A stretch of DNA of 64,000 nucleotides from Niabella yanshanensis. GTDB lineage: Bacteria > Bacteroidota > Bacteroidia > Chitinophagales > Chitinophagaceae. A program made the translations under genes and the position numbers. Positions within the stretch are counted from its first letter, which is position 1. Each line of letters begins with the position of its first letter. Below, piece after piece: positions 1-64,000 of this stretch. The stretch is from assembly GCF_034424215.1 (NCBI RefSeq), contig NZ_CP139960.1:310001-374000 (forward strand). The letters are read 5' to 3'. The notes below the pieces were generated by a model. The model ran no database searches. It saw only the letters and a list, made by a program, of their open reading frames with translations, and had not been told where the DNA came from.

Positions 1-1
1 T

Positions 2-400
<399 letters not shown>

Positions 401-415
401 ATTACCGGTTATTAA

Positions 416-1663
416 ATGATTGAACGTACAAGGAAAATATTAATCGCTGTTGTAATGTTGATGGTAGGCGGCCTGTTGGGCTCATGTGGCAGCAGCCGTC
501 AACACCATACACGTAAAAACGTAGACACGGGCAAATGGGTAGGCACCTGGGCAACAGCTCCTCAATTGGTAGAACCCAATAATATGCCCCCTGAGCCAGG
601 ACTTGCACATAATACCATCAGGCAGATCGTACGGGTTTCTATGGGCGGGGAAAAGCTACGGCTTCGTTTTTCTAATGCTTTTAGTAAAGAACCGGTTACT
701 ATGAAAACGGTTGCTGTAGCTGTTGCAAAAGAAGGAAGTTTGATTGATCCATCCACGCAGCAGATTCTTAAATTTAATGGAGCCGAAGCGGTAACAATGC
801 CCCCTTCCGGTGAAGGGTATTCAGATCCGTTGGACTTTACCCTTGCCCCCGGATCAACACTGGCGATCACGATTTATTTTGGCGACACATCGCCTGGCAC
901 CACGGGCCATCCTGGTTCAAGAACCACTTCTTATCTACTTGCCGGTAACCAAATTGGGTCTGCTGATTTTGCAGGCGCTGTTGCAACCGATCACTGGTAT
1001 GTGATCAATAGTATAGAAGTGATGGCCGGAGCGGGAGCATTTGCAATAGCGGCTTTGGGAAATTCGATAACGGATGGGCGGGGTTCGGGAACGAACAAAC
1101 AAAACCGGTGGACGGATATTTTGTCGCAGCAGCTATTAACTAATAAAGATACAAAAAATATCGGCGTGCTGAACCTGGGCATTGGTGGTAACTGTGTGCT
1201 GCGCGGGGGATTAGGGCCTACGGCGCTCAACCGGTTCGACAGGGATATACTCTCGCAAAGTAGCGTAAAGTGGTTGTTGATATTAGAAGGTATTAATGAT
1301 ATTGGCGGCATCAGAAACACGGAGAGCGCTCCCAGAGTAGCAAGGGAGCTGATTGAGGCCTACAGCCTGATGGCAGACAAAGCCCATGCGAGGGGAATAA
1401 AAGTGTATGGCTGTACTATTTTGCCGTTCGGGGAGTCTTTCTACGATACGCCTTTCCGCCAGCAGGCGCGGGATACTGTCAATGAGTGGATCCGGACTAC
1501 GGATAAATTTGATGCAGTAATCGATTTTGATAAGATCATGCGCAATGCTGGCGATATCAAAAAAATAAATCCTGATTTGCACGATGGCGATATGTTACAT
1601 CCCAACCAGGCCGGGTATAAAAAAATGGGTGAGGCAATTGATCTGAATTTATTTACCAAATAG
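416..1663 (+). CDS. SGNH/GDSL-family lipoprotein esterase
   Basis: The 415-residue protein begins with a lipoprotein signal peptide (LLGSC, lipidated Cys24), so it should be anchored in the envelope. Residues about 40-205 form an N-terminal beta-rich domain. The SGNH hydrolase domain follows: block I ALGNSITDG (Ser217), block II GIGGN, block III EGIND, and block V GDMLHP (Asp392, His395). The layout resembles bacterial GDSL esterases that deacetylate or deacylate plant polysaccharides. Given the preceding acetyl-esterase and the GH8 gene 23 bases downstream, the inferred job is removing acetyl or other esters from xylan or its oligosaccharides. All catalytic blocks are present; the substrate is not determined by the sequence. 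Confidence 0.82.
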   Translation: MIERTRKILIAVVMLMVGGLLGSCGSSRQHHTRKNVDTGKWVGTWATAPQLVEPNNMPPEPGLAHNTIRQIVRVSMGGEKLRLRFSNAFSKEPVTMKTVAVAVAKEGSLIDPSTQQILKFNGAEAVTMPPSGEGYSDPLDFTLAPGSTLAITIYFGDTSPGTTGHPGSRTTSYLLAGNQIGSADFAGAVATDHWYVINSIEVMAGAGAFAIAALGNSITDGRGSGTNKQNRWTDILSQQLLTNKDTKNIGVLNLGIGGNCVLRGGLGPTALNRFDRDILSQSSVKWLLILEGINDIGGIRNTESAPRVARELIEAYSLMADKAHARGIKVYGCTILPFGESFYDTPFRQQARDTVNEWIRTTDKFDAVIDFDKIMRNAGDIKKINPDLHDGDMLHPNQAGYKKMGEAIDLNLFTK

Positions 1664-1686
1664 ATAAACCGCGCATCATTTTTAAT

Positions 1687-2949
1687 ATGAAAAAAGTTTT
1701 TAACATCTTACTATGGACTGCCCTCGGGTCACCGGTTATGCTGTGGTCACAAACCGGCAACAAGCCTGCAAAAGATGCAGCTATTGTAACCGGCAAATAC
1801 CGCAATCTTTTTAAAGAAGCAGGCTACCGGCAAAAAGATATTGATGCCAAAGTAGCGAAAGCTTACAGCGATCTTTTCGAAAGTCCCAAAGGTATTTATT
1901 TTGAAGTGGAAGACTCTCTGGCGTATGTATCAGATGTAAAGAACCGGGATGCCCGCACCGAAGGTTTGTCTTACGGAATGATGGTGGCAGTTCAACTCAA
2001 TAAAAAAGAAGTATTTGACAAGATATGGAGATGGTCAAAAAAGTATTCCCAGCACCAGGACGGACCGCGTAAAGGCTATTTTGCCTGGAGCATCAATCCG
2101 AAAACGAATAAGCCTAATTCCCCCGGCTCTGCTTCAGATGGTGAATTTTATTTTATTACCGCCTTATTGTTTGCATCTAATAAATGGGGAAATAATACAG
2201 GTATCGACTATTATAAAGAAGCCCGTTTCGTCTTAGATGAAATGTGGAAAAAAGATGGAACCGGTAACATCTATAACCTGATCAATACCGAACATAAACA
2301 GATCAGTTTTGTTCCGGAGGGTAATAACTATAATTGGACAGATCCGTCGTATCACCTGCCTGCCTTCTATGAAGTGTGGGCGCAGTATGCAAAAGATGGT
2401 CATGAAGCATTTTATAAAGCCTGCGCCGATACATCACGCGCTTTCTTTAAACGTACTACTCATCCGGTAACCGCGTTGAATCCCGATTATGCAGAGTTTA
2501 GCGGGGCGCCTCATTCTACAAGATGGATGCCTGCGGCATTTCGATATGATTCGTGGAGGGTACCTATGAATATTGCAATGGATTATGTTTGGTATGGCAA
2601 AGACCGGGCGTGGCAGCGTGGCTACGCACAGCGGTTTCAGCATTTTCTAAGATCAAAGGGCATCAATAGTTTCGACGACCAGTTTGAGTTAGACGGTAGC
2701 CGGCCTGAATTTATTTTGCAGGCAGGCCCTGTAAAGAAACTACGACACTCCATAGGGCTGATCGCTACAGCCGCATCAGCTTCATTGATGAACCCTGACA
2801 AAAACAGTCTCGATTTCGTTCATAAATTATGGAATGCGAAGCTGGAGCCTTTCGATGATGGCTACTACGACGCCTATTATGACGGGTTGCTCTATTTGTT
2901 TTGCCTCATGCATTTAAGCGGCAAATACCAGATCATTCATGCAAAATAA
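1687..2949 (+). CDS. GH8 reducing-end xylose-releasing exo-oligoxylanase
   Basis: 420 residues with a Sec signal peptide ending near WSQ (residue 21). The protein fits the Rex branch of GH8: the motif RTEGLSYGMM carries the expected acid Glu92, SASDGEFYF carries Asp151, and FRYDSWRVPMN carries the probable general base Asp288. Rex enzymes remove xylose from the reducing end of xylo-oligosaccharides by inversion and have about this length (380-420 aa). In this locus it would act after the GH10 endoxylanases, probably in the periplasm. It lies between the SGNH esterase and a GH43 gene with short gaps (23 and 37 bases). No defect is seen. Confidence 0.88.
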   Translation: MKKVFNILLWTALGSPVMLWSQTGNKPAKDAAIVTGKYRNLFKEAGYRQKDIDAKVAKAYSDLFESPKGIYFEVEDSLAYVSDVKNRDARTEGLSYGMMVAVQLNKKEVFDKIWRWSKKYSQHQDGPRKGYFAWSINPKTNKPNSPGSASDGEFYFITALLFASNKWGNNTGIDYYKEARFVLDEMWKKDGTGNIYNLINTEHKQISFVPEGNNYNWTDPSYHLPAFYEVWAQYAKDGHEAFYKACADTSRAFFKRTTHPVTALNPDYAEFSGAPHSTRWMPAAFRYDSWRVPMNIAMDYVWYGKDRAWQRGYAQRFQHFLRSKGINSFDDQFELDGSRPEFILQAGPVKKLRHSIGLIATAASASLMNPDKNSLDFVHKLWNAKLEPFDDGYYDAYYDGLLYLFCLMHLSGKYQIIHAK

Positions 2950-2986
2950 TATCTGGTAAATTTTTTAAAGTATTAAATAACGTATT

Positions 2987-4777
2987 ATGATAAAGTTTGG
3001 TTTTTCTCAATTACTATCGGCGGCAATGGCGGTTCTGCTGATGGTTTCTTTTGACGCAACGGCGCAAAAGAAGAAAAAGGCATCCACCGTAGCAGCGGGT
3101 ACGAATGTGCCTGTTTTTACCCGGTTCTCTTATACCGGGAATGACGAAGTGTATGCCAACAATCCTTTAAAGGAAGATGAATTCTATAATCCGATTCTAC
3201 AGGGGTGCTATCCCGATCCCAGCATTGTTAGAAGAGGAGATGATTATTTCCTGGTAGCCTCTTCGTTTTCTATGTTTCCCGGTGTTCCTATTTTTCATTC
3301 AACTGATTTGGTAAACTGGAAGCAGATCGGCCACGTACTGGACAGGCCCTCTCAGTTAAAGGTAGAAAAATCGGGTATCTCAGCTGGTATTTATGCACCT
3401 TCTATAAAGTATAATAAGAATAACGAAACCTTTTACATGATAACCACCCAGATTGCAAGTGGTATCGGCAATATGGTTGTTAAAACCAAAGATCCTTTTA
3501 AAGGATGGGGCGAAGTTAAGAAGCTAAACTTCCCGGGTATAGATCCTTCTATATTTTTTGATGACGACGGCAAAGCATATGTGGTTCATAATGATGAGCA
3601 TGCAGACCGCTCGAAGATCTTATATAACGGGCATAGAATTATTCGCCAATGGGAGTACGATCTGGAGAAAGATGAGGTGATCCCTGGTACTGATGTGGTA
3701 TTGGTAGATGGTGGTGTGGATCTATCACAAAAACCTATTTGGATTGAGGCACCTCACATGTATAAAAAGAACGGTAAATACTACCTGATGTGTGCCGAAG
3801 GGGGTACGGGAGATAACCATAGTGAGGTTATTTTTATCAGTGATAGTCCTAAAGGACCTTTTAAGCCGGCATTAAATAACCCTATTCTTACACAAAGATA
3901 TTTCCCGGCTGACCGGAAAGATAAGATCGACTGGGCCGGACATGCGGATATGGTTGAAGGGAAAGATGGAAAGCATTATGCGGTATTTTTAGGTATTCGC
4001 CCTAATGCTAAAAACCGGGTAAACACGGGCAGGGAAACATTTATTATCCCCGTTGACTGGTCGGGTACTTTCCCCGTTTATGAAAATGGATTAGTTCCAT
4101 TGAAACCCAAATTAAAACTGCCTCAGGGCGTAACCAACCAAACCGGTACCAACGGTTTTTTTCCTTCGGGTAATTTTACCTTCACCGATAACTTTACTGC
4201 AGCTAACCTCGATTACAGGTGGATCGCGATGAGAGGCCCCCGTGAAGAATTTATTACTACGTCTCCTAAGGGTGGCATAACTATTAAACCCTTTGAGGCA
4301 AATATCAAAGCGGTAGCACCGGTTTCGGCGTTATTTCACCGGCAACAGCATTCCAGTTTTGAGGCGGCGGTGACCATGAACTATGTACCTAAATCGGAGA
4401 AAGACTTAGCAGGTATTGTTTGCTACCAGGGCGAGGCATTTAACTATGTATTCGGAGTTACAAAAAAGGATAACGACTATTACCTGTTACTCGCCAAAAA
4501 TGCGAGGGAAAGACAGGCAGGTCCTCCACGGCCGGGTAGTGTTGTACCTTCCACGATCATAGCCAGCACTAAAATTGATGTAAAGAAACCGATTCAGTTA
4601 AAGATAGCTGCATCCCGGCAGGATGAGTACACTTTTAGCTATTCCACAAACGGCACTAATTTCCAGACTGTAGGCGACGCCGTATCAGGCGATATTCTCT
4701 CTACCAATGTAGCAGGTGGTTTTACCGGCGCCCTAATTGGTTTATATGCCACATCGGGTAATGATATTTTACCGTAG
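2987..4777 (+). CDS. GH43 beta-xylosidase/arabinofuranosidase with concanavalin-like C-terminal domain
   Basis: 596 residues with a signal peptide cleaved near DATAQ. The five-bladed GH43 propeller spans about residues 65-385: base Asp in YPDPSIVRRG, pKa-tuning Asp in GIDPSIFFD and acid Glu in IEAPHMYKK. Residues about 395-596 are a GH43_C2 (beta-xylosidase C-terminal) beta-sandwich. It should release xylose or arabinose from non-reducing ends. Odd: the reading frame ends at GLYATSGNDILP without the closing A-D-F-D-W/Y-F strand that ends this domain in relatives (compare YADFDYF in the protein at 21047). A shifted frame stays open to 4890, directly against the next ATG. Either a 1-base loss in the T run at 4767-4770 or a small rearrangement has altered the tail. 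Confidence 0.85.
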   Translation: MIKFGFSQLLSAAMAVLLMVSFDATAQKKKKASTVAAGTNVPVFTRFSYTGNDEVYANNPLKEDEFYNPILQGCYPDPSIVRRGDDYFLVASSFSMFPGVPIFHSTDLVNWKQIGHVLDRPSQLKVEKSGISAGIYAPSIKYNKNNETFYMITTQIASGIGNMVVKTKDPFKGWGEVKKLNFPGIDPSIFFDDDGKAYVVHNDEHADRSKILYNGHRIIRQWEYDLEKDEVIPGTDVVLVDGGVDLSQKPIWIEAPHMYKKNGKYYLMCAEGGTGDNHSEVIFISDSPKGPFKPALNNPILTQRYFPADRKDKIDWAGHADMVEGKDGKHYAVFLGIRPNAKNRVNTGRETFIIPVDWSGTFPVYENGLVPLKPKLKLPQGVTNQTGTNGFFPSGNFTFTDNFTAANLDYRWIAMRGPREEFITTSPKGGITIKPFEANIKAVAPVSALFHRQQHSSFEAAVTMNYVPKSEKDLAGIVCYQGEAFNYVFGVTKKDNDYYLLLAKNARERQAGPPRPGSVVPSTIIASTKIDVKKPIQLKIAASRQDEYTFSYSTNGTNFQTVGDAVSGDILSTNVAGGFTGALIGLYATSGNDILP

Positions 4778-4890
4778 CCACTATCAAAGAAGCAGCGCGC
4801 CTGAAAATGGCGGACACGCTATCTTCTGATACAATTACTGAATCAAAATTGATGAACCGCTTTTTAGTATCTAATTATAAAGATCAATAA
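4768..4890 (+). other. Open -1 frame after the GH43 stop
   Basis: Between the GH43 stop (4777) and the GH97 start (4891), the -1 frame beginning at 4768 (TTT ACC GTA GCC) is open for 40 codons to TAA 4888-4890, which abuts the GH97 ATG. One additional T in the T4 run at 4767-4770 would join it to the GH43 protein. The encoded tail (FTVATIKEAARLKMADTLSS and on) does not resemble the usual GH43_C2 terminus, so I cannot tell a simple frameshift from leftover sequence of a recombination. Confidence 0.35.
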
Positions 4891-6831
4891 ATGAAATTTT
4901 CAATCTTATTCGCTGCGTTGAGTGTGCTTTTGGCAGCAAGTAGCAGGGCTCAGGATGCCATAGTAGTAAGCCCTGATAAACAGTTAAGCGTAAAGGTATC
5001 CGTAAATAATGGCAGGGCTGAGTATGCTGTAAGCTACAAAGGGAAAGTGATGCTGGAGAACTCGCCGCTGGGATTTAGAACCAACGAAGGCGATTTTGCA
5101 ACAGGTGTTAAATACCTAAGTAAAGAGGAGGGTGTGGTGAACAAGAGTTATACTCAGGATCGTATTAAAAGGTCGGAAATACAGTATCAGTCCAACAAAC
5201 TCACCTATTCAGTTGAAAACGCCAAGCAGCAAAAAGTAAATATCGTTTTCCAGGTGAGCAATAATGATATCGCCTTCAGGTACGAGTTGCCGGTTTGGAA
5301 AGACCGCCAGAGCTGTGTAATAGAATTGGAAACTACGGGCTACAAGTTCCCTGCGCAAACGACTACTTTTCTTTCTGCTATGATGGGGTCTATGACCGGG
5401 TTTGCGCGTACAGCGCCCAGTTATGAGAGTGGATACGAGGCAGACGGGCCGTTGGGGAAACCCACACGCAATAACGACGGGTATGTGTTTCCGGGCTTGT
5501 TTCGTATTGGGTCAGATGGTTGGGTGTTACTCTCAGAAACAGGTGTGAGCAGTTTGTATTGTGCTGCTCATTTGAGCGATGGTACTAAAGACGGTTTATA
5601 TAGCATTCTCTATCCTAATATAAAACAAAATAATGGTTTTGGCAGCACGGGTGCAGCAATAAGTTTGCCAGGCGTAACGCCCTGGAGAACGATTACCGTA
5701 GGCAGTAACCTGAAACCTATCGTAGAAACTACGATTCCTTACGATTTGGTCGACCCCCTGTATGAACCCTCTCAGCCATATAAAATGGGTAAGTCAACCT
5801 GGAGCTGGATTGTTTGGCAGGATGCCAGTATGAACTATGATGACCAGGTAAAATACATAGACCTGGCTGCTTCGCTTGGCTATGAGTATATTTTGATGGA
5901 TGCTTTCTGGGATGCCAATATCGGCAAAGAGCGTATGAAGGAACTGATAAAATATGCCAACTCGAAAAAGGTAGATGTTTTTCTATGGTACAACTCTAAC
6001 GGATCTTTCAATGATGCACCTCAAGGGCCTAAAAACAAAATGAATACCTCTATTGCCCGCAAGCACGAAATGAAATGGTTAAAAGAAGCAGGAGTGAAAG
6101 GTTTGAAAGTAGACTTTCTGGGTGGCGACAAGCAGGAAACCATGCGCCTTTATGAAGATATATTATCAGACGCCAACGATTACGGGCTGATGATCATTTT
6201 CCATGGCGCTACCTTGCCTCGTGGCTGGGAAAGAATGTATCCTAATTTTGTAGGAGCAGAAGCAGTAGTAGCTTCTGAAATGCTGATCTTTTCACAGGGT
6301 GTGCGCGAAGCAGAAGCTTATAATGCCTCCTTACATCCTTTTATACGTAACACGGTTGCCAGCATGGAGTTTGGAGGTAGCTTACTGAACAAGTACCTGG
6401 TAAAGAGCAATGAAGGACGTAATAAGCGCTTAACTACCGATGCTTTTCAGCTGGCAACAGCGGTACTGTTCCAGAACCCGGTTCAGATGTTTGGCTTAAC
6501 ACCCAATAATCTTACGGATGTGCCGGCCTTTGAAATAGATTTCATGAAAACAGTTCCCACTACCTGGAATGAAACCCTGTATATAGACGGATACCCGGGT
6601 AAGTATGCCGTTATTGCAAGAAGAAACAATAGTCAATGGTATGTAGCCGGCGTAAACGGGCAAAAAGAGCCGGTTAAAATAAAAATTCAATTACCCATGT
6701 TTGCGGGAAAAAAAGTGAGCATGTATAACGACGATAAGGAAAAAGTAACTTTTTTAAAAGAGGTAACGGTGAAGAAAAACGGCGAGCTGGAAGTTGAAAT
6801 GCAGTCTGGCGGAGGCTTTGTGATAAAGTAA
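4891..6831 (+). CDS. GH97 glycosidase, probably retaining alpha-galactosidase
   Basis: 646 residues with a signal peptide ending at SRAQ. The N-terminal beta-supersandwich begins with the GH97 signature (VSPDKQLSVKVSVNNGRAEY), the (beta/alpha)8 barrel covers about 300-550 and a C-terminal beta domain follows. The motif GLKVDFLGGDKQ places an Asp (408) where the retaining alpha-galactosidase branch of GH97 has its nucleophile; GAEAVV carries the candidate acid/base or metal-binding Glu. GH97 enzymes need calcium and are periplasmic. Next to GH95 and the xylanases, the likely substrate is alpha-galactose capping xylan side chains. The TAA of the open -1 frame upstream abuts this start. A second GH97 lies at 36401. 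Confidence 0.87.
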   Translation: MKFSILFAALSVLLAASSRAQDAIVVSPDKQLSVKVSVNNGRAEYAVSYKGKVMLENSPLGFRTNEGDFATGVKYLSKEEGVVNKSYTQDRIKRSEIQYQSNKLTYSVENAKQQKVNIVFQVSNNDIAFRYELPVWKDRQSCVIELETTGYKFPAQTTTFLSAMMGSMTGFARTAPSYESGYEADGPLGKPTRNNDGYVFPGLFRIGSDGWVLLSETGVSSLYCAAHLSDGTKDGLYSILYPNIKQNNGFGSTGAAISLPGVTPWRTITVGSNLKPIVETTIPYDLVDPLYEPSQPYKMGKSTWSWIVWQDASMNYDDQVKYIDLAASLGYEYILMDAFWDANIGKERMKELIKYANSKKVDVFLWYNSNGSFNDAPQGPKNKMNTSIARKHEMKWLKEAGVKGLKVDFLGGDKQETMRLYEDILSDANDYGLMIIFHGATLPRGWERMYPNFVGAEAVVASEMLIFSQGVREAEAYNASLHPFIRNTVASMEFGGSLLNKYLVKSNEGRNKRLTTDAFQLATAVLFQNPVQMFGLTPNNLTDVPAFEIDFMKTVPTTWNETLYIDGYPGKYAVIARRNNSQWYVAGVNGQKEPVKIKIQLPMFAGKKVSMYNDDKEKVTFLKEVTVKKNGELEVEMQSGGGFVIK

Positions 6832-6868
6832 CATCAAAGAAAGACGTTTAATTACTAAACAGATTATT

Positions 6869-9340
6869 ATGATTCGGGCTACAATCAATTCATTATTTGA
6901 AAGGTGTATCAACTATAAAAGCAGTCGCTTTATGATGGCATGGCTGCTGGTTGGTTTCTTTTTGATGAACAACGACGCTAAAGGACAGGATCTGAAGCTT
7001 TGGTACAATGAACCAGCCAAGGCATGGGTAGAAGCGCTGCCCTTAGGCAACTCGCGCCTGGGTGCAATGGTGTACGGAATTCCGCAAAGGGAGGAGCTTC
7101 AACTGAATGAGGAGACTATTTGGGGGGGAGGGCCTTACCGCAACGATAATCCCAATGCGCTGCAGGCGTTACCGGAAGCGCAGAAGCTGGTTTTTGAAGG
7201 TAGAACAAAAGAAGCGGACAAGCTGGTGAATCAAAATTTCTTTACTAAAATGCATGGCATGCCCTTTCAGACTGCGGGAAGTGTGATACTAAAGTTTCCG
7301 GGACATGAAACAAATAGTGCTTACTATCGTGAACTGGACATTGACCGTGCCGTGGCCTTAACGCGCTACAATGTTGACGGTGTAACCTATACGCGTGAAA
7401 CCTTTTCGTCTTTCGTAGATAATGTAATCATCATGCGTATTACAGCCAGCAAAAAAGGAGCGGTGAATTTTGACCTTAGCTATACCAAACCGGCACCGTT
7501 TAAGGTGTCTGCTAAAAACAATGTGTTGGTAATGGAAGGTAAGGGGGCTAGCCACGAGGGGATTGACGCCAAAATAATATACCAAATGCATTCGGCTGTG
7601 AAAACCAATGATGGTAAAGTGTCTTTTACCGATAGCACCCTTTCCGTGTATGGTGCTACTGTAGCTACTTTATATATTTCTATTGGTACCAATTTTATCG
7701 ATTATAAAACGGTTGGAGCTGATTATGAGAAAAAAGCTGCCGCTTGGCTTTCGGCAGCGATGACCAAAGACTATGCATCGGCTATTAAAAACCATGCTGC
7801 ATTTTATGCGAAACAGTTTAACCGTTTTAAGTTAGACCTCGGTAAAAATGTGGAGGCATCAAAATTGCCTACCACGCAACGGATCATTAATTATCGTACT
7901 ACACAGGATCCGTCATTGGTGACACTGCTGGCACAATTCGGCCGTTACCTGTTGATATCTTCTTCACAACCAGGTGGGCAGGCGGCTAACCTGCAAGGTA
8001 TCTGGTGCAATGCTATGTATCCGCCCTGGGATAGCAAATACACGATCAATATCAATGCAGAGATGAATTACTGGCCGGCAGAGGTTACCAATTTATCGGA
8101 AAACCACCAGCCTTTTATACAAATGGTAAAAGAGCTCAGCCAGAGTGGCCGTGAAACAGCTCAGGTAATGTATGGCGCTGATGGATGGACGGCACATCAC
8201 AATACCGATATCTGGCGGGTGACAGGCCCCATTGATTTTGCTGCCGCAGGCATGTGGCCAACGGGTGGCGCCTGGGTAAGCCAGCATTTATGGGAACACT
8301 ATTTATACACGGGTGATAAAAAATACCTGGCTGATGTATATCCTGCTATGAAAGGCTCAGCTGATTTTTTCCTCAGCGCTTTAGTCAAACATCCCGCAAA
8401 TGGATGGATGGTAGTGTCTCCCTCAGTTTCACCTGAGCAGGGTCCGCTTTCGGCAGGAACTACGATGGATAATCAACTGGTGTTTGATATTTTAACAAGA
8501 ACCGCGGAGGCCAACAAAATTTTGGGCGGCGATGCGGCTTACCGTGCTAAGCTTTTAAATATGGTAAAAAAACTGCCGCCTATGCAAATCGGTAAGCACA
8601 CGCAATTGCAGGAATGGCTGGAAGATAAAGATGATCCTAAAAACGAACACCGTCATGTATCTCATTTATATGGATTATATCCCGGCGATCAGGTGTCTCC
8701 TTACACACATCCGAAATTATTTGAAGCTGCCCGTAACTCACTGGTATATCGCGGCGACAAAGCTACCGGCTGGTCCATAGGCTGGAAGGTCAATCTCTGG
8801 GCGCGTTTGCTCGACGGTAATCATGCTTATACGATCGTTAATAATATGCTTACACTGGCAGGCGGTAATAACGGGGATGGAAGAACTTATCCGAATATGT
8901 TCACTGCCCATCCGCCATTCCAGATTGATGGTAATTTTGGGTTAACAGCCGGCGTTGCAGAAATGATCCTGCAAAGCCATGATGGCGCGGTACATCTTTT
9001 ACCGGCAATACCCGATATCTGGAAGGATGGTTCAGTATCCGGTATTGTAGCCCGTGGCGGATTTGAAATTTCTATGACATGGAAAAAAGGGGAGGTGACC
9101 GAGATTTCGGTAGTATCGAAATTAGGAGGCAACCTTCGCCTGCGTGCTTACAATGGGCTGAAAGCCGCTAATTTGAAACCGGCTAAAGGCGCCAATCCTA
9201 ATACATTTTTTACTAAGCCGGCGATAGCAGATCCATCGGTTTCCGATCAGGCATCTTTTAAGGGAGCCGGCCTTAAAACAGTGTATGAATATGATTTAGC
9301 TACCAAAGCTGGCGGCAGGTATGTCATCTTCAAGAAATAA
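6869..9340 (+). CDS. GH95 alpha-L-fucosidase / alpha-L-galactosidase
   Basis: 823 residues with an N-terminal membrane/signal segment (MMAWLLVGFFLMNN, cut near AKGQ); an internal ATG at 6932 in the same frame would give a shorter leader. GH95 hallmarks are present throughout: WYNEPAKAWVEALPLGN then RLGAMVYG at the start, LNEETIWGGGP, NINAEMNYWPAEVTNLSE and HHNTDIWR in the (alpha/alpha)6 barrel, and FQIDGNFG near the end. GH95 inverts alpha-L-Fuc or alpha-L-Gal linkages. Known complex-xylan loci of Bacteroides pair GH95 with GH97 to strip L-Gal and D-Gal from corn-type arabinoxylan, so L-galactosidase activity is a reasonable inference; xyloglucan fucosidase is the alternative. Length is normal and no lesion is seen. 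Confidence 0.9.
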   Translation: MIRATINSLFERCINYKSSRFMMAWLLVGFFLMNNDAKGQDLKLWYNEPAKAWVEALPLGNSRLGAMVYGIPQREELQLNEETIWGGGPYRNDNPNALQALPEAQKLVFEGRTKEADKLVNQNFFTKMHGMPFQTAGSVILKFPGHETNSAYYRELDIDRAVALTRYNVDGVTYTRETFSSFVDNVIIMRITASKKGAVNFDLSYTKPAPFKVSAKNNVLVMEGKGASHEGIDAKIIYQMHSAVKTNDGKVSFTDSTLSVYGATVATLYISIGTNFIDYKTVGADYEKKAAAWLSAAMTKDYASAIKNHAAFYAKQFNRFKLDLGKNVEASKLPTTQRIINYRTTQDPSLVTLLAQFGRYLLISSSQPGGQAANLQGIWCNAMYPPWDSKYTININAEMNYWPAEVTNLSENHQPFIQMVKELSQSGRETAQVMYGADGWTAHHNTDIWRVTGPIDFAAAGMWPTGGAWVSQHLWEHYLYTGDKKYLADVYPAMKGSADFFLSALVKHPANGWMVVSPSVSPEQGPLSAGTTMDNQLVFDILTRTAEANKILGGDAAYRAKLLNMVKKLPPMQIGKHTQLQEWLEDKDDPKNEHRHVSHLYGLYPGDQVSPYTHPKLFEAARNSLVYRGDKATGWSIGWKVNLWARLLDGNHAYTIVNNMLTLAGGNNGDGRTYPNMFTAHPPFQIDGNFGLTAGVAEMILQSHDGAVHLLPAIPDIWKDGSVSGIVARGGFEISMTWKKGEVTEISVVSKLGGNLRLRAYNGLKAANLKPAKGANPNTFFTKPAIADPSVSDQASFKGAGLKTVYEYDLATKAGGRYVIFKK

Positions 9341-9507
9341 AAAGAGGTGTATTTAAATAAAGTTAACCTGGTTTTTGTACAATCAGCTTGATAGGGCAGC
9401 GTATCCAATTTCAACCAGGCGGCAATTTATCTGGCTAATGGTGCTGCCGGTTTAAGCCTCCCGCTTTCACCGGCAACTGATTAAATACATTTTCTATTCA
9501 AAATAAT
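9341..9507 (+). other. Intergenic spacer with a hairpin
   Basis: The 167 bases between GH95 and the oxidoreductase contain a 7-bp perfect hairpin, TGCCGGT (9445-9451) with ACCGGCA (9469-9475), and no T run behind it. It is longer than the other gaps in this part of the locus and could mark attenuation or an internal promoter for the sugar-oxidation cassette; the sequence does not decide. Confidence 0.3.
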
Positions 9508-10509
9508 ATGCAAAGAAAAAATGGTAAACTGGGTATCGCTCTGGTCGGTCTTGGCGGATATGCAACAGGCCAGTTGGCCCCTGCATTACTGCATACAAAT
9601 GATTGCTATCTGGCGGCCATTGTCACCGGCACGCCCTCGAAAATCCCGGTATGGCAGGATCAGTATCATATCTCCGATAAAAATATTTATGACTATTCGA
9701 ACTTCGATCGTATTAAAGACAACAAGGATGTAGATATTGTATATGTTGTTTTGCCGAATAATATGCATGCCGAATTTACCATCCGGGCCGCTCAGGCGGG
9801 TAAGCATGTCATTTGTGAAAAGCCAATGGCCATTACAGTGTCGGATTGCGACAGGATGATTGAAGCCTGTAAAAAAGCTAATGTTTCATTAAGTATTGGA
9901 TATCGACTGCATTTTGAACCATATAATAAGGAAATGATGCGATGCGGGAGGGAAAAGTTATACGGCGCAATTCAGCAACTATCCGGTGGATTTGGGTTCA
10001 AGGCTGGTCCCAATCAATGGCGTCTTACTCAGAAATATGCGGGTGGCGGACCATTGATGGACCTGGGGATTTATGTGGTACAGGCCCTGTGTTACACCGC
10101 TGGTATGCTCCCCGTATCGGTTGCGGCGCAGGAGGGCACAAAAACAGATCCGGAACGGTTTAAAGAGGTAGAGCAATCCCTGACCTGGCAATTTGAATTT
10201 CCTGGCGGGTTGATCGGCAAAGGGGAAAGTAGTTATGAGGATCATTTCAATTATATCCGCGCAGAAGCCGACAAAGGTGTTTTTGAATTGACTTCCGCCT
10301 ACAACTACAACGGGCAAAGGGGAAATACCCCCGCCGGCAATATGAGCTTTGCTCAGGTAAACCAGCAGATCCTGCAAATGGACGCTTTCGCCCGGTCTGT
10401 AAAAAACAGACAGGCTTCGATAGTGCCGGGCGGAATGGGACGCAGGGATGTAATTTACCTGCAGGCTATTTATGAAGCAATGCGATCAGGAAAAAAAATA
10501 AGAATCTGA
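9508..10509 (+). CDS. Gfo/Idh/MocA-family sugar dehydrogenase
   Basis: 333 residues, no signal peptide, cytoplasmic. The N-terminal Rossmann fold has the nucleotide motif LVGLGGYATGQLAPALL (residues about 11-27) and the family EKP motif (VICEKPMA); the C-terminal alpha/beta domain includes GGGPLMDLGIYVVQAL, where the family's catalytic Lys/Asp/His region lies. These enzymes oxidise or reduce sugars with NAD(P). As first gene of a cassette with a pentonate dehydratase and a 2-keto-3-deoxy-pentonate dehydratase, it most likely oxidises D-xylose or L-arabinose to the lactone. Glucose-fructose-oxidoreductase-like activity on another aldose is possible. It ends 59 bases before the dehydratase gene. 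Confidence 0.85.
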   Translation: MQRKNGKLGIALVGLGGYATGQLAPALLHTNDCYLAAIVTGTPSKIPVWQDQYHISDKNIYDYSNFDRIKDNKDVDIVYVVLPNNMHAEFTIRAAQAGKHVICEKPMAITVSDCDRMIEACKKANVSLSIGYRLHFEPYNKEMMRCGREKLYGAIQQLSGGFGFKAGPNQWRLTQKYAGGGPLMDLGIYVVQALCYTAGMLPVSVAAQEGTKTDPERFKEVEQSLTWQFEFPGGLIGKGESSYEDHFNYIRAEADKGVFELTSAYNYNGQRGNTPAGNMSFAQVNQQILQMDAFARSVKNRQASIVPGGMGRRDVIYLQAIYEAMRSGKKIRI

Positions 10510-10568
10510 TTATCTTTAGTGGGCAGATGTTGCTTGTAATGGATCTATTTGTATATAAGGGTTGAAAT

Positions 10569-12287
10569 ATGAAAAAGAAATTACGCAGTCACGACTGGTT
10601 TGGACGAAAAGACAAAGACGGTATTATTTATCGCAGCTGGATGAAAAATCAGGGCATGCCCACTGATATGTTCGACGGCCGGCCTGTAATTGGTATTTGT
10701 AATACGTTTAGCGAACTGACACCCTGTAATGCTCATTTCCGTGATCATGCGGAGGCTGTTAAAAAAGGAGTACTCGAAGCTGGTGGTTTCCCTGTGGAAT
10801 TTCCTGTTATGAGTTTGGGTGAAACCCTGCTCAAGCCTACTGCCATGCTGTTCCGTAATCTGGCCAGTATGGACGCGGAAGAAAGCATCCGTGGTAATCC
10901 TATAGATGGAGTAGTGTTGTTGACGGGCTGCGATAAAACAACACCGTCTACAGTTATGGGCGCTGCCAGTGTAGGACTGCCCACGATTGTGGTGCCGGGT
11001 GGCCCGATGCTGAATGGACGGTATAAAGGTCAAACGATCGGTAGTGGCACCCATGTATGGAAGTTTGACGAAGACATGAAAACCGGTAAGATGACGCAGG
11101 AGGACTGCGAGTATGCCGAAAGTTGTATGAGCAGGAGCATAGGGCATTGTATGACCATGGGCACTGCTTCAACTATGGCGGTGATGGTAGAAGCGCTCGG
11201 ACTTACTTTAAGCGGTGCAGCTGCTATACCGGCAGCGGACAGCAGAAAGAAAATAATGGCTCAGCTAAGCGGAAGAAGAATTGTAGAAATGGTGAGGGAT
11301 GATCTTACCATTGATAAAATACTAACCCGGGAAGCTTTTGAAAATGCTATTAAGGTCAATGCCGCCGTTGGAGGATCGTCTAACTTCCTGATACATCTGG
11401 TTGCTATAGCTGGGCGTATAGGCGTACCACTGAACCTGGATGACTTTGATACATTAGGTAGTAAAATTCCGCTATTATTAAATTTGATGCCTTCGGGTAC
11501 TTACCTGATGGAAGACTTTTACTATGCCGGCGGGTTACCTGTTATTTTAAATGAATTAAGAGATCTGCTTCATCAAAATGTAGTGACCGTTACCGGCAAA
11601 AATCATCATGAGAATATCCGCGGTGCTACAGAAAATTATAATACTAATGTTATAGCCAGTTACGGGCAGCCGCTGATACATGAAGCCGGCTGCGTAATCG
11701 TAAAAGGTAACCTGGCAGAAAATGGTGCGGTGATCAAACCCTCAGCTGCTACTCCCGCCCTGATGCAACATACCGGCCGTGCTGTAGTATTTGAAAGCAT
11801 AGAAGATTATCATGCCCGTATAGATGACCCGGATCTGGATATTGATGAAACCTGTGTAATGGTACTAAAATATGTGGGACCTGTTGGGTACCCTGGTATG
11901 CCGGAGGTAGGAAATATGGCCTTGCCTAAAAAGATCCTGCAAAAAGGTGTAAGGGATATGATACGTATCAGCGATGGTCGTATGAGTGGTACAGCTTATG
12001 GTACGGCGGTCTTACATGTTTCTCCCGAAAGTGCAATTGGCGGTACGCTGGCGCTGGTACAGGATGGCGATCAGATAGAGCTAAACGTAGCCGAAAGAAA
12101 GCTGCACCTGCATGTTAGTGATGACGAACTGGCTAAGCGCAAAGAAGCGTGGATAAAACCGGTTCCGGCCGCTGACAGGGGGTATGTAAGCCTGTATGTA
12201 AATCATGTAATGGGCGCGGATAAAGGGGCGGACTTAGATTTCTTACTGGGTAGCTCGGGCAGTGCAGTAACAAGAGATTCTCATTGA
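10569..12287 (+). CDS. IlvD/Edd-family pentonate dehydratase (xylonate/arabinonate)
   Basis: 572 residues, cytoplasmic. Three cysteines expected to bind the Fe-S cluster are present: Cys53 (SELTPCNAHF), Cys121 (LTGCDKTTPST) and Cys194 (SIGHCMTMGTAST). The 68- and 73-residue spacings are those I recall for sugar-acid dehydratases of the L-arabinonate/D-xylonate type. The C-terminal motif ISDGRMSGTAYGTAVLH also fits. The enzyme removes water from D-xylonate or L-arabinonate to give a 2-keto-3-deoxy-pentonate. The IlvD branch acting on dihydroxy-isovalerate is less likely because of the neighbours: a sugar dehydrogenase before it and an FAH-family dehydratase after it. Length is normal. Confidence 0.86.
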   Translation: MKKKLRSHDWFGRKDKDGIIYRSWMKNQGMPTDMFDGRPVIGICNTFSELTPCNAHFRDHAEAVKKGVLEAGGFPVEFPVMSLGETLLKPTAMLFRNLASMDAEESIRGNPIDGVVLLTGCDKTTPSTVMGAASVGLPTIVVPGGPMLNGRYKGQTIGSGTHVWKFDEDMKTGKMTQEDCEYAESCMSRSIGHCMTMGTASTMAVMVEALGLTLSGAAAIPAADSRKKIMAQLSGRRIVEMVRDDLTIDKILTREAFENAIKVNAAVGGSSNFLIHLVAIAGRIGVPLNLDDFDTLGSKIPLLLNLMPSGTYLMEDFYYAGGLPVILNELRDLLHQNVVTVTGKNHHENIRGATENYNTNVIASYGQPLIHEAGCVIVKGNLAENGAVIKPSAATPALMQHTGRAVVFESIEDYHARIDDPDLDIDETCVMVLKYVGPVGYPGMPEVGNMALPKKILQKGVRDMIRISDGRMSGTAYGTAVLHVSPESAIGGTLALVQDGDQIELNVAERKLHLHVSDDELAKRKEAWIKPVPAADRGYVSLYVNHVMGADKGADLDFLLGSSGSAVTRDSH

Positions 12288-12319
12288 TCTGTTCATCATC
12301 TAAAACAATTTATCATAAA

Positions 12320-13150
12320 ATGAAGCTATACAGAACCAGCAGAGGTCCGGTTGTCGAAAAAAACAATGCTTTTTATTTACTGGCAGAAGATTGGTTATCT
12401 CTTGTTAACAACGACTCGGTGATAGCGCACATTAATACACTTATTGCTTCAGTACCCGGCTCCGGTTCAGCATTGCTAGCCGATGTACTCGCGCCGATAA
12501 CGCCTAAGCAGGAGTTGTGGGCCTGCGGCGTTACGTATCTGCGAAGTAAGGTGGGCAGACAGGAGGAAAGTAAGGACAGCGGCGGCAGCGATTTTTATGC
12601 AAAGGTTTACGAGGCAGAGCGTCCTGAAGTGTTTTTTAAAGCCACTTATCACCGTATTGCCGGTGATCAGGGAAAAGTACGGATCCGCAAAGATTCCGAA
12701 TGGGACGTACCCGAACCGGAACTGACTTTGGTCGTTGCTTCTTCAGGAAAAATCATAGGTTACACTATCGGCAATGATATGAGTAGCCGGAGCATCGAAG
12801 GTGAAAATCCATTGTACCTGCCACAGGCAAAAACATATGATGGCTGCGCGGCTTTAGGACCATGTATATACCTTACCAATGAAATACTACCTGCTGATCT
12901 TACGATCCGGCTGTGCATTATACGGGATAACGCTGTTGTTTTTGACGAAATGATTGCCATCGGCCAAATGAAACGTAAGATAGATGAATTGGTGTCGTTT
13001 GTTTACAAAGAATGTTCCTTTCCCGCCGGTTGCCTCATTATGACGGGAACAGGTATTGTACCACCTAACAGCTTTACTTTACAGGAGGGTGATGAAATTA
13101 GGATATCCATCAGAGAGATCGGTACATTAACGAATTGGGTATCCGGATGA
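12320..13150 (+). CDS. FAH-family 2-keto-3-deoxy-pentonate dehydratase (KdaD-like)
   Basis: 276 residues from ATG 12320; the frame is open further upstream to a TTG overlapping the previous stop, but the ATG after CATAAA gives a normal N-terminus (MKLYRTSRGPV). The C-terminal fumarylacetoacetase fold is clear: metal-binding Glu residues in WDVPEPELTLVV, the GYTIGNDMSSRSIEGENPLY motif and LPQAKTYDGCAALGP. This pattern is closest to archaeal-type 2-keto-3-deoxy-D-arabinonate dehydratase (KdaD) among FAH proteins I know. The expected reaction gives 2-oxoglutarate semialdehyde, completing a Weimberg-like route apart from the final dehydrogenase, which is not in the window. Hydrolase activity on a diketo-acid is an alternative. 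Confidence 0.84.
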   Translation: MKLYRTSRGPVVEKNNAFYLLAEDWLSLVNNDSVIAHINTLIASVPGSGSALLADVLAPITPKQELWACGVTYLRSKVGRQEESKDSGGSDFYAKVYEAERPEVFFKATYHRIAGDQGKVRIRKDSEWDVPEPELTLVVASSGKIIGYTIGNDMSSRSIEGENPLYLPQAKTYDGCAALGPCIYLTNEILPADLTIRLCIIRDNAVVFDEMIAIGQMKRKIDELVSFVYKECSFPAGCLIMTGTGIVPPNSFTLQEGDEIRISIREIGTLTNWVSG

Positions 13151-13165
13151 TATAAACTAAATAAT

Positions 13166-14332
13166 ATGAGTCGAAACAGATATCCTTATTTTTTTTTGAT
13201 GGTTGTTGTGCTGCTGATTGCTTACCGTAATCCTGTCAGCGGGCAACAAAACGCTGTTAACCGAATGCACCTGAAGGATGCATACAAAAATGCGTTTCTG
13301 ATCGGTGTAGCGGTCAATGATGGTATCGTAGCAGGCGCTGATAAAGCGCTGCAGGATATAACTGTCCGGCATTTCAATAGTATTACCTTAGAAAATTCGA
13401 TGAAAGCTGCTTTGGTCAATCCGGCACCCGGCGTTTTTAGTTTCAAAGCAGCTGATGCATTTGTTGATTTTGGTAAAAAGCATCAGATGTTTATTGTAGG
13501 CCATACGCTGGTATGGCATAACCAATGTCCCGACTGGTTTTTTACGAACGCAGCCGGAAAACCAAATACAAAAACCGAACAACTTCAACGCCTGCGGGAT
13601 CATATAAAAACAGTGGCAGGGCGCTATGCCGGTAAGGTGCACGCATGGGACGTGGTGAACGAAGTAATCGGAGAAGATGGAAAATATCGCGCCACCAATT
13701 GGGTAAACGCTGTAGGTAACGGTGATACATTGGTAAAATACGCTTTCAAATATGCCAGCGAGTTTGCACCCGGCACCGAGCTGTATTATAACGACTTTAA
13801 TGCCTGGCGTCCCGCCAAGAGAGACGGTATCATACGGATGGTTAAAATGCTGCAGCAGGAAGGCATACGTATTGATGGAGTAGGGATGCAGTCGCATTGG
13901 GGTTTAAATTACCCCAGGAATCAATATATCGAAGCAGCCATTGATAGCTATGCCGCTACGGGTATAAAGGTGATGATAACAGAGCTGGATATTGATGTGC
14001 TTCCCCTCACCCAAGAGGGACAGATCATTGGCCAGGGAATGGCCGATAAACAATTTCAACTGGAAGAATTTGAAGCCTTTCTCGATCCTTACCCGAAAGC
14101 GCTACCTGATAGCGTTCAGCAATTATTAACAGCCCGGTATAAGGAGGTATTTGAAATTTTCCACAGGAAAAGAGATAAGATTTCGCGTGTTACGCTTTGG
14201 GGCATACATGATGCCATGAGCTGGAAAAATGATTACCCCATACCCGGCCGTACCAACTACCCTTTGTTGTGGAACAGGGATAAACAGGCTAAGCCAGCGA
14301 TTGATGCTATTTTAAAAGTCACGGGGCAGTAG
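13166..14332 (+). CDS. GH10 endo-1,4-beta-xylanase
   Basis: 388 residues with a signal peptide cleaved near PVSGQ. It is a single GH10 barrel: substrate motifs LENSMK and VGHTLVWHNQCPDWFF, acid/base Glu166 in HAWDVVNEV and nucleophile Glu273 in VMITELDIDVLP. It cleaves the xylan backbone internally, leaving decorated oligosaccharides. It starts 15 bases after the FAH-family gene and ends 22 bases before the permease, so an exported xylanase sits inside a set of cytoplasmic sugar-acid genes and must be co-expressed with them. No binding module is attached, unlike the GH10 at 15806. Confidence 0.94.
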   Translation: MSRNRYPYFFLMVVVLLIAYRNPVSGQQNAVNRMHLKDAYKNAFLIGVAVNDGIVAGADKALQDITVRHFNSITLENSMKAALVNPAPGVFSFKAADAFVDFGKKHQMFIVGHTLVWHNQCPDWFFTNAAGKPNTKTEQLQRLRDHIKTVAGRYAGKVHAWDVVNEVIGEDGKYRATNWVNAVGNGDTLVKYAFKYASEFAPGTELYYNDFNAWRPAKRDGIIRMVKMLQQEGIRIDGVGMQSHWGLNYPRNQYIEAAIDSYAATGIKVMITELDIDVLPLTQEGQIIGQGMADKQFQLEEFEAFLDPYPKALPDSVQQLLTARYKEVFEIFHRKRDKISRVTLWGIHDAMSWKNDYPIPGRTNYPLLWNRDKQAKPAIDAILKVTGQ

Positions 14333-14354
14333 AGATAATTACGCCACTAACGAT

Positions 14355-15563
14355 TTGTACATGGAAATACTGGTCATCATTTTAGCTATAGCGCTGCAGG
14401 TTTTCTTAACTGTAAAAAAGGTCAGCCCTTTTATTTCGCTTTTAGCAGTTGCTGTTTTCGCCGGCTTTCTGTTAGGCATGCCGGCGCCACAGGTGCTGAA
14501 ATCTATAGAGACCGGCGTAGGAAGTACACTCGGTGGATTAGCGCTTATTCTTTGCCTGGGAGCTGTATTGGGCAAAATACTGGAGGCAAGCGGCGCTGCT
14601 GAAAAGATTGCGGTCACATTAATACAACAATTCGGAGAAAAGAACATTCAATGGGCAGTATTGTTAACGGGTTTTTTGATCGGAATACCGCTCTACTATA
14701 ATGCCGGGTTTGTGATTTTGGTTCCACTGATCTTCATGCTGACAAAAAAAACAGGATTACCTCTTTTGTATATCGCCATACCCATGGCAGCTTCGCTCAG
14801 CACCACTCATTGCTTTTTACCTCCTCATCCCGGCCCCGTGGTATTAGTGAATGCGTTCAATGCCAATATCGGGCAGGTATTGGTTTACGGCGTCGTCATA
14901 GCCATACCGGCCGTTATCATAGCAGGCCCATTGCTTGGAAAAGCCATTCAGCGTTTCAGTCCTACCGAAGTTAAAGCTCAGGAAGCTGTGGTGGCAACGT
15001 CACAGAGCGTATTGCCGGGAGTTTTCAGCAGCTTTTTTATAGCGCTGCTACCGGTTTTATTAATTACGGTCTCCCTGGTGGCGCAAACTTTTTTACCGGA
15101 CAGTATTTTAAAGCAGGCATTGCTTTTTGTTGGCGACTCTACCATTGCGTTGTTTATTTCTGTTTTAATGGCCATGTACTTTCTGGGAATTCGCAAAAAT
15201 CATTCGATGCCTTCCATTATGAAATGGCTTCAGGAGGGTATTACAGGTATTGCCATGATCATGCTGATTATTACGGCGGGCGGTGTTTTTAAACAGGTAT
15301 TGCAGGATAGTGGCACCGGGGCTTTTATAGCTTCCTTTAGCAGCAAATGGCAGCTGCCCCCTTTAATATTCGGATGGTTGGTGACGGCTTTATTGCGGGT
15401 AACTATTGGATCTGCAACGGTAGCGGCGATCACGGCGGCAGGTATTGTAGCACCCCTGGCAGGACCGGGAATGACATCTCCGGAACTAATGGTGCTGGCT
15501 GTGGGAAGCGGCAGCGTATTTGGCTCGCATATCAACGATTCGGGCTTCTGGATGTTCAAATAG
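14355..15563 (+). CDS. GntP-family gluconate/pentonate:H+ symporter, ends early at an in-frame amber codon
   Basis: 402 residues as read, highly hydrophobic with about 12 membrane helices. GntP motifs are present: ILCLGAVLGKILEASGAAEKIA, the STTHCFLPPHPGPV loop and FGSHINDSGFWMFK near the end. GntP proteins import gluconate and related sugar acids. Beside a pentonate dehydratase, uptake of xylonate or arabinonate is the natural inference. Odd: the TAG at 15561-15563 falls where relatives have Glu in FKEYFGL, and the same frame continues for 36 more codons (15564-15674) with a normal GntP C-terminus. The gene is therefore a nonsense allele lacking its last helix, or contains a sequencing error. 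Confidence 0.85.
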   Translation: MYMEILVIILAIALQVFLTVKKVSPFISLLAVAVFAGFLLGMPAPQVLKSIETGVGSTLGGLALILCLGAVLGKILEASGAAEKIAVTLIQQFGEKNIQWAVLLTGFLIGIPLYYNAGFVILVPLIFMLTKKTGLPLLYIAIPMAASLSTTHCFLPPHPGPVVLVNAFNANIGQVLVYGVVIAIPAVIIAGPLLGKAIQRFSPTEVKAQEAVVATSQSVLPGVFSSFFIALLPVLLITVSLVAQTFLPDSILKQALLFVGDSTIALFISVLMAMYFLGIRKNHSMPSIMKWLQEGITGIAMIMLIITAGGVFKQVLQDSGTGAFIASFSSKWQLPPLIFGWLVTALLRVTIGSATVAAITAAGIVAPLAGPGMTSPELMVLAVGSGSVFGSHINDSGFWMFK

Positions 15564-15674
15564 TTCTTTGGACTATCCTTAAAACAAACATTTTTTTCCT
15601 GGACCGTAATGGAAACATCGATTTCCCTGCTTGGTCTTGTTGGTGTACTCTTGCTTCACCTTTTTATCTCCTGA
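15561..15674 (+). pseudogene. Detached C-terminal tail of the GntP permease after amber codon
   Basis: In the same frame as the permease, after TAG 15561-15563, the sequence reads FFGLSLKQTFFSWTVMETSI followed by SLLGLVGVLLLHLFIS and TGA at 15672-15674. This is the expected last segment and membrane helix of a GntP protein; with it the length would be 439 residues, normal for the family. GAG (Glu) to TAG is a single-base change, so this is probably a recent nonsense mutation. Readthrough or suppression cannot be judged from sequence. Confidence 0.8.
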
Positions 15675-15805
15675 TGTACAATTCCAGTGTTTTGAGAATA
15701 GGAGATATCTCGCTATAATAAAATAAAAGTCAAAAATACTTTTATTGTCTGTTCTTGTTGTTTTTTATAGTAAGTTACTAATAAATCATTTCAAAAAAAA
15801 TAATC

Positions 15806-17188
15806 ATGAGTCTAAAATTACATCCGCTTTTAGCCGGTTTACGTGGCCGGGTGGCGAAGCCATGTTTAGCCGCCATGTTGCTGCTCACCCATCCGGTAAT
15901 GGCCCAAAACTATCCACCATCCTGTGTAGTAACGATGCCCTACAGTAATGCTTATTTTCAGGCAGGTACAGATGTATTGATAAAAGTGTATGCAACGGAT
16001 TTAGGAAAAACAGCTCATAACGGAACGGTACAGTTTGTAGCATTTTATAATGGTGATCAATTATTGGGCAAGGTCAACCGGCATGAAGATTATACCTATA
16101 CTTTTTTATGGGCAAAAGTACCTGCAGGCAATTACACTATAAAAGCCCGGGCCACTAACAGCAACGGTGTATCATTTACTTCGGCAGGGGTAGTAATAAC
16201 CGTCGGCACTAATAAGGTTGTACCTGCCGGAATGAGCGCCGGCAGGGGTAAATACCTGGCAAATATTTTTCAAAGTAAGGAGGAATCCGGATATGAAAAA
16301 TATTGGAATGGTGTTACCGCTGAAAACGCCTGTAAATGGGGCACCATAGAACCGGTTCGGGGCAAATATAAATGGGAGGACGCCGACAGGGCTTACGGGT
16401 ATGCGGTAGCACGCAATATGGTATTTCGATACCATGCCGGTGTTTGGGCCAGTCAGTATCCCCAGTGGCTGCTTACCCTTTCGAAAGAAGAAGCCCGTGC
16501 GGAAATAGTTAAATACCTGAAGGCCATCGCTGAAAGATTTCCCCTGGCCGATCAGATTGACCTGTTGAATGAGCAGCTGTTTCAACACCAGAAAGACAAC
16601 CAGAAATTTCGGGAATTACTGGGAGGACCCGGCACTACTGAAACGGATTTCGCGTGGCAGATATGGCTATTTGAAGAGGGTAGGAAGGTATTTAAAAATA
16701 CCAAACTGGTGCTCAATGATTATGGACTGGAAGGCGATCATAAGGCGATTACTGCGCAATTGGAATTGTTCAAAGCTTTGCGTGATAGGGGCCTGGTAGA
16801 CGGCTTTGGAACACAGGCTCATGCCTTCAATGTAGATAAGCCGGCAGCTGATACTATTAAAGCGTCTCTCAATATGATGGCTAAAGCAGGGCTACCGATC
16901 TACGTAACAGAACTCGATATGAATGGAGGTATCAGGGGGCGGCAGGCCAATGATTCCCTGCAGCTCATCAGCTATAAAAAAGTGATACCCGTCTTTTGGG
17001 AACATCCCGCTGTAGCCGGCATTACCCTATGGGGGTACGTCGCAGGCACTACCTGGATGTCCGGCACAGGAATTATGAGTAAAGACGGTGTGCCTAATCC
17101 TTCTTTGCTGTGGCTGCAAAACTACATCAAGGCCGCGGAAGCAGTGGGCTACCCATTAAGCACTATTATAAACGGAAGACCCCGATAA
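15806..17188 (+). CDS. GH10 endoxylanase with N-terminal Ig-like domain
   Basis: 460 residues with a signal peptide ending at VMAQ. Residues about 36-134 form an Ig-like beta domain (YPPSCVVTMPYSNAYFQAG to VVITVG) of the kind found on bacterial glycosidases. Residues about 142-445 are a GH10 barrel with acid/base Glu256 (DLLNEQLF) and nucleophile Glu369 (IYVTELDMNGG). The usual WHxQ-type substrate loop is replaced by FRYHAGVWASQYPQW, which places it in a GH10 subgroup distinct from the enzyme at 13166, so cleavage specificity on decorated xylan may differ. It follows the interrupted permease after 131 bases and precedes a 318-base regulatory gap. Confidence 0.9.
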   Translation: MSLKLHPLLAGLRGRVAKPCLAAMLLLTHPVMAQNYPPSCVVTMPYSNAYFQAGTDVLIKVYATDLGKTAHNGTVQFVAFYNGDQLLGKVNRHEDYTYTFLWAKVPAGNYTIKARATNSNGVSFTSAGVVITVGTNKVVPAGMSAGRGKYLANIFQSKEESGYEKYWNGVTAENACKWGTIEPVRGKYKWEDADRAYGYAVARNMVFRYHAGVWASQYPQWLLTLSKEEARAEIVKYLKAIAERFPLADQIDLLNEQLFQHQKDNQKFRELLGGPGTTETDFAWQIWLFEEGRKVFKNTKLVLNDYGLEGDHKAITAQLELFKALRDRGLVDGFGTQAHAFNVDKPAADTIKASLNMMAKAGLPIYVTELDMNGGIRGRQANDSLQLISYKKVIPVFWEHPAVAGITLWGYVAGTTWMSGTGIMSKDGVPNPSLLWLQNYIKAAEAVGYPLSTIINGRPR

Positions 17189-17227
17189 GAGTACTGATCA
17201 TTTCCCCGGAAGAATAATTTTCAAATC

Positions 17228-17245
17228 AATGAAATCGATTGTATT
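17228..17245. promoter_or_regulatory. Candidate LacI-family operator (ATCGAT palindrome)
   Basis: AATGAAATC/GATTGTATT, a near-palindrome matching its reverse complement at 7 of 9 positions per half, centred on CG. Its core matches the sites at 45169, 45248 and 48289. LacI-family operators typically have a central CG; a LacI-family gene is in this window at 56074. Confidence 0.55.
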
Positions 17246-17262
17246 TTTTCTTATCTTAGCTT

Positions 17263-17287
17263 AATAATTGTAAAAATGACAACTATT
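17263..17287. repeat. Inverted repeat AATAATTGT-N7-ACAACTATT
   Basis: Arms of 9 bases (one mismatch) around a 7-base spacer, just downstream of the ATCGAT operator. The same architecture, perfect in its arms, lies at 57185-57209 upstream of the LacI-family gene. It may be a second regulator's site or an mRNA leader element. Confidence 0.4.
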
Positions 17288-17506
17288 ATTATTGATAGTC
17301 GTCACTTGCGGTTGCTGTAGTTGCTTTCCGGTGATGTAGGGTTTATTTTTTAAAAGATAGCCTGGGCTTAATGTAGTAAATATTGAAGAAATATGTATTT
17401 GGATTGACCTAACTGATAACGCTGATGCAACGGTGTCTGTTAGGATCATGCAGATAAATATGCCCGGGAACAAGGTGAGTTGTTAATGATCGTATAAACG
17501 AATAAA

Positions 17507-18460
17507 ATGCACAAAAAAATATTGCTTGTCTTATTGGGGTGGCTGCAAATAATGCATATAAAGGCACAGAATCCTGTTATCAGGCATATATTTACCGCTG
17601 ACCCCGCACCGTTGGTGTATCACAATACGGTATACTTATATGCGGGTAGGGATACTGCTACAGTTGACGCGAAAACCTACGAGATGCCCAGCTGGCATGT
17701 TTTTTCTTCCAGGAATATGGTTGATTGGAAAGATCACGGTCCTGTTCTAAAACCAACGGATTTTTCCTGGGCTTCCCGTGCTGCCAATGCTGCACATTGT
17801 ATCGAAAGAAATGGTAAATTCTATTGGTATATTTCTGTGATGCATAAGAATACTGAAGTTAGTAAAGGCGGTGTTGCAATTGGTGTGGCTGTATCCGACA
17901 ACCCTACAGGCCCTTTTAAAGATGCTATTGGCAAAGCTCTTATCACGAACGAGATGACTACAGATATGAAGCATTCCTGGGATGACCTCGACCCTGCTGC
18001 TTTTATCGATGACGATGGGCAGGCTTATTTATTCTGGGGTAATGGAAGCTGCAAATGGGCCAGGCTGAAAGAAAATATGATTGAACTGGACGGGCCTGTC
18101 CATACCTTTAAACCAGATCATTTTACGGAAGCACCCTGGGTGTATAAACGTAATGATCTATATTATTTACTTTATGCAGCCAACTTCCCGGAGAGTATCG
18201 ATTATGCTACCGCCACTGATATAAAAGGTCCGTGGAAGTACAGGGGCCGTGTACAGGATCCGGTGACCAACAGCACTACTACTCATCCGGGTGTAATAGA
18301 TTTTAAAGGCAAATCTTATTTCTTTTATCATGACGGATCAATGCCTACAGGTAGTAGCTACCGGCGTTCTATCAAGGTTGATTACCTGCGTTACAACAGT
18401 GATGGAACCATCAGGAAAATTGTAGAAACAGCAAAAGGAGTTCGTAAAGTGAACCAGTAG
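17507..18460 (+). CDS. GH43 glycosidase, single domain
   Basis: 317 residues with a signal peptide ending near IKAQ. It is a bare five-bladed GH43 propeller: base Asp in FTADPAPLVY, pKa-modulating Asp in [21 protein letters not shown], and acid Glu in FTEAPWVYKRN. It resembles the GH43-CBM6 proteins at 30989, 41048 and 43754 but lacks their CBM6. The closest activities in this subgroup are arabinofuranosidase, xylosidase or both. It is first after the candidate promoter at 17.2 kb and is followed 43 bases later by the GH127 gene, fitting a step that removes arabinofuranose. Confidence 0.9.
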   Translation: MHKKILLVLLGWLQIMHIKAQNPVIRHIFTADPAPLVYHNTVYLYAGRDTATVDAKTYEMPSWHVFSSRNMVDWKDHGPVLKPTDFSWASRAANAAHCIERNGKFYWYISVMHKNTEVSKGGVAIGVAVSDNPTGPFKDAIGKALITNEMTTDMKHSWDDLDPAAFIDDDGQAYLFWGNGSCKWARLKENMIELDGPVHTFKPDHFTEAPWVYKRNDLYYLLYAANFPESIDYATATDIKGPWKYRGRVQDPVTNSTTTHPGVIDFKGKSYFFYHDGSMPTGSSYRRSIKVDYLRYNSDGTIRKIVETAKGVRKVNQ

Positions 18461-18503
18461 AAGAATCTATATATGGCGAGTGTGTCGCCCCAAAAATAAT
18501 AAT

Positions 18504-20939
18504 ATGAAGCAATTAAGATTATCGGGAGTTATAAGAAAAACGAATAAGATAGCTGCTAAGGTGGGGGTGCTTACCGGCATATATGTTATAATGTCTTATA
18601 GTAGTGTAGCACAGGACAAGCTGTATGGAAATGCTTTTTCATTAAATGATGTTAAAGTAACCGGCGGTATTTTAAAACATGCTCAGGACCTTAACATAGA
18701 AGTGTTGTTAAAGTATGATGTCGATCGTTTGTTGGCAGGATATAGAAAAGAAGCCGGGCTTCCCGCGAAATCAAAGATCTATCCTAACTGGGAAGGCCTG
18801 GATGGTCATGTTGGAGGTCATTATTTAACGGCATTGGCTATGAATTATGCATCCACCGGTAATCAGGAGTGTAAGAGGCGGATGGATTATATGATCGCTG
18901 AATTAAAAGCCTGTATGAATGCTAATGGTAAATTAAACCCCGATTGGGCCGTGGGTTATATAGGCGCCGTTCCGGGCGGGACAGCATTATGGCCTAAAAT
19001 TAAAGCTGGTGATATTGCTCCAATCTGGAAATATTGGGTTCCCTGGTACAATGTTCATAAAATGTATGCGGGGTTAAGAGACGCCTGGATGTACGGAGGA
19101 AGTGCTGAAGCGCGAAACCTGTTCCTGTCTTTTTGCGATTGGGCGGTTAACATTACCGGTGGTCTGTCAGACGCACAAATGGAAAGCATGCTGGGTAGTG
19201 AGCATGGGGGTATGAATGAAGTGTTAGCTGATGCATACCAAATGACTCATGATGACAGGTATCTCAAAGCCGCAAAGAGATTTTCACACAGGGAATTTTT
19301 GGAACCCTTGTCAAAAGGAATAGACAACCTGGATAACAAACATGCCAATACACAGGTGCCCAAAGCAGTGGGGTTTGAGCGGGTGGGAGAATTATCCAAC
19401 GATACGCAATACAAGCGTGCCGGAGCGTTCTTTTGGGAAACGGTAACCGGCAACCGGTCCCTGGCTTTCGGCGGCAACAGCCGCAGGGAATTTTTTCCCA
19501 GTGTTCCTTTTTACCGGGAGTATATAAGCGATGTGGAGGGTCCCGAAAGTTGCAATACTTATAATATGCTGAAGCTTTCCCAAGGGCTTTTCAGGCTGAG
19601 TCCTGACGCAAAATATATGGACTTTTACGAACGTGCATTGTACAACCATATCCTTTCTACCCAGCATCCGCAACATGGGGGATATGTGTATTTTACTCCC
19701 GCACGTCCGCGTCATTACAGGGTTTACTCAGCGCCTAATGAAGCCATGTGGTGTTGTGTAGGTAGTGGCATGGAAAATCATGGTAAGTATGGTGAACAGA
19801 TATATACGCATGGAAGAGATTCTTTGTTTCTCAATTTATTTATTGCATCGGAGTTAAACTGGAAGCAAAAAGCAATGAAGTTAAAGCAGGAAACCTTATT
19901 TCCCGATGAAGCCAGAACAAAGCTTTCAGTGGTAAGTGGCGCTGGTAAATTTACTTTAATGGTGCGCTATCCGTCGTGGGTAAAAGAGGGTGCTTTAAAA
20001 ATTTTAGTTAACGGGAAACAGATTACCTATCAACAAAAGCCGTCTTCTTATATAGCCATTAACCGGCAGTGGAAAAAGGGAGATGTGGTGTTGATTGATT
20101 TGCCCATGCATACTACCGTAGAACAAATGCCGAATGTGCCGGAATATATAGCTATCATGCATGGTCCGCTTTTATTAGGTGCCAAAACCGGAATTGAAAA
20201 CATCAGGGGTTTGATTGCTGACGATGGGCGATGGAGCCATATTGCCCATGGCGAAAAATTACCGGTAAACCAGGCGCCCGTTATTGTTTCAGGACGGGTA
20301 GAGGATATTTCCCAAAAGCTGGTTCCGGTAAAGGGAAAACCGTTGCAATTTACATTTGCCCGCAACTTAAATGTGGTTAATAATGCTGATTTGGTGTTAG
20401 AGCCTTTCTTCCGCATACACGATTCGCGTTATATGATGTACTGGATGGCTTTAACCCCGGTACAGTATAACAATTATATGGATTCGATTGCTCATGCTGA
20501 AAAAGAAAAGCTGGAGCTGGAGAAAAGAACGGTAGACTTCGTCGCGCCCGGTGAGCAGCAACCCGAGGTAGATCACCAGATGCAAAGTGAGCGGTCTCGA
20601 AAAGGGAATGCGCACAACCAGGCTTTCCGAGAAGCTTCAGGCGGTGGGTATTTTAGTTACAGCCTGGCTACCAATAAGCATACCGACCTGGCCTTAAGGG
20701 TTCGTTACTGGGGTTCCGAAGGTGGAAACAAGAGTTTTGATATTTATATCGACGATCAAAAACTGATCACTGAAAATCTTAACAATAAGTGGAACCGCTT
20801 TAACATGGTGGATGTTGAATACGCGATACCGGCCAATATGCTGGCAGGAAAAGATTATGTGAGAGTTAAGTTTCAAGCCTCAGGACCCAACACCGCCGGT
20901 CCCGTTTACTATTTAAGATTGGTGAAACCTAAAAAATAG
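18504..20939 (+). CDS. GH127 beta-L-arabinofuranosidase
   Basis: 811 residues from ATG 18504 (after AATAATAAT; an upstream in-frame GTG at 18480 is less likely). A signal-like segment ends near SSVAQ. The (alpha/alpha)6 barrel carries LDGHVGGHYLTALAMNYAS, and the zinc-thiolate site is complete: Glu348 and Cys350 in GPESCNTYNML, Cys417-Cys418 in MWCCVGSGMENH, the same E-x-C and CC arrangement as the characterised HypBA1 enzyme, where one Cys is the nucleophile. A C-terminal beta region (about 560-811) includes a DUF-type sandwich. GH127 releases beta-L-arabinofuranose; in a xylan locus it could also act on related side chains. Genes of GH43 type flank it on both sides. Confidence 0.88.
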   Translation: MKQLRLSGVIRKTNKIAAKVGVLTGIYVIMSYSSVAQDKLYGNAFSLNDVKVTGGILKHAQDLNIEVLLKYDVDRLLAGYRKEAGLPAKSKIYPNWEGLDGHVGGHYLTALAMNYASTGNQECKRRMDYMIAELKACMNANGKLNPDWAVGYIGAVPGGTALWPKIKAGDIAPIWKYWVPWYNVHKMYAGLRDAWMYGGSAEARNLFLSFCDWAVNITGGLSDAQMESMLGSEHGGMNEVLADAYQMTHDDRYLKAAKRFSHREFLEPLSKGIDNLDNKHANTQVPKAVGFERVGELSNDTQYKRAGAFFWETVTGNRSLAFGGNSRREFFPSVPFYREYISDVEGPESCNTYNMLKLSQGLFRLSPDAKYMDFYERALYNHILSTQHPQHGGYVYFTPARPRHYRVYSAPNEAMWCCVGSGMENHGKYGEQIYTHGRDSLFLNLFIASELNWKQKAMKLKQETLFPDEARTKLSVVSGAGKFTLMVRYPSWVKEGALKILVNGKQITYQQKPSSYIAINRQWKKGDVVLIDLPMHTTVEQMPNVPEYIAIMHGPLLLGAKTGIENIRGLIADDGRWSHIAHGEKLPVNQAPVIVSGRVEDISQKLVPVKGKPLQFTFARNLNVVNNADLVLEPFFRIHDSRYMMYWMALTPVQYNNYMDSIAHAEKEKLELEKRTVDFVAPGEQQPEVDHQMQSERSRKGNAHNQAFREASGGGYFSYSLATNKHTDLALRVRYWGSEGGNKSFDIYIDDQKLITENLNNKWNRFNMVDVEYAIPANMLAGKDYVRVKFQASGPNTAGPVYYLRLVKPKK

Positions 20940-21046
20940 GGATAGTAAACATGACAAGCGCCCGGATAAAAAGGCCAAAATAGATGATGACGCGCGACAG
21001 CGTATTTTACTAAAAAAATAAAACACTGAGATTTTAATTTACAGGA

Positions 21047-22624
21047 ATGAAGAAAAACATACTTTTTTGCTGGCTGGCTTCCTTTTCTTTAATGGCGGGT
21101 CTTCATGCCCAGCAAAATCAGAAAGCGCAAAATCCCATCATCTTTGCTGATGTACCGGATATCTCAATTACTCGGGTAGGAAAGAATTATTACATGAGCA
21201 GCACCACCATGCACATGAGTCCGGGTGTGCCTATTATGAAATCTACTGATTTGGTAAACTGGAAGCTCATAGGTTATTGTTATGATACGCTCAACAAAGC
21301 AGGTGTGGATGCTATGAACCTGGACAATAGCAAAAGTACTTATGGTCGTGGTTCCTGGGCGAGTAGCATTCGGTATCATAAAGGCACTTATTATGTTTCT
21401 ACATTTGCGCAGACTACTGGTAAAACCTATATCTACACGACAAAAGATATTGAAAAAGGACCATGGAAGGCAATAGAATTTAAACCCATGATGCACGACC
21501 ATTCATTGGTTTTTGATGACGATGGCAAAGTATATATGTTGTACGGCGGCGGTAAATTACGGTTGGTGGAATTAAAAGATGATCTTACCGGCGTTAAAGA
21601 AGGTACTGACCGCATAGTAATTGAGAATGCTACATTACCGACCACCCCTGAAGGAACCCGCGGAGGGCTGCCGGCAGAAGGCTCACAGGTATTTAAAGTA
21701 AATGGCAAATTTTACCTGTTCAATATTTCATGGCCTCCCGGTGGGCAGCGTTCGGTTATTATTCATCGTGCCAATACAATTACCGGACCATGGGAAGGTA
21801 GAATAGGCTTACAGGACAAAGGCGTAGCGCAAGGTGGTTTAATTGATACCCCTGATGGTCGCTGGTTTGCCTACCTTTTCCGGGATTATGGAGCAGTAGG
21901 CCGCATTCCTTACCTGGTTCCTGTAAAATGGGTGGATGGATGGCCGGTGATTGGAGATGAAAATGGTAAAGTACCTATGACCCTTGATCTTCCGGAAAGT
22001 AAAGGTTTAATTCCGGGCATAGTGGCTTCTGATGAGTTCACGCGTAAAAAAGGTGAACAGGTTTTACCGCTTGTATGGCAATGGAATCATAACCCGGTAA
22101 ATGAATTGTGGTCAGTAACAGCCAGAAAAGGTTATTTGCGGCTAACTACCGGACGTATCGATACCAGCTTGCTGCTGGCACGCAATACGCTTACGCAACG
22201 TACAGTAGGGCCCACTTCTTTGGGAGCTACTTCGATAGATGTGTCTCATATGAAGGATGGCGATTTTGCGGGGATCACCCTGCTTCAAAGAAATTATGGA
22301 GTATTAGGTGTAAAAATAGAGGGAGACAAAAGGTCACTGATAATGATCAACGCCAGCGATAATAAGCCGGTGGTAGCGGCAACCGTTCCCCTCAACCAGC
22401 ATGTTGTTCACCTGAAAGCCACCTGTGATTTCACCGATAAAAAGGATGTAGCTGATTTCTTTTACAGCTTAGATGGCAAAACATGGGTTCCTATCGGTAC
22501 ACAGTTGAAAATGGCCTATACTATTCCACACTTTATGGGATATAGATATGGCCTGTTTAACTATGCCACGAAAGTTACCGGTGGGTATGCGGATTTTGAT
22601 TATTTCCGCATTGAGAACAAATAA
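21047..22624 (+). CDS. GH43 with C-terminal beta-xylosidase-type sandwich
   Basis: 525 residues with a signal peptide ending near LHAQ. The propeller spans about 25-320: base Asp in FADVPDISI, second Asp in MHDHSLVFDDDGK and acid Glu in LPAEGSQVFK. Residues about 335-525 are a GH43_C2 sandwich ending in the usual YADFDYFRI. The catalytic motifs differ from the DPAP-type GH43s in this locus, indicating another subfamily, probably an exo-acting beta-xylosidase or arabinofuranosidase. It lies 107 bases after GH127 and 20 bases before the next GH43. It is the intact comparator for the tail of the protein at 2987. Confidence 0.89.
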   Translation: MKKNILFCWLASFSLMAGLHAQQNQKAQNPIIFADVPDISITRVGKNYYMSSTTMHMSPGVPIMKSTDLVNWKLIGYCYDTLNKAGVDAMNLDNSKSTYGRGSWASSIRYHKGTYYVSTFAQTTGKTYIYTTKDIEKGPWKAIEFKPMMHDHSLVFDDDGKVYMLYGGGKLRLVELKDDLTGVKEGTDRIVIENATLPTTPEGTRGGLPAEGSQVFKVNGKFYLFNISWPPGGQRSVIIHRANTITGPWEGRIGLQDKGVAQGGLIDTPDGRWFAYLFRDYGAVGRIPYLVPVKWVDGWPVIGDENGKVPMTLDLPESKGLIPGIVASDEFTRKKGEQVLPLVWQWNHNPVNELWSVTARKGYLRLTTGRIDTSLLLARNTLTQRTVGPTSLGATSIDVSHMKDGDFAGITLLQRNYGVLGVKIEGDKRSLIMINASDNKPVVAATVPLNQHVVHLKATCDFTDKKDVADFFYSLDGKTWVPIGTQLKMAYTIPHFMGYRYGLFNYATKVTGGYADFDYFRIENK

Positions 22625-22644
22625 CCAAGTCCAATTACTCTATC

Positions 22645-23988
22645 ATGATGAGAACGCTTACCATAGGAGCAGTTGTCGCAATGGCATTATCAACAGCCAC
22701 CATTACAGCTTCTGCACAAAACCCCTTCATCACCAATCAATTCACGGCCGACCCGTCGGCAAAAGTTTTTGGTGACAGGGTATATGTATTTCCTTCTCAT
22801 GACATTCCTGCGCCTGATGGTAGAAACCTCCGTAAAGACTGGTTTTGCATGGAAGACTACCATGTGTTTTCTTCGGAGAACCTGGTTGACTGGGCCGATC
22901 ACGGCGTGATTGTTACGCAAAATAAGGTGCCCTGGGTAAAACCTGACAGTTATGCCATGTGGGCGCCCGACGCCATTGAACGCAACGGTAAATACTATTT
23001 CTATTTTCCAGCCACTCCCAAAGATTCAACCATTGGCCGCGGTTTCACTATCGGCGTAGCGGTAGCAAACAAGCCCGAAGGGCCATATATACCGGAAGAA
23101 AGACCTATTAAAGGAGTTCGCGGAATTGACCCCGGTGTTTTTATTGATAAAAAAGACGGACAAGCCTACCTGTACTGGTCACAGGGGAATCTATACGGCG
23201 CCAAATTGAAAGCCAATATGCTGGAGCTCGACTCCGAAGTATTCACCTTAAAAGATTTTCCCAAAGAAGGTCTGAAAGAAGGACCTTACGTATTTGAACG
23301 GAACGGTATTTACTATATGACCTATCCGCATGTAGAAAACAAAATTGAAAGACTGGAATATGCCATAAGTGATAATCCTTTAGGACCTTTTCAGTTTAAA
23401 GGGGTGATAATGGATGAATCTCCAACCGGTTGCTGGACCAATCATCAATCCATCATTCAGTTCAAAGATCAGTGGTACCTTTTTTATCACCATAACGACT
23501 TGTCTCCAAAGTTTGATAAAAACCGGTCTATAAGGGTAGATAGTTTATTTTTTAATGCAGATGGAACGATACAAAAAGTAACACCAACACTCAGGGGAGT
23601 AGGATTAACCAATGCTTTCAGGGAAATACAGATAGACCGTTACAGTCATATAGGCGGCGCATCTATTGATTTTATAGATACTTCGAAAAGGTTTGATGGC
23701 TGGAAAACAACCTTTGCCAAAGCCGGCGACTGGGTGCGGTACAATAGTGTTGATTTTGGCAATAAAAAAGCGGGATCCGTTACTGTTCGCGTGAAATCGG
23801 AAGCCGGCGCCTTGTTGCAGGTAAGTACCAAAGAGAATATAATAATTGCAGAAGGAGCAGTAGCCCCAAAAAGCGGATGGAACGATGTGATAATTCCTGT
23901 AAAAAGCATGCCGAAAGGAGTAAGCGATTTAATAGTTACACTAAAAACAGGAAAAGGTGTAGATGTGGATTGGATCAGGTTCAACTGA
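22645..23988 (+). CDS. GH43 with C-terminal CBM6
   Basis: 447 residues; the second ATG (22648) is also possible. Signal peptide ends near TASAQ. GH43 propeller about 25-310 with FTADPSAKVFG, RGIDPGVFIDKKDGQ and LKEGPYVFERN giving the three acidic residues. Residues about 325-447 form a CBM6-type domain ending in DVDWIRFN, expected to bind xylan or its arabinose branches. Compared with the three paralogues at 30989-45124, it has a longer loop (SHDIPAPDGRNLRKDWF) near the active site and is more divergent. Likely arabinofuranosidase or xylosidase; 43 bases before GH115. Confidence 0.9.
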   Translation: MMRTLTIGAVVAMALSTATITASAQNPFITNQFTADPSAKVFGDRVYVFPSHDIPAPDGRNLRKDWFCMEDYHVFSSENLVDWADHGVIVTQNKVPWVKPDSYAMWAPDAIERNGKYYFYFPATPKDSTIGRGFTIGVAVANKPEGPYIPEERPIKGVRGIDPGVFIDKKDGQAYLYWSQGNLYGAKLKANMLELDSEVFTLKDFPKEGLKEGPYVFERNGIYYMTYPHVENKIERLEYAISDNPLGPFQFKGVIMDESPTGCWTNHQSIIQFKDQWYLFYHHNDLSPKFDKNRSIRVDSLFFNADGTIQKVTPTLRGVGLTNAFREIQIDRYSHIGGASIDFIDTSKRFDGWKTTFAKAGDWVRYNSVDFGNKKAGSVTVRVKSEAGALLQVSTKENIIIAEGAVAPKSGWNDVIIPVKSMPKGVSDLIVTLKTGKGVDVDWIRFN

Positions 23989-24031
23989 GCAGTGCTCAGA
24001 CAATAAGTAAAATTGAATAACAATAAAGCTT

Positions 24032-26614
24032 ATGTTGAGATTTAAAAAGAGCAGGTATGTAGTCACATGCGTAGCAGCCTGTTTGCTTTTTATTAACGCG
24101 GTTACAGCTCAGCAAACCAGCGGCATAACTTCTGATATCATCACCGAGAAAAGTGAAGAGGCCGGTGCTTTTCCTGTGGTAAATAACAGCAAAGCGGCGG
24201 CTCCTATCAGGTACGATGCAGCCGAGCTAAAACCTGTCATTCGCGCCATTGGCGATTTGCAGGCCGATATTGAAAGAGTTACCGGTGCTAAACCTTTGGC
24301 ATCTGCAACTGCTTCATCAGCCAGCTATGAAATTGTTATTGGTACACTGGGAGTAAGTAAACTTATTAACGATTTAGAAAAATCGAAAAAACTGAACACC
24401 AAAGACCTGAAAGGGAAATGGGAGAGTTTTGTTATTACTGTTGTTGATAATCCTAAAACCAATCAGAAACAGCTGGTAATTGCCGGTAGCGACAAAAGAG
24501 GAACTATTTTCGGTATTTACGAATTGTCCAAACAACTGGGTGTGTCGCCCTGGTACTGGTGGAACGATGTGCCGGTAAAGAAGCGGGGCAGTGCTTACGT
24601 GCTGCCGGGTTATTATGCTTCAGGAGAGCCTAAGGTTAAATACAGGGGAATATTTATTAACGATGAAGAACCTGCATTTGGCGGTTGGGCTCGGGGTAAA
24701 TTTGGCGGCATCAACAGCAAAATGTATGCACACATGTTTGAATTGCTGCTGCGTTTACGATCCAATTATTTATGGCCTGCCATGTGGGGTAAAGCCTTTA
24801 ATGAAGACGATCCGTTAAACCCAAAGGTTGCTGATGAATACGGGATTGTAATGGGATCGTCTCACCACGAACCCATGATGAGAGCTCAAAAAGAGTGGGG
24901 CACTAACCGGAAAAAATACGGTAATGCCGAGTGGAACTATCATACCAATAAAGAAGGGTTGCTAAAGTTTTGGGAAGATGGACTTACCCGTAATAAGGAT
25001 TACGATAACCTGGTGACCATGGGCATGCGTGGCGATGGTGACGAGCCTATGAAGGACTTAGGTAGTGCAGAAGCTAACTTTAAACTGCTGGAAACGATCA
25101 TGCAGGATCAGCGGAAAATTATTGAAAAAGTAACTAAAATGCCGGCTAAAGCAACACCCCAGCTGTGGGCATTATATAGCGAAGTACTGGAGTATTATGA
25201 CCAGGGAATGAAAGTTCCTGATGATATGATTATCCTGCTTTGCGATGATAACTGGGGTAATGTGCGTCGCCTGCCCGATTTAAACGGTAAGAGGCATCCG
25301 GGCGGGTATGGTATGTATTATCATGTAGATTTACATGGTGCGCCAAGGGCTTACCAGTGGTTGAACATGACCCAGATCCCTCATATGTGGGAGCAGCTGC
25401 AGCTTACGTACAGCTATGGCGTAGACCAGATATGGATATTAAATGTAGGTGATTTGAAACCCAACGAATACCCGGTGGATTTCTTCCTCAACATGGCCTG
25501 GAACCCAACGTCTTTCAATCAAAACAACCTGGATCAATATGCGAGGAAATTCGCTGAAGAACATTTTGGTAAAGAGCAGGCCAAAGAAGCTGCCGAAATT
25601 TTAAGTATGTATTGTAAGTACAATGCCCGTATTACTGCCGAAATGCTCGACCATCGAACCTATAATTTACAGAGTGGAGAGTTTGAGCAGGTGAAAGACG
25701 CCTACCTGGCATTGGAAACAAGGGCATTGCGCCAGTACATGGCTTTGGATGCGGCCTACCAGGATACCTATAAACAAATTATTTTGCACCCGGTAAGAGC
25801 TATGGCTAATTTATACGACATGTATTACGCGGTAGCAATGAACACTAAGCTCTCGGCAGAAAAAGACCTCCGGGCTAACTACTGGGCAGATTATGCCGAC
25901 TCCTGCTTTGCCCGGGATGCCGCTTACAGCAGGGATTATAACCTTAATATTTCAGGTGGTAAATGGAACCATATGATGGATCAGACCCATATCGGTTACC
26001 GTTCGTGGGATGAGCCGAGGGGCGGCAATATGAAACCCAAGGTTACCCGTATAACTGCTGAAGAAGTCAAAACGGGCGGTTATGTCTTTAGCGAAAGACA
26101 TGGGGTGGTTACCATGGAAGCGGAGCACTATTTTAATACAAAAGCCAATGCCAATACCCAATGGACTATCGTACCTGATTTAGGCAGAACCCTTTCAGCC
26201 GTTGCTTTGATGCCTTACACCTATAACACAGAGGGGGCTGCCATCAGTTATAAATTCAAACTCGACAGAAGTCCTGAAACAGTTAAGTTAAGAATGTTCT
26301 TCGATTGTACATTGCCTTTTAAAACAGGCGGGCATAAAGTTGCCGCCTCCATCACCGGAGGCAAGGAAGAAGTATGGAATATCAACGTGGATCTGAACTG
26401 GGCCAATAATTATTCTAAAATGTACCCGGCAGGCGCAGCCCGGATGATAGAAACAATAACTACGCTCCAATTGCCGAAGGCCGCAGATGACCTTCATACA
26501 TTAACGATCCGTCCGCTGGACCCGGGAGTAGTGATTTATAAGATTGTAATAGATAATGGCGGATACGAGCCCACCCATCTTAAAATGCCGGAAAGCCCCT
26601 ACAAACGATGGTAA
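24032..26614 (+). CDS. GH115 xylan alpha-glucuronidase
   Basis: 860 residues with a signal peptide ending near AVTAQ. Domain order is that of GH115: an N-terminal alpha/beta domain (about 30-190), a TIM barrel (about 205-510) with FINDEEPAFGGWARGKFGG and MGSSHHEPMMRA motifs, a helical domain (about 530-700) and a C-terminal beta domain. GH115 removes (4-O-methyl)-glucuronic acid from internal or terminal xylose units of intact glucuronoxylan. Its presence is the strongest evidence that the locus targets glucuronoarabinoxylan. It ends 4 bases before the start of the next gene, so the two should be translated from one mRNA. Confidence 0.93.
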   Translation: MLRFKKSRYVVTCVAACLLFINAVTAQQTSGITSDIITEKSEEAGAFPVVNNSKAAAPIRYDAAELKPVIRAIGDLQADIERVTGAKPLASATASSASYEIVIGTLGVSKLINDLEKSKKLNTKDLKGKWESFVITVVDNPKTNQKQLVIAGSDKRGTIFGIYELSKQLGVSPWYWWNDVPVKKRGSAYVLPGYYASGEPKVKYRGIFINDEEPAFGGWARGKFGGINSKMYAHMFELLLRLRSNYLWPAMWGKAFNEDDPLNPKVADEYGIVMGSSHHEPMMRAQKEWGTNRKKYGNAEWNYHTNKEGLLKFWEDGLTRNKDYDNLVTMGMRGDGDEPMKDLGSAEANFKLLETIMQDQRKIIEKVTKMPAKATPQLWALYSEVLEYYDQGMKVPDDMIILLCDDNWGNVRRLPDLNGKRHPGGYGMYYHVDLHGAPRAYQWLNMTQIPHMWEQLQLTYSYGVDQIWILNVGDLKPNEYPVDFFLNMAWNPTSFNQNNLDQYARKFAEEHFGKEQAKEAAEILSMYCKYNARITAEMLDHRTYNLQSGEFEQVKDAYLALETRALRQYMALDAAYQDTYKQIILHPVRAMANLYDMYYAVAMNTKLSAEKDLRANYWADYADSCFARDAAYSRDYNLNISGGKWNHMMDQTHIGYRSWDEPRGGNMKPKVTRITAEEVKTGGYVFSERHGVVTMEAEHYFNTKANANTQWTIVPDLGRTLSAVALMPYTYNTEGAAISYKFKLDRSPETVKLRMFFDCTLPFKTGGHKVAASITGGKEEVWNINVDLNWANNYSKMYPAGAARMIETITTLQLPKAADDLHTLTIRPLDPGVVIYKIVIDNGGYEPTHLKMPESPYKRW

Positions 26615-26618
26615 TTTG

Positions 26619-27752
26619 ATGATACAACGTAATTTTATATTAATAGTTTTAGGTTTATTCCTTAAGGTTACAGCGTGGGGGCAGGAGCTGCATTCTGCAG
26701 GCGACGGTTTACGCGAGTTCAGGTATACCAACCCGATTACCAGGGATTCAACTATTTCTATGCGGGATCACTTTATTATTAAGGTAGATAGTCTTTGGTA
26801 TTGTGTTGGTACTTCTAACCCGGTTTGGGAAGGGTTTAATCCGGGCGTTCGCATGCTGGTTTCTAAGGATCTCGTCAGTTGGAAACAACATTCATGGTTG
26901 ATTGATGCCAGCAAATTGCCCGACGATTGTCCTTACAAAGGAAGATTCTGGGCACCTGAAATACACTTTATTCAAAATAAATACTGGCTTACGATTAATA
27001 GTGGTAGAGTAACCAAAGAAGATCCGAAGGGAATGGATACGCACCGTGTGTGGCTTTTCTCGTCGGACAAAGTTACCGGGCCTTTCGTACTGGTTAATAA
27101 AAAACCATTAACATCACAATACCATAACGATGCTACTTTATTTGAAGACGAAGATGGACAAACTTATTTTTATTGCAGTGGCAACGGAATGTGGCAGGCC
27201 AGAATAGATCTGCCTTCGGGTAAGCTCACCACAACTGTCGAAAAATTTCTGGATAAAAGACAACCAGGCTGGCCCGAATGGATGCAGGGAGGTATTGAGG
27301 GCCCCTTTGTTATTAAAAGGGAAGGAATGTACTTTATGTTTTTCTCGACCTGGACAAGAGGCTATGAAGTGGCGTTGTTGAAATCGAAAGGCCCTTTAGG
27401 CCCCTGGGAACTGGTTTCGCAGGAACCTATTTTTGGAACCAGGAAAAATGGATACCGCCCGGAGTTAGCCAGGGCAGGAGGTTACGATCACCTGCAATTT
27501 ACAGACACGCAAGACCCTTACCAGGAAACCGGTCATAACGCGATGTTTATCGGACCAGATGGCAATCTATGGAGCTCCTGTCACTACTTTATGTATGAAA
27601 AAAGACCTTATCCATACAGCCAGACTTTTGAAGATTGGGAAAAGACACCGCAGATGGGGTATGAGCCGGTATATTATGAAAATGGCCGGTTTCATATAAA
27701 AGGACCCACCTGGACGGAGCAGGTGATCCGATATCTGCCTTTATCGAAATAG
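26619..27752 (+). CDS. GH43-like glycosidase, divergent
   Basis: 377 residues from ATG 26619; an upstream ATG at 26556 would overlap GH115 and lacks the signal peptide that immediately follows 26619 (MIQRNFILIVLGLFLKVTAWG). GH43 landmarks are recognisable: SMRDHFIIKVDSLWYCVGTS with a candidate base Asp, APEIHFIQNKYWLT, YHNDATLFEDEDGQTYFY with the second Asp and IEGPFVIKREGMYF with the acid Glu. The base motif RDHF rather than DP marks a distinct GH43 subgroup. Placement 4 bases after GH115 suggests a linked step on glucuronoarabinoxylan. Activity is not assignable from sequence. Confidence 0.78.
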   Translation: MIQRNFILIVLGLFLKVTAWGQELHSAGDGLREFRYTNPITRDSTISMRDHFIIKVDSLWYCVGTSNPVWEGFNPGVRMLVSKDLVSWKQHSWLIDASKLPDDCPYKGRFWAPEIHFIQNKYWLTINSGRVTKEDPKGMDTHRVWLFSSDKVTGPFVLVNKKPLTSQYHNDATLFEDEDGQTYFYCSGNGMWQARIDLPSGKLTTTVEKFLDKRQPGWPEWMQGGIEGPFVIKREGMYFMFFSTWTRGYEVALLKSKGPLGPWELVSQEPIFGTRKNGYRPELARAGGYDHLQFTDTQDPYQETGHNAMFIGPDGNLWSSCHYFMYEKRPYPYSQTFEDWEKTPQMGYEPVYYENGRFHIKGPTWTEQVIRYLPLSK

Positions 27753-27806
27753 AAGAGATAGCCTTTCAGAAACTTGTCATTTTTTTTTAACAATAAATCT
27801 AAAAGT

Positions 27807-28298
27807 ATGAAACAAACATTTACACGCATCATTTTTGTAGCCATGGTTACTTTGGCTACCTCCACTTTGTTTGCGCAACGCGCTGCACTTTCGGGCGAGT
27901 GGAAACTGGATGAGAAAAAAAGTGAGCTAGGCGAGTTTGCCAGGGCTGCCACTTCTGTAAAGGCAGAACAGAAAGAAGATGCAATTACTATTACAAGAGT
28001 AACACCCGGATTTAACGGTGGAGATCCGATGACTAACACCGTTACCTTAACTTTCGACGGTAAAGTAGTAGAGTCTGAAGGCTTTCGCGGTTCTAAAAGA
28101 AAATCAACGGCTAAATGGTCAGATGATGGTAAAACACTGGTAGTTAGCAGCACCATGAGCTTTGAGCGCGATGGACAAACTTCAGAGTTTAAATCTACAG
28201 AAACCTGGAGTATTACTAAGGACGGACAGCTATCAGTAGTTACACAATCCAACTCACCAAGAGGAGAGAGCACTGTTAAGGCTGTTTACACTAAATAA
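27807..28298 (+). CDS. Small secreted beta-rich protein, function unknown
   Basis: 163 residues from ATG 27807 (AAAAGT upstream; the frame opens earlier at 27774 without a signal). A clear signal peptide ends near TLFAQ. The mature part has alternating beta-strand patterns (SGEWKLDEKKSELG, DAITITRV, NTVTLTFDGKVVES, KTLVVSSTMSFERDG), consistent with a small lipocalin-like or META-like barrel, but I recognise no family with confidence. It has no catalytic motif I can name. It lies 54 bases after a GH43-like gene and is followed by a strong hairpin, so it may close a transcription unit that starts upstream. Confidence 0.75.
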   Translation: MKQTFTRIIFVAMVTLATSTLFAQRAALSGEWKLDEKKSELGEFARAATSVKAEQKEDAITITRVTPGFNGGDPMTNTVTLTFDGKVVESEGFRGSKRKSTAKWSDDGKTLVVSSTMSFERDGQTSEFKSTETWSITKDGQLSVVTQSNSPRGESTVKAVYTK

Positions 28299-28310
28299 TA
28301 ATCTCTGGTC

Positions 28311-28343
28311 TACCCCGGAAGGCGCGAAGGACCTACCGGGGTA
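28311..28343 (+). terminator. Hairpin terminator after the small secreted protein
   Basis: TACCCCGGAAGG (28311-28322) pairs with CCTACCGGGGTA (28332-28343), 11 of 12 positions, around a 9-base loop. It lies 13 bases after a stop codon and is followed by TATTAAAG, without a strong T run. Probable transcription end or attenuator. Confidence 0.55.
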
Positions 28344-28500
28344 TATTAAAGCATCCATATTGTAGATAAGTCGTTGTGGCTAGCAAACGATATAAATACT
28401 TCGTAACAGTTTTATAAATGTCATTTATACAAATATTTTCAACTATTGGTTGCTCTGCCATCTTCGCCGTAATAATATAACCTATCATAAAATTATTGAA

Positions 28501-30945
28501 ATGAATAAAATGTTTGTGCTGTTTCTCGGTATCATATGGTCAACTTTTACGGATTGTTCGGCGCAGGAGTGGCAAAAGACTGATTGGGGAATAACGACAA
28601 CAGTTGCCGGAAATGTTATTGACGTTCAATTTTATACACCCTCCATTGTAAGGATCGTAAAGTATCCGGAGGGCAAGCGGTTCGATAAAAACAGCTTGTC
28701 TGTTGTAGGTAGTCCTGTAAAAGCGTCATTGAGCGCAAAAGAAACGGGTAAACGGCTTTCCGTTAAAAGCGATAAAATAAACCTGGTTCTCGATCTGGAG
28801 TCGGGCAATATTACGTACCGTGACAACAAAGATCAATTGTTATTAACGGAGGCAGGCAGTGGCTTTGTACCTTTCGATGATATAGGCAATGCCACTTACA
28901 AGGTAAAACAATCCTTCACTTTAGACAAGGAAGAAGCTATATATGGTTTAGGCATTTTGCAGAACGGAAAAATGTCGCAACGTAACCAGGAAGTAATGAT
29001 GATTCAAAATAATACCTGGGACTTTGTCACCTTTTTCCAGTCGGTAAAAGGCTATGGCATTTATTGGGATAATTATTCACCCACCAAATTTACAGACAAT
29101 GCGGGGGGTACTTCTTTCGAATCAGAAGTAGGAGACGGTGTTGATTATTATTTTATTTATGGTGGCAATGCTGATAGAGTGGTGGCGGGTATGCGCAGCC
29201 TCACCGGGCAGGTGCCTATGTTCCCGCTTTGGACCTATGGGTTCTGGCAGAGTAAGGAGCGCTACAAAACGCAAAATGAAATTGTTGGCGTAGTTAAAAA
29301 ATACAGGGAACTCGGCGTGCCGTTGGACGGCATTATACAGGACTGGCAGTATTGGGGAAACAATTATCAATGGAATGCCATGGATTTTATTAGTCCGGAT
29401 TATCCGGACGCTAAAAAAATGGTGAAAGATATACATGACCTCAACGCGCATCTTTCCGTTTCTATATGGTCTTCTTTCGGGCCTATGACGAAACCTTACC
29501 GCGAGATGGATAAGAAGGGCATGCTATTCAACTTTAAAACCTGGCCCGAATCGGGGAGGGAAATATGGCCACCGGATACCAGCTATCCGTCAGGTGTAAG
29601 GGTTTATGATGCCTATAATCCTGAGGCAAGGGATATTTACTGGAAATATTTAAACAAGGGCGTTTTTAGTCTGGGTGTAGACGCGTGGTGGATGGACTCC
29701 AGCGAACCGGATCATCTAAGTCAAAAGCCCGGGGATATGAATACTAAAACTTACCTGGGCTCCTTCCGAAAGGTACGTAATGCCTATCCTTTAATGGCTG
29801 TGGGCGGTGTATATGACAACCAGCGCAAAGTAACTTCAGACAAGCGGGTATTCATTCTTACCCGTTCGGCATTTGCTGGTCAGCAGCGTTATGGGGCCAG
29901 TGTGTGGTCGGGCGATGTAAATTCTTCCTGGGAGTCTTTAAGGAACCAGGTTCCTGCCGGGTTGAATTTTACGCTTACAGGTAATCCCAATTTTAACTCC
30001 GATATAGGCGGTTTTTTTGCCGGGACCTATAACCGAAGCTGGAATGACGGGTCCGGCTCTAAGAACCCCCAATTCCAGGAACTCTATGTGCGTTGGCTGC
30101 AATACGCCGCATTTACACCTATGATGCGCTCTCATGGAACCGATGTGCCCCGGGAAATTTACAATTTTGGCAAAAAGGGTGAAGCGGTGTACGATGCGAT
30201 CGAATCTTTTGTGAAGCTGAGGTATAGCCTGCTGCCATACATTTATTCCACGTCCTGGGATGTAACAAATAATCAGTCCAGTTTTATGCGTGCATTGGTA
30301 ATGGATTTTTCTGCCGACAAAAGAGTCTGGAATATCAACAACCAGTATCTCTTTGGTAAATCTATTTTGGTAGCGCCCGTGTTACATGCCCAGTACACTC
30401 CCGAAAAAGCAGTAAGGTCCAATGAACAGACCGGTTGGGATCAGGCCGAAGCGCAGAGCAAAGACGGACCTCGTGCCAGCAGCTTTACCGGAACGCATAG
30501 GGTAAAAGTGTACCTGCCGCAGGGGACGCATTGGTATGACTACTGGACCAATGAAAAACAGACAGGCGGAAAGGATATTGAGAAAGAAATAACCCTCGCC
30601 ACCATACCTCTGTATGTGAAAGCCGGCAGCATACTTCCCGCAGGGCCTGACGTGCAATTCGCTGAGGAAAAAAAATGGGATCATTTAACGATTAGGATAT
30701 ACCCCGGAGCCGACGGTGTTTTCACGCTATACGAAGACGAATTTGATAATTATAACTATGAGAAAGGCATGTATAGCGAAATAGGTTTCAAATGGAATGA
30801 CGGGTCTCGTACGCTGGTTATTGATACACGTAAGGGGAACTTTAATGGCATGTTACTGAACAGAAATTTTAATATAGTATTACCTGACGGCAAACAGAAA
30901 ACGGTGACTTATTCGGGCAAAAAAGTAAGTGTTTCTTTAAAATAG
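28501..30945 (+). CDS. GH31 glycosidase, probable alpha-xylosidase
   Basis: 814 residues from ATG 28501 (GAA-ATG context; the longer frame from 28450 adds a non-signal leader). Signal peptide ends near DCSAQ. GH31 order: N-terminal beta domain (about 25-235), barrel with FPLWTYGFWQSKERY and IIQDWQYWGNN, nucleophile Asp399 in WWMDSSEPDH, acid Asp in WSGDVNSSW, and two C-terminal beta domains. The WQYWG motif is typical of the alpha-xylosidase branch. It would remove alpha-xylose from xylan or xyloglucan side chains. It is a paralogue of the GH31 at 38378 but has no inserted PA14-like domain. A 158-base leader with a hairpin precedes it. Confidence 0.9.
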   Translation: MNKMFVLFLGIIWSTFTDCSAQEWQKTDWGITTTVAGNVIDVQFYTPSIVRIVKYPEGKRFDKNSLSVVGSPVKASLSAKETGKRLSVKSDKINLVLDLESGNITYRDNKDQLLLTEAGSGFVPFDDIGNATYKVKQSFTLDKEEAIYGLGILQNGKMSQRNQEVMMIQNNTWDFVTFFQSVKGYGIYWDNYSPTKFTDNAGGTSFESEVGDGVDYYFIYGGNADRVVAGMRSLTGQVPMFPLWTYGFWQSKERYKTQNEIVGVVKKYRELGVPLDGIIQDWQYWGNNYQWNAMDFISPDYPDAKKMVKDIHDLNAHLSVSIWSSFGPMTKPYREMDKKGMLFNFKTWPESGREIWPPDTSYPSGVRVYDAYNPEARDIYWKYLNKGVFSLGVDAWWMDSSEPDHLSQKPGDMNTKTYLGSFRKVRNAYPLMAVGGVYDNQRKVTSDKRVFILTRSAFAGQQRYGASVWSGDVNSSWESLRNQVPAGLNFTLTGNPNFNSDIGGFFAGTYNRSWNDGSGSKNPQFQELYVRWLQYAAFTPMMRSHGTDVPREIYNFGKKGEAVYDAIESFVKLRYSLLPYIYSTSWDVTNNQSSFMRALVMDFSADKRVWNINNQYLFGKSILVAPVLHAQYTPEKAVRSNEQTGWDQAEAQSKDGPRASSFTGTHRVKVYLPQGTHWYDYWTNEKQTGGKDIEKEITLATIPLYVKAGSILPAGPDVQFAEEKKWDHLTIRIYPGADGVFTLYEDEFDNYNYEKGMYSEIGFKWNDGSRTLVIDTRKGNFNGMLLNRNFNIVLPDGKQKTVTYSGKKVSVSLK

Positions 30946-30988
30946 ATAATAGCGCATATAGCAGATCATCTAAACAGAAAATAAAAAA

Positions 30989-32356
30989 ATGAAATTTTTA
31001 GTCACAACTTTACTTTTAGGCTTTTGCCATTCAGTAATAGCGCAAAATCCTATTGTTCAAACAAAATACACCGCAGATCCGGCGCCCATGGTATATAATG
31101 ATACGGTTTATTTATATACCAGTCATGATGAAGATGATGCTTTTGGATTTAAAATGAAAGACTGGTTGTTGTATACATCAACAGATATGGTAAACTGGAC
31201 TGATCACGGTGTGGTAGCGTCATTAAAGGACTTTAAATGGGTAAACACAGATAACGGGGCGTGGGCACCGCAATGTGTGGCGCGCAATGGCAAATTTTAT
31301 CTCTATTGCCCTATGCCTAATGGTATGGGCATGGGCGTACTGGTAGCCGATAGTCCTTACGGTCCTTTTAAGGATCCTATTGGCAAGCCATTGGTAAAAA
31401 ATTCAGGCGAAGATATTGATCCGACTGTTTTGATCGATGACGATGGCCAGGCATACCTTTATTGGGGGAACCCGAATCTTTGGTATGTGAAACTGAATGA
31501 AGATATGATTTCGCTTGCGGGACCGGTTACCAAAGATTCATCTATGGCAAAAGTGAAAGGTTCACCAGATCCGTTTCATTACCAGGAAGGTCCCTGGGTC
31601 TGGAAGAGAAATGGGATTTACTATATGGCGTACGCATCTACCTGCTGCCCGGAAGGAATCGGCTATGCAACGGCAAAATCACCTGTCGGTCCCTGGAAGT
31701 ACGGCGGCATGATCATGGATGGCGACCAACGATCCAGCGGCAATCACCCGGGCATTATAGATTATAAAGGTAAGTCTTACGTTTTCGGATTTAATCATCT
31801 CCTTAGAATGAAAACCATGAGCAAACATCACGAACGTCGCTCAGTAAGCGTTAAGGAGCTCAAATATAACCCGGATGGAAGCATTCAAAAGCTTCCTTTC
31901 TGGACGTCGGAGGGCGTTAAACGCGTGGGAACTATTAACCCATATAACAAAGTCCAGGCCGAAACTATTGCCTACAGTGAGGGACTCAAAACGGAAATGG
32001 TCACCGAGTGGGAACGTTATCAACCTTATAACAGGGGACGGGTAATAGCGGATCGCGTCATTGTTACATCCATCAATAATGGTGACTATATTAAGGTGCA
32101 GGGGGTAAATTTCTCAAAGGGAATCAAATCTCTTGATGTTTCGGTGGCGGCACTTTATGGAGGTAAGATAGAGGTACGTACCGGCACTATAAACGGCCCT
32201 CTATTGGGGGTGGTAAACATTACAGGTTCGGGTGAAGGTGACGTATGGAAAACTGTTACAACGCCCATGAAATCTGTGAAAGGAATACAGGACCTGTATT
32301 TTGTTTTTAAGGGAAATAATGACCTGTTCTACTTCGACTGGTGGCAGTTTCATTAA
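30989..32356 (+). CDS. GH43 with C-terminal CBM6
   Basis: 455 residues with a signal peptide ending at VIAQ. GH43 propeller about 20-320: base Asp in [12 protein letters not shown], second Asp in GEDIDPTVLIDDDGQ, acid Glu in YQEGPWVWKRN. CBM6 about 325-455 (PYNKVQAETIAYSEG to LFYFDWWQFH). Close paralogues are at 41048 and 43754, which share the opening NP-x-VQT-x-YTPDPAPMVY pattern; the propeller has a shorter loop before the acid Glu than the other two. Members of this subgroup usually cut Araf or Xyl from arabinoxylan. It lies 43 bases after GH31 and 29 before GH27. Confidence 0.91.
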   Translation: MKFLVTTLLLGFCHSVIAQNPIVQTKYTADPAPMVYNDTVYLYTSHDEDDAFGFKMKDWLLYTSTDMVNWTDHGVVASLKDFKWVNTDNGAWAPQCVARNGKFYLYCPMPNGMGMGVLVADSPYGPFKDPIGKPLVKNSGEDIDPTVLIDDDGQAYLYWGNPNLWYVKLNEDMISLAGPVTKDSSMAKVKGSPDPFHYQEGPWVWKRNGIYYMAYASTCCPEGIGYATAKSPVGPWKYGGMIMDGDQRSSGNHPGIIDYKGKSYVFGFNHLLRMKTMSKHHERRSVSVKELKYNPDGSIQKLPFWTSEGVKRVGTINPYNKVQAETIAYSEGLKTEMVTEWERYQPYNRGRVIADRVIVTSINNGDYIKVQGVNFSKGIKSLDVSVAALYGGKIEVRTGTINGPLLGVVNITGSGEGDVWKTVTTPMKSVKGIQDLYFVFKGNNDLFYFDWWQFH

Positions 32357-32385
32357 TAGTACGATTGGTAATGATATTAAAATGA

Positions 32386-34440
32386 ATGATGATGATGATG
32401 ACAAAGTTTTTTGAAAAGCGATGGCTATTGATGTTATTAGTCATGCTGGCAGCGATTACCGGTAACAAGGTTAATGCACAAAATAAGGTGTGGCTCGATC
32501 AGTTGGATTTAAGCGTGGCTACACAAGGCCATGGTAAACCAGGCGTTAACAAATCTGTAGATGGGAGGCCGCTCACCATCGCCGGTAAAGTATTTGAAAG
32601 AGGTTTTGGAACGCATGCAGAAAGCTCTTTGCTTATAAAGCTTGATAAAAAGGTGTCTAAGTTTTCGGCCCTGGTAGGTTTAGATGATGAAATGAAAGGA
32701 CAAAGACCCGCTGTCGAATTTGAGATATATGCTGATGATAAGAAAATATGGTCGAGTGGTGTCATGCATTTGGGCGATGCCGCCAAACCGGTTTCTGTTT
32801 CTTTATCGGGCGTTGATAAACTGGAATTAGTGGTAACAGATGGAGGCAATGGGCCTTATTATGATCATGCCAATTGGGTGGATGCTGTATTTGAAACGGA
32901 TGGCGTAACAACATTGGCCACCTTCAATCCGGTTGCATCTGAACCGTATATTCTTACGCCGGAATCACCTGTTTCGCCGCGTATCAATGCGGCTACCGTA
33001 TTTGGTGTACGTCCGGGATCTCCTTTCCTGTTTAGAATTCCGGCTACCGGTGAAAGGCCGATGGTTTTTTCGGCGGCCAATCTTCCCCGGGGATTGCAGC
33101 TGGATACTAAAACCGGTATCATTACCGGCCGAATTTCCCAAAAGGGAACGTACAACGTGGTACTGGGGGCAAAAAATGCAAAAGGTAAAATAACTAAGAA
33201 GCTTCGCATTGAGTGCGGAGATAAGATTGCATTAACGCCAACAATGGGTTGGAACAGTTGGAATTGTTTCGGACACGAGGTTTCTGCTGATAAAGTAAAA
33301 CGGGCAGCCGATGCTTTGGTTAAATCAGGATTGATCAACCATGGCTGGAATTACATCAACATCGATGATTCCTGGCAATTTAACAGGGACGGAAAAGATC
33401 CGTCTTTCCAAGGTGAAATGCGCGATGAAAATGGCTATATCCTTACCAATTCCAAATTTCCGGATATGAAAGGACTAACGGATTATTTTCATAGTCTTGG
33501 TTTAAAAGCCGGTATCTATTCATCACCCGGCCCCTGGACCTGCGGCGGTTGTGCAGGAAGTTATGGTTATGAAAAGCAGGATGCCGAAAGCTATGCAAAA
33601 TGGGGATTCGATTATCTGAAATACGACTGGTGCAGTTACGGAGGCGTGTTGAATGGCTTGCCCGAGAATGATCCGGGAAAAGTTGCTTCACTTAATTTTC
33701 AGGGTGGGCGAGATTTGGATAAAGGTGTGAAACCATTTAAACTAATGGGCGATTTATTAAAAAAACAGCCTAGAGATATTGTGTACAATCTTTGTCAATA
33801 CGGGATGGGTGATGTATGGAAATGGGGAAATGACGCCGGAGCGCAATCCTGGCGTACCACCAACGATATTACCGATAGCTGGTCAAGCGTGAGGGGTATT
33901 GCGCTTGCCCAGGATAAAGCAGCGCCATGGACAAAGCCTGGTAACTGGAACGATCCGGATATGTTGGTGGTAGGCGTTGTAGGCTGGGGGAATGCACACC
34001 CCAGCCGTCTGAAGCCCGATGAGCAGTACCTGCATATCAGTTTATGGAGTATTTTCTCCGCACCATTGCTTATAGGCTGCGATTTGGAAAAACTAGATGC
34101 GTTTACCTTAAATCTTCTGACAAACGATGAAGTGATCGCTGTAAACCAGGATGCGCTGGGGCAACAGGGCACCTGCCTTCAAACCATCGGTGACCTCCGT
34201 ATTTATGTAAAGCAACTGGAGGATGGGAGCAAGGCTGTAGCCTTCGCAAACTTTGGAAGAGATAAAGTAAATATTTCATACAAGGATTTCGACAAATTGG
34301 GCATCAAAGGAAAACAAACCGTTCGTGATTTGTGGAGACAAAAAGATATAACCAGGTTAGATGTCGGCAAGGATGCGATATCTCTGGAAGTTCCCGTACA
34401 TGGTGTATTGTATAACAAGTTTCGCGCTGCCGGTAAGTAA
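32386..34440 (+). CDS. GH27 alpha-galactosidase with N-terminal NPCBM
   Basis: 684 residues starting in a run of five ATG codons (32386-32400), so the exact start is ambiguous. Signal peptide ends near KVNAQ. Residues about 30-170 are an NPCBM domain in normal order (VWLDQLDL, FERGFGTHAESS, VVTDGGNG, DHANWVDAVF). An Ig-like linker domain follows (about 185-280), then GH27 from TPTMGWNSWNCFG with nucleophile Asp414 in YLKYDWCSYGG and acid Asp497 in NDITDSW, and the C-terminal beta domain. It should release terminal alpha-galactose. Next gene is a second, differently arranged GH27 79 bases away. Confidence 0.92.
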   Translation: MMMMMTKFFEKRWLLMLLVMLAAITGNKVNAQNKVWLDQLDLSVATQGHGKPGVNKSVDGRPLTIAGKVFERGFGTHAESSLLIKLDKKVSKFSALVGLDDEMKGQRPAVEFEIYADDKKIWSSGVMHLGDAAKPVSVSLSGVDKLELVVTDGGNGPYYDHANWVDAVFETDGVTTLATFNPVASEPYILTPESPVSPRINAATVFGVRPGSPFLFRIPATGERPMVFSAANLPRGLQLDTKTGIITGRISQKGTYNVVLGAKNAKGKITKKLRIECGDKIALTPTMGWNSWNCFGHEVSADKVKRAADALVKSGLINHGWNYINIDDSWQFNRDGKDPSFQGEMRDENGYILTNSKFPDMKGLTDYFHSLGLKAGIYSSPGPWTCGGCAGSYGYEKQDAESYAKWGFDYLKYDWCSYGGVLNGLPENDPGKVASLNFQGGRDLDKGVKPFKLMGDLLKKQPRDIVYNLCQYGMGDVWKWGNDAGAQSWRTTNDITDSWSSVRGIALAQDKAAPWTKPGNWNDPDMLVVGVVGWGNAHPSRLKPDEQYLHISLWSIFSAPLLIGCDLEKLDAFTLNLLTNDEVIAVNQDALGQQGTCLQTIGDLRIYVKQLEDGSKAVAFANFGRDKVNISYKDFDKLGIKGKQTVRDLWRQKDITRLDVGKDAISLEVPVHGVLYNKFRAAGK

Positions 34441-34519
34441 AACTTACGCCGGCTTTACATTGCCTCCTTTCTGGAGTAACATATACGAATTTTAAAAGCA
34501 CTACAAAATCGGCTATTAC

Positions 34520-36313
34520 ATGAAAATAAGAAGAATATCATTGTTTGCACTAAGTGTGTTATTTACATTAACCGGTTTAAAAGCACAGGAAAAAACCGGT
34601 TTCCTTAATTGGGCGCCAAGTCCTCCGCTGGGCTGGAATAGCTGGGATATTTTTGGTACCACGGTAACCGAACAGCAGATCAAAGACCAGGCGGATGCGA
34701 TGGCCATACACCTGCTTCCCAGCGGGTATCAATACCTGACCGTAGATATACAGTGGTATGAGCCTGAAGCAAAAGGGCACTACTATAATCCCAAAGCAAT
34801 CCTCACCATGGATGAATATGGTCGCCTAACTCCCGGCTTAAAAAAATTTCCTTCGGCAGCCGGTGGAAAGGGTTTCAAGCCATTAGCTGATTATGTTCAT
34901 TCAAAGGGACTGAAATTCGGCATCCACATTATGAGGGGCATTCCCCGCCAGGCGGTGGAAAAGAATACACCTGTTTTAGGTACTGCTGTGAAAGCGCAGG
35001 ATATTGCATTGAAAAGTTCAATTTGTCCCTGGAACCCCGATATGTACGGGGTAGATGCCACTAAACCCGAAGGAAAGGCTTACTACAATTCTATTATACA
35101 AATGTATGCTGATTGGGGGGTGGATTATATTAAGGTAGATGATATCTCCAGACCATATAATAATGTACAAAAGGCAGAAATAGAAGCTATCCGGAATGCC
35201 ATTGATAAAACCGGACGACCTATTCTGCTGAGTCTATCCCCCGGTGCAACACCGGTTACCGCTGGTGATCATGTAAAAGCACATGCCAACCTTTGGCGCA
35301 TTACCGATGACTTTTGGGATCGATGGGGCTTACTGTATGCCATGTTTGAAAGGCTAGACGCCTGGACACCTCATCGCGGACCCGGGCATTTTCCTGATGC
35401 AGATATGCTGCCGATAGGAGTGATCGATTTTAACAGACCCACTAATTTCACCCGGGATGAGCAATATACCTTAATGAGCCTGTGGGCCATTGGAAAATCG
35501 CCACTCATTTTTGGCGGCGATATGACCAAACTGGATGCCTTTACAAAAGAAATGCTGACCAATTCCGAAATGCTCAAAGTAAACCAGGAAAGCATAAACA
35601 ACCGGCAGGTATCCAGAGATAAAAATCTGGTAGTTTGGACGGCCGACGTGCCCGGAAGTAAGGATAAGTATATAGCGCTGTTTAACGCGCAAAACAAAGG
35701 AGATAATATCGATTTTAATAACGCCGATTATGCAAGCCCGGTAATTGCGGGAAACGGCAGTTTACAAAAAGTGGAAGTGTCGGTAAAGAACGGTAAAAAA
35801 CTCGTGCTGTTTGTCAAAGACGGGGGTAATGGTTTTGACTGGGATCATGTGGCCTGGGTAGACCCGGTATTGACCGGTCCTAAAGGAACACTGAAACTTA
35901 CTGATATGAAGTGGATCAGTGCATCCGCCGGCTGGGGCGAGGCCCGTGTGAATCGTACTTGTGACGGGCAGCCGCTTCTTATCAATAACCAGCCTGCGAA
36001 TGGCATAGGCACGCACGCAGAATCTGTTATTGTTTATGAGCTACCCGAAGGCTACGATACTTTTTCGGCCACCGGCGTTGTGACTAAAGACGAAGGATCG
36101 GTGGTATTTGGTGTTTTTGTAGATAAGGGGAGCATTGATCTGCCGGCAAAAGCCCATGTATCCGTCGATTTCAATGCTATTGGTATGAAAGGTAAAATCA
36201 AAGTGAGGGATCTGTGGGACCATAGGGACCTCGGGGTTTTTGACAAAAAATTTGGACGCGATCTACCATTACATGGTGCTGGTCTGTATCGCCTTACACC
36301 GGTAAAAAAATAA
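34520..36313 (+). CDS. GH27-family protein with NPCBM-like module inserted in its C-terminal domain
   Basis: 597 residues with a signal peptide ending near LKAQ. GH27 barrel from SPPLGWNSWDIFG, nucleophile Asp207 in YIKVDDISRP and acid Asp267 in DDFWDRW. Residues about 404-537 look like an NPCBM whose halves are swapped: the usual ending (VEVSVKNGKKLVLFVKDGGN then DHVAWVDPVL) comes before the usual beginning (WGEARVNRTCDGQPLLI then GIGTHAESVIVYELPEGY). After it the GH27 C-terminal strands resume (GKIKVRDLWDHRDLG, DLPLHGAGLYRL). So the module appears circularly permuted and inserted. Alpha-galactosidase or beta-L-arabinopyranosidase activity is possible; motif differences from the GH27 at 32386 suggest another substrate. 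Confidence 0.86.
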   Translation: MKIRRISLFALSVLFTLTGLKAQEKTGFLNWAPSPPLGWNSWDIFGTTVTEQQIKDQADAMAIHLLPSGYQYLTVDIQWYEPEAKGHYYNPKAILTMDEYGRLTPGLKKFPSAAGGKGFKPLADYVHSKGLKFGIHIMRGIPRQAVEKNTPVLGTAVKAQDIALKSSICPWNPDMYGVDATKPEGKAYYNSIIQMYADWGVDYIKVDDISRPYNNVQKAEIEAIRNAIDKTGRPILLSLSPGATPVTAGDHVKAHANLWRITDDFWDRWGLLYAMFERLDAWTPHRGPGHFPDADMLPIGVIDFNRPTNFTRDEQYTLMSLWAIGKSPLIFGGDMTKLDAFTKEMLTNSEMLKVNQESINNRQVSRDKNLVVWTADVPGSKDKYIALFNAQNKGDNIDFNNADYASPVIAGNGSLQKVEVSVKNGKKLVLFVKDGGNGFDWDHVAWVDPVLTGPKGTLKLTDMKWISASAGWGEARVNRTCDGQPLLINNQPANGIGTHAESVIVYELPEGYDTFSATGVVTKDEGSVVFGVFVDKGSIDLPAKAHVSVDFNAIGMKGKIKVRDLWDHRDLGVFDKKFGRDLPLHGAGLYRLTPVKK

Positions 36314-36400
36314 AGGTGTACTTCCGGCTGCAATCAGGGTACCGGTTTAGATATTGCAATGATCGCAGTATTAACGCATCTGCTTAGAGAAGTATTAACT

Positions 36401-38338
36401 ATGAGGTTTTCATTCGTGTTTTTGTTTTTAATGAGCGCTTTTGGTGCACTTACCTACAATGCAGGCGCGCAGCAGGCGGTAGTGACATCTCCCAATCAAA
36501 AAATCGCAGTAAGCTGCATTACACCGGCCCGCCAGGATGACGGGTTGTGGAGTCTTAAAATTGATTATAAAAAGGGTGACAGAATAACTCAGGCAATACC
36601 GGCAATAGAATTAGGATTAGTGCTGAATGGAATGGATTTTTCGCTTGGGCTTCGCCTGGTTAAGGTAACCAAGCCTGTTGTCATCACCGATAAATATGCC
36701 GTTCCGCATGGTAAGAAACTGGAAAGAAACAACTCGGCTAACCAGGTAACAATGTCTTTTGAAAACAGGTCGAAAAAGAAGCTGAACGTTATTGTTCGTG
36801 CGTACAATGACGGAGTTACCTTCCGTTATGAACTGGATGAAAAGCAAGGGAATTATATAGTTAACGACGAACTGACCGCTTATTCTATAACGCCCGAAAC
36901 CAACCGGTGGCTTGAAAAGTGGAATCCGGCTAATGAAGGATTGTATGTCAATATGAGTAATGATAAGGTAAGGCAGGACGAGTGGTGCTACCCGGCGCTG
37001 TTTAGTACCAGGGATAGTTCCTGCTGGTTTCTGTTACATGAGTCAGATGTAAATAAAAATTACTGCGGTACCAAACTAAGCAACACGGCTGAGAAGTCAA
37101 AATACAAACTTACGTTTCCTAACCCTAAGGATGGCAGAGGCACAGGGGAACCATTGCCTGCTGTAACCCTTCCCTGGCGGTCTCCCTGGCGCGTAATTAT
37201 TATGGGTAGCCTGGCTGATGTGGTAGGTTCAACGCTCGTGGACGACGTGGCAGCACCCTCAAAAGTTGCCAATACAGATTGGATAAAACCCGGGCTGGTG
37301 TCATGGAACTACTGGTCGGACAATCATGGTACGCGGGATTTTAAAACGGTATGCGCCTTTGCTGATTTGGCCGCAGCAATGGGTTGGCCCTACACCTTAC
37401 TGGACTGGGAATGGGATGCGATGACCAATGGAGGAAACCTGCAGGATGCCTTAAAATATATACATTCCAGAGGTGTAAAACCGCTGATGTGGTATAACTC
37501 CGGGGGTGACCATACCTGGGTGGGCGCTACTCCCAAAGATAGAATGCTCACACACGAGAACCGGGTAGCAGAATTTAAAAGGTTGAAAGAATGGGGTGTG
37601 AAGGGGGTAAAAATAGATTTTTTCGAAAGCGAAAAGCAAAGCATGATCCAATACTACCTCGATATACTGGAGGATGCGGCCTCTTTCGAAATCATGGTTT
37701 ACTTTCATGGATGCATCGTTCCCCGCGGATGGGCCAGAACTTATCCGCATTTAATGACTTATGAAGCGGTAAGAGGTGCTGAATGGTATAATAATGGTCC
37801 TGAGTTTACCACATCAGCTCCCGAACACAATACGATACTTCCTTTTACGCGCAATATAGTGGGCGCAATGGACTACACACCTGTTACTTTCACCAATTCT
37901 CAATTTCCGCATATTACTTCCTATGGCCATGAAATGGCATTGTCCGTCTTATTTGAGTCAGGATTGCAGCATCTCGCAGACAGGCCTGAAGGTTATTATG
38001 GTTTACCCGACGCGGCCAGGCATTTTTTAAGAAATGTGCCCGTAGCATGGCACGATCTGAAATTGTTGGACGGGTATCCTGGAAAGGATGTAACGCTAGC
38101 CAGGAAAAGGGATCATAGCTGGTATATAGGTGGGATTAGCTCAGAAGGACGGGAGAAGCGAAAGAATATCAAACTTGATTTTTTAGAGCAAGGTGTAAAG
38201 TACCGGCTCACATTGATTACCGACGGTAAACACGATAAAGAATTGATAACTGCTTATTCTGTTGTGGATAATAAGGCAAGCATCAATGTAAAAATGTTGC
38301 GAAGGGGCGGTTTTGTGGCGGTGGTAACCCCCCTGTAG
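36401..38338 (+). CDS. GH97 glycosidase (second copy)
   Basis: 645 residues from ATG 36401, where a good signal peptide starts (MRFSFVFLFLMSAFGALTY, cut near GAQ); an upstream ATG at 36359 adds 14 residues. The N-terminal GH97 motif is VVTSPNQKIAVSC; the barrel has SWNYWSDNHGTRDFK and GVKGVKIDFFESEKQ, with Asp406 at the position of the retaining-type nucleophile, and MTYEAVRGAEW with a candidate Glu. It is distinct from the GH97 at 4891 (GGDKQ versus ESEKQ after the nucleophile), so it may serve a different alpha-linked sugar, galactose or glucose. It lies between a GH27 and a GH31 with short gaps. Confidence 0.88.
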   Translation: MRFSFVFLFLMSAFGALTYNAGAQQAVVTSPNQKIAVSCITPARQDDGLWSLKIDYKKGDRITQAIPAIELGLVLNGMDFSLGLRLVKVTKPVVITDKYAVPHGKKLERNNSANQVTMSFENRSKKKLNVIVRAYNDGVTFRYELDEKQGNYIVNDELTAYSITPETNRWLEKWNPANEGLYVNMSNDKVRQDEWCYPALFSTRDSSCWFLLHESDVNKNYCGTKLSNTAEKSKYKLTFPNPKDGRGTGEPLPAVTLPWRSPWRVIIMGSLADVVGSTLVDDVAAPSKVANTDWIKPGLVSWNYWSDNHGTRDFKTVCAFADLAAAMGWPYTLLDWEWDAMTNGGNLQDALKYIHSRGVKPLMWYNSGGDHTWVGATPKDRMLTHENRVAEFKRLKEWGVKGVKIDFFESEKQSMIQYYLDILEDAASFEIMVYFHGCIVPRGWARTYPHLMTYEAVRGAEWYNNGPEFTTSAPEHNTILPFTRNIVGAMDYTPVTFTNSQFPHITSYGHEMALSVLFESGLQHLADRPEGYYGLPDAARHFLRNVPVAWHDLKLLDGYPGKDVTLARKRDHSWYIGGISSEGREKRKNIKLDFLEQGVKYRLTLITDGKHDKELITAYSVVDNKASINVKMLRRGGFVAVVTPL

Positions 38339-38377
38339 ACGAATGTGTGTGTAGCTAATATTTAATTATTATAAAAA

Positions 38378-41002
38378 ATGAATCTGTTAAAAAGGCGTTG
38401 TTCGACAAAGATGGCATTGTCGATAGCCGTGTGTTGCCTGTCTCTCTTGCTGCGGGCGCAGTCTTATCAATCACATGTGATGCAAAAGGGAAAGCTCTCT
38501 ATTCAGTTAACCGGGGGAGTGTTATCTGTTGCACCCGTTACTGAAAAAGCTATCAGGGTACAATGGCATAAAGATTTGAAGGAAGAACGGGAATTTGTTC
38601 TGATACATACGCCCGCCGCTGTTGCCGCCAGGTTTTCGGAGACGCCGAAAGTGTTAAAACTAAGTACCAGTGCGGTTTCTGTCATTTTTGATAAGAAAAA
38701 CGGCGCTCTAAGCTTTACTGATAAAACGGGTAAGGTCTTCTTGAGTGAAAAGGGGGGGAGCCGTTTTTTAAAACCCAATACAGTCGAAGGGCAGGCCTGC
38801 TATGTGGCAGAGCAATCTTTTTGTTCACCGCCCGATGAATCTCTTTTTGGTTTAGGGCAGTTTCAGGACGGGCATTTTAATCTTCGTAATGTATCCCGTA
38901 AACTTACTCAGGTCAATTCGCAAATAGCGATACCATTTTTATATTCCAGTAAGGGTTACGGCTTATTGTGGCACCAGTATGGTCTTACAGAGTTCAATCC
39001 GGCTGACCGGTTAATATCCCTTCAAAAGCAGGATACGACTTCGGGAGACAAAGGTCAGATAGAAGTAACTACCACCTCCGGTACCCAGCGTGTATCGCGC
39101 CAGCAGGCCGTATACAAGGGAAGTTTTACAGTTGAAAAAGACGGAGACTATACAATGATGCTTGACCTGGGAAATATGGAAAGCCGCCATTTGCTGGTAA
39201 TTGACGGCATTACGCACATCGATCAATCCAACCAGTGGTTACCTCCCGCCGCAAGTAAAATAATACCCTTAAAAGCAGGCCGGCATACTGTACAGCTTAT
39301 CTGTAAAGCCAGCAATACACCCAAATTATCCTGGAAGCCGGCAGGCAACGAAACGGTTTTTCGTTCTATCAATGCTAAGGCGCTGGATTATGTGGTTTTT
39401 TGGGGCAAAGATGCCGACGAAGTAATTGGCAATTATCGCAATGTGTCCGGTCATGCTCCCATGTTACCGTTATGGGCCTATGGCTTCTGGCAATGCAGGG
39501 AACGATATACTTCAGATAAGCATCTGATACAGACCGTTGAGGAGTTCAGGAAAAGAAAGTTGCCGCTCGACGTGATTGTACAGGATTGGCAGTATTGGGG
39601 TAAGTATGGTTGGGGAGTGCCAAAATTTGATGAGGCCAGTTTCCCCGATCCCGATAAATTCATTAAAAAATTACACGATCTGAATGCAAAATTCTCGGTT
39701 TCGGTTTGGGAGAATCTGGATAAGAAATCAGAAGTGGCTAAGCCATATCTGGATAAAAATCTGTATATCGCTAATAGCCCGTGGATTGATATTTACAATC
39801 CTGAAACACGGCAAACCCACTGGAATGCGCTAAATAATAACTTATTTAAAGAGGGAGTTGATTCGTGGTGGATGGACGCTACCGAGCCGGAGAATGATGC
39901 ACTGGTGGGGAAACAAACCTATTACGGGTTGGGCGATTTTTACCGGTTAACCTATCCTCTTTTTGTAAGCCAGGCCGTGTATGACGGGCAGCGAAAAACA
40001 GATCCGGGTAAGCGGGTAACCATTCTTACCCGTTCGGCATTTGCGGGCCAGCAGCGTTTCGGCACTATTAACTGGAGTGGTGATATCGGCTGGGACTGGG
40101 ATGTGTACCGGCGCCAGATCGTTGCCGGGCTCAACTTTTCTCTTACCGGAATGCCATACTGGACTACCGATATCGGAGGTTTCTTCCGCCCCGGGAGAGA
40201 GCAATACACAGATAAAAATTACCATGACATTTTAACCCGTTGGTTTCAGTGGAGCACCTTTAATACCATCTTTCGCATGCACGGTTACCAAACGGAAACG
40301 GAACCATGGAAATATGGAGCAACGGTAGAAGCGAACATGCGTAGCATGCTCAACACCCGCTATCAGTTGCTGCCCTATATCTATTCCTCGGGATGGCAGG
40401 TGTCGAGCAAGGGTTCAACTATTTTAAGACCATTGATTATGGACTTTAAAGAGGATGCAAAAGCTATCCTCCAGCCCTATCAGTATATGTTTGGGAAAGC
40501 CTTGTTAGTAGCCCCGGTAACAGAAGCAGGTGTATCCCAATGGGAGGTCTATCTGCCCAAAAATCAGGGGTGGTTCGATTTCTGGACGCATCAGCATTTT
40601 ACCGGGGGACAAACGGTGAAAGCAGCTGCTCCCCAGGATAAAATTCCGGTGTTTGTAAAAGCGGGCGCCATATTGCCAATAGGAAAAGTAATGCAGCATA
40701 GTTCAGAGAACCCAGGTGATACACTGGAGCTCCGCGTTTATAAAGGTGCTAACGGGCAGTTTGAGCTTTATGAAGACGAGGGGGATAATTATAATTATGA
40801 AAAAGGCCAATATGCCACTATCCCTTTCCAATGGGAGGAGGCGTCTGGTACGTTAACAATAGGCGCCTCTGCAGGCCACTTTAAAGGGCAGTTGAAAACG
40901 AGGATCTTCAAGGTAGTTTTCTTCGGTGGGCGGAATACCCCGGGCAAACCTGCAGCCAGGCATATTATTTATAAAGGCAAGCCCATACAGATCAAAGGAT
41001 AA
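38378..41002 (+). CDS. GH31 alpha-xylosidase with inserted PA14-like domain
   Basis: 874 residues with a signal peptide ending near LLRAQ. The N-terminal beta domain is interrupted at about residues 215-335 by a PA14-like insert (QAVYKGSFTVEKDGDYTMML, HLLVIDGITHIDQS, KAGRHTVQLICKA). The barrel follows: LPLWAYGFWQCRERY, VIVQDWQYWGKYGW, nucleophile Asp500 in WWMDATEPEND and acid Asp in INWSGDIGWDWD. This architecture is that of the PA14-containing alpha-xylosidases of xyloglucan and complex-xylan loci (BoGH31A/CjXyl31A type). The insert is thought to lengthen the binding cleft for longer oligosaccharides. Paralogue without the insert at 28501. Confidence 0.92.
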   Translation: MNLLKRRCSTKMALSIAVCCLSLLLRAQSYQSHVMQKGKLSIQLTGGVLSVAPVTEKAIRVQWHKDLKEEREFVLIHTPAAVAARFSETPKVLKLSTSAVSVIFDKKNGALSFTDKTGKVFLSEKGGSRFLKPNTVEGQACYVAEQSFCSPPDESLFGLGQFQDGHFNLRNVSRKLTQVNSQIAIPFLYSSKGYGLLWHQYGLTEFNPADRLISLQKQDTTSGDKGQIEVTTTSGTQRVSRQQAVYKGSFTVEKDGDYTMMLDLGNMESRHLLVIDGITHIDQSNQWLPPAASKIIPLKAGRHTVQLICKASNTPKLSWKPAGNETVFRSINAKALDYVVFWGKDADEVIGNYRNVSGHAPMLPLWAYGFWQCRERYTSDKHLIQTVEEFRKRKLPLDVIVQDWQYWGKYGWGVPKFDEASFPDPDKFIKKLHDLNAKFSVSVWENLDKKSEVAKPYLDKNLYIANSPWIDIYNPETRQTHWNALNNNLFKEGVDSWWMDATEPENDALVGKQTYYGLGDFYRLTYPLFVSQAVYDGQRKTDPGKRVTILTRSAFAGQQRFGTINWSGDIGWDWDVYRRQIVAGLNFSLTGMPYWTTDIGGFFRPGREQYTDKNYHDILTRWFQWSTFNTIFRMHGYQTETEPWKYGATVEANMRSMLNTRYQLLPYIYSSGWQVSSKGSTILRPLIMDFKEDAKAILQPYQYMFGKALLVAPVTEAGVSQWEVYLPKNQGWFDFWTHQHFTGGQTVKAAAPQDKIPVFVKAGAILPIGKVMQHSSENPGDTLELRVYKGANGQFELYEDEGDNYNYEKGQYATIPFQWEEASGTLTIGASAGHFKGQLKTRIFKVVFFGGRNTPGKPAARHIIYKGKPIQIKG

Positions 41003-41047
41003 AGCGGATTATCATAAAATTTAATTGGTAACAATACATATATAAGT

Positions 41048-42466
41048 ATGACAAAAAATAGATCTTTTTTTAGTACAATAGCGTTGCTATTAGTGGGCGG
41101 GTCTTTAACGGCTCAGAACCCCGTTGTTCAAACGAATTATACACCCGATCCGGCGCCCATGGTATATAAGGGACGCGTTTACATGTATACCGGCGACGAT
41201 ATACCCGGCTTTGATTTTTATTATATGACAAAGTGGAGAGTATATTCTTCTGCCGATATGGTAAACTGGACAGATCATGGAGTGCCTATCGCCCTGGAGT
41301 CTTTTACATGGGCAAGGGACAGAGCCTGGGCTGCGCAGTGCGTGGAGCGCAATGGCAAATTTTACTGGTATATCTGTGCACAAACCATCAATAATGATAT
41401 GGCTATCGGGGTAGCGGTAGCCGATAGTCCCACAGGTCCTTTTAAGGACGCCATCGGTAAACCACTGATCAGCACCGGCAGCTGGTCGAATATCGATCCT
41501 ACAGCGTATGTCGACAATGACGGCCAGGCCTATTTATACTGGGGTAACGGAAGCCTTTCTTATGTTAAGCTGAATAAAGATATGATATCTTATTCGGGAG
41601 ATATTGTAGAAGTGCCACAAACGCTCGAAACATTTGGCGGCGTAAGAAGACCCAGAGGTGGACAGAACAATCAGAATGCCCAGGCAGCGCCGGCGGTACC
41701 CAATAAGGATATGTTTGTAGAAGGTCCATGGTTTTATAAACGCAATGGCACCTATTACCAGATGTTTGCCGGCATGGATAAGGGAAAGGAGACCTTGTCT
41801 TATTCCATTAGCAACGGTCCGATGGGTCCGTGGAAATACCAGGGCAGGATTATGGCAGATCAGCCAACCAATAGTTTTACCAATCACGGCGGCATTATTG
41901 ATTTCAAGGGCAATTCATATCTTTTTTATCATACAGGTTTGTTAAAGGGAGGGGGCAGCTATGGCCGTTCTTCTGCAATAGAAACCTTTAAATATAACAG
42001 CGACGGTACCATACCCCCGGTTACCATGACTAAGGAAGGCGTTCAACCGGTGGGCACACTCAATCCCTATAATCGGGTGGAGGCCGAAACCATCGCCTGG
42101 TCGGAAAAATGTACGACAAGCGAAATGGGAAAAACGGGCGTATATGTTTCCGGAATTCGCACCGGAGGCTATATAAAGGTACGTTCAGTTGATTTCGGAA
42201 AAACAAGTCCCAAAAGTTTCTCGGCTGCTGTTGCCGCAGGGCTTGATGGTGGTATTCTTGAAGTACGCATTGACAGTGTGGGCGGAACCCGGCTGGCCAC
42301 TGTGAAAATACCGCGTACCGGCGGCTGGAAAACATGGAAAACGCTTACAGAAAACGTAGTAACACCCGTAACAGGTGTCCGTGATGTGTACCTGGTGTTT
42401 AAGGGAGAGAATATCACTGCGGGGCGGGAACTGTTTAATTTTGACTACTGGATGTTCAATAAATAA
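41048..42466 (+). CDS. GH43 with C-terminal CBM6
   Basis: 472 residues with a signal peptide ending at LTAQ. GH43 motifs: YTPDPAPMVYKG (base), SNIDPTAYVDNDGQ and FVEGPWFYKRN (acid Glu). Just before the acid is a low-complexity insert (RGGQNNQNAQAAPAVPNK) absent from its paralogues. CBM6 about 335-472 ends in LFNFDYWMFNK. Probable arabinofuranosidase or xylosidase on arabinoxylan. The IS630-family element begins 9 bases after the stop codon, separating it from the sister gene at 43754; the coding region is untouched. Confidence 0.91.
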   Translation: MTKNRSFFSTIALLLVGGSLTAQNPVVQTNYTPDPAPMVYKGRVYMYTGDDIPGFDFYYMTKWRVYSSADMVNWTDHGVPIALESFTWARDRAWAAQCVERNGKFYWYICAQTINNDMAIGVAVADSPTGPFKDAIGKPLISTGSWSNIDPTAYVDNDGQAYLYWGNGSLSYVKLNKDMISYSGDIVEVPQTLETFGGVRRPRGGQNNQNAQAAPAVPNKDMFVEGPWFYKRNGTYYQMFAGMDKGKETLSYSISNGPMGPWKYQGRIMADQPTNSFTNHGGIIDFKGNSYLFYHTGLLKGGGSYGRSSAIETFKYNSDGTIPPVTMTKEGVQPVGTLNPYNRVEAETIAWSEKCTTSEMGKTGVYVSGIRTGGYIKVRSVDFGKTSPKSFSAAVAAGLDGGILEVRIDSVGGTRLATVKIPRTGGWKTWKTLTENVVTPVTGVRDVYLVFKGENITAGRELFNFDYWMFNK

Positions 42467-42475
42467 GCTATACTA

Positions 42476-42507
42476 GTGTAAAGAATACTAAGTTATATTA
42501 GTATATT
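42476..42507 (+). repeat. IS630 left terminal inverted repeat
   Basis: Pairs with 43557-43588; outer 11 bases (GTGTAAAGA plus flanks) are identical and the inner part is partly conserved (TAAnTTAnnTTAGTA). Confidence 0.75.
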
Positions 42508-42519
42508 TGATTTAAGAAG

Positions 42520-43560
42520 ATGGCCAAACGTCAACCTTTAGAGATAAGCGAAGAGGAGTTATTGGAATTAGAAACGATATCCCGCAGCAGTAAAGCGGAG
42601 AAGCGTATGGTCGAAAGATCAAAGATTATCCTGCTATGGCAATCCGGGAGTAGTTTTGCACAAACACAGGCAATTCTTGGAGTAAGTCAAATGGTTGTAA
42701 ATAAGTGGCGCAAGCGATTTATTAAATACCGGATAGAGGGTCTGCGAGATGCTCCGCGGAGTGGTAAGCCCCCGGTGTTTTCAGCAGCGACAAAGGCAAC
42801 AGTAATTAAACTGGCCACTCGTAAACCTAAAGACGGATATACATCATGGAGTCAGCGTCGCATAGCAAAGGAAGTGGGTATGAGCCAGGGCAAAGTGCAG
42901 CAAATATTAAAACAGGCCGATTTAAAACCCCACAAGGTGGACTATTGGTGTGGGAAGAGTACGGATGTGGAATTTGAGAACAAAATGTTGAACATTGTTG
43001 GCCTGTACATGAATCCGCCTGAAAATGCCCTTGTATTGAGTGTTGATGAGAAAACACAAATACAAGCTTTGGATCGCACTCAGCCCTTGCTGCCACTAAA
43101 AACAGGACGGCCTAAAAGATTGACTTCAACTTACAAACGTAATGGAACAGTTGCTCTATTAGCTGCCTTGTCGGTACATAAAGGAGAAGTTACGGCCAGA
43201 ACAGTAGATAAAAATAACGCACAGAATTTCCTTTTGTTTTTGAAGGATTTGTACCGCAAGTACCCAGGTAAGCACCTTCATGTAATTGTAGACAACCTCA
43301 CGGTTCATAAGCACAAAATGGTTGTGCAATGGGTGACCTCCAAGAGGAGGATGACCCTACACTATACACCAACCTATTCATCCTGGTTGAATCAAATCGA
43401 AATATGGTTCAATATTCTGACAAAAGATGTATTAAAGGGAGGTGTTTGGAAATCAAAAAAACAGCTTGTTGATCAGCTAATGGAATACGTGAAAACTTAT
43501 AATGAGCAGAGAGCAAAACCTTTTAAATGGACTTATACTGGACAACCCCTCGCTATTTAA
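42520..43560 (+). CDS. IS630-family transposase
   Basis: 346 residues. An N-terminal pair of helix-turn-helix regions (about 20-75 and 85-135: AQTQAILGVSQMVVNKWRKR and YTSWSQRRIAKEVGMSQGK) is followed by the DDE domain with Asp176 (LSVDEKTQIQAL), Asp258 (VIVDNLTVHK) and Glu294 (SWLNQIEIWF), spacing of the second and third residues as in IS630. No frameshift or stop interrupts it, so it should be functional. It moves the element by cut-and-paste into TA dinucleotides. Confidence 0.95.
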   Translation: MAKRQPLEISEEELLELETISRSSKAEKRMVERSKIILLWQSGSSFAQTQAILGVSQMVVNKWRKRFIKYRIEGLRDAPRSGKPPVFSAATKATVIKLATRKPKDGYTSWSQRRIAKEVGMSQGKVQQILKQADLKPHKVDYWCGKSTDVEFENKMLNIVGLYMNPPENALVLSVDEKTQIQALDRTQPLLPLKTGRPKRLTSTYKRNGTVALLAALSVHKGEVTARTVDKNNAQNFLLFLKDLYRKYPGKHLHVIVDNLTVHKHKMVVQWVTSKRRMTLHYTPTYSSWLNQIEIWFNILTKDVLKGGVWKSKKQLVDQLMEYVKTYNEQRAKPFKWTYTGQPLAI

Positions 43561-43588
43561 TACTAAACTAATTTAATGATCTTTACAC
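43557..43588 (-). repeat. IS630 right terminal inverted repeat
   Basis: Reverse complement reads GTGTAAAGATCATTAAATTA then GTTTAGTA, matching the left end with few differences. It overlaps the last bases of the transposase stop codon. Confidence 0.75.
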
Positions 43589-43590
43589 TA

Positions 43591-43753
43591 GTTCACCCTA
43601 CAATAAAAAAACCGGTTGTAACCGGGTACCGGCAGTGGGTAGTTAATCTTGGTTATTTACTTGCAAATTGGCAAGCATTACTAATTGAAATAGCAATCAG
43701 CCTTTGCGATTGCCGCAAAAGTGTAACTGAAATTTTTAAAAAATAAATATAAG
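43591..43753 (+). promoter_or_regulatory. Spacer between IS630 and the next GH43
   Basis: Contains CCGGTTGTAACCGG (imperfect short hairpin near 43611) and a hairpin TTTGCG (43703-43708) with CGCAAA (43714-43719). No operator of the ATCGAT type is seen. Before insertion of the IS this was the leader between two tandem GH43 genes. Confidence 0.3.
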
Positions 43754-45124
43754 ATGATGCGTTTTTGGAGTAAGATAGTGATAGCCGCAACGATAATGTG
43801 TTGTGGACTACCCGGCTTACGGGCTCAAAACCCGATTATACAAACCATGTACACGGCGGATCCGGCGCCAATGGTATATAACAACCGGTTATATGTGTAC
43901 ACCACCCATGATGAAGATGCTTCCACCTGGTTTACAATGAATGACTGGAAGGTGTATTCAACCAATGATATGGTTAACTGGACCGACCATGGTGTGATCC
44001 TGTCTTATTCCGATTTTGAATGGGGTAAGGGCGATGCCTGGGCTGCACAGTGCGTAGAAAAAAACGGTAAGTTTTATTTGTATGTTCCGATGATTTCGAA
44101 AATCAATAACCGGGGGGCTATCGGCGTTGCCGTAGGCGACAGCCCTATGGGGCCCTTTCACGACCCGTTGGGAAAACCTTTGGTGCAAAGTGAATGGGGC
44201 GATATCGATCCGACGGTTTTTATTGATGATGACGGGCAGGCGCATATGTATTGGGGCAACCCCCAACTCAAATATGTGAAGCTAAACGAGGATATGATCT
44301 CTTATTCGGGTGAGATTGTGGAAGTACCTATGACCGAAGCGTCTTTTGGAAAGCGCGACGGAGATCCCAAGCGGCCTACGAAATATGAGGAAGGTCCCTG
44401 GCTTTACAAACGCAACAGTCTCTATTACCTGTTTTGGCCGGGAGGCCCCTTGCCCGAATTTATTGGTTATTCTACCAGCAAAAGTCCGCAGGGCCCCTGG
44501 AAATATGGCGGCACCGTAATGCCTGCGGAGGGAAAGTCTTTCACCAATCATCCTGGAGTCATTGATTTCAGAGGTAAAACCTACTTCTTTTACCACAACG
44601 GGGCTTTACCGGGCGGCAGCGGCTTCACCCGTTCGGTTTGTGTCGATGAATTGAAATTCAATAAAGACGGTTCCATAACTCCTTTTAAAATGACCGAAGG
44701 CATTACAAAAAGCATTGCGCCATTAAGCCCTTACCAGATGGTGCAGGCAGAAACGATATCCTGGTCTGAAGGGGTCAAAGCCGCCCAGAATCAAAAGGTA
44801 GGGGTTTTTATCACCGCTACGAAGAACGGCGCTCACAGCAGTGTTAAAAATGTGGACTTTGGTACTACCGGAGCCTCGTCGTTCTCAGCAAGGGTAGGTA
44901 CCACACATAACGGGGGTGTTACAATGGAGATCCGGCTCGACAAACCTGATGGTCCGCTGGCCGGAACTTTAAAAATACCCATGACAGGAGGAAGCGACCG
45001 TTGGGCGATAACCGACCTGAAGCTCGAGAACAAAATAAATGGGGTGCACGATCTGTTCTTTATTTTCAAGGGCAAAGCGCCTGTAAATATCATGTATATC
45101 GATTACTGGCGGTTTATACAGTAA
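43754..45124 (+). CDS. GH43 with C-terminal CBM6
   Basis: 456 residues (second ATG at 43757 equally possible); signal peptide ends near GLRAQ. Motifs: [13 protein letters not shown] (base Asp), [15 protein letters not shown] and [11 protein letters not shown] (acid Glu). CBM6 about 330-456 ends in YIDYWRFIQ. Closest in the window to 30989 and 41048, with which it shares the GEIVEVP-type loop before the acid. Expected arabinofuranosidase or xylosidase of arabinoxylan, periplasmic or surface-exposed. It is now just downstream of the IS630 element, so its expression may depend on readthrough from the element or on its own leader. Confidence 0.91.
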
Positions 45125-45168
45125 TCATAATCAGCCTTTCGGGTGAAAAAGCATCTATTTTAAAATTT

Positions 45169-45186
45169 ATTGAAATCGATATCATT
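45169..45186. promoter_or_regulatory. Candidate LacI-family operator
   Basis: ATTGAAATC/GATATCATT, CG-centred palindrome, 161-144 bases before the outer-membrane-protein ATG at 45330. A TAATCTTG box (45198-45205, near the -7 consensus) lies just downstream. Confidence 0.5.
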
Positions 45187-45247
45187 TTATTAAATATTAA
45201 TCTTGCTTACTGTGCGTTATTATACCTATAATTTAATGTTTTCTAAA

Positions 45248-45265
45248 ATTGCAATCGATTTCTAT
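45248..45265. promoter_or_regulatory. Candidate LacI-family operator
   Basis: ATTGCAATC/GATTTCTAT, same core as the other three sites, 79 bases after the centre of the site at 45169. Two sites before one gene would allow cooperative or looping repression. Confidence 0.5.
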
Positions 45266-45329
45266 TTTTATAGAGAAACGGGCGAAGGGATTGGCAGGTT
45301 TCAGCGTCAAACCGCGTAACACAAATTTT

Positions 45330-48164
45330 ATGAGACTTGCTGGATTTTTCTTGTTTATGATGCTTGGCATTAGCGGATATGCGCAAACTATAAAAGGTAC
45401 TTTGATGGATCCTGTGGAAGGGATTGCGGTAAAGGGCGTAACAATTCAGTTACTGAAAGCTTCAGACAGTGCTACGCTGAAGACAACAATGTCCGATTCT
45501 TCGGGCACCTTCCTGTTTGCTAACCTCGAACCGGGTAATTATGTGTTAAGGACAACAGCAATAGGCTTCGAAGCGTTTGCCAGGGCTGTTTCATTAACAA
45601 CGGCCGAGCCATCGGTTGATATGGATGATGTTTATATACCCAAAAAAACAACAACACTGGAAGGAGTGGTCATAGTAGCGAGTGCGCCGGCAGTAAGTCA
45701 GAAGGGCGATACCACCCAGTTTAGTGCATCTCAGTATAAAGTAAATCCCGATGCTACCGTTGAGGATCTCATTAAAAAAATGCCGGGTATAACGGTAGGC
45801 AGGGATGGAACGGTAACAGGGCAGGGGGAGCAGGTCAGGAAAGTAACCGTTGACGGTAAGGACTTTTTTGGCGATGATGCCAATATGGCCTTACGGAACC
45901 TGCCTGCAGAAGTAGTAGATAAAATACAGCTTTTTGACCGGCTAAGCGATCAGGCACAGCTTACCGGGTTTGATGACGGCAATACCCTGAAGTCTATCAA
46001 CATTGTTACGCGCGGAGGCATGCGCAACGGGCAGTTCGGGCGCATTTTTGCGGGCTATGGTACCGATAATACTTATACCGCCGGAGGAAATACCAGCTTC
46101 TTTAAAGGCGACCGGCGTTTTACCCTCATCGGGAATTTCAACAATATTAATATTCAAAATTTTGCACAGCAGGATTTATTGGGTATGATGAGCGGCGGTG
46201 GACGCGGTGGACGTGGCGGATTTGGTGGAGGAGGCTTTGGCGGCGGTTTGGGTGGCGGTATGTTTTTTGGCCAGGCCGGCGGCATCAATACTACCAATGC
46301 ATTCGGTTTGAATTACTCCGACAAATGGGGTAAGAAAATAAATGTAAGCGGTTCTTACTTTTTCTCGAATGGAAGAAATGTAAATGAAACCGAGACCTTT
46401 TCACCTACAATTACCCGGGACGGAAGGGTATTGAATCTTACCACCAGAAACGCTTCTGAGTCTAATAGTAACAATCACCGGTTCAATATGAGGTTTGAGT
46501 ATAAACTCGATTCGAGCAATACGATTACATATATCCCCAGCTGGAACTTCCAGGATAATACCAGCCGCTCCACGAATTATACTTCGGCTATCTATGCCGA
46601 TGGGGATAGCTCTTACATCAGCGATGCCTCCGGCAATTCCAACCGAAATGGTTTTAATATCGGGAATAACCTGATGTATCGCCGCGCTTTCAAAAAGGCA
46701 GGAAGAAGTTTCTCTTTATCATTGCAGGCTAATTTCAGTAAAAACGATGGAGAGAATTTTAATCTGACTAATATAGACAAATACGAAGAAATTAACCTGC
46801 CCAATGTGCGCGATCAGTACCGTACCAATCCAACCAACAGTGCCAGCTATTCAGCCCGTATGAATTTCACCGAACCTTTAGGCAAGAATGGTATATTGGA
46901 ATTGAGCTATACACCCGCTAAACGTATTAATAAACGCAACCAGGAAACTTTTGATTATGATGGCGCCGGTTATACTTTACCTAATATACCTCAGTCCAAC
47001 CAGTTTGAGAATACGGTGGTGACGCATAACGGAGGCTTTAATTACCGCCTGGGCCGCGGAAGAGATAATCAGCTTTCGGCAGGATTCGATCTCCAGTATT
47101 CAAACCTGTATAGTGAAAGGACAAGACCTACTATAGGTAAAGTGGATCAGAATTTTTTCGCTTTTCTTCCGAACCTGATGTGGAATAAAAAGGTAGGCAA
47201 ATATGGCAATGCCCGCGTTTTCTATCGTTCGGGCACCGATTTTCCTTCTATAGACCAGCTGCAGGATGTTATCGATAGTTCCAGCCAAACCAGCATTATT
47301 GTGGGTAATCCCAGTTTGCAGCAGGCTTACAACCACCGTGGTACCCTGCGGTATATATATGCTAATACAAAAAATAGTAACAGTATCACGGCTAATGTAT
47401 CGTTCAACCTCATCGATAAGTATATTTCTACGGATGTGGTAAATGACAAGGGTATTACTAATACGACCTATATTAACCTGGACGGATACCGTAATTTTTC
47501 CGGTTTGCTGGTGTACGCTTTTCCCGTTAGGTTCATCAAGTCAAATTTCAATATAACCAGCAATTACAGTTATGGAAAAACGCCCAGCAAGTATAACGGC
47601 GTTACGGGCTTCGTAACCCGTAATACCTTTGGCGGCGGCGTTGTGTTAAGCAGTAACGTTAGTGAATTCGTAGACTTTACAGTGAATTACGATATTAACT
47701 ACACGCAAACCTCCAGTACGCTCAATAATGCGAGTGCCGGTCAAAATTATCTTCAGCAAAGTCCGGGCGCCAACCTGAACCTGCTGTCAAAATCAGGTTG
47801 GTTTTTTAATTCAAGTATTGCTTATCAAAATTATAAGCTTGAAAATGCGGAAGGGGTGGAATATACCTTGTGGAATGCCGCAATAGGTAAAAAATTCCTG
47901 TCCAAAAAACAGGCGGAGCTAAAGCTTTCTGTATTTGATATCCTAAAACAGAATAATAATTTTAGCCAGACCCTTAACAATTTTAACCTGATTCAAACAA
48001 CAACAACGCGTGTGTTACAACAATATTTTATGCTGACGTTTACCTACAGCCTGCGCAACTTCGGTAAAGCTAATACTGCTGCACCAGGCGGTGACTGGAG
48101 GGGCGGGAGTAGCCCATTTCCCGGAAGGCCACAGGGAGGACCGCCATCATTCCGGGGTCAATAA
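45330..48164 (+). CDS. TonB-dependent-receptor-like outer-membrane protein (OMP_b-brl type)
   Basis: 944 residues from ATG 45330, directly at a signal peptide (MRLAGFFLFMMLGISGYAQ); the frame opens earlier at a TTG inside an operator, so that start is rejected. Residues about 20-110 are a carboxypeptidase-regulatory-like domain (KGTLMDPVEGIAVKGVTIQL), about 115-240 a plug domain (EDLIKKMPGITVGRDGTV), and the rest a large outer-membrane barrel. A glycine-rich stretch (about 290-325, GGGRGGRGGFGGGGFGGG) interrupts the barrel and the C-terminus is Gly/Pro-rich. This family differs from SusC and has no SusD partner here. With two operators before it, it may import oligosaccharides, but peptide or siderophore transport is possible. 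Confidence 0.85.
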   Translation: MRLAGFFLFMMLGISGYAQTIKGTLMDPVEGIAVKGVTIQLLKASDSATLKTTMSDSSGTFLFANLEPGNYVLRTTAIGFEAFARAVSLTTAEPSVDMDDVYIPKKTTTLEGVVIVASAPAVSQKGDTTQFSASQYKVNPDATVEDLIKKMPGITVGRDGTVTGQGEQVRKVTVDGKDFFGDDANMALRNLPAEVVDKIQLFDRLSDQAQLTGFDDGNTLKSINIVTRGGMRNGQFGRIFAGYGTDNTYTAGGNTSFFKGDRRFTLIGNFNNINIQNFAQQDLLGMMSGGGRGGRGGFGGGGFGGGLGGGMFFGQAGGINTTNAFGLNYSDKWGKKINVSGSYFFSNGRNVNETETFSPTITRDGRVLNLTTRNASESNSNNHRFNMRFEYKLDSSNTITYIPSWNFQDNTSRSTNYTSAIYADGDSSYISDASGNSNRNGFNIGNNLMYRRAFKKAGRSFSLSLQANFSKNDGENFNLTNIDKYEEINLPNVRDQYRTNPTNSASYSARMNFTEPLGKNGILELSYTPAKRINKRNQETFDYDGAGYTLPNIPQSNQFENTVVTHNGGFNYRLGRGRDNQLSAGFDLQYSNLYSERTRPTIGKVDQNFFAFLPNLMWNKKVGKYGNARVFYRSGTDFPSIDQLQDVIDSSSQTSIIVGNPSLQQAYNHRGTLRYIYANTKNSNSITANVSFNLIDKYISTDVVNDKGITNTTYINLDGYRNFSGLLVYAFPVRFIKSNFNITSNYSYGKTPSKYNGVTGFVTRNTFGGGVVLSSNVSEFVDFTVNYDINYTQTSSTLNNASAGQNYLQQSPGANLNLLSKSGWFFNSSIAYQNYKLENAEGVEYTLWNAAIGKKFLSKKQAELKLSVFDILKQNNNFSQTLNNFNLIQTTTTRVLQQYFMLTFTYSLRNFGKANTAAPGGDWRGGSSPFPGRPQGGPPSFRGQ

Positions 48165-48175
48165 ATATTTCTTCA

Positions 48176-48226
48176 TATAGCAAAGCAAAGGGCCGGGGGT
48201 TTTCTAATCAGCGGCCCAATTTTTTA
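48176..48226 (+). terminator. Terminator after the outer-membrane protein (repeated cassette A)
   Basis: TATAGCAAAGCAAA (48176-48189) is followed by stem GGGCCG (48190-48195) with CGGCCC (48212-48217) and a T run (48220-48226). The same arrangement recurs at 50657-50704. Confidence 0.7.
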
Positions 48227-48284
48227 TACATACATAAGTACGCACTTTCTCAATGGGAAAAGCAAGGAATAAAAAAATCAGCCT

Positions 48285-48310
48285 CAATAATGCAATCGAT
48301 TGCATTATTG
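48285..48310. promoter_or_regulatory. Perfect 26-bp palindromic operator
   Basis: CAATAATGCAATC/GATTGCATTATTG is a perfect palindrome, the strongest member of the ATCGAT family (core 48289-48306). A TATCTTTA box (48314-48321) follows at about the distance seen at 17252. It lies 171 bases before the GH43 ATG at 48481. Confidence 0.7.
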
Positions 48311-48480
48311 TTTTATCTTTATTTGTCTGTAATACAATTAAAGTTGTTGCGGAAGGAAGAACGATGTTGATGCAATATGTAGTACAGCAGCTGGTCGATC
48401 GCATGCGACCTTGTTTGCATCCGGCAGTTTTGAAGTGAATGCGGCAAACGTTAAAGATTAAGATAACACGATACAACAAT

Positions 48481-50592
48481 ATGAAAAGATTAAAATTCCG
48501 GTTTAAAGAACCAGCTACAGGTATTCTCTTTGCAACAGCGGTTTTGTTTTCTGCCGCGCCTACCCACGGTCAAAAAGCCCCTGCCTCTAAGAATACTCCC
48601 GCCAAATTTGTGCATAAAGCTGCAGGGAACCCGTATTTGCCCCTGTGGGAGCATCTACCTGACGGTGAGCCACGTGTATTTGAAGATCCTGATAACCCCG
48701 GAAAATTCCGTGCTTATATTATAGGATCACATGACCTGAGGGTGAATAGTTACTGTGGCCCCGATATCAGGATATGGTCAGCGCCGGCAGAAGACTTAAG
48801 CAGCTGGAGGGATGAAGGCCCGGTTTTTACCTATCCGATCGACGGGCAATGGGATGTCATGTATGCCCCCGACCTGGTGGAGGTAAAGAGAAAAAACGGC
48901 ACCAAAGAATATTACCTGTATCCGCACAGCCGGGGCCGTAACCGGGAAGCGATGGTTGCGAAAGGAAGCCGCCCCGATGGCCCTTTTACGCCTGTGAATC
49001 TGACACCTGATGGGAGAAGTACTGTTGCGGGAAGCATTTTAGGTTTTGACCCTGCGATCTACATCGATTATATTACCGATCCCAAAGACCCTGATTATGA
49101 AATTGGCTTCAGAGCCTATGGTTATTGGGGCTTCCAGGGATCGGTAGCGGCTGAGTTAGACCAGAATACTATGTATTCTTTGAGACCCGGCACCACTATT
49201 TCAAGGCCTTTTTTGCCTGCAAGCGTAAGATATGGAGGGCCTCTTCGTGAACCCGCCGGTACGCAGTATCCTCATATTTTTCCCGGCGAAGACCTGGGCA
49301 CCTTTAATTTCTTTGAAGCTTCTTCTATACGTAAAGTAGGCAATAAATATGTTACCGTATACAGCGGCTACTCCGGTCCGGACTACGGTATGGGGAGTTC
49401 TAATTCTACCTTACGCTATGCCTATGCTGATTCTCCTTTGGGCCCCTGGAAGAGCGGGGGTGTGCTGGTTGATTCCCGCGCCCCGGTACTGAATCAGGAT
49501 GGTACTGCTATACAGGGAACTAACGCCGGACATAACACGCATGGAAGTATACAGGATATCAACGGCCAGTGGTATGCGTTTTATCACCGCCCTCCAAGAG
49601 GATTTGGCTTTGCACGCCAGGCCATGGTGGCTCCGGTCACGGTGACATGGGATGAAAAGAAGGTAGCTGACGGCGGTACTGTTAGCATCAGAGCTTATGA
49701 CCCTTATGCAAAAGATAATTTATGGACTGCAAAAGATAAAGAGGGGCGGGAATACAAAGGTGCAGAAGTAACATCAGAAGGCTTTCACTTTTACGGACTT
49801 AATCCATATGATTATTACTCGGCGGGTTATGCCTGTTATCTTTCCAATGTTGGTCTTCAACAGGATTCATGGGATGTATGGGACAACCATATGCCAGTGG
49901 ACAAAGTAAAGAGTGGTCATATTATCGGGTACAAGTATTTTGGCTTTGGTGGATTGAAGCAGGATAAAAATGGATTGAAAGCCTTTGAAGGAACAAAGGC
50001 GGGAAATCAAACTGCGTTCAACCTGTTTCTGACGCCTAAAACAACGAAAAGCTTCAAGGTAAATGTTTGGCTCGACGGTCCCTGGGATAATGTAACCTGG
50101 AAGGGTAAGAAAATAGGCGAAATCATTGTACCTGCTAATGCAAAGGCTGAAGTGACCAAATTTACCATAGATGTAGCCAAACATGTCGACCATCTCGGTG
50201 GAAAACATGCTATTTTCTTGGTAGCCGAAGGTGAAGGTGTTGACGAACTTTTTGATTTGGCTGGTCTTGGATTCAGCTCCGGCAAAAAGAAAATAAATCG
50301 GCCTGTTGTTCCGGCTGTGAAGATCGCTGTCAATGGAAAGGATATTGTTCTGCCTTCTACTCCGGTCCGATCTACCAATGCAAACGGTATTACGGGATAT
50401 GATATTTACGAAGCTGTTTATAAGGTGCCATCCGATGCGACAACGCTACCTAAGGTAACCGCGTCTTCCAATAATCCCGCTGTAAAGGTAAACGTTACGC
50501 AGGCTTCAGCAGCTTTGGGCAAAGCAATTGTAAAATTTGATTATAACGGTGTTGTAAAAACTTACAATGTGTTATTAAGTTCTGAAGGATAA
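48481..50592 (+). CDS. Large GH43-family protein with uncharacterised C-terminal region
   Basis: 703 residues from ATG 48481 (a longer frame from 48439 lacks a signal start); signal peptide ends near APTHGQ. Propeller about 45-395 with EPRVFEDPDNPGKFRAYIIG, LGFDPAIYIDY and NFFEASSIRKVG supplying the expected acidic residues; this is a separate, long GH43 subfamily. Residues about 400-615 contain a beta-rich region (DSWDVWDNHMPVDKVKSG, FKVNVWLDGPWDNVTW) and the last about 100 residues an Ig-like repeat (VTASSNNPAVKVNVTQASAA). I do not recognise the C-terminal modules by name. It is last in the plus-strand enzyme set, with its own operator and a double terminator. Confidence 0.82.
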   Translation: MKRLKFRFKEPATGILFATAVLFSAAPTHGQKAPASKNTPAKFVHKAAGNPYLPLWEHLPDGEPRVFEDPDNPGKFRAYIIGSHDLRVNSYCGPDIRIWSAPAEDLSSWRDEGPVFTYPIDGQWDVMYAPDLVEVKRKNGTKEYYLYPHSRGRNREAMVAKGSRPDGPFTPVNLTPDGRSTVAGSILGFDPAIYIDYITDPKDPDYEIGFRAYGYWGFQGSVAAELDQNTMYSLRPGTTISRPFLPASVRYGGPLREPAGTQYPHIFPGEDLGTFNFFEASSIRKVGNKYVTVYSGYSGPDYGMGSSNSTLRYAYADSPLGPWKSGGVLVDSRAPVLNQDGTAIQGTNAGHNTHGSIQDINGQWYAFYHRPPRGFGFARQAMVAPVTVTWDEKKVADGGTVSIRAYDPYAKDNLWTAKDKEGREYKGAEVTSEGFHFYGLNPYDYYSAGYACYLSNVGLQQDSWDVWDNHMPVDKVKSGHIIGYKYFGFGGLKQDKNGLKAFEGTKAGNQTAFNLFLTPKTTKSFKVNVWLDGPWDNVTWKGKKIGEIIVPANAKAEVTKFTIDVAKHVDHLGGKHAIFLVAEGEGVDELFDLAGLGFSSGKKKINRPVVPAVKIAVNGKDIVLPSTPVRSTNANGITGYDIYEAVYKVPSDATTLPKVTASSNNPAVKVNVTQASAALGKAIVKFDYNGVVKTYNVLLSSEG

Positions 50593-50606
50593 GGTTGAAA
50601 CCATAC

Positions 50607-50630
50607 CCTGCAACTGCTTGTCGTTGCAGG
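50607..50630 (+). terminator. Hairpin after GH43
   Basis: CCTGCAAC (50607-50614) with GTTGCAGG (50623-50630), perfect 8-bp stem, 8-base loop, 14 bases after the stop codon. No T run, so it may act with the following terminator. Confidence 0.55.
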
Positions 50631-50656
50631 TAGCAGGGTATAATAAGTATTTTTCG

Positions 50657-50704
50657 TATAGCAAAGCAAACAGGGCGGCGATTGTCTAATCATTGCCCTT
50701 TTTT
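50657..50704 (+). terminator. Terminator (repeated cassette B)
   Basis: TATAGCAAAGCAAA (50657-50670), stem AGGGCGG with TTGCCCT (50672-50678/50693-50699, G-T pairs included), then T run to 50704. The loop TCTAATCA is shared with the terminator at 48176. Confidence 0.7.
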
Positions 50705-50963
50705 ATTTGCCTGATAGAAGCGATCGATACTTTGTTAAAACGGGTTTTGAAGAAGTATCAATAGTGGATATCACTGACCATTCAGAGGTGAAGTTCAAAC
50801 TTTATTCTATTAACTACCACTCTGCCGAATGTTTCCCGGCCTCCATGTTTTTTCTTTACTGTAGTTAATGATGTTTACTGCGTTCATATCTGTTACTTTT
50901 GTATTATCTTCTTTGAAGGTAGATGAATAAAAATAATAGTTCAAGTTGTGGGGTGTCCTAAAT

Positions 50964-53900
50964 ATGAAGTCAATACTGCTTATTAAATCTTTGCTGATTT
51001 CCGCATTAAGCCTGGTATTATGTCATCCCGGTTTTGCGCAGCAATTTGTTTTTTCTCCTTTTGAACGCAGCGCTGATTTAAATGAAGATCAGATCAGGTT
51101 AGTGAACCAGATACCGGACGGGAGGTTGATCATCTTGACGGAAAGTTCCACGAACTTATACAATGTAGGATCTGTAAAAAATATCCCACTCGATACCGTC
51201 AATTTTCTGCCGGTTAATGATTATACCAATAACCACTTTTGTTATGTCGATGATAAATGGGTCTGGATAAAAAATCAGCGGAGTTTAAGTATACTAAATA
51301 TTGTATCTGAGAAATATGAGGATAGTCCTGGTAAACTCTTACAAGAGTTGGGCTTTTCTGAAAAGCCAAAAAATCTGTTCCTGGATGAACAAAAGAACAT
51401 CTGGTTGCTATCGGTAAACGATGAACTGTATTGCTATGATCGCGGCCTTAAGACAGTAAGTCTGGCTTTGCCTGGCGTTAAAGTTCGTCGTAATAATGAC
51501 CTGGTGAATAATGTAACCAGCTGGGGTGAGCAGGTTTTTCTCATTTACAGGTCGGGTCTGGTGAAGTGCTATGCACGGACTGATTTTAAGGAACTGTACT
51601 CCATCAATATTAATGAGCAAAGAAAAATTGCATCTTGGTTGAGTTTTGTGGTTGCATCCGGAAAGTTTTTGTATTTAACAACAGATGACTCTGGAGGCGG
51701 TTGCAGCCTGATAAAACTTGATGTCCAAACCCGGCGGCAGACTGCTTTGATCAATAACCATAAGCAAAGGGTGAATGGCCTTACGTTTGATAAACGTGGC
51801 GGGCTATGGGTTGCCGGTACAGAAGGTTATTGGTATTTTGAAGCCAGCGCTGTTTCGGGTCAATTCTTTTCAGGAATTCTACTTAATGACGGGCAGCAGG
51901 TGCATAGCGGCGTCTCGAATGTTTTTTGCGACAACCAGGAGGGTACGTGGATGAGCACCAACAAGGGACTATATTATTATAACCCACATAGGTTTAGCTT
52001 CTCCGGCTTTAATACATCTTTTTTTCAGTTTAGAGGAACGGACGATCTGAAAGTGTTTTGTTTTGAAGAACAGGCAGACAGGTTGCTGATAGGTACGCTG
52101 AACGGCATTTACACAAAAGATGTTGATAAGAACAATGAGTCGAAAATCAGGTTGTTGGTTCCCGGTTTAAGATGTCACGCATTATTCAGGAGTAAATCGG
52201 GCATTGTTTGGATTGGTGCCGAAGATGGTTTGTATGCCATGCGGCCCAATGGTTCTGTAACCAAAGTGCTGGATGCATATGCCTATTCAATTATGGAGCC
52301 GGTGCCGGGAACGCTGGTAATCGGGACCTCTAATCAGGGGTTATTACAATTTGAAGAGAGCTCGCAACGTGTAACAACGCTGTTTGCTCATAGTTTTTTA
52401 CCTGATATAAGGCAGGTTTTAAGTTGGAACGGGTATTGGGTGGGCTTTTGTAATAACGGGTTGTTTTTTATTGATCCATCAAAAAAGGTATTAAAATATG
52501 CGAATGAAGATCGCAGTCGTTTAGCCGCAGATCTGCCGCCAGATGTGCGTATTTTGGTTTGCTTATTCGCAGATAAAGAGGGCCTTTTGTGGCTGGGCAC
52601 TTATGGCGGATTGTATGCCTGGGATCCCGTGAGCGCACGGATGTATCGATTTGGCACACCCGAAGGACTGGTGAACAACAGCATTAAGGCCGTCATTCAG
52701 GATGCGGATCATTCGATATGGGTCACCACATCAAAAGGGATCAGTCGTATTGAGAAGAAACGCCTGGGGGCCGACTATAAATTTACGATCCATAATTACA
52801 ACGAAAATGATGGAGTCAGCAAACATGCTTTTGTTGGAAGAGCCAGTTTTCTGTCGAAGACTAACCAGCTGTATTTTGGTAATTTGGACGGGTTGAATTA
52901 TTTAAAGCATTCCATTGAGCCGGACACTCCGAAAATTCCGGTAGTTATCTTTAATTTTAAACTCTTCGGCAGACCTGTTGAAGAGAATATGTTGTATGAT
53001 GGAAAGGTTTTATTGAACACCTCCTTGTCGCATACCGGTCAGATCACTTTAAATCATCATCAGAATTTTATCAATATCCAGTTTTCGGGATTAAATTATA
53101 TAAATCCCGAAAAGACATACTTTAGATACCGGTTGTCGGGTGTTGATAAGCAATGGAGGGAGGAGTTGCCCGGCAAGCATTTTGGAGAAGCCGTTTATAC
53201 GAACCTCGCGCCGGGCGAATACAAATTCAGTGTGATGGCAAGCTTCGACGGCCATCGTTGGCCGGTAACTGCTAAAGAGCTGATTATTTCGATTCAGCCA
53301 CCGGTATGGGCAACGATTTATGCCAAAATATTGTACACACTTTTACTGATCGGTATATTATACTGGCTGGTTAAAAGATACAATACAAGGCAGAAAAAGA
53401 TCAGGTCGCAGCAGCAGGCCGAAGCTATAGAAAGGGAAAAGTCACGATTTTTAACCAATATCAGCCACGATCTGAGAACACCGTTAACATTAATTATAAC
53501 TCCTTTACGGTCTTTGATCCGGAGCATATCCGATACTGAAATAAAGGAAAATTTGAAGCGTATTGAAAGCAACGCCGACCTGTTATTGGACACCGTCAAT
53601 CAGTTGCTGGAATTTAAGAAAATTGACGAATCGGGTGAGCTGCTCCATGCAAGCTATGTTGAGAATCTGTCATTCTTATCTGGGGTCGGACTAAATTATG
53701 CCCAGCTTGCAGCGGAGAAGCAAATTGATTTCAAAGTAAATGTAGCTGACACAGCAGGTGTTTGGCTTGATAAAAAAAAGGTGATTCGTATGGTGATGAA
53801 CCTGCTATCTAATGCCTTCAAATTTACTCCTGATGGAGGAAGTATTGTATTGGATGCATTTGTGAGGGGAACGGATGAACTGATAATAACTGTAGCTGAC

Positions 53901-54887
53901 ACCGGTATTGGCATTCCCGCATCCGAAAAACAGGCAATATTTGACAGGTTTTACAAAGCCCGTAACCAGGACGAAGCGAATACCGGAAGCGGTATAGGAC
54001 TTTACCTCGTTAAAAAATATGCAGAATTGCATGATGGATATGTAGTCATTGATGACGATGAGCAGTATTCAACTGTTTTCAAGGTTGCTTTAAATGTAGG
54101 ACGTCTGGAGCAAAAAGCAAATGAGCCTGCTTCGGATGTTAAAAAATCCATCCTTATTGTTGAAGACAACAACTCTTTTTTGACCTTTTTAGAGACAGAA
54201 TTGGCAGCCTATTATACTGTTTTTACTGCCAATAATGGTAAAAAGGCGTTGGAGCTTGCAATAGATAAACAGCCCGATCTCATCATTACTGATATGATGA
54301 TGCCTGAAATGAACGGTATCGACTTGTGTTTGTCTATAAGGAAAAATATTAATATATCTCATACGCCTATTATTATGCTTACTGCCCGTGCTTCTGACGA
54401 GGCGCAATATGAAGGATATGAAGCGGGGGCAGATGCTTATCTGGTAAAACCTTTTGATATGGAGATGCTCAAATTACGTATTCGTAAGTTGATGCAGATG
54501 TTTTTAGACAGGCAAAAGCTGTTCAGCACTGAAAAAGATGTAAAATCTGACACAATCACGACCAATGCCCTTGACAGAGACCTGCTGGATCGTGCGTTAA
54601 ATTGTGTAAATGGCAACCTGGCCAATACAGAATATACCGTCGAGAAATTTAGTGCTGATATGCATATGGATCGTACCGGCCTTTACAGAAAACTGATGGC
54701 TTTAACCGGGCAGTCTCCAAGAGACTTTATAAGAACCATTCGCCTCAATAAGGCTGCCGAATTATTAAGCCATCCCAATGCTATAGTAAGCCAGGTGGCA
54801 GAGGAAGTTGGCTTTAGTAGTGTCTCTTATTTTTCTAAAAGCTTCCAGGAGAAATTTGGGGTTTCTCCCAGCCAATATGGTCAATAG
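50964..54887 (+). CDS. Hybrid two-component system sensor/regulator (HTCS)
   Basis: 1307 residues from ATG 50964, at a signal peptide cut near GFAQ. The periplasmic part (about 60-740) is built of Reg_prop propeller repeats (WIGAEDGLYAM, WLGTYGGLYAW), then Y_Y_Y (about 742-780). A membrane helix (about 785-805, YTLLLIGILYWLV) leads to HisKA with His835 (FLTNISHDLRTPL), HATPase (NLLSNAFKFTPDGG, DTGIGIP, GSGIGLYLVKKYAEL), a receiver with Asp1110 (LIITDMMMPEMNG) and an AraC-type HTH (about 1210-1307). This whole chain is the classical polysaccharide-locus regulator: it binds an oligosaccharide in the periplasm and activates transcription. Location right after the xylan enzymes makes xylo-oligosaccharide the inferred ligand. 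Confidence 0.95.
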   Translation: MKSILLIKSLLISALSLVLCHPGFAQQFVFSPFERSADLNEDQIRLVNQIPDGRLIILTESSTNLYNVGSVKNIPLDTVNFLPVNDYTNNHFCYVDDKWVWIKNQRSLSILNIVSEKYEDSPGKLLQELGFSEKPKNLFLDEQKNIWLLSVNDELYCYDRGLKTVSLALPGVKVRRNNDLVNNVTSWGEQVFLIYRSGLVKCYARTDFKELYSININEQRKIASWLSFVVASGKFLYLTTDDSGGGCSLIKLDVQTRRQTALINNHKQRVNGLTFDKRGGLWVAGTEGYWYFEASAVSGQFFSGILLNDGQQVHSGVSNVFCDNQEGTWMSTNKGLYYYNPHRFSFSGFNTSFFQFRGTDDLKVFCFEEQADRLLIGTLNGIYTKDVDKNNESKIRLLVPGLRCHALFRSKSGIVWIGAEDGLYAMRPNGSVTKVLDAYAYSIMEPVPGTLVIGTSNQGLLQFEESSQRVTTLFAHSFLPDIRQVLSWNGYWVGFCNNGLFFIDPSKKVLKYANEDRSRLAADLPPDVRILVCLFADKEGLLWLGTYGGLYAWDPVSARMYRFGTPEGLVNNSIKAVIQDADHSIWVTTSKGISRIEKKRLGADYKFTIHNYNENDGVSKHAFVGRASFLSKTNQLYFGNLDGLNYLKHSIEPDTPKIPVVIFNFKLFGRPVEENMLYDGKVLLNTSLSHTGQITLNHHQNFINIQFSGLNYINPEKTYFRYRLSGVDKQWREELPGKHFGEAVYTNLAPGEYKFSVMASFDGHRWPVTAKELIISIQPPVWATIYAKILYTLLLIGILYWLVKRYNTRQKKIRSQQQAEAIEREKSRFLTNISHDLRTPLTLIITPLRSLIRSISDTEIKENLKRIESNADLLLDTVNQLLEFKKIDESGELLHASYVENLSFLSGVGLNYAQLAAEKQIDFKVNVADTAGVWLDKKKVIRMVMNLLSNAFKFTPDGGSIVLDAFVRGTDELIITVADTGIGIPASEKQAIFDRFYKARNQDEANTGSGIGLYLVKKYAELHDGYVVIDDDEQYSTVFKVALNVGRLEQKANEPASDVKKSILIVEDNNSFLTFLETELAAYYTVFTANNGKKALELAIDKQPDLIITDMMMPEMNGIDLCLSIRKNINISHTPIIMLTARASDEAQYEGYEAGADAYLVKPFDMEMLKLRIRKLMQMFLDRQKLFSTEKDVKSDTITTNALDRDLLDRALNCVNGNLANTEYTVEKFSADMHMDRTGLYRKLMALTGQSPRDFIRTIRLNKAAELLSHPNAIVSQVAEEVGFSSVSYFSKSFQEKFGVSPSQYGQ

Positions 54888-54962
54888 CCTGATTTTTAGG
54901 TTGTTTAAGTAGAAAATCAACATGAGTTACAATTGTTTCAACATGGGTTTTTCAACTTTTTG

Positions 54963-56003
54963 ATGTGGTCCTGCACTTTTGTTGACAATAAACGATTCGA
55001 CGTGTCAAACAAAAGCCATATCACTCAACAACCCCAAGTTGCAGTTTTTGATCTTCTCAATCTGGTACTTAGTGAACGTAGTGTTGGGAGGGACTGCAAA
55101 TTTCAACCAGCCAAACCCGGGCGGCGTAAAAGAAGTCGCAGAGCCATTTGGTCAGTTGGCGGTCAACCCGCAGCTCTTGCTTCTGCCGGTGCTCCGTTAG
55201 GATCTCCATCAGCCAGAATTGCTGTATTGGTTGAAAGCCTTTCAGATCATCATACAACTAAAATTATTTCGGGTATTGAAGTGGCGGCGGAAAAAACGGG
55301 GTATGAAATTGCGATCTTAAATGTATTAGGCAAGCGGCAACCACTGATCGGCCTGGATAGTTTTGAGGGATTTATTGCCTGCTGTTCAGACGAGACCGCT
55401 GTTGATCCCGATTTCTTCGAAAAGCTCGGCAAACCTGTTATCGTGGTGGGTAATGTAGAAAATGTCAGGGGGGCTCATTGTATAAAAACCAACTATCAAA
55501 AAGGAGCCCGGCTGGCTGTCAATCATTTAATCGACCAGGGTTGTCAGAATATTTTAATGATCGCACCCGCGGGAAACAGGGCAGTCGACCTGGACAAATA
55601 CCTGGGTTATCGCGATGCATTGAAAGATTTGGGGAAGAACTGGATGGAGCCGCTAAGTGTTAGTGAGGCCAGTATAGAAGCAGGAATGAATATGGCAGCC
55701 CGGATGTTTGAAAAAGGCGAACTGCCAGATGGCGTATTCATTACTAACGATTGGATAGCAGCAGGCTTTGTAAAATATTTGAAAAAAAAGAAGGACTGCC
55801 TTGAAGCAAAAACAGTTGTAGTAGGTTTTGGTAATGAGTCATTATGCGAAATCATCGAGCCTGGTTGGTCTTCAATAGATTTTCGCAAAGAGGTGGCCGG
55901 CTCAACGGCGCTACATGTTTTATTTGAGCACTTAGGTGACCTACAGCGGTCAGCCGGAGACGGGCTTACAGTAATTGAACCGGTTTTGGCAATAAGGGTT
56001 TGA
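54963..56003 (+). CDS. LacI-type ligand-binding domain protein lacking a recognisable HTH
   Basis: 346 residues from the only early in-frame ATG (54963; a TTG at 54933 is also possible). From about residue 85 (SARIAVLVESLSDHHTTKII) to the end the protein is a periplasmic-binding-protein-like effector domain as in LacI/PurR regulators (HCIKTNYQKGARLAVNHLID, DGVFITNDWIAAGFVKY, VVVGFGNESLCEIIEP, VAGSTALHVLF). The expected N-terminal HTH (xTIxDIAxxxxVSxxTVSRxL) is absent; instead there are about 80 residues of Arg- and Ala-rich sequence with no domain. Frame shifts in this stretch do not reveal an HTH. It may be decapitated, or a sugar sensor working without DNA binding. It is 75 bases after the hybrid regulator. 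Confidence 0.65.
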   Translation: MWSCTFVDNKRFDVSNKSHITQQPQVAVFDLLNLVLSERSVGRDCKFQPAKPGRRKRSRRAIWSVGGQPAALASAGAPLGSPSARIAVLVESLSDHHTTKIISGIEVAAEKTGYEIAILNVLGKRQPLIGLDSFEGFIACCSDETAVDPDFFEKLGKPVIVVGNVENVRGAHCIKTNYQKGARLAVNHLIDQGCQNILMIAPAGNRAVDLDKYLGYRDALKDLGKNWMEPLSVSEASIEAGMNMAARMFEKGELPDGVFITNDWIAAGFVKYLKKKKDCLEAKTVVVGFGNESLCEIIEPGWSSIDFRKEVAGSTALHVLFEHLGDLQRSAGDGLTVIEPVLAIRV

Positions 56004-56073
56004 AAAATAAGATCATCTTTAATTAGCCAAACTGCTTCCGCCTGTTGTGGCGATGCAATTTGGAAAAGGGTCC

Positions 56074-57093
56074 TTATCGTATAGAGGATTCCCTTATAAC
56101 TAACCGGGCGGGTAAAACAGTTTTAGATATTTTCGGCATTTCAGGGTTTTCGATCTGCAGCAATATATTTTGAGCGGCTACGCGGCCGATCTCATATCCC
56201 GAGTAGCTGATACTGGAGAGATTGGGATCGATAAGGGTAGCAACGGGCTCGTCATTAAAACCTACAACCGCTATGTCTTTGGGAATATTGAGTCCTCCTT
56301 TTTTCAGACCGGCTATGCAGCCGGCTGCACAATGATCATTTTCAAAAAACAAACCATCCGGGGGCTTGTTCATTTTTAAGATATGATCAGCTACATGTTT
56401 ACCAGATTCGATGCTGCCCAGATCTTCGAAAACTAAAAGTTCTTCTTTTAGTCTTTTATTGCTTTCCAACAGTGCTTTTTTATAACCGGCGTATTTGTCT
56501 GCACAAATACCATGGCTGATACCGGTAGTTACATGAGCGATCTTCTTACAGCCAGCTTCGATCAAATGCTTAGTGGCAATATATGCAGCCTGGGCATGAT
56601 CTATTACAATGACAGAACTATCTGTAATGTCAGGTACGCTATCAAAATATATTAAAGGTATTTTCTTTTTGGTAAACGGATCAAGATGTTCGGGGCTTTT
56701 AGTTTGGTCGGACAAAGACACGAGCAATCCATCAACCCGGTTGTCCATTAACATTTTTAAGGCCGAAATTTCTTTATCAATTTGTCCGTAGGTTTGACCG
56801 ATAATAATATTGTATCCTTTGATACTTAGCATATCTTCTAAACCTGATATAGCGGAGGATACAAAATGATTGGTGAGTCGTGGTATTATAATCCCAATCA
56901 GGTAGCTTCTTTTATTCCTCAGGCTGCGGGCAAACGGGTTACTCTGGTATCCCATTTTTTGCGCCATCTGGTGAACTTTATTACGTGTTTTGAGCTTAAC
57001 TTTTGGGTCGTTCTTTAAAGCACGGCTAATGGTTGAAGACGCCAGATCCAATTCCCTTGCGATATCGTATATAGTTACATCTTTTTCTTCCAT
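56074..57093 (-). CDS. LacI-family transcriptional regulator
   Basis: 339 residues. N-terminal LacI HTH (residues about 6-52: VTIYDIARELDLASSTISRA with the hinge-helix region NPFARSLRNKRS), followed by the two-lobed effector-binding domain (LIGIIIPRLTNHFVSSAISG, DGLLVSLSDQT, DHAQAAYIATKHLIEAGCKK, DGLFFENDHCAAGCIAGLKK, VVGFNDEPVATLIDPNLSSI). Length is normal. It faces the hybrid regulator and ends 70 bases past the preceding gene's stop on the opposite strand. A perfect 9-bp inverted repeat lies about 92 bases before its start, possibly for autoregulation, and the ATCGAT sites in the enzyme locus are its most plausible targets. The inducing sugar is unknown. Confidence 0.92.
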   Translation of the reverse strand: MEEKDVTIYDIARELDLASSTISRALKNDPKVKLKTRNKVHQMAQKMGYQSNPFARSLRNKRSYLIGIIIPRLTNHFVSSAISGLEDMLSIKGYNIIIGQTYGQIDKEISALKMLMDNRVDGLLVSLSDQTKSPEHLDPFTKKKIPLIYFDSVPDITDSSVIVIDHAQAAYIATKHLIEAGCKKIAHVTTGISHGICADKYAGYKKALLESNKRLKEELLVFEDLGSIESGKHVADHILKMNKPPDGLFFENDHCAAGCIAGLKKGGLNIPKDIAVVGFNDEPVATLIDPNLSSISYSGYEIGRVAAQNILLQIENPEMPKISKTVLPARLVIRESSIR

Positions 57094-57184
57094 AAAAACT
57101 TATATATAAAAATACTCTTTTTTCCATGTTCTCGAAACAGAATTATCGGGAATTGAGCATCCGGGACCGGATCAAGGGGTTTTT

Positions 57185-57209
57185 AATAATTGTGAAATTA
57201 ACAATTATT
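57185..57209. repeat. Inverted repeat AATAATTGT-N7-ACAATTATT
   Basis: Perfect 9-base arms around GAAATTA, about 92 bases before the LacI-family start codon. Shares its design with 17263-17287. Candidate regulator site. Confidence 0.5.
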
Positions 57210-57646
57210 TTTGTTGTTTTGGATAAGTTTAAAGGTTGAAGGGGGGAAGTTAGTCCGATGAAAACCGATGCTGTCGGCTTGCTCTATTTGCTGATAGTAA
57301 ACCCCGGAATATTACTCAGGCTATTTTACTTTAAACTGATGCCGGGTTCTGAAAGGACGTTTACTTCAATTCCGTTGTCCCAAATATTGAAAACAATCTA
57401 TAACTATTAAACTTGTTTAAGCTTTTGGAATAAATGATAATATGTCGCCTCTATGAGGCTTAATGTTCTTAAATGGTTTTTTGCCAATATATGTTTTTTT
57501 CGGGACTTTACATTGGTACAACACTACTAAACGAGTTCATTAGAGTCCCGTAGGTACAGGATACAGGAAGTTGTAAACAAGTTCCTTATATATTCACCTG
57601 ACGTTCCCTTTATTTTTCAGGCAGGACCCATCAGGTAGTAAGACAC

Positions 57647-57680
57647 TTTGCCATAGATAATTAAAACTGTCTTATCTTGG
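57647..57680 (+). promoter_or_regulatory. Possible -33/-7 promoter of the MFS gene
   Basis: TTTG at 57647-57650 and TATCTTGG at 57673-57680 (one mismatch to TAnnTTTG), 22-base spacing, correct position for the gene at 57715. Confidence 0.4.
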
Positions 57681-57714
57681 AAGCTTTAACGATAAGCAAA
57701 GCTCCGGATATTGT

Positions 57715-58965
57715 ATGACTTTACAATTACGTTTTCAACTTTCCCTGATGATGTTCCTGGAATTCTTTATGAAAGGCTCCTGGTTCGTTACACTGGGCAC
57801 TTATTTAAAAAACAACCTGGGAGCTTCAGCGCTGGAGGTTTCAAATATTTTTTCAACGCAGTCCCTGGGTGCTGTGGTGGCCCCGTTCTTCATTGGTTTT
57901 ATAGCAGACCGTTACTTTAATGCAGAGCGTGTCATGGGGGTGTTGCATCTTATAGGGGCCGGTTTATTGCTGATGATGTACAGGGCCGGTAGCGCTGCTG
58001 CTATCTATCCCTACGTACTGCTTTATTTTATCGGTTATATGTCTACCCTGGCCCTTACCAGCTCTGTCGCGTTCAGGAATCTAAAAGATCCTCAAAAACA
58101 ATATCCATCCATACGTATTTTTGGTACCATCGGGTGGGTGGTTGCAGGCTTCGCCATCAGCTACCTTTTTCACTGGGATGCTAAAGACGCCGTTGCAGCG
58201 GGGGCATTGCAACAGACCTTTTTGCTGGGTGCAGCCTGCTCAGTAGTGCTGGGGCTGCTTTGTTTTCTGCTGCCGGCTACACCACCTTTAAAGAAAAATC
58301 AATCGTCTTTTCATTGGCAGGACGCCCTGGGTTTACAGGCGCTGAAATTATTACGTCGAAAGAGCTTTCTGATCTTTTTCCTGACGGCCATCGTTATCTG
58401 TATACCTATTTCATTTTACTACCAGCATACCAACCCCTTTCTGGTGGCAACCGGTTTGCCGAACCCTACGGCTAAAATGGCATTGGGGCAGCTTTCCGAA
58501 GCTCTGTGCCTCTTATTGATCCCATTATTATTTGCAAGACTCGGGTACAAAAAAATGATCCTGCTGGGTATCGCCGCCTGGGCGTTGCGTTATCTCTTCT
58601 TTGCCTATGGCAACGGTCGGGATCTTTCATTCATGCTGATCCTGGGTATTGTATTGCATGGGATCTGTTATGATTTTATGTTTGTGGTAGGACAGATCTA
58701 TACCAATAAGATTGCGGGTGAACAATACCGGTCCTCTGCCCAGGGCCTGGTTACCGTGGCGATGTATGGGGTTGGCATGTTGATCGGATTCTGGATAGCT
58801 GGTTTTGTAGCAGAGGCGCTTAAAGCGTATGGAGGAGCCCGGTATTGGCGTTACCTGTGGTTAACCCCGGCAGCAATGGCAACAGTGTGTTTGCTGCTTT
58901 TTGCCGGATTGTTCAAAGAGCAACAGCCGGGGGCACGATGGCTGAATACAAAAAGGAGAAGATAG
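57715..58965 (+). CDS. MFS transporter, nucleoside:H+ symporter (NupG/XapB)-like
   Basis: 416 residues with about 12 membrane helices and short loops. The opening MTLQLRFQLSLMMFLEFFMKG then SWFVTLGTYLK and the motifs GFIADRYFNAERVMGVLHL, SVAFRNLKDPQKQYPSIRIF and GTIGWVVAG are those of the nucleoside:H+ symporter branch of the MFS. In Bacteroidota this branch is often found with sugar-utilisation genes, so the substrate may be a sugar, not a nucleoside. It starts 621 bases from the LacI-family gene, transcribed away from it, and converges with the lipoprotein gene at 59052. Confidence 0.85.
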   Translation: MTLQLRFQLSLMMFLEFFMKGSWFVTLGTYLKNNLGASALEVSNIFSTQSLGAVVAPFFIGFIADRYFNAERVMGVLHLIGAGLLLMMYRAGSAAAIYPYVLLYFIGYMSTLALTSSVAFRNLKDPQKQYPSIRIFGTIGWVVAGFAISYLFHWDAKDAVAAGALQQTFLLGAACSVVLGLLCFLLPATPPLKKNQSSFHWQDALGLQALKLLRRKSFLIFFLTAIVICIPISFYYQHTNPFLVATGLPNPTAKMALGQLSEALCLLLIPLLFARLGYKKMILLGIAAWALRYLFFAYGNGRDLSFMLILGIVLHGICYDFMFVVGQIYTNKIAGEQYRSSAQGLVTVAMYGVGMLIGFWIAGFVAEALKAYGGARYWRYLWLTPAAMATVCLLLFAGLFKEQQPGARWLNTKRRR

Positions 58966-59051
58966 AAATCCCCTCCGTGACTAAACATGAGAAAGTGTTA
59001 AATATCCTGGGTTAGCAGCAACCTTTATTGATAAGTTTTAGCGGTTGTCCG

Positions 59052-60041
59052 CTAGGGATGTTCTATAATAATGGGGACGATCCACCAATTGCCATACCAG
59101 GCAAGTATTTCCGGGTCGCCGGGAATAAAACTAACCTGGGCTGTACCTGTAGCTTGCTTGGGGTGCATACCGAATTGAGGCTTGAGGTTTATATTTTCTC
59201 TCATCAGTACAGGAGCTCCGTTTTCAAGTTTGATTTCAATCTTATACCTTCCAAGTGGAATATTATTGATGTAAAGTTCAGTACTCTCAATAACTTTTCG
59301 TATCGTAAAACTTATCTTTTCATCTGCATGAACCAGGTCGAGTGGGGTGAGCGAAATAACTATAATCGATCCTACAGGAAAGCTGCCTGGCAGCGGTAAA
59401 GATTGCGTACGCAGGATGTAAGACAGGTGAATAGATGCGCCAAGATAGCTGCTGGGCCAGTAGGGGCCCTTGCCGATCTCATCCGGTCTTCCCTGTCCGT
59501 ATGGTAATAATATAAAATTTTTTACAGCGCCGCTGGTGGAGTTAAAACTATTGAGATTACTATCTGCCGGGAAAAGCGACACCGGGGCTTTTGCAGATTC
59601 GTAGTCCATAAGATATTTAGCGCCCCAGATCTCTATATTTCCAACCGGTAACAGAATTTCATAGAATCCGTTGACATCGCTGATAGCACTGGCTGAGCTG
59701 TAGCTGCCACCAATAATTGAAGATCTTACGCCTATTTGTGCACCCGCTAATGGCCTGCCGTATATGTCTTTTACATGGCCTTTTAAGGAACCTGGCTTAA
59801 CGTTAGTCCGTTTAAATGCCGGCAGTTTCGGGCGCTGCCTGCCCATAAGATCTACATAAAACTGAGGACCCAGGATAGTAAACTCCCGGCTGGTGGCTGG
59901 AAGTTTATCATAGGGTATGGGGGACCTGGTTTCATTGCCTGGATTTTCATCTCCATCTTCAGCAGTTTTATCGGCTTTGGAACACGCCACTAAAAGCAGC
60001 GACGCGAAAAGCGCTCCTATACAAAGGTAAAGAGGTTTCAT
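59052..60041 (-). CDS. Lipoprotein with carboxypeptidase-regulatory-like domain
   Basis: 329 residues. Lipoprotein signal with lipobox LLVACS (Cys20). Residues about 84-165 contain a CarboxypepD_reg-like beta domain (GSLKGHVKDIYGRPLAGAQI, SDVNGFYEILLPVG). The rest is beta-rich with no motif I can name. It is the last of a run of minus-strand genes beginning with the sensor kinase at 62429. It shares gene order with a second lipoprotein and a DoxX-like protein, suggesting a membrane-associated set of unknown purpose, possibly controlled by the LytS/LytTR pair. It ends 86 bases from the convergent MFS gene. Confidence 0.75.
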   Translation of the reverse strand: MKPLYLCIGALFASLLLVACSKADKTAEDGDENPGNETRSPIPYDKLPATSREFTILGPQFYVDLMGRQRPKLPAFKRTNVKPGSLKGHVKDIYGRPLAGAQIGVRSSIIGGSYSSASAISDVNGFYEILLPVGNIEIWGAKYLMDYESAKAPVSLFPADSNLNSFNSTSGAVKNFILLPYGQGRPDEIGKGPYWPSSYLGASIHLSYILRTQSLPLPGSFPVGSIIVISLTPLDLVHADEKISFTIRKVIESTELYINNIPLGRYKIEIKLENGAPVLMRENINLKPQFGMHPKQATGTAQVSFIPGDPEILAWYGNWWIVPIIIEHP

Positions 60042-60085
60042 TTGCGATCTTTTAAAATGGTAATAATTTGAAGTGTGAATTGATA

Positions 60086-60478
60086 TTAGCTGAGTTTAAA
60101 TAATAATATAAGTCTGCGTTTATGGCCTGAAAGAGCCATTATAAATAGGGGCAATAGGATCAGAACGATTGCCGGGTTTACTTCGTCAAAAATGTGGTAT
60201 AAGACGATGCTTGCAACTATAGGGGTGAGCGCCAGCAAAGCAGCAAATTGCATTTTACCGGTCAGCAATAATATAGCAGATATAAATTCTACTGTTTTTT
60301 GAAGCAGGAAAATATATTTTGTGTTGGCAAGTGCCAGTGCCAGTTCGGATCCGCGGTTCACCGGGAAAGGTGCTTTAAGGCCCAGAATGTACATTACGCC
60401 GTTAAACGCGCCAAACAGAAAGACTAAACCCAGCAGTAACTCAGCGCTTTTGGAGAGTCTCTTCATTTTTATTGTCAT
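60086..60478 (-). CDS. DoxX-like small membrane protein
   Basis: 130 residues with four predicted membrane helices (AELLLGLVFLFGAFNGVMYI, FLLQKTVEFISAILLLTG, FAALLALTPIVASIVLYHIF, IVLILLPLFIMAL), the size and layout of DoxX/DoxD-like proteins. Its ATG overlaps the stop of the upstream lipoprotein gene in an ATGA arrangement (60475-60478), so the two are translationally coupled; an internal Met (MKRLSKS, 60466) is a less coupled alternative. No catalytic residues can be assigned. 44 bases separate it from the next lipoprotein gene. Confidence 0.72.
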   Translation of the reverse strand: MTIKMKRLSKSAELLLGLVFLFGAFNGVMYILGLKAPFPVNRGSELALALANTKYIFLLQKTVEFISAILLLTGKMQFAALLALTPIVASIVLYHIFDEVNPAIVLILLPLFIMALSGHKRRLILLFKLS

Positions 60479-61260
60479 TGGGGTTGAATGGCTTTTAGTA
60501 ATTCCTCAAGGTCGTCCTGGTTCAGGCCCGTACCATCTGTCAGTTTCCAGAATTTGTCTTGTATTTCGCTGTAGGGCTTCATCCATTCCGGCTCTTTGTA
60601 GTCTTCATTCATCCTCTCCCATGGATTGTAATGACGGGTGAGCTTGAGATGTTTTTTATCGTTTAACAATGATAAAAACTTGAGCACTTCTTTATTCGTG
60701 GTTATTACATACGGCTTATGTGTACCTTTGCTGATAGGGTAATAGCGATCATCTGTGCCAAAGTTATCGGCCCATGGCATTCCTTTTCCTGCATTCATAC
60801 AAGCTACTCCAAGATATATAGTAATGGTGTCTCCTCCGCTGGATGGGTTGTGAGGAGGAGCTGTCACCGGTTCTCTGTCTAAAAGCATACCGTTCTGTAT
60901 ACGGCTGGGCGCGACATTTAGTACCACCAATCCTTCCGGGAATACAAATTCTCCTCCGCCCCAGGTGCTGTCTGTAGCAATGTGCACGTCTATGTAAAAC
61001 GTGTTTATAATACCCTTTAGTTTACTAATGTCTGGATTAAATGGATAATTAGGACGGTTTACTAAGTGCAGACCTTTAGGCAATTCAAAAGGCCTGCCTT
61101 CGGGCAGCCCGTCGCTGTCTCCAAAGCCGGGCAAATGGCTGACACTTTCAATCCGGTTAAAAGAAAGTTGTTCGTCCTTAAGCCGGGTATCTTTTTTGCT
61201 GCACCCCCACAGCCCGGTAATGGTCAACCAACCTGAAAATATAAGTAAGGTCTTATTCAT
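60475..61260 (-). CDS. Lipoprotein of unknown function
   Basis: 261 residues from Met at 61260, where a lipoprotein signal begins (MNKTLLIFSGWLTITGLWGC, lipidated Cys20); a frame-open ATG five codons earlier is possible. The mature protein has no family I recognise; it contains a region NPSSGGDTITIYLGVACMN and a hydrophilic C-terminal half rich in Trp/Tyr/Asp/Glu (HYNPWERMNEDYKEPEWMKP). Its stop overlaps the DoxX-like start. It lies 71 bases downstream of the kinase gene on the same strand, so the four genes 62429 to 59052 may form one operon. Confidence 0.72.
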   Translation of the reverse strand: MNKTLLIFSGWLTITGLWGCSKKDTRLKDEQLSFNRIESVSHLPGFGDSDGLPEGRPFELPKGLHLVNRPNYPFNPDISKLKGIINTFYIDVHIATDSTWGGGEFVFPEGLVVLNVAPSRIQNGMLLDREPVTAPPHNPSSGGDTITIYLGVACMNAGKGMPWADNFGTDDRYYPISKGTHKPYVITTNKEVLKFLSLLNDKKHLKLTRHYNPWERMNEDYKEPEWMKPYSEIQDKFWKLTDGTGLNQDDLEELLKAIQPQ

Positions 61261-61331
61261 ATCCGAAATTAGCATCGGGTACTCCCTGCAATATTAATAA
61301 TCGCCAAACGACTTAACAGAGCGGTGAATAG

Positions 61332-62429
61332 CTAATAGAACGGATGAATTGCAGCGGCGTTTCGGATAAGGGAGTGCTGGCTGTTGAATGAACAGGGTAG
61401 CGAGAACTGTACTTTTACGTCGTTGCCTTCGGTAGCAACCAATAAGGTTTCATTAAATTGGTTTTTCAGTCGTTTTGCTGTATTAGGTAAACCCAACCCG
61501 GCACCTGTAAACATTTGCTGAATGGTCTTCATGCATGGAGCGCCCGAACTCTGTATCTCTATAACCAGCCTTTTATTTTCCAGTGAACAATTGATGGAAA
61601 TGGTACCTCCGACTACCGAAGGTTCAATGCCATGACGGATAGCATTTTCAACCAAAGGCTGCAATAACATAGGCGGAATAAGCGCGTGAGCAATATCTGG
61701 TGTTATATCTATTTCGTACCGGAGCCGGTGACCAAAACGCTCTTTTTCAAGACTGAGGTAATTGGCGATAAATTCCAGTTCCTTTTCCAGGGGCACCAAT
61801 TCCTGTTTAATGGAATCAAGCCCGTAGCGGAAAATGCCGGCCAGTTTTGCAATCAGCACCCTGGCGTGTTCTTCGGTTGGAGGAACCGAAGCGCTGATAC
61901 TGTTTAGTGTGTTAAACAAAAAATGCGGCTGGATCTGTGCTTTTAAAGCATTAATCTCTGCTCCATGTGCCAGATCCTGTAATTCCCGCTGCTTTTGGAA
62001 CTGGGCTTCCCTTTCCCTGAAAAACAGGTCAATATGTAATGAACTAAAGACTTGAATATAAAAAAGCAGATTTGGGCCACTGTTTTGAAGTATTTGCGTG
62101 CCGGTCATTCGGGGAAGTCCTGCCATTTGGTTATAGACCATGTAAAGTAATATCCATAGTATATAATATAAGGGCGCTGTCAGCAAGTGCAGCATAAACC
62201 TAAGCTGCATTTTAAGTTGAGCCCATTTCCTGAAATGGAGCCACCATACCGGGAGGCAGGCCATCGTCATGATAATGCAGTCAATGAATATTTCTTTTAG
62301 AAAAGCAGCGGTGATGCCATGAGAAAATAAACGGGGGGTACCGTAGAGGATACTCATTACCAGTAGTATGAATATAAAAAGACTAATCTCTCTTCCGGCG
62401 ATTTTCTCTTTTCGTAACGGTAAGTTCAT
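61332..62429 (-). CDS. LytS/YehU-type sensor histidine kinase
   Basis: 365 residues. N-terminal part with four or more membrane helices (about 12-140: SLFIFILLVMSILYG, FIDCIIMTMACLPVWWLHF, LTAPLYYILWILLYMVY, LLFYIQVFSSLHI), then the His_kinase domain with LKAQIQPHFLFNTLNSI (phospho-acceptor His) and a HATPase with MLLQPLVENAIRHGIEPSVVG and FTGAGLGLPNTAKRLKNQF. It pairs with the divergently transcribed LytTR regulator at 62536, 106 bases away. The signal sensed is unknown. Confidence 0.93.
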   Translation of the reverse strand: MNLPLRKEKIAGREISLFIFILLVMSILYGTPRLFSHGITAAFLKEIFIDCIIMTMACLPVWWLHFRKWAQLKMQLRFMLHLLTAPLYYILWILLYMVYNQMAGLPRMTGTQILQNSGPNLLFYIQVFSSLHIDLFFREREAQFQKQRELQDLAHGAEINALKAQIQPHFLFNTLNSISASVPPTEEHARVLIAKLAGIFRYGLDSIKQELVPLEKELEFIANYLSLEKERFGHRLRYEIDITPDIAHALIPPMLLQPLVENAIRHGIEPSVVGGTISINCSLENKRLVIEIQSSGAPCMKTIQQMFTGAGLGLPNTAKRLKNQFNETLLVATEGNDVKVQFSLPCSFNSQHSLIRNAAAIHPFY

Positions 62430-62535
62430 CTCGAAGGATATTTTTAAGTTTGATTATGGGAATCAAGTCCCGGCCTGGTAATGAAAAATCTTTGCAAATC
62501 TATGTATCTTGTAGCACTAACTAAAGCCATGGTTT
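62430..62535. promoter_or_regulatory. Divergent promoter region of the LytS/LytTR pair
   Basis: 106 bases between divergent starts. It contains TATCTTGT (near 62502-62509), similar to the Bacteroidota -7 box, before the LytTR gene. No clear direct repeats for LytTR binding are seen. Confidence 0.4.
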
Positions 62536-63264
62536 ATGTCTAAACGGTCCGTATTAATTATTGATGATGAAGAGCCTGGAAGAAGGCTGGTCAGGCAGTA
62601 CCTTGAGCCATACGCTAATTTCAGGGTAATAGGAGAGTGTGCTAATGGTCTGGAAGCCGTACGTGATATTAACTTCATGGAGCCTGATCTAATTTTTCTT
62701 GATGTACAAATGCCAGGCGCCGGTGGCCTCGAAGTGTTGAAGCGTGTTGAACATATTCCTCATGTGATATTTACGACTGCTTATGACCGATATGCCATAG
62801 ATGCTTTTGAAGCGAATGCCGTCGATTACCTGCTAAAACCTTATACCAGGGAGCGTTTTGAAAAGACGATGACCCGGCTCGAGCAACAGGATTCATCTCC
62901 GGCAATTGATGTTATTAACAACCTGCTGCCCCAGGAAGGGTTTGCAGATCGTATACTGGTAGAACATCGAAAGCGATACAAAAATATTCCGGTCGCTGAA
63001 ATTTTATATCTTAAGGCATGTGGCGATCATACAGAAATATATACTAAAACGGTGACCTATTTAAGTTCAATGGGTATCAGCTCTTTGGCTGAAAAGCTCA
63101 ACCCCAGGTCATATGTGAGACTGCATCGTTCAACCCTGGTAAACATGAATCATGTAAAAGAAGTATACCGGGATTTGGGAAAGATATTTGTGGTGATGCA
63201 AAACGGCGTAGAATTGAGTGTTGGCCGCAACTATCAACCGCTAATCAAAGAACTCATGGTATAA
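62536..63264 (+). CDS. LytTR-family response regulator
   Basis: 242 residues. Receiver domain (1-120) with acidic pocket VLIIDDEEPG, phospho-acceptor Asp56 (LIFLDVQMPGAGG) and the conserved Lys in YLLKPY. C-terminal LytTR DNA-binding domain (about 142-240: RILVEHRKRYKNIPVAEILY, EIYTKTVTYLSSMGI, RLHRSTLVNMNHVKEVYRD). Partner of the kinase at 61332. Its direct targets are unknown; neighbouring lipoprotein genes are candidates because they follow the kinase. Confidence 0.95.
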   Translation: MSKRSVLIIDDEEPGRRLVRQYLEPYANFRVIGECANGLEAVRDINFMEPDLIFLDVQMPGAGGLEVLKRVEHIPHVIFTTAYDRYAIDAFEANAVDYLLKPYTRERFEKTMTRLEQQDSSPAIDVINNLLPQEGFADRILVEHRKRYKNIPVAEILYLKACGDHTEIYTKTVTYLSSMGISSLAEKLNPRSYVRLHRSTLVNMNHVKEVYRDLGKIFVVMQNGVELSVGRNYQPLIKELMV

Positions 63265-63604
63265 TTCTCTACGCAGCCCTTATTCCCTGTGTGATTTCGG
63301 TGCACCGGCTTCTGAAAAGGAAGTATGCTGAGATCCTGGTGCAGGTGTAACCATAAGTTTAACCCGATTCCGATTGTTGCCTGTGAAACCCTGGGCGTTA
63401 AGATAACGGCTGCAGCAGTTGCTACAGCTTATCCTGATTGTTTCCGTACCTGCTAATGCAATTGCGGAGTACATGATTCCATTATTTTTCATCATTTACA
63501 TTTCTTCCAAAACTAGTTGGGGCATGTATTAGGTTCGTTTATAATCGATGAACAACCTTATCGGCCTGCGAGATACTCAGAAAGCAGCTGAAATTGAATC
63601 CCGT
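63265..63604. other. Gap with a doubtful small reading frame
   Basis: 340 bases between convergent genes. The only reading frame of note is a minus-strand one at 63280-63495 (71 codons). No RNA gene or repeat was recognised. Confidence 0.35.
63280..63495 (-). CDS. Possible small Cys-containing protein, unverified
   Basis: 71 residues starting MMKNNGIMYSAIALAG with RISCSNCCSRYLN in the middle and a Ser/Pro/Gly/His-rich end (no signal or known motif). It follows the gene ending at 63605 on the same strand by 109 bases, so co-transcription is possible. Codon use and length do not separate it from chance; a real short peptide or a decayed remnant are both possible. Confidence 0.22.
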   Translation of the reverse strand: MMKNNGIMYSAIALAGTETIRISCSNCCSRYLNAQGFTGNNRNRVKLMVTPAPGSQHTSFSEAGAPKSHRE

Positions 63605-64000
63605 TTATGGGGCAACATACTTTAGCCTGTACTCTTTAATGGCTAGTGTATCACGCGCGCCCAGTGTTTTTATAAACAACTCATTGAATTGGTTGTGCAC
63701 CTTGCCAAAAGCCAGGTCTTCGCGTTCACCCTGATCATTATAGCGAACCAGTTTATAATAGAGTAATGAAACTTCAAGCGATTGATCAGTTTCATTTACA
63801 ACATACTGGTAATTATAAGTACCGTTTGAATTGATGTCAAATTGATATTTGAAAAGTTCAGACTGTACAATCGGATCCAGATCCACCCGGTTGGTAACCT
63901 TGGATTTCAGGATAGTAATATCATTTTGTCTTTTGATTTCAATGATATCAACCACATATTTGACTTGCTCATAGCTGTTGTAGGTAAAAGAGGTATTCTT
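63605..64000 (-). CDS. Hypothetical protein, 5' part outside the window
   Basis: At least 131 residues; the frame is open upstream from a GTG at 63955 to the window edge, reading KNTSFTYNSYEQVKYVVDII, so the true start is beyond 64000. The visible part is beta-rich (YQFDINSNGTYNYQYVVNET, DQSLEVSLLYYKLVRYND, NELFIKTLGARDTLAIKEY) and resembles an extracellular beta-sandwich or fibronectin-like domain, but I recognise no family. The gene ends 340 bases from the LytTR gene, convergent with it. Confidence 0.7.
   Translation of the reverse strand, partial: KNTSFTYNSYEQVKYVVDIIEIKRQNDITILKSKVTNRVDLDPIVQSELFKYQFDINSNGTYNYQYVVNETDQSLEVSLLYYKLVRYNDQGEREDLAFGKVHNQFNELFIKTLGARDTLAIKEYRLKYVAP

Follow-up and report, generated by a model that had tools for sequence, protein, structure and literature searches.

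We found that five adjoining genes in the window, a stretch of 64,000 nucleotides covering positions 310001–374000 of the single 5.54 Mb contig that makes up the Niabella yanshanensis genome, probably make up a partly degraded version of a module, conserved in Bacteroidota, for the oxidative use of D-xylose through D-xylonate, the steps of which would be split by the inner membrane. Judging from the sequence, three envelope parts of this copy are lost or damaged, namely the leader of the dehydrogenase, the lactonase and the end of the GntP permease, and the two inner dehydratases (IlvD and KdaD) look intact. An initial annotation had described the genes as a pentose oxidation cassette. As an account of their origin, a self-contained cytosolic cassette had to be given up, since the relatives have a dehydrogenase with a Tat leader, a lipoprotein-like lactonase and a permease, and it is this outer half that is damaged or missing in the window.

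The five genes are closely spaced on the forward strand, and open reading frames and profile matches confirm the families and the order named in the initial annotation. They encode a Gfo/Idh/MocA aldose dehydrogenase of the GFOR/AAOR type without a leader (9508–10509, 333 aa; PF01408), an IlvD/EDD sugar-acid dehydratase (10569–12287, 572 aa), an FAH-fold protein of the KdaD type (12320–13150, 276 aa), a GH10 xylanase (13166–14332; PF00331, 308 bits) and a GntP-family permease (14361–15563, with a start at 14355 or 14361). The open reading frame of the FAH protein spans 12284–13150, and its likely start is the ATG at 12320, where the relatives start. The next gene on the same strand encodes a second GH10 protein with a bacterial Ig domain (15806–17188; PF00331, 185 bits; PF17957). 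As annotated, the cassette lies beside sugar-releasing enzymes: the setting is a xylan/arabinoxylan/arabinan locus that also contains GH8, GH43, GH97, GH95, GH115 and GH127-type genes.

The IlvD/EDD protein is, on the evidence of its sequence, a sugar-acid dehydratase. It scored 900 bits with the NCBIfam model PRK06131 (cut-off 539) and 445 bits with the ilvD model (cut-off 618), and the nearest solved structure is PuDHT (8ej0, 865 bits over 568 residues). The three correctly spaced cysteines noticed initially are the [2Fe-2S] ligands of the family, C53, C121 and C194, whose spacings of 68 and 73 are identical to those of C59, C127 and C200 in the L-arabinonate dehydratase of R. leguminosarum. 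Moreover, the final residue His572 aligns with the final residue of 8ej0, and in the sugar-acid dehydratase subfamily a C-terminal histidine is described as extending into the active site of the neighbouring subunit (PMC9314677, PMC11316719). PuDHT is reported to be active on gluconate and xylonate, to accept xylonate alone among the four D-pentonates assayed and to be inactive on the branched substrate DHIV (PMC9314677); those activities were measured in vitro, and that of the window enzyme is predicted. A role in branched-chain synthesis, a doubt raised in the initial annotation, is rejected at the family level, as a separate IlvD is encoded in the ilv operon (genome 4369795–4371477) and PuDHT does not act on DHIV. 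The L-arabinonate dehydratase model PRK13016 gave 846 bits, just below its curated NCBIfam cut-off of 882, so the substrate could be another acid, such as L-arabinonate or gluconate.

The FAH protein is probably a 2-keto-3-deoxy-D-pentonate dehydratase, as the label "KdaD-like" had proposed. It matched KdaD of Sulfolobus solfataricus (2q18/3bqb) with 187 bits, 89 of 203 aligned residues (44%) being identical, and belongs to the same fold family. All five active-site residues described for that enzyme (PMC9795676) are retained, comprising three acidic metal ligands and a Glu-Lys dyad (E114, E143, E145, D164 and K182 in Sulfolobus; the paper prints Glu164, and the aligned Sulfolobus sequence has Asp). 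The partner dehydratase differs, being of the IlvD type in the window and of the enolase type in Sulfolobus. According to the sources consulted, the FAH-type enzymes characterised so far take the D-isomer of the intermediate and the DapA-type enzymes the L-isomer (PMC7374468, PMC9795676), which makes L-arabinose less likely as the main substrate and, together with the xylanase setting, favours D-xylonate. Thus the best reading of the IlvD and KdaD pair is that it would convert D-xylonate to 2-oxoglutarate semialdehyde. Of the Weimberg-like route from xylose or arabinose that had been suggested, the lower part is upheld for D-xylose, and arabinose becomes the less likely sugar on the isomer evidence.

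The best structure matches of the dehydrogenase were AAOR (5a02, 262 bits) and GFOR (1ofg, 239 bits), which places it in one sequence family with the enzymes of Caulobacter crescentus (AAOR; PMC4628093) and Zymomonas (GFOR). It differs from both in being linked to a whole pathway locus and in lacking a leader, and its activity is putative. Among the 30 best-scoring matches in the family, own protein included, an RRxF[IL] leader is present in 28, a 29th has RRDFV, and the window dehydrogenase is the sole member without an RR leader. By eye, the relatives' proteins begin with a twin-arginine motif that is often accompanied by a lipobox-like cysteine. Upstream of the window gene, on the forward strand at 9411–9481, stretches reading RRQFI and GLSLPL, the latter hydrophobic, occur in two frames and are followed by a stop. 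A frameshift-tolerant comparison with the leaders of the six nearest orthologues gave a score of 40, which four of 1000 dinucleotide shuffles (one of them with 54) and two of 1000 random pieces of the window equalled or exceeded. In a less strict test with four leaders, one mononucleotide shuffle and two random pieces, out of 1000 each, scored as high, and the two-frame score with the same leaders was equalled by four of 1000 in either control. These results are suggestive of a frameshifted remnant of a Tat leader. Without the leader, the window dehydrogenase would remain in the cytosol.

Outside the leader, the dehydrogenase has three unusual changes at 138 near-invariant positions (18 others have a mean of 1.56 and a highest count of 8), and IlvD, KdaD and the part of GntP before its stop have none. 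A general decay of the cassette was therefore rejected. So little decay beyond the lost leader fits a working cytosolic enzyme equally well.

The permease ends short of 15674, the end first annotated: its frame is closed by an in-frame TAG at 15561–15563, which had been read through. PF02447 matched the shortened open reading frame with 453 bits over profile positions 1–405 of 440; when read across the TAG, it matched with 490 bits over positions 1–439 in the same frame, up to 15662, with this one TAG inside. The frame continued behind the stop (15564–15674, forward strand) ends at a TGA. Copies of GntP without the stop are present in relatives, and the genome itself has a second, uninterrupted GntP gene elsewhere, adjoining a gluconate-kinase-like gene (by eye). 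The TAG may be an artefact of sequencing, or ribosomes may read through it.

A tblastn search of the window (E 1e-4), with 11 lactonases and 7 aldehyde dehydrogenases (ALDHs) of relatives as queries, detected neither kind of enzyme as a gene or as a remnant, in agreement with the initial annotation; the cluster thus departs from a Weimberg cluster with its own lactonase. Elsewhere, the genome encodes two SMP-30 proteins whose profile matches are nearly full-length. One of them (118352–119242), without an evident leader, adjoins an enolase-type galactonate dehydratase; the region 116317–122041 is another oxidative sugar cluster, with this SMP-30 protein, two SDR proteins and the galactonate dehydratase (319 bits, cut-off 311).

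For the semialdehyde dehydrogenase, the genome search that the initial annotation had proposed gave a candidate at 704850–706334, about 380 kb from the cassette, which retains the GQFC cysteine and scored below every NCBIfam cut-off shown. It lies in a hydroxyproline cluster with a 4-hydroxyproline epimerase (594 bits, cut-off 376) and D-amino-acid-dehydrogenase-like and DapA-like genes, both below their own cut-offs. The hydroxyproline pathway is reported to proceed via 2-oxoglutarate semialdehyde as well (PMC4113996). We compared every open reading frame of 98 stretches around KdaD genes with five full-length ALDHs of the genome. Of the 35 ALDH-type frames, 33 were closest to the hydroxyproline-cluster enzyme, with 142 bits or more, and the best second match was 97.8 bits; the other two (L071 and L132) were closest to another of the five. 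The best argument for a role of this ALDH is that the same kind of enzyme stands beside two pathways that share 2-oxoglutarate semialdehyde.

We then turned to the conservation of these genes among 394 genomes of the family Chitinophagaceae, own genome included. KdaD is present in 133 of them (E 1e-30) and in 59 at 60% identity or more; 62 KdaD rows entered the linkage count, three of which are partial genes. The dehydrogenase is found at 60% or more in 32 genomes (one by a partial match), and 29 of these 32 also have KdaD at that level, in 17 cases within 20 kb (Fisher p 3e-24 for the co-occurrence, with genomes counted as independent despite their kinship). From 80 KdaD loci fetched, 25 with 63–70% identity (L055–L079) were compared, several of the stretches ending at contig ends. 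IlvD occurs in 16 of these loci, GntP in 16, SMP-30 in 14 (in nine between IlvD and KdaD), the hydroxyproline-type ALDH in eight and a mandelate-racemase-type dehydratase in five, and one dehydratase or the other is present in 19. KdaD itself was listed as an open reading frame in 23 of the 25, and was probably dropped in L058 and L077 by the overlap rule of the caller. By eye, the relatives' SMP-30 proteins have lipoprotein-like or signal-like starts, and one that was checked against Pfam matched SGL with 108 bits. No dehydrogenase lies within the available stretch in 21 of the 25 loci, so the core may there serve imported pentonate only.

Eighteen further stretches were examined, 14 picked for nearby dehydrogenase and KdaD matches and four for KdaD, so that the dehydrogenase in 14 of 18 is not a frequency. 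Three loci (L065, L205 and L206) repeat the window order with an extra SMP-30 gene (dehydrogenase, IlvD, SMP-30, KdaD, GH10 and GntP), and thus also have the GH10 gene between KdaD and GntP; three others (L209, L211 and L213) add xylulokinase-like, AraC, SusC, SusD and ALDH genes. Taken together, the relatives' conserved module consists, by sequence, of a dehydrogenase with a Tat leader, a lipoprotein-like SMP-30 protein, GntP, IlvD and KdaD, often with a hydroxyproline-type ALDH, a composition that suggests periplasmic oxidation, import and then the cytosolic Weimberg steps.

The mandelate-racemase-type dehydratase is found near KdaD in L068, L070, L073, L075 and L078, with an RraA-like gene in four of the five; in L068, L073 and L075 no IlvD lies within the stretch, and these two genes stand in its place. 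The dehydratase of L068 and L075 has a Tat-like start, and a non-cytosolic dehydratase would be odd. Among 55 more distant KdaD loci (L080–L134, 50–58%), an ALDH at 44% or more occurs in 17, and none has an IlvD that reaches 60%. IlvD-like genes adjoin KdaD in six of them (L084, L106, L111, L119, L128 and L133), and the two tested, both from Acidobacteria, are YjhG/YagF D-xylonate dehydratases over the cut-off. Within the genus, an intact KdaD of the window kind was found in none of the 16 other members. One of these (G002, locus L054) has a KdaD gene of 47–58% identity that stops interrupt, with DapA-like and alcohol-dehydrogenase-like genes nearby, and in nine a sugar-acid dehydratase of 62–65% is encoded, KdaD being absent for about 1.5 kb around it.

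In the intact module, the Tat-exported GFOR/AAOR-like dehydrogenase would oxidise xylose to xylonolactone in the periplasm, and the lipoprotein-like or secreted SMP-30 lactonase would open the lactone. GntP would bring xylonate into the cytosol, where IlvD would form 2-keto-3-deoxy-D-xylonate and KdaD would convert it to 2-oxoglutarate semialdehyde; a divergent aldehyde dehydrogenase would yield 2-oxoglutarate, a step that in the source genome may fall to the ALDH of the hydroxyproline cluster. The families, the key residues, the linkage of the genes, the missing leader and the stop are seen in the sequence itself. We infer the substrate, the cellular locations, the direction of the steps and the importance of the damaged parts from this arrangement. 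Export and lipidation are predicted from motifs, and the retention of NADP would follow from relatives in the literature.

The main competitor of this split module is a working route held entirely in the cytosol, in which the leaderless dehydrogenase acts inside, the lactone opens spontaneously or through the other SMP-30 protein, and the hydroxyproline-cluster ALDH finishes the pathway. We consider it possible, at roughly one chance in three. The dehydrogenase, IlvD and KdaD have intact frames with at most three unusual changes each at near-invariant positions, an SMP-30 protein without evident leader is at hand, and the genome has a candidate for the last enzyme; against this, nearly all of the best dehydrogenase matches carry the RRxF[IL] leader, GntP is cut and the genome offers an alternative route. 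In fact, the proposed search for xylA and xylB returned two copies of xylA over the cut-off and araA. The two xylose isomerase genes (263956–265284 and 727899–729227) are alike at their starts, and by eye one adjoins a xylulokinase-like gene and the other split transketolase-like genes. The isomerase route is therefore encoded too, the kinase being assigned by eye, and xylose need not pass through the window cassette.

That the IlvD and KdaD pair serves some other sugar acid, such as D-gluconate, D-galactonate or L-arabinonate, with the xylan setting incidental, appears unlikely. It would agree with the promiscuity of IlvD-type dehydratases (PuDHT is reported with 48 U/mg on gluconate and 20 U/mg on xylonate; PMC9314677), with the score near the cut-off of the L-arabinonate model and with the GntP family. 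However, C6 acids would not yield 2-oxoglutarate semialdehyde, and for an L-pentonate the second dehydratase should be of the DapA type (PMC7374468, PMC9795676). Among the 25 compared KdaD loci, seven have xylulokinase-like genes and four a GH10 gene that reaches 60% identity; these, and the YjhG/YagF partners in two Acidobacteria loci, also point to xylose. Least probable is that the FAH protein acts as a diketo-acid hydrolase as in L-rhamnose or L-fucose routes. It belongs to the same superfamily and matched the rhamnonate-hydrolase model weakly (28 bits), but another protein of the genome (1586740–1587594) fits that model far better (358 bits, under the cut-off of 500), and the similarity to Sulfolobus KdaD and the five kept catalytic residues argue for a dehydratase.

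Most descriptions of oxidative xylose use concern Proteobacteria and archaea. No Weimberg or xylonate cluster like that of the window was found for Bacteroidetes, Bacteroidota or Chitinophaga in titles and the beginnings of abstracts in the open-access literature. The split module most resembles the Weimberg pathway of Pseudomonas taiwanensis VLB120, which, as far as the source shows, also combines periplasmic sugar oxidation, a lactonase, a gluconate-type xylonate transporter, cytosolic dehydratases and KGSADH (PMC11252243). There the oxidase is the PQQ-dependent Gcd, unlike the Gfo/Idh/MocA enzyme of the window and its Tat-leader relatives; the FAH enzyme of the Bacteroidota resembles KdaD of Sulfolobus, and the dehydratase resembles PuDHT. 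For P. putida isolates, too, periplasmic oxidation of xylose is attributed to Gcd, and an XylA homologue from a "Bacteroidetes bacterium" is reported to have been tried in yeast as a Weimberg enzyme (PMC11775059; further sources consulted were PMC6336799 and PMC10107873).

More tentatively, with a little less than even confidence, we propose that the Bacteroidota have a split Weimberg pathway of their own. On the outer side of the inner membrane, a Tat-exported, cofactor-retaining Gfo/Idh/MocA dismutase would take the place of the PQQ enzyme of pseudomonads and, needing no free cofactor, form xylonolactone and a reduced sugar from xylose. The acid would be supplied to the cytosol by a lipoprotein lactonase together with GntP; the semialdehyde dehydrogenase would either serve hydroxyproline catabolism as well or derive from it; and the window would be losing the outer half and keeping the inner. 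If so, such modules in xylan loci would let part of the plant pentose carbon reach 2-oxoglutarate while bypassing the pentose phosphate pathway, a PQQ-free periplasmic xylose oxidase would be on offer, and the degraded window copy would be a natural test of which parts are dispensable.

A Bacteroidetes-type promoter pattern matched the window twice (3.1 matches expected), neither match lying in the cassette or directly ahead of it. A hybrid two-component regulator is encoded at window positions 50946–54887, followed at 54933–57093 by a periplasmic-binding/LacI-like protein and an opposite-strand LacI regulator, and these regulators possibly control the xylan locus. A DDE_3-type transposase gene (42520–43560) lies between two GH43-CBM6 genes of the same locus.
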